Below, piece after piece: positions 1 to 27,782 of a stretch of 27,782 nucleotides of DNA (its first letter is position 1; each line of letters opens with the position of its first letter). Below the pieces are notes generated by a model, which was given only the letters and a program-made list of their open reading frames with translations, searched no databases and was not told the origin of the DNA. Source of the stretch: a virus; the IMG/VR virus record IMGVR_UViG_3300025138_000265, positions 1 to 27,782 of that record; one strand, given 5' to 3'. The position numbers and the translations under genes were made by a program.

Positions 1-1
1 A

Positions 2-742
2 GGTAATGCTACTGTGTCTGGAACTTTAGGAGTGACAGGTATTGCAACCTTTACTGATGATATAATCATAGGTGATGGAAAGACTATTGGTTCTGCTTCT
101 GCAACTACAGCAATTACTATTGCATCAACAGGTATTGTTACACTAGTAGATGACTTAATTTTAAAAGATGCGGCAACTATTGGTGTTGCATCATCAACAT
201 CAGCAATTACTATTGCATCTAGTGGTATTGTATCATTCGTAGATGACATAACAATTAAAAACGGCGGAACTATTGGTACTGCATCAGATGCAGACTCAAT
301 AACTATAGCAGCCGCAGGAGGGTGTACTTTCTCCCAAACAATCGTAGCCTCAGGTGGATTAACTGGTACTGCTTCCGCAGCAGTATATGGTGACTTGGCT
401 GAGAAATATATTGGCGATCAAACTTATTCACCTGGTACAGTAATGCAAGTAGGCGGTACTGAAGAAATAACCGCAGCAAGTGCAAGTTCAGCATATGTTG
501 CAGGTGTTATATCTACATTGCCTGGATTTTTAATGAATAGTGAGTTAGAAAATGGACAAGAACTAGCATTTGTAGGGCGAGTACCTACAAGAGTAACAGG
601 TTCTATAACAAAAGGGCAACCAGTATTTGCAGACAACGGAGGTGTTGCAAGTAATACTGCAAATGGTCCTTTAGTTGGACTTGCGTTAGAAAGTAGTTCT
701 AACTCAGATGAGAAACTTATTGAATGTATGTTAAAGGTATAG
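2..742 (+). CDS. Tail-fibre-like beta-repeat protein, 3' part (5' end outside window)
   Basis: The frame is open from the window edge. The only early start-like codon is a GTG at 14, so this is probably the C-terminal 246 residues of a longer fibre gene. It begins with three repeats of exactly 31 residues (bases 38-316), each with a core like DDxxIxxxxTIGxAS followed by ITIAS. The C-terminal ~120 residues start near DLAEKYIGD and run through motifs such as PGTVMQVGG, VAGVIST, GFLMN and GRVPTRV. I associate that domain type with marine phage fibres, and it resembles C-terminal trimerisation or self-processing domains. The role is likely adhesion or virion decoration. It is followed by a chain of overlapping small frames. 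Family membership is inferred from composition and motifs, not from a search. Confidence 0.75.
   Translation, partial: GNATVSGTLGVTGIATFTDDIIIGDGKTIGSASATTAITIASTGIVTLVDDLILKDAATIGVASSTSAITIASSGIVSFVDDITIKNGGTIGTASDADSITIAAAGGCTFSQTIVASGGLTGTASAAVYGDLAEKYIGDQTYSPGTVMQVGGTEEITAASASSAYVAGVISTLPGFLMNSELENGQELAFVGRVPTRVTGSITKGQPVFADNGGVASNTANGPLVGLALESSSNSDEKLIECMLKV
38..316 (+). repeat. Three tandem 93-bp coding repeats
   Basis: Three units begin with GGTATTG or GGTATTGT at 38, 131 and 224, spaced exactly 93 bases (31 codons) apart. A degenerate fourth start lies at 317 (GGAGGGTG). The copies have diverged in DNA but keep the DD, TIG and ITIA positions. This is the usual pattern of beta-prism or helix repeats in phage fibre shafts. 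Confidence 0.8.
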
Positions 743-746
743 TAAG

Positions 747-803
747 ATGCAAGAAAATAAAACAAATTACGATTTAAACATAATTGAAGTAGGAGTTAGA
801 TAA
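747..803 (+). CDS. Possible 18-residue coupled mini-ORF
   Basis: An ATG lies five bases after the fibre gene stop and opens an 18-codon frame (MQENKTNYDLNIIEVGVR). Its stop overlaps the next start as TAATG at 801-805, and the frame contains the AGGAG that serves the next gene. It may be a real microprotein, a translational-coupling leader, or chance. The tight overlap is the only support. Confidence 0.3.
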   Translation: MQENKTNYDLNIIEVGVR

Positions 804-1015
804 TGAGAGCATCAGAATTTATGAGAGCATTGGCTGATGTGATCGATGCATTAGATAATCAGTCTTCGGATGCTGACGATGAAGATAAAAATCAACAAAA
901 TCCAGTTATGGTAGCACCACAACAACAAGCACTTGAATTGCAAAAAGCAACTCTCGGAAAAGTTTCTCCAATTATTTCTAAACTTGTTACGAGTAGTAAT
1001 ATCGGCGAAGAATAA
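803..1015 (+). CDS. Small conserved-looking virion-region protein, unknown function
   Basis: This encodes a 70-residue protein with an amphipathic N-terminus (MRASEFMRALADVIDAL), a very acidic linker (SSDADDEDKN) and a hydrophobic C-terminal half with APQQQALELQKA. It has no signal peptide or membrane segment. AGGAG at 791-795 is a good ribosome site. The stop overlaps the next fibre gene start as TAATG (1013-1017), so the two are probably made together. Small proteins of this style sit between fibre genes in other marine T4-like phages, as far as I recall. A role as fibre chaperone or minor structural subunit is a guess. Confidence 0.7.
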   Translation: MRASEFMRALADVIDALDNQSSDADDEDKNQQNPVMVAPQQQALELQKATLGKVSPIISKLVTSSNIGEE

Positions 1016-2532
1016 TGGCTATCAACGGTGGCGTATTTACCCAAGATTTTAGAACACAGTTAAGAAAATATTCTGACGGTGCAACCCGTATAGGTGATGA
1101 AGGTCGTTTATGGTATAATAATGCAGACCAAACACTAAGGATTAGTGACGGCGAAACCTCTGGTGGTGTTGTTATTAGTACTGGCGGAAATATTACAAGC
1201 AATATTACAGTACAAGATGAAGGTACTGCTTTATCAACTGCAGCAACAGTTTTAAATTTTGTTGGCCCAGGTGTTGTTGCTACTGGTGGCGGAGCAACAA
1301 AAACTATTACGATACTAAGTGCAAGCGGATTATCAATTAGTGATGGTAGTGCAACAGATACAGTAACAGTAGGAACAGATACTTTAACATTTTCTCCTGT
1401 GTCAAACGAAACTACAGTAGCAGTTACTAATAATACAGTTACTATTGGATTGCCTAATGATGTGTCTATTACTGGCGACTTATCTGTAGGTGACGATTTA
1501 ACATTAGGAACTTTAGGATCTGTTGTAAATTTTGGTGTAGATTCTGAAGTTAAACTCACACATGTACATGACAAAGGGCTATTACTAACAGATACTGGTG
1601 GTAATATTCCAACACTACAATTTGTAGATGCAAATGAATCAATAAGTTCAAATGGCACAAACTTAATTATTACGTCAGGCGGAACTGCATTTAAAATTCC
1701 AACCTCAGATGGTTCTGCCGACCAAGTTTTAAAAACAGACGGAAGTGGTAATTTATCATTTGCAACTGTAAGTGGAGGCGGCGGTGGCGCACCAGCATTA
1801 AAAGATTTAAGTGCAGGTGTTATTGATACATCTAATGATAGTATTGCATTTATTGATGCAAACGACAGTAATAGTTCTAAGCAAGAATCAGTAACAGACT
1901 TTTTATCTGCGATTGCAGGATCTGGGATTTCAGTATCTAGTGGACAACTAACGGCATCAGGAGGAGGCGGTAGTAGTATTACTGTTCAAGACGAAGGTAG
2001 CAGTTTAAGCACGGCTGCAACTACTATAAACTTCGTTGGCTCTGGTGTAGTTGCTACTGGTACTGGTGCAACTAAAACTGTTACTATTGCCGGAGGCAGT
2101 GGATCTGTGGACTTTTCCGCTGTTGGAGAAAGTATAATACCCTCACAGAATGAAGCATTTGATATAGGTAGTAGTAGCAGAAGATGGAAAGACATCTTTC
2201 TATCAGGTGACACTATTGATCTTGCAGGTTCAACTATATCTGCTGACGGTACTGGCACTATTTCGATATCTGCTGGTGGTGTTACTTTACCAAATAATTC
2301 ACAAGTCGATAGTGGAAACAAACTTGCTATTACATCAGAAAGTGGCGGAGTGGGACAAGCAATAGTACTAGTGCCTTTCTTTTCAGCGGCTGGAGGATTG
2401 AGTACTGCAAACACAACATTTGAATTTAATGGAACAGTAGAAAATAGGCCCGTGTTCCAAGGCTCTAAAACATTTACATTTTCAAACGGAAGTGCGTTTG
2501 CAAATGCTGAGATAACATTATTTCAGTTTTAA
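1015..2532 (+). CDS. Tail-fibre-like structural protein with internal duplication
   Basis: This is a 505-residue, Gly/Ser/Thr-rich beta protein. Near residues 17-55 it has the segment ending LRISDGETSGG, which resembles the N-terminal segment of the protein at 22995 (FKISDGSTAGG). A ~37-residue block beginning TVQDEG and ending GATKT occurs twice, at about residues 64-100 and 322-358. Poly-Gly linkers (SGGGGGAP and SGGGGSS) separate domains. A GSSSRRWKDIF motif near residue 395 resembles GSSSLRWDGAFF in the fibre at 5263. It is coupled to the preceding gene by TAATG and probably forms part of the fibre or baseplate periphery. The precise role is unknown. Confidence 0.75.
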   Translation: MAINGGVFTQDFRTQLRKYSDGATRIGDEGRLWYNNADQTLRISDGETSGGVVISTGGNITSNITVQDEGTALSTAATVLNFVGPGVVATGGGATKTITILSASGLSISDGSATDTVTVGTDTLTFSPVSNETTVAVTNNTVTIGLPNDVSITGDLSVGDDLTLGTLGSVVNFGVDSEVKLTHVHDKGLLLTDTGGNIPTLQFVDANESISSNGTNLIITSGGTAFKIPTSDGSADQVLKTDGSGNLSFATVSGGGGGAPALKDLSAGVIDTSNDSIAFIDANDSNSSKQESVTDFLSAIAGSGISVSSGQLTASGGGGSSITVQDEGSSLSTAATTINFVGSGVVATGTGATKTVTIAGGSGSVDFSAVGESIIPSQNEAFDIGSSSRRWKDIFLSGDTIDLAGSTISADGTGTISISAGGVTLPNNSQVDSGNKLAITSESGGVGQAIVLVPFFSAAGGLSTANTTFEFNGTVENRPVFQGSKTFTFSNGSAFANAEITLFQF

Positions 2533-2534
2533 CG

Positions 2535-2542
2535 GATAAATA
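2535..2542 (+). promoter_or_regulatory. T4-like late promoter box GATAAATA
   Basis: GATAAATA matches the late promoter NATAAATA. Only five bases separate it from the ATG at 2548. If transcription starts 5-7 bases downstream as in T4, the message would be leaderless. Confidence 0.65.
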
Positions 2543-2547
2543 TAGGT

Positions 2548-3405
2548 ATGGCAGATAAAACCCCAATAAGAACCGTCTTTAATAGTGATAATGTTGCTAC
2601 TGGTTTAGCAGAATTCCAATCAGGAGAAACTGTAGGATTAACTCACGGCGGTATTGGCACATCTTTATCAATAGGAAGTGCAGGACAAGTATTAAAAGTT
2701 AACTCTGGTGCAAGTGCATTAGAATTTGGCTTTGTTGAAGCGATTGTAAATATAGACAATGCTACTAACTTAACATCGGCTACTCTTGCTACTTCAGATC
2801 AAATACTAATTTCGGATGGCGGAACAGAAGGTAGAGCAACACTTGCTCAACTAGATACATTGTTCTCAGGAACGTCAAAAACATTAACAAATAAAACACT
2901 AACATCACCACAAATAAACACAAATATTGACATGTTGGCCAGAGCAGAATTAAGATTTCAAGATGCTTCGGGTGGTCAATATGTTGCATTAGAAGCACCA
3001 GCAACAGTATCAAGTAATATTACATTTGTCTTGCCAAGTGCAGATGGTAGTGCTAGTCAAGCAATAGTAACAGATGGAAGTGGCAACTTATCTTTTGGAG
3101 ATGTTTCAGTATTAGATGAAGATAATTTTGCTTCAAATTCAGCAACTAGAGCACCTTCACAACAGTCTACAAAAGCATTTGTTGAAGCATCAGTATTTAG
3201 TGGATTTAACAATAGTATTTTTACTGTAGCACCTGCTAGTGAAGGAAACTTTGATTTAGCAAAACAACAAGATCAAACCGGAAGTGTAGAAACTCCTTTT
3301 GTTGCAGGTGGAACTGATGCTTTTGGTGTTAGCCTTGGTGAAGTATATGACCAAATGGAACCGATTGGGTCACTAGTTACTGTTGACTTAGGATCTGTTG
3401 CTTAA
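2548..3405 (+). CDS. Tail-fibre-like structural protein
   Basis: This encodes a 285-residue beta-rich protein with motifs frequent in marine phage fibres: GTSKTLTNKTLTSPQ near residues 108-122, LRFQDASGG, and LPSADGSASQAIVTDGSGN near residues 163-181. There is no transmembrane segment. The start is ATG at 2548 (MADKTPIRT). No convincing Shine-Dalgarno precedes it, only TAGGT, and a late-promoter box ends five bases upstream. The stop TAA (3403-3405) directly abuts the stop of the opposite-strand zinc-ribbon gene. The N-terminal ~60 residues differ from the TINIG-type attachment domain of the next two fibre genes, so it may dock elsewhere or be a different subunit. Confidence 0.75.
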   Translation: MADKTPIRTVFNSDNVATGLAEFQSGETVGLTHGGIGTSLSIGSAGQVLKVNSGASALEFGFVEAIVNIDNATNLTSATLATSDQILISDGGTEGRATLAQLDTLFSGTSKTLTNKTLTSPQINTNIDMLARAELRFQDASGGQYVALEAPATVSSNITFVLPSADGSASQAIVTDGSGNLSFGDVSVLDEDNFASNSATRAPSQQSTKAFVEASVFSGFNNSIFTVAPASEGNFDLAKQQDQTGSVETPFVAGGTDAFGVSLGEVYDQMEPIGSLVTVDLGSVA

Positions 3406-3681
3406 TTAAATTTTAAATGTACCTAAAATTTTTCCACTACTAGCATCATAACCATTTAGTCTTCTTGACTTCGTGCTTTCTATCTGTGCATACTTGTGAT
3501 GATCACAGTCCTTACATATATTAATTGTAGATTTTTTAAAATTTTTACTATCTTTTTCATATACAAAATTACAATTATCGCATTGTAATACATATACTTT
3601 TTGTTTAGTTTTAACTTTTTCTGTTAAACTATTTCTAATACGATTGTGTGTATTTTCTTTTATATAAGTGTTTAATATCAT
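3406..3681 (-). CDS. Small CxxC zinc-ribbon protein (HNH-associated type)
   Basis: This encodes 91 residues from the ATG at 3681; a TTG at 3699 would add six. It is basic at the N-terminus. A four-cysteine zinc-ribbon follows: C34-x2-C37 in VLQCDNCNFVY and C56-x2-C59 in ICKDCDHH. FxKSTINICKDC-type ribbons are common in small phage HNH or endonuclease-like proteins, but no HNH catalytic triad is evident. It lies antisense between two fibre genes and its stop abuts the upstream gene's stop. On its own strand, CTAAATA (one mismatch to the late core) lies eight bases before the ATG. It could be a mobile-gene remnant or a small nucleic-acid-binding protein. Confidence 0.6.
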   Translation of the reverse strand: MILNTYIKENTHNRIRNSLTEKVKTKQKVYVLQCDNCNFVYEKDSKNFKKSTINICKDCDHHKYAQIESTKSRRLNGYDASSGKILGTFKI

Positions 3682-3719
3682 TATATTAGTATTTAGCAAA
3701 CGGCTTAGTTAAATACAGG

Positions 3720-3727
3720 TATAAATA
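3720..3727 (+). promoter_or_regulatory. T4-like late promoter TATAAATA
   Basis: This is a perfect match to the T4 late promoter octamer. It lies 39 bases before the fibre gene ATG at 3767, leaving room for the strong ribosome site AAGGAG at 3754-3759. Confidence 0.8.
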
Positions 3728-3766
3728 AAAGTATACAGAATAACATTATTTCAAGGAGAAATACTA

Positions 3767-5149
3767 ATGGCAATACAAACAATTAACATCGGATCATCAG
3801 CAAATGATGGAACCGGTGATCCACTTCGTACCGCATTTGATAAAGTAAACGATAACTTTGTTGAATTATATGCAGTAACTGGAGCGGGCTCAGGACAAAA
3901 TTTAGCAATAAGTGCAAACAGTCTTATCAGTGAAAACACAAACGGAAGTATAACAATTGATCCAAACGGAACTGGTACAATTATTTTATCAGCAGACTCT
4001 GCTGTTTCAGGAACAACTGCAAGTACAAGTGCTACTTCAGGATCATTTACAGCAGCTGGTGGTGCAGGTATTGCCGCTGACTTACACGTAGGTGATGATG
4101 TCACACTTATATCTGATGCCGCAGTATTAGGCTTTGGTGCAGATAAAGATGTAACATTTACTCACGTTGCAGACACAGGTCTTCTTTTAAACAGTACAAG
4201 ACAAATACAATTTAATGATTCAAGTCAAAATATTGGTGCTCCAAATGCAACTACATTAGATATCAACGCAACTGATGAAGTAGAAATTAACGCAACTTTA
4301 ATAGATGTAAATGGTAACTTAGATGTTTCAGGTTCAATCGTTGGTGCAACTACATTATCAGCAGCAACAATAACTGCAACTACTGCTTTTGTTCCAGATG
4401 CATCTGATGGTGCAGCACTTGGTACAACTGCATTAGAATTTAGTGATTTATTTCTTGCAGATGCAGCAGTTATTAACTTAGGTGCAGACCAAGATGTAAC
4501 GTTAACACACGTTGCTGATACAGGTCTTACATTAAATGCTACACGTAAATTAATGTTTAATGATGCAACACAATTTGTTCAAGGTATTAGTGCAACAGTT
4601 TTAGGACTTGGTGCAACAGATGAAATCGACTTAACTGCAACTGCTATTGATATAAATGGTACTGCTTCTGTTAGTGGATTATTAACAACTGAAACTGGTT
4701 TCAATGCTGGTGTAGTTACACTAACCGCAACTGGTGCTATTACAGTAGCCGCACATGCTGGTAAAATATTAAATATGGCAGAAGTAGGTGGTAACGCCGC
4801 TTGTACATTTACATTACCTGCAGCAACTGGTAGTGGTGCAGTATTTAAGTTTGTAGTTGGTGTTGTTAACACATCAAACTATATAATTAAAGTGGCTGAC
4901 GGAACTGATACAATAGATGGATCAGTTATTGTCGTAAATGACACAGCTGATGGTGGAACTGCATCTGTTATCTCTTGGATAACAGCAGCAGCAGATGATA
5001 CTATTACCCTTGATGGCACTACAACAGGTGGTGTTTCAATTGGTGATTATGTAACCCTTACTGATTTAATTGCAGACCAGTATACAGTAGAAGGTCATCT
5101 AAATGCAAGTGGTACTGAGGCATCTCCATATAGTGCAACAGTTAGTTAA
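3767..5149 (+). CDS. Tail-fibre protein with TINIG-type N-terminal domain
   Basis: This is a 460-residue fibre-like protein. Residues 4-37 (TINIGSS, then DGTGDPLR, AFDKVNDNFVELY) form an N-terminal module shared with the next fibre gene and widespread in marine T4-like phages. It is probably the virion attachment domain. Two copies of a ~65-residue module follow, each beginning GADxDVTxTHVADTG and ending ATxIDxNG, encoded around bases 4129-4330 and 4483-4670. The C-terminus (DGTDTIDGS ... VTLTDLIADQYTVEGHLNASGT) looks like a compact beta head. AAGGAG precedes the ATG, a perfect late promoter lies upstream, and an intrinsic terminator follows at 5186-5222, so this is a monocistronic late unit. 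Host-receptor specificity is inferred only. Confidence 0.8.
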   Translation: MAIQTINIGSSANDGTGDPLRTAFDKVNDNFVELYAVTGAGSGQNLAISANSLISENTNGSITIDPNGTGTIILSADSAVSGTTASTSATSGSFTAAGGAGIAADLHVGDDVTLISDAAVLGFGADKDVTFTHVADTGLLLNSTRQIQFNDSSQNIGAPNATTLDINATDEVEINATLIDVNGNLDVSGSIVGATTLSAATITATTAFVPDASDGAALGTTALEFSDLFLADAAVINLGADQDVTLTHVADTGLTLNATRKLMFNDATQFVQGISATVLGLGATDEIDLTATAIDINGTASVSGLLTTETGFNAGVVTLTATGAITVAAHAGKILNMAEVGGNAACTFTLPAATGSGAVFKFVVGVVNTSNYIIKVADGTDTIDGSVIVVNDTADGGTASVISWITAAADDTITLDGTTTGGVSIGDYVTLTDLIADQYTVEGHLNASGTEASPYSATVS

Positions 5150-5185
5150 TAATTAACTGCTAACAAGCATTAAAAATAAAATTAT

Positions 5186-5222
5186 AATAGGACGACCTTT
5201 AATTAGATCGTCCTATTTTTTT
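5186..5222 (+). terminator. Intrinsic terminator after fibre gene
   Basis: AATAGGACGA (5186-5195) pairs perfectly with TCGTCCTATT (5208-5217) over 10 bp with a 12-base loop. The 3' arm runs into seven T residues (5216-5222). Confidence 0.88.
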
Positions 5223-5231
5223 ATGACGTGC

Positions 5232-5239
5232 AATAAATA
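5232..5239 (+). promoter_or_regulatory. T4-like late promoter AATAAATA
   Basis: AATAAATA followed by CAGTATGAG lies 23 bases before the ATG of the fibre gene at 5263 and directly after the preceding terminator. Confidence 0.75.
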
Positions 5240-5262
5240 CAGTATGAGATAAGGGGTAAACA

Positions 5263-6840
5263 ATGACATTACAGACGATTAACATTGGCACAAATCAAGA
5301 TGATGGAACGGGTGACTTACTCAGAGATGCATTTGATAAAATTAATGATAACTTTACAGAAGTTTATACTGAACTAGGCGGAACTGCACTTAGTAATATT
5401 ACTATGAGTGGCAGTACTATTAGTACAGACACATCAAACAGTGGCATAATAATTGATCCTCAAGGTACAGGAACTATATCACTATCTGGCAACACAACTA
5501 TTACCGGGACTGCTACAATTTCTAGCACACTTAATATTAGCGGTGCAACCACAATGACTACATTAGGTGTTAGTGGTACAACAGGAATTGATGGCAACTT
5601 CGATATTGCTACAGACAAGTTTAAGGTAACTGCATCATCTGGTGATACTGAAATAGCAGGTACGTTAGCAGTAACTGGTGCACAAACATTTACTGGACAA
5701 ACTAACCTAGATGGGTTATTAAAAGCAAACGGAAATGTTGATTTAGGTAATGCAACCTCAGATACAATTACAGTAACAGGAAGAGTAGATAGTGATCTCT
5801 TACCTAGTGCAAACAATACACATGATTTAGGTTCCAGTAGTTTAAGATGGGATGGTGCTTTTTTTAACACTATGGATGTAACAACATTATCCACTGGTTC
5901 TACAACCTTTGGTAGTATTAATATTGCAGGAAACAAAATTTCAAGTACTGTGTCTAACGCAAATATTACACTAGATCCAAGTGGAACAGGCAGTGTTGAA
6001 GTTATAGGAAATATAACTTTAGCAGATAGTGGAGTTATTTCTTTAGGCGGTGAAGGTGATTTAACAATTACACACGACGGCGATAATTCTATTATAAACG
6101 ACACAGGTACAGGTAAGTTAATAATAAAAAGTAGTCAAGTTGATATCCTTGGTGGTACAGACGGCGGCGAATCAATGGCAACATTCGTTGATGATGGTGC
6201 AGTAACTCTTTTTTTTAATAATTCTAGTAAACTAGCAACAAGTAATACTGGAATTAGTATAACAGGCAATTCAGTAATTTCTGGAAGTGCATCCGTAATT
6301 AATCAATATACTGGAACAATGTACCTAGCAGATAGTGCAGTTTTACTTTCAGATAGTGCAATAATAACTTCAGACCGTGATGGTAATGTATTAGTAGGTA
6401 ACGTAAAAGGTGCGTTGACTGGAGCAGTAACAGGCAATGTTACAGGTAATTTAACAGGAACAGTATTAACAGGTGAACAAGCCTCGATAACTACTGCTGT
6501 TAATCTTACTACAACTGGTGCTTTAAACGCAGGAACTATTACATCTGGATTTGGTGATATTGATAATGGCACAAGTACTATTAACTCAAGTGGTAACGCA
6601 CAACTTGGAAAAATTAACATAACAGACGCAGATAGTACTAATTTAAATGTAGATGCTAATACAAGCACTGCTGATACTTTTGCAGTAAATCTAAATGTTA
6701 TAGGACATGCCACACTTGATAACTTAACTGTAAGTGGACAAATTTACGGATTTACTAGTACTGCTACGTTAAAAACATTAATTGCGGCAAGTGCTGATTT
6801 TGCTGATTTTCAGGCTAGATTTGCTAGAATACAAGATTAA
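5263..6840 (+). CDS. Tail-fibre protein, second TINIG-type paralogue
   Basis: This encodes a 525-residue fibre-like protein. Residues 4-37 (TINIGTN, DDGTGDLLR, AFDKINDNFTEVY) match the N-terminal module of the preceding fibre gene, while the shaft differs. Motifs include ANNTHDLGSSSLRWDGAFF near residue 185, which is the same motif type as in the protein at 1015, and a glycine-rich GNVTGNLTG stretch near residue 390. The C-terminus is helical (TLKTLIAASADFADFQARFARIQD), a possible trimerisation or capping helix. AAGGGG precedes the ATG. Its TAA overlaps the stop of the convergent Nudix gene. Sharing the attachment domain suggests both fibres dock at equivalent sites or form a hetero-fibre. 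Confidence 0.8.
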   Translation: MTLQTINIGTNQDDGTGDLLRDAFDKINDNFTEVYTELGGTALSNITMSGSTISTDTSNSGIIIDPQGTGTISLSGNTTITGTATISSTLNISGATTMTTLGVSGTTGIDGNFDIATDKFKVTASSGDTEIAGTLAVTGAQTFTGQTNLDGLLKANGNVDLGNATSDTITVTGRVDSDLLPSANNTHDLGSSSLRWDGAFFNTMDVTTLSTGSTTFGSINIAGNKISSTVSNANITLDPSGTGSVEVIGNITLADSGVISLGGEGDLTITHDGDNSIINDTGTGKLIIKSSQVDILGGTDGGESMATFVDDGAVTLFFNNSSKLATSNTGISITGNSVISGSASVINQYTGTMYLADSAVLLSDSAIITSDRDGNVLVGNVKGALTGAVTGNVTGNLTGTVLTGEQASITTAVNLTTTGALNAGTITSGFGDIDNGTSTINSSGNAQLGKINITDADSTNLNVDANTSTADTFAVNLNVIGHATLDNLTVSGQIYGFTSTATLKTLIAASADFADFQARFARIQD

Positions 6841-7322
6841 TATAGTTCTATAATAGTTTTTATCTTATTAATAATTTCTTCAGTTTTAAAGGTTGAAAAA
6901 ACACCTGGATGTAAAGGCTTAGGCCATCCTTGTATATTTGTCCATGCATATCCTTGATGTTCGCAATTTAGTTTGGGTATAAACTCTTCTTCAACAACAG
7001 CAACATATGTGTGATATTCGAAGCCTTTTTTACTATTTGTAAATTGATCAATAGGTATTAGTTTGCGAATATTGGGTGTTTCGCCAATTTCTTCTTGAAT
7101 TTCTCTGTAAAGTGCATCGATAAAATTTTCTTCTTTTTCAACTTTTCCACCAGCAAATGCCCATGTACCGTTAAAACTACTATCTTTTCTTAGTAAAAAT
7201 AGAAATCTTTTTGTTGAACTTGAGAAAAAAACTGCACCTACACTTTGCTTTAGATTACTATTTCCCAATCGCCTGCCTTGTATTCGCCTTCGTAACTTTT
7301 TACCCAAGCACTTCCGGTCCAT
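6837..7322 (-). CDS. Nudix hydrolase
   Basis: This is likely a nucleoside-diphosphate-derivative pyrophosphohydrolase. Counting from the ATG at 7322, the Nudix box Gx5Ex7REUxEExG is complete: G59, E65, R73-E74 and E77-E78-x-G80 in GGKVEKEENFIDALYREI and QEEIGE. This metal-binding motif cleaves NDP-X substrates; the substrate here is unknown. A WAFAGG stretch precedes it, as in MutT-like members. The start is ambiguous: the ATG at 7322 overlaps gp15 by 73 bases and adds a very basic tail. A TTG at 7268 (codon 19) would give a 143-residue protein closer to normal Nudix size and overlap gp15 by only 19 bases. It is the last gene of the minus-strand gp14-gp15 operon, so it is probably expressed late. 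Confidence 0.88.
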   Translation of the reverse strand: MDRKCLGKKLRRRIQGRRLGNSNLKQSVGAVFFSSSTKRFLFLLRKDSSFNGTWAFAGGKVEKEENFIDALYREIQEEIGETPNIRKLIPIDQFTNSKKGFEYHTYVAVVEEEFIPKLNCEHQGYAWTNIQGWPKPLHPGVFSTFKTEEIINKIKTIIELY

Positions 7323-8653
7323 TTATACTGTATGCTTGTGTGAGTATTAGTAACATAATGGATTCCAGTATCAGTACTACTATCAAAAACTACATTCCAT
7401 GAAGATCCATTAAATTGAATAATATCATTTGCGCCTGCTATAAGATCATTTCCAGCACCATCTTGCCATGCGGTTGGACCATCTGTATTTGTACTGGAAC
7501 CTATTGCTCTTAGTATTAAATATCGTTGACCATCTGCATTTGTAGGAAGACCTGCTCCTGGTCCTACTCTTAATGGATTAATAATTTTTGTTACTGCTGG
7601 TAAGTCGTTTGTCGGAATAGTATCAGCATCAACAGTAAATAATAACTTAGTTTGATCACTAGGATGATGTGCAATAGTACCTACAATTTGTCCAGTTCCA
7701 AAGTCGATTCTTACTTGACTTATACCTGACTGTAACTGTCCGTATTGATTAATCACTGCTCTCCAACTAACATCATCGGTGCCAATTTTTACAGGAGGAT
7801 CTAATAACGGATCAGTAGGATCTATTTTATTAGTTGTACTTTCTTGTCTTTCTAATAGTGTTAAAGTAGTACCTAACAATAATATACCATAGTTCATTGG
7901 AGTAAATTTCAATCTAGAACCTAGTACTACATCACTATCTATAATTCCGTCATCGATACTTCCACTTTCGTCGAATATACTAGCAACAATTTTACTAACA
8001 ACTCCAAGTTTTTTAACCTTACTAGGAGGAGATAACCAAATAGGAACAGTAAATTGTAAAGTAGAAACATCAATCGAGTCGTCTGGACCAACTGGAACCG
8101 CTCTATTACTCCAAGTAGTACCCATTAACTCTATATAACTTAAACTTCCCCAGTCTAAGTAATTGTCTGTGCTTTGTATTTCTAAACTTGGATTAAAAAG
8201 TACTAACATCTGCTCTAGTAATTGGAGTTTCTGTGTAGTATTACTAGTCCATACATCGACGTTTATAGTTAAAGTATAAGGAACTGGCATTAACCGTTCT
8301 ATAGTAAATGCATTTCCTTGTTGGTTTGTGTATTCTCCAGTATCTTCGTTATATCTTCTCATACGGATATGACGTTTGTCAACGTGTGACGGATCTTGTC
8401 TTCTTTCTGGATTATATGTAAATTCGTTAATGTAACAACTAATCATTGGTGTAGGAATAATTTTATTCTCACTGTTGTCTCTAATAATACTAGATACCAT
8501 CCTGGTTGCATCTCCGTACTTTACAGGAACCGTTACTAGAGTTGTATTTCCATCTCTATCTTTTCCATATTGGACTTGGAAATTTGAAAAAGCACGGATA
8601 AACTGTAATAGAAACCTTCTTACTTGATTGTCATAGAAAAATTGCTGGGCCAT
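7250..8653 (-). CDS. gp15: Tail sheath stabiliser and completion protein, gp15-like
   Basis: T4 gp15 forms the ring that caps the contracted sheath and joins the tail to the neck. The N-terminus resembles T4 gp15: FFYDNQVRRFLLQFIRAFSN, then VQYGKDRDG and VTVPVKYGD, with T4 having FYNSSFRRY and VPITY at the matching places. The middle has PYTLTINVDVWT and QLLEQMLVLFNPSL, as expected for the gp15 core. At 467 residues it is much longer than T4 gp15 (272); the extra part is mostly the beta-rich C-terminus after about residue 290, ending KAGDWEIVI. Its ATG overlaps the gp14 stop as TAATG (8655-8651 on the minus strand), so the two are translationally coupled. They share the late promoter at 10041-10048. 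Confidence 0.85.
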   Translation of the reverse strand: MAQQFFYDNQVRRFLLQFIRAFSNFQVQYGKDRDGNTTLVTVPVKYGDATRMVSSIIRDNSENKIIPTPMISCYINEFTYNPERRQDPSHVDKRHIRMRRYNEDTGEYTNQQGNAFTIERLMPVPYTLTINVDVWTSNTTQKLQLLEQMLVLFNPSLEIQSTDNYLDWGSLSYIELMGTTWSNRAVPVGPDDSIDVSTLQFTVPIWLSPPSKVKKLGVVSKIVASIFDESGSIDDGIIDSDVVLGSRLKFTPMNYGILLLGTTLTLLERQESTTNKIDPTDPLLDPPVKIGTDDVSWRAVINQYGQLQSGISQVRIDFGTGQIVGTIAHHPSDQTKLLFTVDADTIPTNDLPAVTKIINPLRVGPGAGLPTNADGQRYLILRAIGSSTNTDGPTAWQDGAGNDLIAGANDIIQFNGSSWNVVFDSSTDTGIHYVTNTHTSIQYKWTGSAWVKSYEGEYKAGDWEIVI

Positions 8654-10017
8654 TAAATGTCTTCCTGTATCTCAAGTGCTTTGCTTAATGCTTGACGTTG
8701 GTTAATAACTGTATTATCATCCTGAGTTGTGGTTGCAGTATTATTAATAAATCCTGATGTTAGACTTGTACTCTGTCCTGGAGTTGGATTACTTCTCAAA
8801 TTATCTTCTACTTTGTTCCAGCGATTACCATTATATCTAAAAAGTCTATTAGGTAAAAAGTCTAATCTTAAAACATAATTTCCTTCGGTAGGATCTGAAG
8901 GAAAACTAGTACCCATTGTTATTTCTTCACCATTAGGAGCAAGTCCGTCGCCAACAAGATATCCACTATAAGACTTGCTATTCTCAGGAGTAATTCTTGC
9001 ACTATCTGCAGTTACTAACGTGCTATCAATACTAATTCCTGTTCCTGGAGCATTAATATTTGAAGCATCAGCAGTAACCAATGCAACACTAGCAATTTCA
9101 GTATCAGCAGTAACTAAACTATCAGCAGTAGATATATTACTATCGGCTGCAGTAATAGGACCGTTGTCACTAGTGAGTAAACTATTATCTGTAGTAACTC
9201 CTATATTAGCCGCACCGCTATCAGCAGTAAATCCTTTAGGCTCCTCAGGAGCACCAGTTACTGGATCAGCAGGAACGACATAATACTTACTTGTGTCGTA
9301 TCCGCTCTTAGGAACTTCTACTTCTGCTTGTTCAACTACTTTAGTAGTAATCTCAAGTTCTTTAGTATAGGTACTAAGTAGATCTCTTAGTGTCTTATCT
9401 GTGCTTTCGCCTGTGTTATCATCAAGTTGTATCTTATTAAGTATATCATTATATTCTTGACTGTCTACTAATGGAGTACATTTTACTCTCCATAAATGAG
9501 GCCACCAAGTTGGAGAGTATCCTTCTGCAGGTCTCGATCCTTCTTGTACTACATAATATCTTTTTAGTGCTACTTCTAAACTAGTATCTAAACTATTATA
9601 ATCTTTTAAATGAGGCATTTCTAATACGTCACCACTCATTAATCTACGACCTAATATTCGATCCATATCTGATAGGTGAAAAGTAACAAATAGTGTATCG
9701 TTCTGTAAAAAAAGACCAAACTGACTTAAATCAAAATCCGTGTCAGCGACATTATATATACCTCGTAAGTTATATATGTCAGTTTCGTACTTACGATCTC
9801 TGTTCTCTAAAAATAAGAAATCTTGTATTGCTAAAGGATCATCGGTTGTTGATTGTGGCTGACTTTTATCATCACTAGGACCTTGGTCCAAAACACCTAA
9901 GTACTTATGAACATGAACTCCTGTGCCTCCTACTGTAAATTGTTCTTTAATATTTCTATCAAAAAACTTAAAATCGTTAGTATGTGCACCATCTTTCCAG
10001 AGGCTGAGTCGAGGCAA
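8653..10017 (-). CDS. gp14: Neck protein, gp14-like
   Basis: gp14 forms part of the neck under the portal and joins head to tail. The N-terminus (PRLSLWKDG, NDFKFFDR, VHVHKYLGV) is the form I know from cyanophage gp14. The start is TTG at 10017, with GGAG about nine bases upstream; no in-frame ATG fits. The protein is 454 residues against 256 in T4. A low-complexity insert at residues ~263-342 is rich in repeated TAD/VTAD units (GFTADS, LLTSD, STADSLVTAD, ALVTAD, TLVTAD). It is followed by a beta domain with YVLRLDFLPNRLFRYNGNRW, a motif frequent in marine phage virion proteins. A late promoter and a terminator lie just upstream. It is on the opposite strand from gp13. Confidence 0.85.
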   Translation of the reverse strand: MPRLSLWKDGAHTNDFKFFDRNIKEQFTVGGTGVHVHKYLGVLDQGPSDDKSQPQSTTDDPLAIQDFLFLENRDRKYETDIYNLRGIYNVADTDFDLSQFGLFLQNDTLFVTFHLSDMDRILGRRLMSGDVLEMPHLKDYNSLDTSLEVALKRYYVVQEGSRPAEGYSPTWWPHLWRVKCTPLVDSQEYNDILNKIQLDDNTGESTDKTLRDLLSTYTKELEITTKVVEQAEVEVPKSGYDTSKYYVVPADPVTGAPEEPKGFTADSGAANIGVTTDNSLLTSDNGPITAADSNISTADSLVTADTEIASVALVTADASNINAPGTGISIDSTLVTADSARITPENSKSYSGYLVGDGLAPNGEEITMGTSFPSDPTEGNYVLRLDFLPNRLFRYNGNRWNKVEDNLRSNPTPGQSTSLTSGFINNTATTTQDDNTVINQRQALSKALEIQEDI

Positions 10018-10040
10018 AATATTACTCCTATTCTTTATAC

Positions 10041-10048
10041 TATTTATC
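10041..10048 (-). promoter_or_regulatory. T4-like late promoter GATAAATA for gp14-gp15-Nudix
   Basis: On the minus strand GATAAATA is followed by GTATAAAG and lies 23 bases before the TTG start of gp14 at 10017. It sits immediately downstream of the terminator of the neighbouring minus-strand unit. Confidence 0.75.
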
Positions 10049-10051
10049 GGT

Positions 10052-10080
10052 ATAAAAAAAGACTGCCGAAGCAGTCTTTT
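10052..10080 (-). terminator. Intrinsic terminator with UUCG loop
   Basis: On the minus strand AAAAGACTGC (10080-10071) pairs with GCAGTCTTTT (10066-10057) around a TTCG tetraloop, followed by more T residues down to about 10054. It ends the minus-strand cassette transcript and insulates it from the gp14 late promoter. The A/T symmetry could make it partly bidirectional. Confidence 0.9.
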
Positions 10081-10113
10081 CTTTAGGGGAGGAAATTTTT
10101 TCTAATTAAGTGT

Positions 10114-10269
10114 CTATTTAGACTGTTTTTTATAAACTTTATATGCTTCGATAGTACTATTAGTTTGAGCATACGGGTTACGTTCAATGAAGACTAACAG
10201 TTCTTTCATTGTTAATCCTAAGAATTTACAGTCCTTTTTAAGTACTGTCATTGCACCTTGTAATCCCAT
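10114..10269 (-). CDS. Small protein of unknown function (51 aa)
   Basis: ATG at 10269 overlaps the stop of the upstream gene as TAATG, giving a 51-residue basic, probably helical protein (MGLQGAMTVLKKDCKFLGLT, then MKELLVFIERNP and EAYKVYKKQSK). It has no cysteine pairs, membrane span or known motif that I recognise. The terminator with the UUCG loop follows 33 bases later, so this is the last gene of the minus-strand transcript from the sigma70-like promoter at 10674-10701. Coupling and good boundaries make it a credible gene. A regulator or host-takeover peptide is possible but unsupported. Confidence 0.65.
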   Translation of the reverse strand: MGLQGAMTVLKKDCKFLGLTMKELLVFIERNPYAQTNSTIEAYKVYKKQSK

Positions 10270-10634
10270 TACGCTGCCTCCTGCAAATACGGCTTGCTAA
10301 AACCATTACCAAACTCTATATCAGTGTAGTGACTAACATGAAAGTAATCGCTTTGACTGTCTGACTTATCAAACCAATCTGGACCTTTCATTGCTTCAAG
10401 CAACTCTAACAAGAACTTCTTCTCAACACCATCATAGTGTGTTTCGATATGATAAACATTAACTTGTCTAAAATCATTTGCATGTCTACCAAACTCAAAA
10501 ATACCAGTGCTTATTTTAACACAAAGTACCATATGATTTCTAATACTAATAGAACCTTTACAACCATACTTTTTTAATACTGCTTTGATTGCTGGTGCTA
10601 ACTTTGCTTTTGTTGCTTGACTTACATACGCCAT
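10269..10634 (-). CDS. Conserved-looking protein of unknown function (large-polyvalent-protein domain type)
   Basis: This encodes 121 residues: a basic N-terminus (MAYVSQATKAKLAPAIKAVL), then KKYGCKGSISIRNHMVLCVK, a central beta/His-rich part, and SQSDYFHVSHYTDIEFG near residues 93-109, ending FSKPYLQEAA. The overall pattern (AYVSQ..KAK..PAIK..LKKYG.KGS...NH, then YFxVxxYxDIxxG) is one I recall from small proteins of plasmids and phages. They are grouped with 'large polyvalent protein-associated' domains; I cannot give the exact family. GGAG at minus-strand spacing 7 precedes the ATG. A sigma70-like promoter drives it (-35 at 10696-10701, -10 at 10674-10679). It is likely expressed before the late virion genes around it. 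Confidence 0.75.
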   Translation of the reverse strand: MAYVSQATKAKLAPAIKAVLKKYGCKGSISIRNHMVLCVKISTGIFEFGRHANDFRQVNVYHIETHYDGVEKKFLLELLEAMKGPDWFDKSDSQSDYFHVSHYTDIEFGNGFSKPYLQEAA

Positions 10635-10673
10635 TTGACTCTCCGTTTAATTGCTTGTTTCTAACTATACTTT

Positions 10674-10701
10674 ATAATAGCACATAATACCAAAACGTCA
10701 A
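10674..10701 (-). promoter_or_regulatory. Sigma70-like promoter for minus-strand cassette arm
   Basis: On the minus strand TTGACG (10701-10696) and TATTAT (10679-10674) are separated by 16 bases. They lie 40 bases before the ATG at 10634. Nothing resembling the late NATAAATA box is present here. Confidence 0.7.
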
Positions 10702-10734
10702 CCGTTTTTAAAAAACATTTAAAATAAAAATAGG

Positions 10735-10762
10735 TTGACTGATATCGTATAAGTGTTATAGT
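10735..10762 (+). promoter_or_regulatory. Sigma70-like promoter for plus-strand cassette arm
   Basis: TTGACT (10735-10740) and TATAGT (10757-10762) are separated by 16 bases, 28 bases before the ATG at 10791. The two -35 boxes face away from each other across a 33-base A-rich gap, so this is a divergent promoter pair. Confidence 0.7.
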
Positions 10763-10790
10763 ATGTACATAGTTAGGAAAAGGATAAATT

Positions 10791-10973
10791 ATGATAAGTG
10801 ATTTAACAAACGATATAGAAATGCTAAAGCAAGTTCAAGTATTAATGAAGTGTTCTACTACAAGGAGAACTGCAAATGAAATACTAAGTACTATCATCTA
10901 TGAGAAAACAGATGAAGTGCAACGTACTGAGCAAGGTATGGAAGCCTTGCGTATAGCAATGGAGATAACATAA
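10791..10973 (+). CDS. Small helical protein of unknown function (60 aa)
   Basis: This encodes a 60-residue charged, probably all-helical protein (MISDLTNDIEMLKQVQVLM, then CSTTRRTANEILSTIIYEK and EQGMEALRIAMEIT). There are no metal-binding or membrane motifs. AAAGGA precedes the ATG by eight bases, and a sigma70-like promoter lies directly upstream. It is followed after a single base by the 391-residue gene, so the two form an operon. The size and promoter type fit an early phage regulator or host-interaction protein, but the sequence gives no direct evidence of function. Confidence 0.65.
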   Translation: MISDLTNDIEMLKQVQVLMKCSTTRRTANEILSTIIYEKTDEVQRTEQGMEALRIAMEIT

Positions 10974-10974
10974 A

Positions 10975-12150
10975 ATGGCTACTAAATTATCTGCCCTTAA
11001 AGGCGTAAAACTAATAAAGAAAAAAACTACTACTAGAAAGAAGATGAGTGGTGCTAATGCGTCTCCGAGAGATAGTTACAAAAAATGTACAAACTTTTTT
11101 CATTTTGAAGTAGACAACAAAGAATGTGTTACTATAACAAAAGCACATCTTAAAAAGATATTACCTAAAGAAGATTTTAGAGCAGTTTCTAAGTTACCCG
11201 AATGGACATTTAGTAGACAACATGTCGCGGCATATTGTTGGTGGGTTGAACAAGGGTTAGAAGCAGATGAAAGTTCAACTGAATGGATGACTAATCATTT
11301 TAATGAATGGATTGAAAAAGGTCGTCCTCTTGCCGAAATAGAGAAGAAAGAAGCAGAAGCAAAAAAGAACATATATGTTCCTAATATTCAAGAACGTATC
11401 AGAGATGCCGCTGGAGAAATTATTGCAGAAATAGAAGGTGTTGTTGATGGGTTTATCGACAATCCTAAAGGTTTTAAAAATCCTGACATGGTAAAGATGC
11501 TAAAGAACTTGAATGTTAATCAAGCACATACCAGACACATTATTAACTTTTACCAAGGATCTTTACAAGAATTTAACTTACTAATGAATCCAGTAAAGTT
11601 ATCTGCTAATGCAACAGAACAAGAAAAAGACCTAGCAGAACAGTTTAAAGAAGGGTATGCACATCTGTCAAAAGCAGAGATTAAAAAAGGATACGAACTT
11701 TATAGAGGTATCACTAGTGCATGTGATTTAATTGTACAAGAGAGTAAAGCAAAGAGGAAAACTCGTCAGCCTAAACAATTAACTTCTACAAAACTTGTTT
11801 CAAAACTAAAATATTGTGTATCAGACCCAAAGTATAAGGTAGCAAGTATAAAATCTGAAGACATAATAGGTGCAACAGAGTTATGGGTATTCAATGTTAA
11901 AACTCGTAAACTAGGAATATATGTAGCAGAACAACATGCAACATTACAAGTAAAAGGAACAACTTTGCAGTTCTTTGATGCTAACCAGAGCATCTCTAAA
12001 ACTTTGCGTAAAGCAGAAGATCAACTTAGAGAATTCAATGGCGCAAGTTTATCAAAAAAGAGAAAGTTTATTCCGGGTATTAACGGAGTTGAAACTAAAC
12101 TTAATGGAAGAATGAATACAGACACAGTATTGCTTAAGGTTTCTAAATAA
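10975..12150 (+). CDS. 391-residue protein of unknown function
   Basis: The N-terminus is strongly basic (LKGVKLIKKKTTTRKKMSG, residues 7-25), suggesting nucleic-acid contact. Residues ~35-120 look folded and aromatic-rich (FFHFEVDNKECVTI, AAYCWWVEQGLE, WMTNHFNEWIEKG). A long helical acidic/basic middle follows (EIEKKEAEAKKN ... ERIRDAAGEIIAEIEGVVDGFID). Residues ~255-391 have a lysine-rich hinge (KAKRKTRQPKQL) and then a beta-containing domain (ATELWVFNVKTRKLGIYVAE ... LQFFDANQS ... INGVETKLNGRM). I do not recognise a family. It is expressed from the sigma70-like promoter with the 60-residue gene. Its TAA lies inside the late box of gp13, so it separates an early or middle unit from the late cluster. 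Confidence 0.75.
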   Translation: MATKLSALKGVKLIKKKTTTRKKMSGANASPRDSYKKCTNFFHFEVDNKECVTITKAHLKKILPKEDFRAVSKLPEWTFSRQHVAAYCWWVEQGLEADESSTEWMTNHFNEWIEKGRPLAEIEKKEAEAKKNIYVPNIQERIRDAAGEIIAEIEGVVDGFIDNPKGFKNPDMVKMLKNLNVNQAHTRHIINFYQGSLQEFNLLMNPVKLSANATEQEKDLAEQFKEGYAHLSKAEIKKGYELYRGITSACDLIVQESKAKRKTRQPKQLTSTKLVSKLKYCVSDPKYKVASIKSEDIIGATELWVFNVKTRKLGIYVAEQHATLQVKGTTLQFFDANQSISKTLRKAEDQLREFNGASLSKKRKFIPGINGVETKLNGRMNTDTVLLKVSK

Positions 12151-12153
12151 ATA
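12146..12153 (+). promoter_or_regulatory. T4-like late promoter AATAAATA for gp13
   Basis: AATAAATA followed by CAGTAACAAGG overlaps the stop codon of the previous gene and lies 21 bases before the gp13 ATG. Confidence 0.75.
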
Positions 12154-12174
12154 CAGTAACAAGGAATTTTAAGC

Positions 12175-12930
12175 ATGGCAGATTTAACCACTTTAAGAAA
12201 AGGAATACAAGATTATATATATTTTCGTTTAGGTGGAGATATGGTAGATGTTGAACTAGATCCTAGTCATTACAACATGTGTATTGATCAGGCTCTGCGT
12301 AAGTATAGACAACGAGCAAATAGTAGTGTAGAGAGTAGTTACTTGTTTTTAACTATTGTAGAAAATCAACAAGAGTATGTATTACCCGATGAAGTAAATG
12401 ACGTTAGACAAGTATTTAGACGAAGTGTTGGTAGTGGAGGGTCAGACACAGGCACAAACTTTGAACCATTTGAAGCGGCATTCGTAAACACTTATTTGTT
12501 ACAAGCAGGCAGAGTAGGCGGACAAGCAACTTACGAAATGTACTTTCAATATCAAGAAATGAGTGCTAAAATGTTCGGTGGATTTGTTAATTTTGAATAC
12601 AATTCTGCTACTAAAACTATAACACTATTAAGAAAATTTAATGATAGCGGAGAAAAGGTTATTCTTTGGGTATACAATGATCGACCAGAAAGTAACTTAC
12701 TACAAGATAAACAAACACAACCTTGGATACAAGATTATTCATTAGCATTGGCTAAATTTACATTAGGTGAAGCAAGAAGTAAATTTAGTACTATAGCAGG
12801 ACCACAAGGTGGCACAAGTATGAACGGCGACACTCTAAAAGCCGAAGCCCAAGCAGAGATGCAACAACTAGAGGAAGACTTGAGAAATTATGTTGACGGG
12901 TCAGATCCGTTATCCTTCATAATTGGATAA
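12175..12930 (+). CDS. gp13: Neck protein, gp13-like
   Basis: gp13 makes the upper neck ring that seals the portal after packaging. The 251-residue sequence closely follows marine T4-like gp13: MADLTTLRKGIQDYIYFRLG, MVDVELDPSHYNMCIDQALR, KYRQRANSSVESSYLFL, DVRQVFRRSVG, LGEARSKFSTIAGPQGGTSM and a C-terminus ending DPLSFIIG. T4 gp13 is 309 residues; this shorter length is usual for marine relatives as I recall them. AAGGAA precedes the ATG. A dNMP kinase gene follows after 16 bases and probably shares the late transcript. Its usual partners gp14 and gp15 are about 2 kb upstream on the other strand. Confidence 0.92.
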   Translation: MADLTTLRKGIQDYIYFRLGGDMVDVELDPSHYNMCIDQALRKYRQRANSSVESSYLFLTIVENQQEYVLPDEVNDVRQVFRRSVGSGGSDTGTNFEPFEAAFVNTYLLQAGRVGGQATYEMYFQYQEMSAKMFGGFVNFEYNSATKTITLLRKFNDSGEKVILWVYNDRPESNLLQDKQTQPWIQDYSLALAKFTLGEARSKFSTIAGPQGGTSMNGDTLKAEAQAEMQQLEEDLRNYVDGSDPLSFIIG

Positions 12931-12946
12931 AGTTTTAAAGTAATTT

Positions 12947-13567
12947 ATGATTATCGGAATTGTTGGACTTATAAGTTCAGGTAAAGGAACTGTCGGCGAT
13001 ATGCTTATCGAACAAGACTTTAAGCACGAAAGTTTTGCCTCAAGTCTTAAAGATGCTACTGCTAAGATATTCAATTGGGATAGAGAACTAGTAGAAGGCA
13101 TTACTGATCAAAGTAGAATATGGCGTGAAGCAGAGGATAAATGGTGGGGAGAGAGATTAGGTATCCCTAACTTTACTCCCAGACTAGCACTACAATTAAT
13201 AGGAACAGAAGTATTTAGAAACCATTGGCACCAAGACATTTGGATACTAACTATGGAAAATCGTATTAAAGATGCAACACATAATATAGTAATAACAGAC
13301 GCAAGGTTTCCAAACGAAGTACAAATGATACGCAGACTCGGAGGAAAGATTGTTCGTGTTAAACGAGACGAGGATCCTGAATGGTGGAACTTGGCAGTCA
13401 CTGATCCTGAACAAATGCCAGTTTTGTTTCCTGATGTACATTCTAGTGAATACAGTTGGGCAGAGACCACTCCTGACTATCTAATAACTAATAATGGAAC
13501 AGTTAGTGAATTACAAAACGTGGTTAATGATCTTCTAAAAGATCTCCTTGTACCCACCCAGTCTTAG
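12947..13567 (+). CDS. Deoxynucleoside monophosphate kinase, T4 gp1-like
   Basis: This is likely to phosphorylate dNMPs to dNDPs with ATP, feeding phage DNA synthesis. The P-loop is GLISSGKGT at residues 7-15. Motifs expected for the T4 gp1 family follow: LALQLIGTEVFRNHWHQDIW (T4 has LMQALGTDLIVNNFDRMYWV), a NIVITDARFPNEVQMIRRLG stretch matching the conserved D-x-R segment, VRVKR, and a C-terminal DYLITNNGTVSELQNVVNDL. The length of 206 residues is slightly shorter than T4 gp1 (241). It follows gp13 by 16 bases with weak ribosome-site sequence, so it may be co-translated. Its last 44 bases overlap the convergent HNH-like gene. Confidence 0.88.
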   Translation: MIIGIVGLISSGKGTVGDMLIEQDFKHESFASSLKDATAKIFNWDRELVEGITDQSRIWREAEDKWWGERLGIPNFTPRLALQLIGTEVFRNHWHQDIWILTMENRIKDATHNIVITDARFPNEVQMIRRLGGKIVRVKRDEDPEWWNLAVTDPEQMPVLFPDVHSSEYSWAETTPDYLITNNGTVSELQNVVNDLLKDLLVPTQS

Positions 13568-13865
13568 ACAATTCAAAATTACAGTTTAAACAGACTGTCT
13601 TTAAATTGCTAACACTTATATTCTGTCGGTTCGAATCAATATAAAATACCACTAGTTGTTCTAGCATAGGTGGTTTAATATCACAATGTTCACATGTTTT
13701 CTTTTTTTTATAACCTGCTAACTCCCATCTAGAAGATTTATGTAAAGAAACTTTCTTTTTCTTTCTTCCGCAACTATCACATAGTTTTCTGTAGTAAATC
13801 TTATTCTCTCTGTGATAATTTACTGCAACAGGAGTGGTATTGCATATATAACATAACGGTCTCAT
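13524..13865 (-). CDS. HNH-like multi-CxxC zinc protein
   Basis: This encodes 113 residues with four CxxC pairs: C5/C8, C29/C32, C58/C61 and C92/C95. The C-terminal segment FYIDSNRQN ... NLKTVCLNCNFELSK has the layout of an HNH core (D-x-N, then NL and CxxC), but the expected first histidine is replaced (VVFYID). A catalytically altered HNH domain or purely structural zinc finger is therefore likely. The middle is very basic (GRKKKKVSLHKSSRW). It is antisense in the structural cluster and overlaps the dNMP kinase 3' end by 44 bases. On its strand a late box, AATAAATA, ends five bases before the ATG and there is no close Shine-Dalgarno. It may be a homing-endonuclease relative or DNA-binding accessory. 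Confidence 0.7.
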   Translation of the reverse strand: MRPLCYICNTTPVAVNYHRENKIYYRKLCDSCGRKKKKVSLHKSSRWELAGYKKKKTCEHCDIKPPMLEQLVVFYIDSNRQNISVSNLKTVCLNCNFELSKTGWVQGDLLEDH

Positions 13866-13870
13866 ATATG

Positions 13871-13878
13871 TATTTATT
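13871..13878 (-). promoter_or_regulatory. T4-like late promoter AATAAATA (minus)
   Basis: The minus-strand octamer AATAAATA lies five bases before the ATG at 13865. It would give a leaderless message if the T4 start-site spacing applies. It diverges from the gp18 late box 51 bases away. Confidence 0.6.
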
Positions 13879-13929
13879 TAACGAACCTTTAAAGGGTATG
13901 TAGTTTTTAGGTGGTTTTATTAACTATTG

Positions 13930-13937
13930 GATAAATA
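13930..13937 (+). promoter_or_regulatory. T4-like late promoter GATAAATA for gp18
   Basis: GATAAATA followed by TATTATAAT lies 40 bases before the gp18 ATG at 13978, with an AAGGATGAGG ribosome site between them. Confidence 0.75.
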
Positions 13938-13977
13938 TATTATAATAATATCTTTACATTAAAGGATGAGGAATAAT

Positions 13978-16900
13978 ATGGCACTAGTATCACCCGGCGT
14001 AGAAGTTACAGTCATTGATGAATCCAACTATGTTGCAAATGCAACAGGAACGATACCAGCAATAATAGTAGCAACAGCCCAAGACAAGACAAGCGGATCC
14101 GGAACAGGAACTGCGGCAGGAACAACTTCCGCAAATGCAGGAAGCACATACTTAATTGGTAGTCAACGAGAACTTACTACAACATTTGGTAATCCATTAT
14201 TTTACCAAACTGCAAGTGGAACTCCTATTAATGGACATGAAATTAACGAATTCGGCTTATTGGCTGCATACAGTTTACTTGGAACAAGTAACAGAGCATA
14301 CGTTACAAGAGCAGATGTAGATTTAGCAACATTAACTTCTAGTGTTAGTAGACCAACAGGAAATCCAGTAAACGGAACAGTATGGTTTGATATAGGCACT
14401 GATACTCGTTGGGGTATATTTGAATGGAACTTAGCTGCAGGAACATTTACAAATAAAATACCAACAGTAATTACAGCAACAACTGATCTTTCAGGCGGTG
14501 TTCCGTTAACATCAATCGGTGCTATCGGCGACTATGCTATTGTTGCAACTAACATATCCAATCCACTTTACTACAAAAACAGAAGTAATGCATGGGTACT
14601 AGTAGGATCAAGTGCATGGCAAATTGCACATCCAACAATCACTGGAACAATCGCAAATCCTACGTTAGTTAATGGTAATTCAATAGTAATTAACGGCACA
14701 ACTGTTACATTAAGTGGAACAAGTAGTGCTAACCTAGCATCAAGCATTAACAGCGCCTCAATAGATGGTGTAACTGCTACCGCAGTAGACGGTAAAATAG
14801 AAATTTATGCAACTAGTTTAGCAGAGTCTAACGGATCTGTTGCTGATGGTAAAATTATTCTTGCAAATGGAACAGGCTCAATACTTACAGCAGCAGGTTT
14901 AACTGCTGGTACATTCGCAAGACCATTAATACAACAGAGTGCAACATATAGTGTTCCAGAATTTAAATCAACAGACACAACACCTCGTCCGTCAGGAAGT
15001 ATTTGGCAAAAGATAACTGCAACCGGTGCCGGTGCATTACTAGATGTAAGTGTTTTTAATTCATCAACTGCAACATTTGACAGTGTAAGTGTTCCTCTTT
15101 ATGAGAACGATGTCACTGCTCTTAAGAACTATGATGTACTCGGTGGAGAGAATATAGCAGTAGGTACATACTATGCACAATTTGATGTGTCTGAAAATGA
15201 TACAATAACTTATAAACTGTTTAGAAGGTTTGCTATTGGAGACTTAGAAGTTACTGGTAATGTTACAACTGCAAGTTTGACTGCTAGTAATACATTTACT
15301 ATTCAAGCAAGTATAGCAAATAGTACAACATTATCTAGTGCTGTAACAGTTGTACTAAGTGGCACTACATTAACTACACTAGCAAGTGATATTAATGCTG
15401 CGAATGTAGCAAACGTTAGTGCAGAAATACTTAGTACAGGTGCTATAAAAATTAAACACACACTAGGTGGAGTGATTATATTAAAAAATACAAGCGGTAC
15501 TCCATTAACAACTGCAGGTATTGTAGTTGCAATTACAACTGGACAAGTTAGAGCAGGTAATAGCAGTGACTTAATTTTAAGTAACTGGGTTGCTCCAACT
15601 TATACTGCAAGTATAACTGTTCCAGACGCAGATCCAGTAAACAATAGAAATTGGTTTCATGGCGGAACAGAAGCAGACATACTGATACAAAATGGCGGTA
15701 CTTGGAAAGGTTATAAGACGGTAACCAGTGATGCTAGAGGATTTAACTTAGCAAACACAGATCCGTTAGGCCCAATTATGAGTGTAACTGAACCAACTGT
15801 ACAAACTGATTTAACTGCATTGGTAACAGGAGATTTGTGGATTGATACTAGTGATTTAGAAAATTATCCTAAAATTTATAGATATCAAGTAAACGCAGCC
15901 AGTGAAAATGTTTGGGTATTAATTGATAACACAGACCAATTGACGGAGAACGGTATACTTTTTGCAGATGCAAGATTTATGTCAGACACAACTACTGATA
16001 TAGTAACAGGAACTATTCCTACAATAGTTGCATTACAGAGTCTTAGTGTTGTGGACTTAGATGTTCCAGATCCTACACTTTTTGCTAGAGGTACTTTATT
16101 GTTTAATACAAGACGCAGTAGTCTGAGTGTAAAACAGTATAGAAGTAATTATTTCTCAAGAACTAACTTTTCAGATACTACACTTTATCCAACACTTCCA
16201 AACGAAAAGGATGCATGGGTAACAGTAAGTGGTAATAGAAACGATGGATCACCATTCCTGGGCAGAAAAGCGGTTAGACAAATTGTAGTAGAGGCAATGA
16301 AATCGGCTATCGATACTAGTGAAGCATTAAGAGAAGATAGTAGAAACTTTAATATTATTGCATCTCCTGGTTATCCTGAGTTAATAAGTAACATGGTTTC
16401 ATTAAACAACGACAGACGCAATACTGCATTTATAATTGGTGACACAAGCATGAGATTAGAAGCAACAAGTACTGCTATTCAAAATTGGGCAAGTAATACT
16501 AATGTATCTGCAGATAGTAGTGAAGATGGACTAGTAAGTGCAGATCCTTACTTAGGTATATTTTATCCACCAGGACAAACAAATGACCTTAGTGGAAATA
16601 CTGTTGCTGTTCCAGCAAGTCATATGATGCTAAGAACAATTAGTAGAAGTGATGATCAATCATTCCAGTGGTTTGCTCCAGCAGGTACAAGACGTGGCTT
16701 AGTTGATAATGTAACTGCAATTGGTTATATTAATGCTGCAACTGGTGAGTTTGTTACAGACAATGTTAGAGAAAGTTTAAGAGATACACTTTACTCAAAT
16801 AGAATTAATCCGATTACATTCTTTAATGGCATAGGAATTTTGAACTATGGTAACAAGACTAGAGCAGCAAGCACTAGTAGTTTAGATAGAATTAATGTTT

Positions 16901-17229
16901 CTAGGCTAGTTGGATATTTAAGAGGTGTATTACAAGCAACTGCATTGGGATTTGTATTCGAGCCAAACGACAAGATTACAAGAGACGAACTAAAACAACA
17001 AGTAGAACAAATCATGAATGACCTAGTTTCAAAACGTGGTATATTTGATTTCTTAGTAGTTTGTGACGAAACGAACAATACTAATACTAGAATTGATCGT
17101 AATGAACTATATGTTGATATAGCGATTGAGCCAGTTAAGTCTGCAGAGTTTATTTTTATTCCAATTAGACTTAAGAACACAGGCGAAATTGCTTCAGGCA
17201 ACATTGCTAGTGCAAGTGCAGTAGTATAA
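13978..17229 (+). CDS. gp18: Tail sheath protein, gp18-like, greatly enlarged
   Basis: gp18 forms the contractile sheath. The start is taken as the ATG at 13978 because GAGG lies seven bases before it and MALVSPGVEVTVIDES is the usual gp18 N-terminus; an ATG at 13966 would precede the ribosome site. The N-terminal core has ATGTIPAIIVATAQDKT, and NEFGLLAAYSLLG near residue 95. The C-terminal core contains GYLRGVLQATALGFVFEPND and a DELKQQVEQIMNDLVSKRG segment, as in other sheaths. At 1083 residues it is far longer than T4 gp18 (659). Much of the excess lies between residues ~140 and 700, including two similar domains at ~218-315 and ~423-530, each with an ING/IN hook-like pattern. These would project from the sheath. 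It is transcribed alone: late box upstream, terminator downstream. Confidence 0.92.
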   Translation: MALVSPGVEVTVIDESNYVANATGTIPAIIVATAQDKTSGSGTGTAAGTTSANAGSTYLIGSQRELTTTFGNPLFYQTASGTPINGHEINEFGLLAAYSLLGTSNRAYVTRADVDLATLTSSVSRPTGNPVNGTVWFDIGTDTRWGIFEWNLAAGTFTNKIPTVITATTDLSGGVPLTSIGAIGDYAIVATNISNPLYYKNRSNAWVLVGSSAWQIAHPTITGTIANPTLVNGNSIVINGTTVTLSGTSSANLASSINSASIDGVTATAVDGKIEIYATSLAESNGSVADGKIILANGTGSILTAAGLTAGTFARPLIQQSATYSVPEFKSTDTTPRPSGSIWQKITATGAGALLDVSVFNSSTATFDSVSVPLYENDVTALKNYDVLGGENIAVGTYYAQFDVSENDTITYKLFRRFAIGDLEVTGNVTTASLTASNTFTIQASIANSTTLSSAVTVVLSGTTLTTLASDINAANVANVSAEILSTGAIKIKHTLGGVIILKNTSGTPLTTAGIVVAITTGQVRAGNSSDLILSNWVAPTYTASITVPDADPVNNRNWFHGGTEADILIQNGGTWKGYKTVTSDARGFNLANTDPLGPIMSVTEPTVQTDLTALVTGDLWIDTSDLENYPKIYRYQVNAASENVWVLIDNTDQLTENGILFADARFMSDTTTDIVTGTIPTIVALQSLSVVDLDVPDPTLFARGTLLFNTRRSSLSVKQYRSNYFSRTNFSDTTLYPTLPNEKDAWVTVSGNRNDGSPFLGRKAVRQIVVEAMKSAIDTSEALREDSRNFNIIASPGYPELISNMVSLNNDRRNTAFIIGDTSMRLEATSTAIQNWASNTNVSADSSEDGLVSADPYLGIFYPPGQTNDLSGNTVAVPASHMMLRTISRSDDQSFQWFAPAGTRRGLVDNVTAIGYINAATGEFVTDNVRESLRDTLYSNRINPITFFNGIGILNYGNKTRAASTSSLDRINVSRLVGYLRGVLQATALGFVFEPNDKITRDELKQQVEQIMNDLVSKRGIFDFLVVCDETNNTNTRIDRNELYVDIAIEPVKSAEFIFIPIRLKNTGEIASGNIASASAVV
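14632..15560 (+). repeat. Two similar inserted domains within gp18
   Basis: Residues ~218-315 and ~423-530 share the order: beta strand, IxINGTTVTLSG or VVLSGTTLTTL, LASxINxA, VxA..., short beta strand with KI, I(I)L(A/K)N, then (L)TAG. This resembles the flagellin/hook 'IN'-type domain. The repeats are at protein level and are not close in DNA. Confidence 0.5.
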
Positions 17230-17258
17230 CTGTTTTAGACACCTAAAATAACGAAATT

Positions 17259-17291
17259 AATGGGTGGTACTACAAATACCACCCATTTTTT
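17259..17291 (+). terminator. Intrinsic terminator after gp18
   Basis: AATGGGTGGTA (17259-17269) pairs with TACCACCCATT (17277-17287) over 11 bp with a 7-base loop. It ends in six T residues (17286-17291). Confidence 0.92.
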
Positions 17292-17304
17292 ACGAAAGAT
17301 ATTT

Positions 17305-17312
17305 GATAAATA
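17305..17312 (+). promoter_or_regulatory. T4-like late promoter GATAAATA for gp19
   Basis: GATAAATA followed by TTATTATAA lies 36 bases before the gp19 ATG and just after the gp18 terminator. It leads into a strong GAAGGAGGC ribosome site. Confidence 0.78.
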
Positions 17313-17348
17313 TTATTATAAAATAACACAGAGAAGGAGGCAGACAAT

Positions 17349-17966
17349 ATGTCAGTTTCATCACTAACCAAATTTACTGTACCATTAGACAGTGATCAAT
17401 CAGCAAACTCGCAAGGTTTGCTTATGCCAAAACTTAAATATCGCTTCCGTGCTTTGTTTGAAAACTTAGGTGTGTCTACTCCACGTACAGAACTAACTAA
17501 ACAGGTTATGGATATAACAAGACCAAACTTAACATTTGAAGAAATTGAAATTCCAATCTACAATAGTAGAGCATATGTTGCAGGAAAACATAGTTGGGAT
17601 CCAATATCAGTTAACTTTAGAGACGACGTTAACGGATCAGTTAGCAGATTGTTAGGCGAGCAAGTTCAGAAACAATTTGACTTCATGGAACAGGCTAGTG
17701 CAACTTCAGGCATTGACTATAAATTTGTAACAAGGTTTGAAATTTTAGACGGTGGCAACGGAGCCAGCGTTGCTAATGTTCTTGAAACATGGGAATTATA
17801 TGGTTGTTTCTTAACCAACGTAAACTATAACGACTTAAACTATGCATCAAATGAAGCAGTAACAATTACTGCAAGTATTAGATATGATAATGCAATTCAG
17901 AGTCCAATTGGTGACGGTGTTGGAGCAACAGTTGCGAGAGCAATAGGTCAAACTGTAACCGGTTAA
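17349..17966 (+). CDS. gp19: Tail tube protein, gp19-like
   Basis: gp19 polymerises into the rigid inner tube through which DNA passes. The 205-residue protein has the expected order: KLKYRFRALFENLG (N-terminal strand), DITRPNLTFEEIEIPIYNSR (the central 'plane' segment), KHSWDPISVNFRDD, QVQKQFDFMEQ (helix), ETWELYGCFLTNVNYNDLNY and VTITASIRYDNA (C-terminal strands). T4 gp19 is 163 residues. The ribosome site GGAGG is very strong, as expected for an abundant virion protein. The next gene, also tube-like, follows after 11 bases on the same late transcript. Confidence 0.9.
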   Translation: MSVSSLTKFTVPLDSDQSANSQGLLMPKLKYRFRALFENLGVSTPRTELTKQVMDITRPNLTFEEIEIPIYNSRAYVAGKHSWDPISVNFRDDVNGSVSRLLGEQVQKQFDFMEQASATSGIDYKFVTRFEILDGGNGASVANVLETWELYGCFLTNVNYNDLNYASNEAVTITASIRYDNAIQSPIGDGVGATVARAIGQTVTG

Positions 17967-17977
17967 GGAGGTAATCC

Positions 17978-19480
17978 ATGACTAGTGTTAACTCATTACT
18001 AAACGCCTTATCTCAAGGCGACCAGATAAAAGACTTCCAACATGCATCTCGGTTGTTCATAGATAACAACTACGAGTTGCAACCACGATATAGTAATCTT
18101 TTTCATGTTGTGTTTAATTTTACACCTCAGGCTGCATCTTTATTTGATAATATAGACAAGTTAGAAATGAATATGTTAGTTAAGAGTGTTGATCTACCTA
18201 GTTTTAATATCGATGTACAAACACACAACCAGTATAACAGACAAGTGCATAGTCAGCATAAATTAAATTATAACCCTGTTAATGTTGTATTCCATGATGA
18301 TCAAAGAGATCTTATCAGAAGTGTATTGCATACTTACGCAAATTTCTTTTATAACGATAGTAAATACGCCTTAGGAAACGGGGCCTATAGTACCAATGAT
18401 AGATATAGTGGATATAGAGGCAACGAGTTTGGATTTAGTGATGGAAATCAAAGATTTTTTAAAGACATTAGAATCTATTCTATGTTACAAAAAAGATTTG
18501 CAGAATATACATTAATTAATCCTATAATAAATGCTTTTGGGCACGATACTCATTCGTATGCTAACAGTAGTTTAATGCAACATACTATGAACATTCAATA
18601 CGAAACAGTGAAGTATGCCACAGGATTTGTAAACAACATAAACCCTAAAGGATTTACTGATGTTCACTATGATAATAGTCCAAGTCCATTAGGTGTATTC
18701 GGCGGAGGAGTTACTGATAGTATCTTCTATCAAGGTGGTCTTGTTGATGCAATTAATACTGTTACTTCTGACCTAGCAAGTGGAAACTTATTAGGTGCAA
18801 TTATTAAAGGTTCAGTTATATTTAATAATACAAAAGATGCAGACTTAGGAAGAGTATTTGAAAAAGATTTAGAAAGAGCAGTTGGTAGTATATTGAGAGG
18901 TAAGAATCCTTTAACTGATGTAATACTCCCTACTGCGTTAGTTGGAGATAATAACAGGGTTAACACAGGAGAAGGATTAAGTGGAACAGGCTCGCCTGTT
19001 GATAGAACTGCTTTGTTTGGTAATAATTCACCATCAGGTGTAGTATCGAGTAACAGAAGTAATATATTTAATACTGCGTTTAATTTAGCAGGATCATTTT
19101 TCTCTGATCCTTTTAATATGGGCAACGGTACAGTTGTGCCCAAAACAACTCGTAGTGCTGGTAGTTTTAGAAAGTTAAGTGACGGTGATCAACGAGACTT
19201 AACTAATAGTTCTAACACAAAAGCCAGGAAGAAGACTGAGATTGCGAATAGAGTATTGAATCTTACTCAATTGCTTAATAACGACCCCAGTAACTCATCG
19301 CTTAAAAAAGAAATATCAGATCTATCCAGACAAGCATCTTTGCAGTTTGGAAAAACTAGTTCTGAGTCAACAGGGTCACCGGCAAGTACAACAACAACAA
19401 TATCTAGCACAACAACTGATAGCGGAGAGAGTACTTCCACTTCAGCATCATCTTCTAGCACTGGATCCAGTTACATATGA
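17978..19480 (+). CDS. Second tail-tube-fold protein with long Ser/Thr tail (gp19/gp54-like)
   Basis: This is a 500-residue virion protein. Residues ~35-215 follow the tube-protein pattern: NLFHVVFNF, MLVKSVDLPSFNIDVQTHNQ, VNVVFHDDQRDLIRSVLHTY and LMQHTMNIQYETVKYATG. In T4 the proteins with a gp19-like fold at the tail base are gp48 and gp54, so a tube initiator or terminator role is plausible. The C-terminal half (residues ~225-500) is low in aromatics and ends in a Ser/Thr-rich low-complexity tail (STTTDSGESTSTSASSSSTG). AAGGAGGT, a nearly complete Shine-Dalgarno, precedes the ATG. It does not look like the portal gp20, which usually follows gp19 in T4. Its TGA overlaps the next start (ATATGA). 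Confidence 0.65.
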   Translation: MTSVNSLLNALSQGDQIKDFQHASRLFIDNNYELQPRYSNLFHVVFNFTPQAASLFDNIDKLEMNMLVKSVDLPSFNIDVQTHNQYNRQVHSQHKLNYNPVNVVFHDDQRDLIRSVLHTYANFFYNDSKYALGNGAYSTNDRYSGYRGNEFGFSDGNQRFFKDIRIYSMLQKRFAEYTLINPIINAFGHDTHSYANSSLMQHTMNIQYETVKYATGFVNNINPKGFTDVHYDNSPSPLGVFGGGVTDSIFYQGGLVDAINTVTSDLASGNLLGAIIKGSVIFNNTKDADLGRVFEKDLERAVGSILRGKNPLTDVILPTALVGDNNRVNTGEGLSGTGSPVDRTALFGNNSPSGVVSSNRSNIFNTAFNLAGSFFSDPFNMGNGTVVPKTTRSAGSFRKLSDGDQRDLTNSSNTKARKKTEIANRVLNLTQLLNNDPSNSSLKKEISDLSRQASLQFGKTSSESTGSPASTTTTISSTTTDSGESTSTSASSSSTGSSYI

Positions 19481-19581
19481 TAATCGACTATGAACATTAT
19501 ATGGAGATATTAAAGAAACACGATGAAGAAAGAACTTCGTACAACGATAGATTAAAATATTGGGAAGAATACTGCAAATGA
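19477..19581 (+). CDS. 34-residue microprotein with overlapping starts and stops at both ends
   Basis: The ATG overlaps the previous gene's stop as ATGA (19477-19480). Its own TGA overlaps the next start as ATGA (19578-19581). It encodes 34 residues, MIIDYEHYMEILKKHDEERT then SYNDRLKYWEEYCK, predicted as one strongly charged amphipathic helix rich in Tyr. The internal GGAAGAA (19563-19569) probably serves the next gene. Exact ATGA coupling on both sides argues for a real gene. Function is unknown; a tail assembly adaptor or chaperone is only a guess from position. Confidence 0.65.
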   Translation: MIIDYEHYMEILKKHDEERTSYNDRLKYWEEYCK

Positions 19582-19949
19582 CAACACAAAACACTGCTTT
19601 ACCTATAACAAATATTAACGACAACGTAGATGCAAGAGTCAATGAATTCTTTTCCACACAATTCAGTCCTAAAGGAAAATTTACAGACAATGATTATGAA
19701 CTTGTTAAGTCGTTTTGTGTCAAGCGAACACCCAACGAACAAGCAGCAGCGGCACTTATTGCTGCGATATTAAATTCAATAAATGAATTAAACCTATATG
19801 CTCATGAGGTTATTAGTAAATTTGAAAGTACTGATCCTAGACTTAGTATACCTTTACTTTTAAACAGTAGTAGATTAGGATCGAGTTTATTAGGGTATAC
19901 AAACAACAAACAAGTACCTGCTAGAGTATCACAACAAGTTAAGGCTTGA
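19578..19949 (+). CDS. Conserved-looking structural-region protein, unknown function (123 aa)
   Basis: The start is set at ATG 19578, giving MTTQNTALPITNINDN; a TTG at 19560 would add six residues but lies in the ribosome-site region. It has 123 residues. Residues ~11-40 (DNVDARVNEFFSTQFSPKGK) are followed by a helical bundle-like part (FTDNDYELVKSFCVKR, EQAAAALIAAILNSINEL) and a C-terminal SLLGYTN ... QQVKA. I recall similar small proteins in tail/head clusters of marine myophages, without known function. It sits in a coupled run with the microprotein before it and the head-completion nuclease after it, so a head or tail completion role is plausible. Confidence 0.7.
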   Translation: MTTQNTALPITNINDNVDARVNEFFSTQFSPKGKFTDNDYELVKSFCVKRTPNEQAAAALIAAILNSINELNLYAHEVISKFESTDPRLSIPLLLNSSRLGSSLLGYTNNKQVPARVSQQVKA

Positions 19950-19951
19950 TT

Positions 19952-20392
19952 ATGGCTAACAAGTGGGCAAGAGGTTTATACGAAATAGCAAATACCAACA
20001 AGTATGCTGGACTTAAAAAACCAACTTATAGAAGTAGTTGGGAACATGCTTTTATGCGTTTCTGTGACAATCATCCGAGTGTAATACAATGGGCAAGTGA
20101 ATCAGTTAAGATACCTTATAGAAACCCATTAACAGGAAAACAAACTATATATGTTCCTGATTTTCTTATTGTTTATCAAAACAAGACTGGCAAAAAACGT
20201 GCTGAACTTATTGAAATAAAGCCAAGTGGACAAACAAGACTTACAGAAAAAACTAGCCAAAGAGATAGATTAGCAATAGCAATTAACCATGCTAAATGGG
20301 AAGCGGCGTCTAAATGGTGTCAACGACAAGGACTAAATTTTAGAATTGTTACTGAATCAGATATATTTCACCAAGGTAAGAAAAATAGATAA
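19952..20392 (+). CDS. gp4: Head completion nuclease, gp4-like (PD-(D/E)xK fold)
   Basis: T4 gp4 acts at head completion before tail joining and has a TnsA-like nuclease fold. The ATG at 19952 gives 146 residues (MANKWARGLYEIANTNKY); the frame's TTG at 19946 is less likely. Catalytic-type residues are in order: E31 in SSWEHAFMRF, D70 in VPDFLIVY, and E88-x-K90 in ELIEIKPSG. This is the D...ExK signature. Surrounding features are WASESVKIPYRNP and a C-terminal helix-strand (HAKWEAASKWCQRQGLNFRI). It starts two bases after the previous stop. AAGG lies eight bases upstream. Together with gp16 further down the unit, it ties this transcript to head maturation and packaging. Confidence 0.85.
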   Translation: MANKWARGLYEIANTNKYAGLKKPTYRSSWEHAFMRFCDNHPSVIQWASESVKIPYRNPLTGKQTIYVPDFLIVYQNKTGKKRAELIEIKPSGQTRLTEKTSQRDRLAIAINHAKWEAASKWCQRQGLNFRIVTESDIFHQGKKNR

Positions 20393-20401
20393 GTAATAAT
20401 A

Positions 20402-20581
20402 ATGTATAAAACATGTGAATTGTGTGATAAAGAATTTACTTGTAACCCTGATACATCAGGATGGCATGTTTGCTGGTGTCATAATGAACCTAGGGGTAAA
20501 ATCAACTACAAATATAATGATTGTATTTGTAGAGATTGTTTAAGAGAAACAAATGACAAAGAAATTAGAAGAATTGTTTGA
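20402..20581 (+). CDS. Small Cys-rich CWC-type zinc protein
   Basis: This encodes 59 residues with eight cysteines: C5, C8, C14, C24, C26, C41, C43 and C46, in CELC ... CWC ... CICRDC. This is the layout of the bacterial 'cysteine-rich CWC' family, small zinc proteins of unknown function. It begins nine bases after the gp4 gene. Its last 29 bases overlap the small terminase gene in another frame, with the terminase ribosome site (AAGAGA) inside it. Position between gp4 and gp16 suggests a packaging or nuclease accessory, but that is inference. Confidence 0.75.
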   Translation: MYKTCELCDKEFTCNPDTSGWHVCWCHNEPRGKINYKYNDCICRDCLRETNDKEIRRIV

Positions 20582-21023
20582 CTTAGAAGACGAAGATAAT
20601 TCAGTAGATGAACAACCAAAAGAAGAACTTACGATAACTCAACTTAACACTACATTAGATAGTGTTAGTAAGATTGATGCCGCATTACCAACTGTAAGAG
20701 ATTTAGAAACTACAGATGCTGAACTAGATGACATTGCTGAAACTGCTAGACAAACCTTTCAAGACTTAATGGACTTAGGAATGAACGTAGAGGCTAGGTT
20801 TGCAGGAGAGATATTTAATAACGCAAGTAGAATGTTAGATACTGCACTGACTGCTAAAACTAATAAAGTTAATAAAAAACTTAAAATGGTAGATTTGCAA
20901 ATCAAAAAAGCAACATTAGATCTTAAAAATAAACAAAATGCCCCTGATACTCCTGCAGATGGACAAGGAATGGTAGTAGATCGTAATACTCTTCTTAACG
21001 AAATTCTAGGCAAAAATGTATAA
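20553..21023 (+). CDS. gp16: Small terminase subunit, gp16-like
   Basis: gp16 oligomerises, recognises DNA and stimulates the gp17 motor. The 156-residue protein fits T4 gp16 (164 residues) in size and layout. It has an acidic, poorly ordered N-terminus (LEELFDLEDEDNSVDEQPKE) and a central long helical hairpin (ARQTFQDLMDLGMNVEARFA, then EIFNNASRMLDTALTAKTNK), which is the oligomerisation core. A Lys-rich helix follows (KKLKMVDLQIKKATLDLKNK), then a C-terminal tail VVDRNTLLNEILGKNV that may contact gp17. It overlaps the CWC gene by 29 bases. Its stop lies inside the next late promoter. The large subunit gp17 is about 3 kb downstream instead of adjacent. Confidence 0.85.
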   Translation: MTKKLEELFDLEDEDNSVDEQPKEELTITQLNTTLDSVSKIDAALPTVRDLETTDAELDDIAETARQTFQDLMDLGMNVEARFAGEIFNNASRMLDTALTAKTNKVNKKLKMVDLQIKKATLDLKNKQNAPDTPADGQGMVVDRNTLLNEILGKNV

Positions 21024-21026
21024 ATA
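21019..21026 (+). promoter_or_regulatory. T4-like late promoter TATAAATA
   Basis: A perfect TATAAATA followed by CACTATAA overlaps the gp16 stop codon. It lies 23 bases before the ATG at 21050, with AAAGGA between. Confidence 0.82.
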
Positions 21027-21049
21027 CACTATAATAAAGGATGACAACT

Positions 21050-21556
21050 ATGAAAACTTTCAAACATTATCTAACAGAAAGTGACACAACTTATAACTTT
21101 AGAATCAAAATAGCAAATATGATTGAAGACGAAGTTATGGATATGCTAGAAGATGCACTTGGAAAATTTGATTTAAAAAGTCTTAGTAAGCCTAAGAAAA
21201 CTCCTATCCAAGAACATCCAATGGACTTTCAAACATTAACTAATGCAGAGGTTTATATAATGGATGCGGAGGTTAACTATCCAGTTACTGCACATGTGTT
21301 ATATGAATATCTTAAACATGCAGTTGGCATAGCACCAAATGAGATAGTTGTAATTAATAAAGATCATCCTGAAGAAATCGCTAGAGAAGAATCTTTAGAA
21401 CAAGAAGGTGAAGTATATACTGCAAAATTAGATGATGCAGAATATAAAGACCAAAAAGAAATTAAAGTTGATTCACTTTACGGCGACAAATATAACGAGA
21501 ACATGTTAAAAACTATCGAGACTCGTAAATACGAATTTGCAAAAGAAGGAAAATAA
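21050..21556 (+). CDS. Candidate internal head protein with capsid-targeting-like N-terminus
   Basis: The start is set at ATG 21050 because AAAGGA (21037-21042) would overlap the alternative ATG at 21041. The N-terminus MKTFKHYLTE-S then lines up with the T4 capsid-targeting sequence known from internal protein III, MKTYQEFIAE-A, which protease gp21 cleaves after the Glu. The remaining ~158 residues are acidic and folded-looking: NFRIKIANMIEDEVMDMLED, a Lys/Pro hinge (SKPKKTPIQEHPMDFQ), AEVYIMDAEVNYPVTAHVLY and a charged C-terminus. It is probably a head-core or internal protein. It may instead be a conserved prohead-associated structural protein; similar acidic proteins occur in other marine T4-like phages as I recall. 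Confidence 0.65.
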   Translation: MKTFKHYLTESDTTYNFRIKIANMIEDEVMDMLEDALGKFDLKSLSKPKKTPIQEHPMDFQTLTNAEVYIMDAEVNYPVTAHVLYEYLKHAVGIAPNEIVVINKDHPEEIAREESLEQEGEVYTAKLDDAEYKDQKEIKVDSLYGDKYNENMLKTIETRKYEFAKEGK

Positions 21557-21557
21557 A

Positions 21558-22853
21558 ATGCATATGATTGATGTAATGAAAAAACTGTCTGAAATAGCAG
21601 AGAATTACGATAACGAAGATATACAAGCAGGTATTGTTGCTGCAGGTAAAACTCATAGTGTAGTTGCTAAAAAAACTGTTCAAGAAAGTGCTGTAAAAGA
21701 CATGATGCAGGATGTCGAAGAGGGCATGACTAAAGCAGAATTTGCAAAAAAATATCCTGGCATGGCAGATCAGTATGATGAGATCAAACAAGAAATTAAA
21801 GATAAAATGAACGAAAGTGTAAACGAAGCACCTGGTGGACAAACAATAAGTGAATCATCAGCCGGAGACGCAGTTAAACAGGCATACGATGCAGTTTATG
21901 AATTTGTAGGTCAATATGATGATGCAGCACTTGAGTACTTAGACGACAATGCTCCTATGTTTAGCCAGATGTTTGAAAAATATGAAGATTTAGATGTTTT
22001 AGTAAGCAAATTAGACGATGCTACATTAATGCAATTAAAAGACGAATTAGATTCTGTTGCAGATGATTTATCAGATGGCGTTTTAGAATCTGTAAATGAA
22101 GTGCATGAAGATGTAGAATCTGATGAAACAGAATTAGATCGTATGCTTTATTTAGGTGGTGTTATGGGTTCAAGTAGTAACAACATTATGATTAAAGAAA
22201 ATAGTGAAGTTCCAGTACAAGAAGATAGAAAAGATGATATGATTTCTTGGGTAGAAAAGTATGAAAACTATATTGGCAGGAATGGTGATAGCCTTCCAGA
22301 AGGTTACGTTCAGTGGGCGATGAATAGTGGCATCGCAACAGATGCAATGGAACAAGATGAAGTTGACGCAATGATAAAAAAATACGGCGAAGATAAATTT
22401 GAAGACGACCCAATGTCATTTATTGATGAAATGCCTATTACTAAAGCATACATGCAAGAGTTAGAACAAATTACAGGTACTGATGACATTGAAGACAATG
22501 CTGAAATGATTAGAATGTTTGTAGAAAGTGCGACTAATGAAGCAAGTGTAGAAGAAGCAAGTGTAGAAGTTCCAGTACAAGAACTACAGGACATATTACA
22601 ATTAGCAGGATTTGAAAACTATGCAGAAAAGATCGAAGAGTATGCTAATGAGCCTAACGAAGAATACGGCGATTCAGAAGAACAGATGGTTGGTTTAAGT
22701 GGAGGACTAAACGGTCCTAAGACACATTATCCAGCAGCCGCAGGTGGAGACAATCCAATGAATGTTAAACCACTTAAGGTTGATGATGTTTATGAAAGTT
22801 TTTATACAAAATATGATAAATTCATTGCAGAACTAAACAACCAAAACAAATAA
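21558..22853 (+). CDS. Large acidic, probably head-core or minor structural protein
   Basis: This encodes 431 residues from ATG 21558 (MHMIDVMKKLSEIAENYDN), one base after the previous stop; AAGGA lies upstream. It is very acidic and helical. Several (I/L/V)xE-S steps (TVQES, TISES, LESVNE, FVESATNE) resemble gp21-type cleavage sites (I/L-x-E), so it may be processed in the prohead. It contains the exact repeat VPVQE twice (residues ~217 and ~337) and a tandem EASVE-EASVE. The C-terminus (LQDILQLAGFENYAEKIEEY ... HYPAAAGGDNPM ... VYESFYTKYDKFIAEL) looks like a separate conserved block. An intrinsic terminator follows. No enzyme motif is visible. Confidence 0.65.
   Translation: MHMIDVMKKLSEIAENYDNEDIQAGIVAAGKTHSVVAKKTVQESAVKDMMQDVEEGMTKAEFAKKYPGMADQYDEIKQEIKDKMNESVNEAPGGQTISESSAGDAVKQAYDAVYEFVGQYDDAALEYLDDNAPMFSQMFEKYEDLDVLVSKLDDATLMQLKDELDSVADDLSDGVLESVNEVHEDVESDETELDRMLYLGGVMGSSSNNIMIKENSEVPVQEDRKDDMISWVEKYENYIGRNGDSLPEGYVQWAMNSGIATDAMEQDEVDAMIKKYGEDKFEDDPMSFIDEMPITKAYMQELEQITGTDDIEDNAEMIRMFVESATNEASVEEASVEVPVQELQDILQLAGFENYAEKIEEYANEPNEEYGDSEEQMVGLSGGLNGPKTHYPAAAGGDNPMNVKPLKVDDVYESFYTKYDKFIAELNNQNK
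22206..22583 (+). repeat. Duplicated 18-base motif and 15-base tandem repeat in acidic protein gene
   Basis: GAAGTTCCAGTACAAGAA occurs at about 22206 and again at about 22566, both times encoding EVPVQE in frame. Just before the second copy, GAAGCAAGTGTAGAA is perfectly duplicated in tandem (22539-22553 and 22554-22568), encoding EASVE twice. Perfect identity suggests recent duplication. Confidence 0.8.
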
Positions 22854-22867
22854 TTAAAACATAACTC

Positions 22868-22891
22868 AATAGCACCGTTAGGTGCTATTTT
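22868..22891 (+). terminator. Intrinsic terminator after acidic protein gene
   Basis: AATAGCACC (22868-22876) pairs perfectly with GGTGCTATT (22881-22889) around a GTTA loop, followed by a short T run (22888-22891). Confidence 0.82.
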
Positions 22892-22903
22892 AGTGACTAG
22901 ATT

Positions 22904-22911
22904 AATAAATA
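22904..22911 (+). promoter_or_regulatory. T4-like late promoter AATAAATA with long leader
   Basis: AATAAATA followed by CTATGTG lies 83 bases before the ATG at 22995, the longest leader in the window. The leader holds a small hairpin (CTCAC 22919-22923 with GTGAG 22930-22934), the adjacent palindromes CCTAGG and GACGTC (22960-22970), and a repeated TAAACTCT. Confidence 0.7.
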
Positions 22912-22994
22912 CTATGTGCTCACCAAAGTGTGAGACTTATGGAGACTAAACTCTGTAGACCTAGGACGTCGTAAACTCTAAAGGAGAAAACAAA

Positions 22995-23642
22995 ATGGCT
23001 TTAAGAAAAATTCGTGGCAAAGTAATTAACCAAGCAATTGGAGCACACACAGGAAAAGACGGAGACTTGTTCTTCGACGATTCCACAAACAGTTTTAAAA
23101 TTTCAGACGGATCAACAGCAGGTGGTGTTAGATTACTACAAGATTCTGTTGTTCAAGCCAGTCCAACTGGACTGATGGGAGCAAGTATAACTGCTAAAAC
23201 ACAGTTAGCAAACGGTAGTGATATATTATTGGCTGCAGGTACACATTATATGACACCGGCTAATGGTAATGCTATGACTGTAACTCTACCAACATATGCT
23301 AATTCATCATTAGGTGATGTTATTATCCTTGAATACCATGTGTTAGGAAGTAACGGTCAAACTATGAAAATTGGTACTGCTAGTCAGTTTTATATGGCTA
23401 AATCAGCAATATACAAACCAGTTGGCGCAACAAGTAGTTTAGCAGGTCTAAACTTCGCAGTTGATCTCGCTGATGGTACTGCTGATGACTTTGCTAATTT
23501 AGTTGGATTAACTAATGCAGGTCCTGGTGTAGGTAGTTATGCTATCATCACTTTTAACGGATCAGTTTGGAGATTCGAAGCAAGATTAGAGAGTTCAGGA
23601 ACTTCTGTCGTTAACGGCACATCAGTTTTTGCACAATCATAA
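22995..23642 (+). CDS. Minor virion structural protein
   Basis: This encodes a 215-residue beta-rich protein. The N-terminus is basic (MALRKIRGKVINQAIG). The segment GKDGDLFFDDSTNSFKISDG then resembles residues ~28-50 of the fibre-like protein at 1015 (GDEGRLWYNN ... LRISDG). The rest (TPANGNAMTVTLPTYANSSL, GDVIILEYHVLGSNG, SYAIITFNGSVWRFEARLES) has the look of a small compact beta domain found in phage decoration or fibre-tip proteins. AAAGGAG precedes the ATG. It has its own late promoter, an unusually long leader and its own terminator, which fits an abundant, separately controlled virion component. A head-decoration role is possible; the sequence does not decide. Confidence 0.72.
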   Translation: MALRKIRGKVINQAIGAHTGKDGDLFFDDSTNSFKISDGSTAGGVRLLQDSVVQASPTGLMGASITAKTQLANGSDILLAAGTHYMTPANGNAMTVTLPTYANSSLGDVIILEYHVLGSNGQTMKIGTASQFYMAKSAIYKPVGATSSLAGLNFAVDLADGTADDFANLVGLTNAGPGVGSYAIITFNGSVWRFEARLESSGTSVVNGTSVFAQS

Positions 23643-23671
23643 GATACATTAATCTTAAAAAATACTTTATT

Positions 23672-23702
23672 AAACGGTGTCTATTTTTTAGGCACCGTTT
23701 TA
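23672..23702 (+). terminator. Intrinsic terminator after structural gene
   Basis: AAACGGTGTC (23672-23681) pairs with GGCACCGTTT (23691-23700) with one G-U pair. It continues into TTTTAT. Confidence 0.82.
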
Positions 23703-23728
23703 TATTTAAATAAAGCAAGGAGCAGAAA

Positions 23729-23899
23729 ATGGCTATAATTGAATGGGTTAAGGCAAGAACAATAGAAAGAACTTCGTGGGACGGAGCAGTTATAATTGCA
23801 ATTAGTGCAATAGCATTAATGGCAACTCCAATTATTAAATGGGTAGCAATCGCAGGATTAGCATATGGTATTTTTAGTATCTATAAGAAAGAAGACTAA
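23729..23899 (+). CDS. 56-residue membrane protein upstream of gp17
   Basis: AAGGAGCAG places a good ribosome site before the ATG. The protein has a short soluble head (MAIIEWVKARTIERTSWDG), then two hydrophobic segments at residues ~19-33 and ~35-51 separated by Pro34, and a KKED tail. The hairpin membrane topology is clear. I recall very similar short proteins with a RTIERTSWDG-type motif near gp17 in other marine T4-like phages, function unknown. With two membrane spans in 56 residues it could be holin-like or anchor packaging at the membrane, but neither is shown. Confidence 0.75.
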   Translation: MAIIEWVKARTIERTSWDGAVIIAISAIALMATPIIKWVAIAGLAYGIFSIYKKED

Positions 23900-23922
23900 A
23901 ATTAAGTATACTAAGTACTAGT

Positions 23923-25494
23923 ATGAGCAAAAGTTTAGATGGCGTATTAATAAAAAAAGCCAACCAGCAAGAAGTATTTACAAATGAAGAGATACTTGAA
24001 TTTGCAAAGTGTACAGATTCTGCAACCGGGCCTTTTTATTTTTTAACAAACTATTTTAATATACAACATCCGGTACAAGGTCAAATAAAATACCACCCAT
24101 ACGAGTATCAAGAAAGATTACTACAGACATATCACAATCACAGATTTAACATTAACATGTTGCCTCGTCAAACAGGAAAGACTACTACTGCGGCAGGTTA
24201 CTTATTGTGGAGAGCAATGTTTGTGCCTGATAGCATAATACTTATTGCCGCACACAAGTATGCAGGTGCACAAGAGATTATGCAACGTATACGTTATGCA
24301 TATGAATTATGCCCTAATCATATTCGTGCTGGTGTTACTAGTTATAACAAAGGTAGTATAGAGTTTGATAACGGCAGTCGTATTATTGCACAAGCAACAA
24401 CTGAAAACACAGGAAGAGGTTTAAGTATCTCACTTTTGTATAGTGACGAGTTTGCATTTGTTCGTAACACTATTGCTAGAGAATTTTGGACTAGTATTTC
24501 TCCTACTCTAGCAACAGGTGGTAGTGCTATTATTACAAGCACACCTAACAGCGACGAAGATCAATTTGCTATTATTTGGAGAGATGCAAATAAGAATTTT
24601 GATGAACACGGAAATGAACTACCAGGTGCAGTTGGAGTAAACGGGTTTAAAGCATACCGTAGTTATTGGCACGAACATCCAGATAGAGACGAACAATGGA
24701 AAAAAGATGAACTAGGTCGTATTGGAGAAGAACGGTTTAGACGTGAGCATGATTGTGAATTCATTATCAATGATGAAACTCTTGTTGATAGTTTAGTTCT
24801 AACAGGTATGCGAGGAGAAGACCCTATTAGCAAACAAGGAACTGTTAGATGGTATGCGAATCCTAAACAAGGAATGACATACTTAGTAGCACTAGATCCT
24901 AGTCTTGGAACAGGAGGGGATCCAGCAGCAATTCAAGTACTAGAAGTGCCTACAATGATACAAGTTGCTGAATGGAGACATAATAAAACTCCTATACCTC
25001 AACAAATACAGATAATGCGACAAATTATACAATTTATTGTAGAAGATACACAAGATGCTAACAGTGTATACTATAGTGTTGAGAATAATAGTATAGGAGA
25101 AGCTGCACTAGTAACTATTGCAGAAATAGGAGAAGAAGCAATTCCTGGAGTATTTTTAAGTGAAAGTAGAGCTCATGGCAATAGTAAACAGTTTCGTAAA
25201 GGATTTAACACTACACAAAGAAGTAAAATAACTGCATGTAGTAAACTAAAAACACTAGTTGAAAGTAGTAGATTAAAAGTTAACAGTAAGTTATTGGTTA
25301 GCGAACTTAAATGCTTTGTTGCTAGTGGAGGTAGTTATGCAGCCAAAACAGGAGAAACAGACGACTTAGTTATGAGTCTTATACTTTCTTTGAGAATGGC
25401 TAACGAACTAAAGAACTATCTCCCTGAATTAGATACACAAATGAGCGACGGAAGTGACTACGATATGCAACCAATGCCATTTGTAATAATGTAA
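23923..25494 (+). CDS. gp17: Large terminase subunit, gp17-like (ATPase and nuclease)
   Basis: gp17 is the DNA-packaging motor: an N-terminal ATPase translocates DNA and a C-terminal RNase H-like nuclease cuts headful lengths. Walker A is PRQTGKTT at residues 81-88, where the phage-type Arg and the Gln precede TGKT. Walker B with catalytic Glu is LLYSDEFAF, with D175 and E176. STPNSDEDQ near residue 205 is the coupling motif III region. Nuclease acidic residues are D325 in VALDPSLGTGGDP, E387 in YSVENNSIGEAAL, and D480/D481 in GETDDLVMSL. It has 523 residues against 610 in T4. The ATG at 23923 lacks a clear Shine-Dalgarno. In T4 gp16 is adjacent, but here four genes separate the two subunits. 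Confidence 0.96.
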   Translation: MSKSLDGVLIKKANQQEVFTNEEILEFAKCTDSATGPFYFLTNYFNIQHPVQGQIKYHPYEYQERLLQTYHNHRFNINMLPRQTGKTTTAAGYLLWRAMFVPDSIILIAAHKYAGAQEIMQRIRYAYELCPNHIRAGVTSYNKGSIEFDNGSRIIAQATTENTGRGLSISLLYSDEFAFVRNTIAREFWTSISPTLATGGSAIITSTPNSDEDQFAIIWRDANKNFDEHGNELPGAVGVNGFKAYRSYWHEHPDRDEQWKKDELGRIGEERFRREHDCEFIINDETLVDSLVLTGMRGEDPISKQGTVRWYANPKQGMTYLVALDPSLGTGGDPAAIQVLEVPTMIQVAEWRHNKTPIPQQIQIMRQIIQFIVEDTQDANSVYYSVENNSIGEAALVTIAEIGEEAIPGVFLSESRAHGNSKQFRKGFNTTQRSKITACSKLKTLVESSRLKVNSKLLVSELKCFVASGGSYAAKTGETDDLVMSLILSLRMANELKNYLPELDTQMSDGSDYDMQPMPFVIM

Positions 25495-25499
25495 AATGT

Positions 25500-25507
25500 A
25501 ATAAATA
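25500..25507 (+). promoter_or_regulatory. T4-like late promoter AATAAATA
   Basis: AATAAATA followed by CAGTATC lies only seven bases before the ATG at 25515, and no Shine-Dalgarno is seen. It begins just after the gp17 stop. Confidence 0.7.
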
Positions 25508-25514
25508 CAGTATC

Positions 25515-27782
25515 ATGATAGACTCAACACCACAAGACTTATTTAGTAAGTTAAAAGGACAATTTAAGAACTTAACCCTAGGAAGAGAAGACGGGTCGCA
25601 GACACTAGTGCCTAGCGAAGCAGTTTTCTTTGAGTTTGATTTTAGTGCTGACGGAGAAAGACTAGGCAGTGTAGTAGTTAGTATAGTTGATACTGGTATA
25701 CTAAAGGTTTACTTCTCTAACGATATAACTGACAATGTTAATATAAAACTTAAAAACAAATGGTATGATTTCTTAAAAGGACTAAGTAAATTCTCTGCTC
25801 GTAATATGCTTAATTATCAAACAAAGAATATCTCCAAAGCAAGACTAGATAAAAAAGATTTTGCGTTTCTATCAAAACAGAATAAAACAGAGGAAGAACT
25901 TACCATGGAAAGCAAATTATACGGAAGTAAGCAAAAAAGTTACCAGAATCTTAATAATGCAAAACTAATCGTACAACATAACCGAACAGTTGATGAAGAT
26001 AAAATGGGTGCTAGAAGCAGAAACATAAAAGCAATTTACATTGAAAATTCTCAAGGAGAAAGATTTAAATTTGAGAATAACTACTTGCCAGGTGCAAGGG
26101 CAATGGCAAGACACGTAAGTAACGGTGGGTATCCTAGAGACGAACACGGAATGCATATTGGTGAAATTATGTCAGAGATGTCACAACTTAAAACATTTGT
26201 TCGCGGTGTTAAAAGTCAAAATTATGTAAATGAAGATGCACAAGATATAATTGAAAGAGCAACAGGTAGATATTACGGATTAAAAAATACATTAGAATCC
26301 ATCAGTAAACAAAAAGGATATGTTAATTATTTCGAAGCATATCAGCCATCAGACATTGAAGTTTCAGAAGATGATATAAATGATCTTAAAGCAAAACTAA
26401 CTAGAAATGTATTCGATGATAAACTACAAGATAGTTTAAGTGTAGTGGGGAAAGCAATGAAAATTACAGAAAAGAAACAAGGCGAATTCTTCGACTATGG
26501 TAAATGGGTCAGGAGTGCTACTAGTGCTGGTGCAGAAGTTGTTGGTGATGTAAACAGTGCAACTGCAATGAAAGATGGCGAAGAGATTGGTAGTTGGAGT
26601 CAAGATGCACAAGACCTCGAAGCAAAGTATGGCAGTGATGTTAAAGAACCTGGATACGGTGAAGTTAACATGGGAATGGGAGATAGAAGTGATACTCCAG
26701 AACGACCATTTGATTTACCTGAAAAACTAGAATTAGCACCTGGTGAAAATATTTTAAAGAATGTAAAATACAGAAGTAGTAACGACTTGCTTAACTTAAT
26801 ATTAGTTGACATTGGTGAAAGAGCAACAGACGATGGTGTAAAAACTTTTGCAGAAGTAATGGCAGAAAAGATTGGAAGTATAGGAAGTGTATTTGGACAA
26901 CAAGAAGAAGATCCAGAGTTTAAAGCAAACAAAGGCAAGGCAGTAAAACTTGCAGGTATGTATATTAAACAAATGAAAGATAAAAAAGAATCTTTAGAGA
27001 ATAACGTATTAACTACTGTAGAAAATACAAGTGGCGAACGTCATGTGGTTGAAGTTCCGATGGAGCATTTTAAAGTTTACGAGAGTTCAATGGATAGACT
27101 TGTTGAAGGTACTTGGAATTTACCAGGTGACCAAGATACAGTACAAAAAGTAATAGACTTAATGCAAAAACCTATACCATTGGGCGATGGTGGTGAAGGT
27201 GCAACAGATGCAATTAGTTTTGCTTTTGGTGATGATACATTGTATGACGAATTAGGAGATGCAGGAGATAAAAATCCAAAAGCAGATGCTAGACCAATAA
27301 TATTAAATTGGATAGAAAGTTCAATAGATAATTTTGCAGATTCAAATTTCCCTACTATGTATTTAGATATGATATTTGATGAGTTAACATATGGACAAGA
27401 TAGTGCAATGAGTCCAGCACAAGGGGAACTACCATTAGATGTTCCAATGGATAATCTTAAAAAAGAAAGTGCAATACAAGAAGGTTTTGTAAGCCCTGAA
27501 AGTAAACTAGTGCATGAAATGTCTCAAGACGATAACGCATTCGACGTAATATATCAGGCATCTGGCAACGACGACCAAGTTGGAAAATACATACAAGAAC
27601 AAATGGAAGAAGTTGCACAGAATCAATTTGGTGGTGTTATTGGCGAGAATATCGAAGCAATCATAGATGAGATAATAGAAGATCATTATGAGATGAACGA
27701 ATCATCACAGAAATTTAATGTTGACCTTGATGAAGATCCAGAAGAAATTACTAACACTGGTCGTGAAGAAGAATTATCAAAT
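25515..27782 (+). CDS. Very large acidic protein, probably virion-associated (3' end outside window)
   Basis: The frame starts at ATG 25515 (MIDSTPQDLFSKLKGQFKNL) and stays open for all 756 codons to the window edge, so the true protein is longer. Residues 1-110 look folded (LVPSEAVFFEFDFSADGERL, VVVSIVDTGILKVYFS, WYDFLKGLSKFSARNMLNY). Residues ~140-280 contain AKLIVQHNRTVDED, ARSRNIKAIYIENSQGERFK and RAMARHVSNGGYPRDEHGMH. After ~residue 290 the protein becomes very acidic and helical, with (I/L)xE-like steps (TLESIS, AIQEGF), which may be prohead-protease sites. I recall a similar large protein of unknown function after gp17 in other marine T4-like phages. It is perhaps a head-core or injected protein; function unproven. 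Confidence 0.75.
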   Translation, partial: MIDSTPQDLFSKLKGQFKNLTLGREDGSQTLVPSEAVFFEFDFSADGERLGSVVVSIVDTGILKVYFSNDITDNVNIKLKNKWYDFLKGLSKFSARNMLNYQTKNISKARLDKKDFAFLSKQNKTEEELTMESKLYGSKQKSYQNLNNAKLIVQHNRTVDEDKMGARSRNIKAIYIENSQGERFKFENNYLPGARAMARHVSNGGYPRDEHGMHIGEIMSEMSQLKTFVRGVKSQNYVNEDAQDIIERATGRYYGLKNTLESISKQKGYVNYFEAYQPSDIEVSEDDINDLKAKLTRNVFDDKLQDSLSVVGKAMKITEKKQGEFFDYGKWVRSATSAGAEVVGDVNSATAMKDGEEIGSWSQDAQDLEAKYGSDVKEPGYGEVNMGMGDRSDTPERPFDLPEKLELAPGENILKNVKYRSSNDLLNLILVDIGERATDDGVKTFAEVMAEKIGSIGSVFGQQEEDPEFKANKGKAVKLAGMYIKQMKDKKESLENNVLTTVENTSGERHVVEVPMEHFKVYESSMDRLVEGTWNLPGDQDTVQKVIDLMQKPIPLGDGGEGATDAISFAFGDDTLYDELGDAGDKNPKADARPIILNWIESSIDNFADSNFPTMYLDMIFDELTYGQDSAMSPAQGELPLDVPMDNLKKESAIQEGFVSPESKLVHEMSQDDNAFDVIYQASGNDDQVGKYIQEQMEEVAQNQFGGVIGENIEAIIDEIIEDHYEMNESSQKFNVDLDEDPEEITNTGREEELSN

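Follow-up and report, generated by a model that had tools for sequence, protein, structure and literature searches.

The 27.8-kb virus record analysed here (the window, meaning that whole stretch of DNA) contains a 168-amino-acid open reading frame (ORF) whose first codons, at 21050 to 21082 on the plus strand, translate to MKTFKHYLTE-S (a hyphen after the acidic residue marks a predicted cut). A first-pass annotation had likened this N terminus to the capsid-targeting sequence of phage T4 and had read the product as a packaged, possibly injected, effector. Is this leader an import signal for the phage head, is it cleaved, and does the protein behind it act on the host?

The T4 capsid-targeting sequence has been studied in detail, though on only a few coliphage proteins, and the T4 internal proteins are accessory, variable and fast-diverging. 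Mutants of T4 IPIII indicated that residues 4 and 7 govern targeting and residues 8 and 10 govern processing, with Asp10 blocking processing but not targeting; gp21 cuts at L/I-x-E, and T4 internal proteins with such a leader are injected, IPI having an anti-restriction function (PMC9026906). A review suggests that the capsid-targeting sequence lets T4-like phages load varied cargo (PMC9026906).

Genomic setting and protein family of the focal ORF

The focal ORF (21050 to 21556; stop codon at 21554 to 21556) lies, like all window features given with coordinates below, on the plus strand. It is preceded by a T4-type late promoter, TATAAATA (21019 to 21026), and by a ribosome-binding site, AAAGGA (21036 to 21041), 9 nt before the ATG. 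An alternative ATG at 21041 overlaps this ribosome site; given the 9-nt spacing, 21050 is the better start, and the earlier choice of this start from ribosome-site spacing was borne out. A TAAATA box was located 17 to 30 nt 5' of the start in all of the orthologues fetched (80/80).

Comparison with PA5oct and CBB indicated that the virion genes of the window are arranged as in RaK2/PA5oct-like jumbo phages: neck (Ad2), dNMP kinase, sheath, two tube proteins, a gp4-like head-closure protein with a TnsA-like endonuclease fold (19946 to 20392; phrog_218, E = 1.5e-42; PF08722), a hypothetical gene, the focal gene, a large acidic protein and the gp17-like large terminase (23923 to 25494; phrog_36964, E = 6e-118). 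The focal gene is placed between gp4 and gp17, outside the gp20-23 head cluster. The hypothetical gene directly upstream (20553 to 21023; phrog_16202) encodes a conserved, coil-rich product of 156 aa, and a gene of similar size occupies the same place in PA5oct and CBB. This product is possibly the small terminase; a search for solved relatives that would identify it as gp16 gave none.

The next gene (21558 to 22853) shares a late operon with the focal ORF and encodes an acidic mosaic protein with a conserved leader, MHMIDVMKKLSEIAE-N, and a LAG-type motif. This product and those of loci L005 to L083 have a conserved N terminus of ~32 aa, MHMIDVMxKLxEIAE-x.GYDNEDIQRGI, followed by a body of ~100 to 564 aa in which whole blocks differ between contigs with an identical focal protein (L005 versus L008); some variants contain LysM or, weakly, peptidoglycan-binding domains. 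Because the IAE end is a gp21-type site, the mosaic protein is a second candidate packaged protein. PA5oct gp281, which occupies this position, is recorded as a virion protein. A DxLxRLAG-type motif was observed both in the mosaic protein and at the C terminus of gp22-like scaffolds beside gp21 (IKKLAGL, IRRLAGL, LRQLAGL), the loci being 21558 to 22853 of the window, L173:12940-14040, G006:53272 and G007:11723. From its sequence, this could possibly be a shared capsid- or core-binding motif.

The focal protein matched phrog_14802, annotated as a virion structural protein, over residues 1 to 150 of 168 (E = 5e-9). Homologues were detected by tblastn in 47 jumbo-phage records, with alignments always starting from residue 1, and each of nine jumbo genomes contained a single strong match to the phrog_14802 profile. 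Where at least 5 kb of sequence was available upstream of the terminase, 37 of 40 loci carried the family. Members such as CBB_210, 121Q gp557, RaK2 ORF047 and PA5oct gp282 are homologous to the focal protein along most of its length and share its gene order, which places the focal protein in phrog_14802. These results indicated that the focal family is a single-copy, syntenic core family of RaK2/PA5oct-like jumbo phages, whose hosts range from Vibrio to enterobacteria, pseudomonads and rhizobia. Two orthologues were detected in virions, CBB_210 with 13 unique peptides and 60.5% coverage (PMC5259590, Table 4) and PA5oct gp282 by ESI-MS/MS according to its record annotation, data that establish presence in the virion rather than a head or tail location or an N terminus.

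An AlphaFold model of moderate confidence (pLDDT 66) contained a helix at residues 4 to 10, a beta-alpha-beta-beta-alpha-beta core and a poorly predicted tail that terminates in a helix. Together with Foldseek, it points to a ferredoxin-like core at residues 15 to 103 plus the C-terminal helix. Foldseek matches in the PDB were limited to generic ferredoxin-like folds (ribosomal protein S6, PII, HPPK, CutA1; E ≥ 3.5e-3), and a search of BFVD returned members of the family and, weakly, Ip7 of phage MX01 (E = 6e-3); the Ip7 match was not used. The 168-aa protein matched no Pfam family at E ≤ 1.

Conservation of the leader and predicted cut sites in relatives

The likeness of the leader to the T4 targeting peptide was confirmed at residues 4, 7, 8 and 10, the same residues that serve targeting (4, 7) and processing (8, 10) in T4. 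T4 IPII and IPIII (MKTYQEFIAE-A) agree with the focal leader in its length of ten residues, its register, these key residues and a late-type promoter; gp21 was found in relatives on the focal side. The bodies differ. Profile A1 and the phrog_14802 profile had no match at E ≤ 1 in T4, KVP40, P-SSM2 or HTVC008M, and profile searches detected no homology of the mature body to IPI, IPII or IPIII. Furthermore, the T4 proteins are accessory and variable, whereas the focal protein belongs to a conserved core family with members detected in virions, and T4 has a set of leader-bearing genes, whereas each jumbo-phage record has one motif-bearing gene.

Orthologue sequences were read from the leader onward, and Glu10 (codon at 21077 to 21079), the predicted P1 residue for gp21, was invariant in 122 of 122 marine-type sequences. 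The capsid-targeting-like leader, MKTFKHYLTE, spans 21050 to 21079. In 36 orthologues with less than 90% identity, position 4 was F, L, I or Y, position 7 was Y, F, I or H, position 8 was L, I or F and position 10 was always E, while positions 6 and 9 were free. Only seven columns were invariant in an alignment of 30 sequences with identities as low as 25%, and Glu10 was among them. The predicted mature N terminus, Ser11 (21080 to 21082), is the P1' residue, which is S, A, N, D, T or G in the family, and small residues of a similar kind come after the cut sites predicted in gp23 of relatives.

Orthologues without the pattern MKTx6E, which the first-pass annotation had said would count against its reading, were found in part: Glu10 holds throughout the marine-type clade but is lacking in five of nine distant isolates, in which position 10 is A (PA5oct, XaC1), S (Phosso) or D (RaK2, BF). 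Asp10 also occurs in some environmental members. Several distant members of phrog_14802 therefore differ from the marine-type clade, and phrog_14802 is not a uniformly gp21-processed family, even though the leader segment itself is kept in distant relatives without Glu10. By the T4 precedent, such relatives could still be targeted.

We scanned for the pattern M[KNR]x[hydrophobic]xx[hydrophobic][aliphatic]xE in 16 phage records or fragments. It occurred at 20 of 15,442 Met codons of ORFs: 13 in the focal gene, 2 in T4 IPII and IPIII, and 5 stray. The scan found the focal gene in nearly every jumbo record, with few stray matches at most. In the RaK2/PA5oct-like records no set of several leader-bearing genes was found, a motif near the leader being present only in the focal gene. 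Comparison of all N termini in the window, which the first-pass annotation had proposed, gave a match at the start of only one ORF, and a second match was internal to the terminase. The match of the leader is more than chance.

A gp21 homologue had also been named in that annotation as something to look for. The window fragment does not span the gp20-23 region, and its contig contains no gp21. Among relatives, a first search of 13 detected gp21 (PF03420) in 7; the remaining six are contigs no longer than 74 kb. All 6 of the jumbo phages searched in addition have it, and a gp21-type prohead protease is thus present in relatives with large records. The gp23 propeptides of these relatives are predicted by inspection to end in YLSE-A, YLVE-S, FLVE-N, MLTE-S, MLRE-S and similar sequences, i.e., [YFM]-L-x-E followed by S, A or N. 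The focal YLTE-S fits this series. T4 gp23 (SFLTE-A) and IPII/IPIII (FIAE-A) have comparable sites, and the gp23 site of T4 resembles the end of the focal leader in having an aromatic residue, Leu, any residue and Glu before a small residue; in T4 gp23 it closes a 65-residue propeptide, whereas in the focal protein it closes a 10-residue leader. In the distant isolates whose focal-family protein has no Glu10, the gp23 sites keep Glu, and therefore cleavage of the focal-family protein in these isolates is either not ancestral or not required.

The leader on unrelated proteins

Two scans for MK[TS]F[KR]xYLxE over 2.9 million viral contigs detected at least 119 and at least 120 stretches. Among the matches listed, an in-frame stop preceded 171 of 203 sites by no more than 15 codons, and 93 of 203 had a late-promoter box within 35 nt. 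When the bodies of the 178 N-terminal ORFs among the matches listed were compared by BLAST, 44 clusters were obtained, some of which may be remote relatives of each other; 88 of these ORFs belonged to the focal family. Clearly different folds were identified by Pfam behind the leader, including adenylate kinase (E = 3e-43), DUF6267, cytidylyltransferase, Acb1, NT5C (with Asp10) and GNAT. A residue-reversed leader gave 1 match in the whole collection, versus at least 119 for the forward leader. Swapping position 10 alone gave at least 119 matches for E, 28 for D and 12 for K. An E9 pattern tried as a control was set aside: it gave at least 71 N-terminal matches, and of the 71 among the matches listed 47 also carried Glu10. 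At sister loci L128 and L131, which are without the focal family, MKTFREYLQE-A and MKSFREYLSE-A head an unrelated body in the corresponding region. The leader was thus found to be portable onto unrelated bodies. Counted in leader-bearing contigs only, the gp21 gene was present in 12 of 16 long ones, and one of the other four begins inside gp23. A literature search covering open-access papers found no paper on the leader strings.

A link to virions came from cyanophages, whose core cytidylyltransferase T4-GC190 was identified by mass spectrometry in virions purified from S-SM1 (PMC3037559). Its N terminus in S-SM1 is MKKFSAFLNE-A, and those elsewhere are MKSFSQFLTE (P-SSM2), MKSFFQFLSE-A (S-SM2), MKSLFQFLNE-A (Bellamy), MKSFLQFLKE-A (S-SCSM1) and MKSFTSFFTE-A (P-TIM68). 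T4-GC190 of S-SM1 and P-SSM2 shares with the focal protein a leader of the type MK[KS]FxxFLxE but has an unrelated enzyme body. The S-SM1 protein both bears the leader and was found in virions, and a virion location is thus established for a leader-bearing protein whose body differs from the focal one.

Several other leader-bearing loci were observed. Anti-CBASS Acb1-family proteins with the leader are encoded at L342:2104-2571, L473:9529-10032 and L374:8603-9130 (Pfam E = 2.8e-23, 7e-14 and 4e-12, respectively), and may represent virion-delivered counter-defence. The sister lineage of L128 (1341-8741) and L131 (2892-8061) has a run of leader-bearing ORFs (MKKYLDLFE-A, MSMRKLLDLFE-A, MKTFREYLQE-A, MSDPRFFRRYLDILDE) and a 1,386-aa ORF with an apparent transglycosylase and LysM region and a LAG motif at its end. 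In L567 (G016:3000-13000), ORFs starting with MKSFKQYLSE (basic, 92 aa) and MGVFKEYLNE-S (230 aa) lie directly upstream of gp21, gp22 and gp23, in the place held in T4 by gp67 and gp68. Identification of the 92-aa protein as a gp68 homologue was rejected, since the BLASTP match was not significant (E = 87). A 555-aa ORF at L575:4065-5729 has the leader MKTFKTYLLD, with Asp10, and a sub-threshold match to the gp23 capsid protein (E = 3.5e-5).

Readings of the leader and their meaning

Our preferred explanation, to which we assign a probability of roughly 0.62, is that a T4-like capsid-targeting leader brings the product of the focal ORF, a core virion protein expressed late, into the prohead. 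An amphipathic leader helix, hydrophobic at residues 4, 7 and 8, would dock on the prohead core, a gp21-type protease would then cut after Leu8-Thr9-Glu10, and the mature protein from Ser11, consisting of the ferredoxin-like domain and C-terminal helix, would stay in the head with the DNA. That the N terminus is a targeting leader of this kind is likely; cleavage at Glu10 in the marine-type clade is probable, and a head location is what we infer for the protein. Several observations weigh against this explanation: the loss of Glu10 in five distant isolates whose gp23 sites keep Glu, the single motif-bearing gene per jumbo-phage record, the place of the gene outside the gp20-23 cluster, proteomics that locate orthologues to the virion rather than to the head, and a window contig that contains no gp21. 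The focal leader probably works like the T4 capsid-targeting sequence, and the focal protein is no homologue of the T4 internal proteins.

The leader could instead be a helix by which an external virion protein of the neck, tail or capsid surface docks during assembly; it would then never be cut, and Glu10 would have a structural role in the helix. The adjoining tail and neck genes, the persistence of the segment in distant relatives without Glu10 and the helix predicted at residues 4 to 10 would all suit such an arrangement, but fixation of Glu10 in 122 orthologues while positions 6 and 9 vary, and the large excess of E over D and K at position 10, argue against it. Soluble enzymes, among them adenylate kinase, Acb1 and cytidylyltransferase, also begin with the leader and need no shared tail-docking helix, and we regard this explanation as unlikely.

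The reading of the first-pass annotation was partly supported. In its favour are the T4-like leader, the gp21 gene and predicted gp23 sites of relatives, the two virion orthologues and the portability of the leader; the injected effector was not supported. An effector acting on the host would be compatible with import into the prohead, and both the injection of T4 internal proteins of this leader type, with IPI as an anti-restriction protein (PMC9026906), and the presence of Acb1 among the other bodies make it conceivable. Pfam detected no effector domain in the focal body, however, PADLOC gave no match and no solved relative was found, and an effector role for the body was rejected on these grounds. 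Conservation, single copy and fixed gene order across very different hosts are more in keeping with a core function in structure or assembly than with a host-specific effector. Ejection of the focal protein into the host is doubtful, and its action there as an effector improbable.

Alternatively, a head protein may be targeted by the leader and usually remain unprocessed, Glu10 being a relic or optional. Such behaviour has a parallel in T4, where an Asp10 mutant is targeted without being cut (PMC9026906), and in the Asp10 of RaK2, BF and some environmental members. In the clade of the window, however, Glu10 is strict and nearly always accompanied by Leu8 or Ile8, and gp23 of related genomes uses a like predicted site, leaving this explanation a slim chance. 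Chance resemblance in an AT-rich genome, to which the 5 stray matches of the loose pattern might be thought to point, was refuted by conservation of the leader in 122 orthologues; the reversed control also speaks against it, and it is exceedingly improbable.

Import of the focal protein into the prohead by its leader is thus the explanation that we retain, and the wider and more interesting part of the finding is that many enzymes of environmental T4-like phages carry such a portable leader. The analysis, which included controls, places a short code of T4 type on a core protein from a group of uncultured marine phages and on dozens of further bodies in environmental phages. We tentatively suggest, at somewhat less than even odds, that MK[ST]F[KR]x[YF]LxE serves environmental T4-like phages generally as a code for import into the head and labels a large, exchangeable group of proteins packaged in virions (among them adenylate kinase, cytidylyltransferase, nucleotidase and anti-CBASS Acb1), with the focal gene as a conserved core client. 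Judged from sequence, the leader may predict which proteins such viruses carry pre-loaded. If the code is real, packaged and probably injected cargo, including pre-loaded counter-defence, would be readable from sequence alone, and the set of packaged and ejected proteins of uncultured T4-like phages would become predictable and testable, including an anti-CBASS enzyme that arrives with the DNA.
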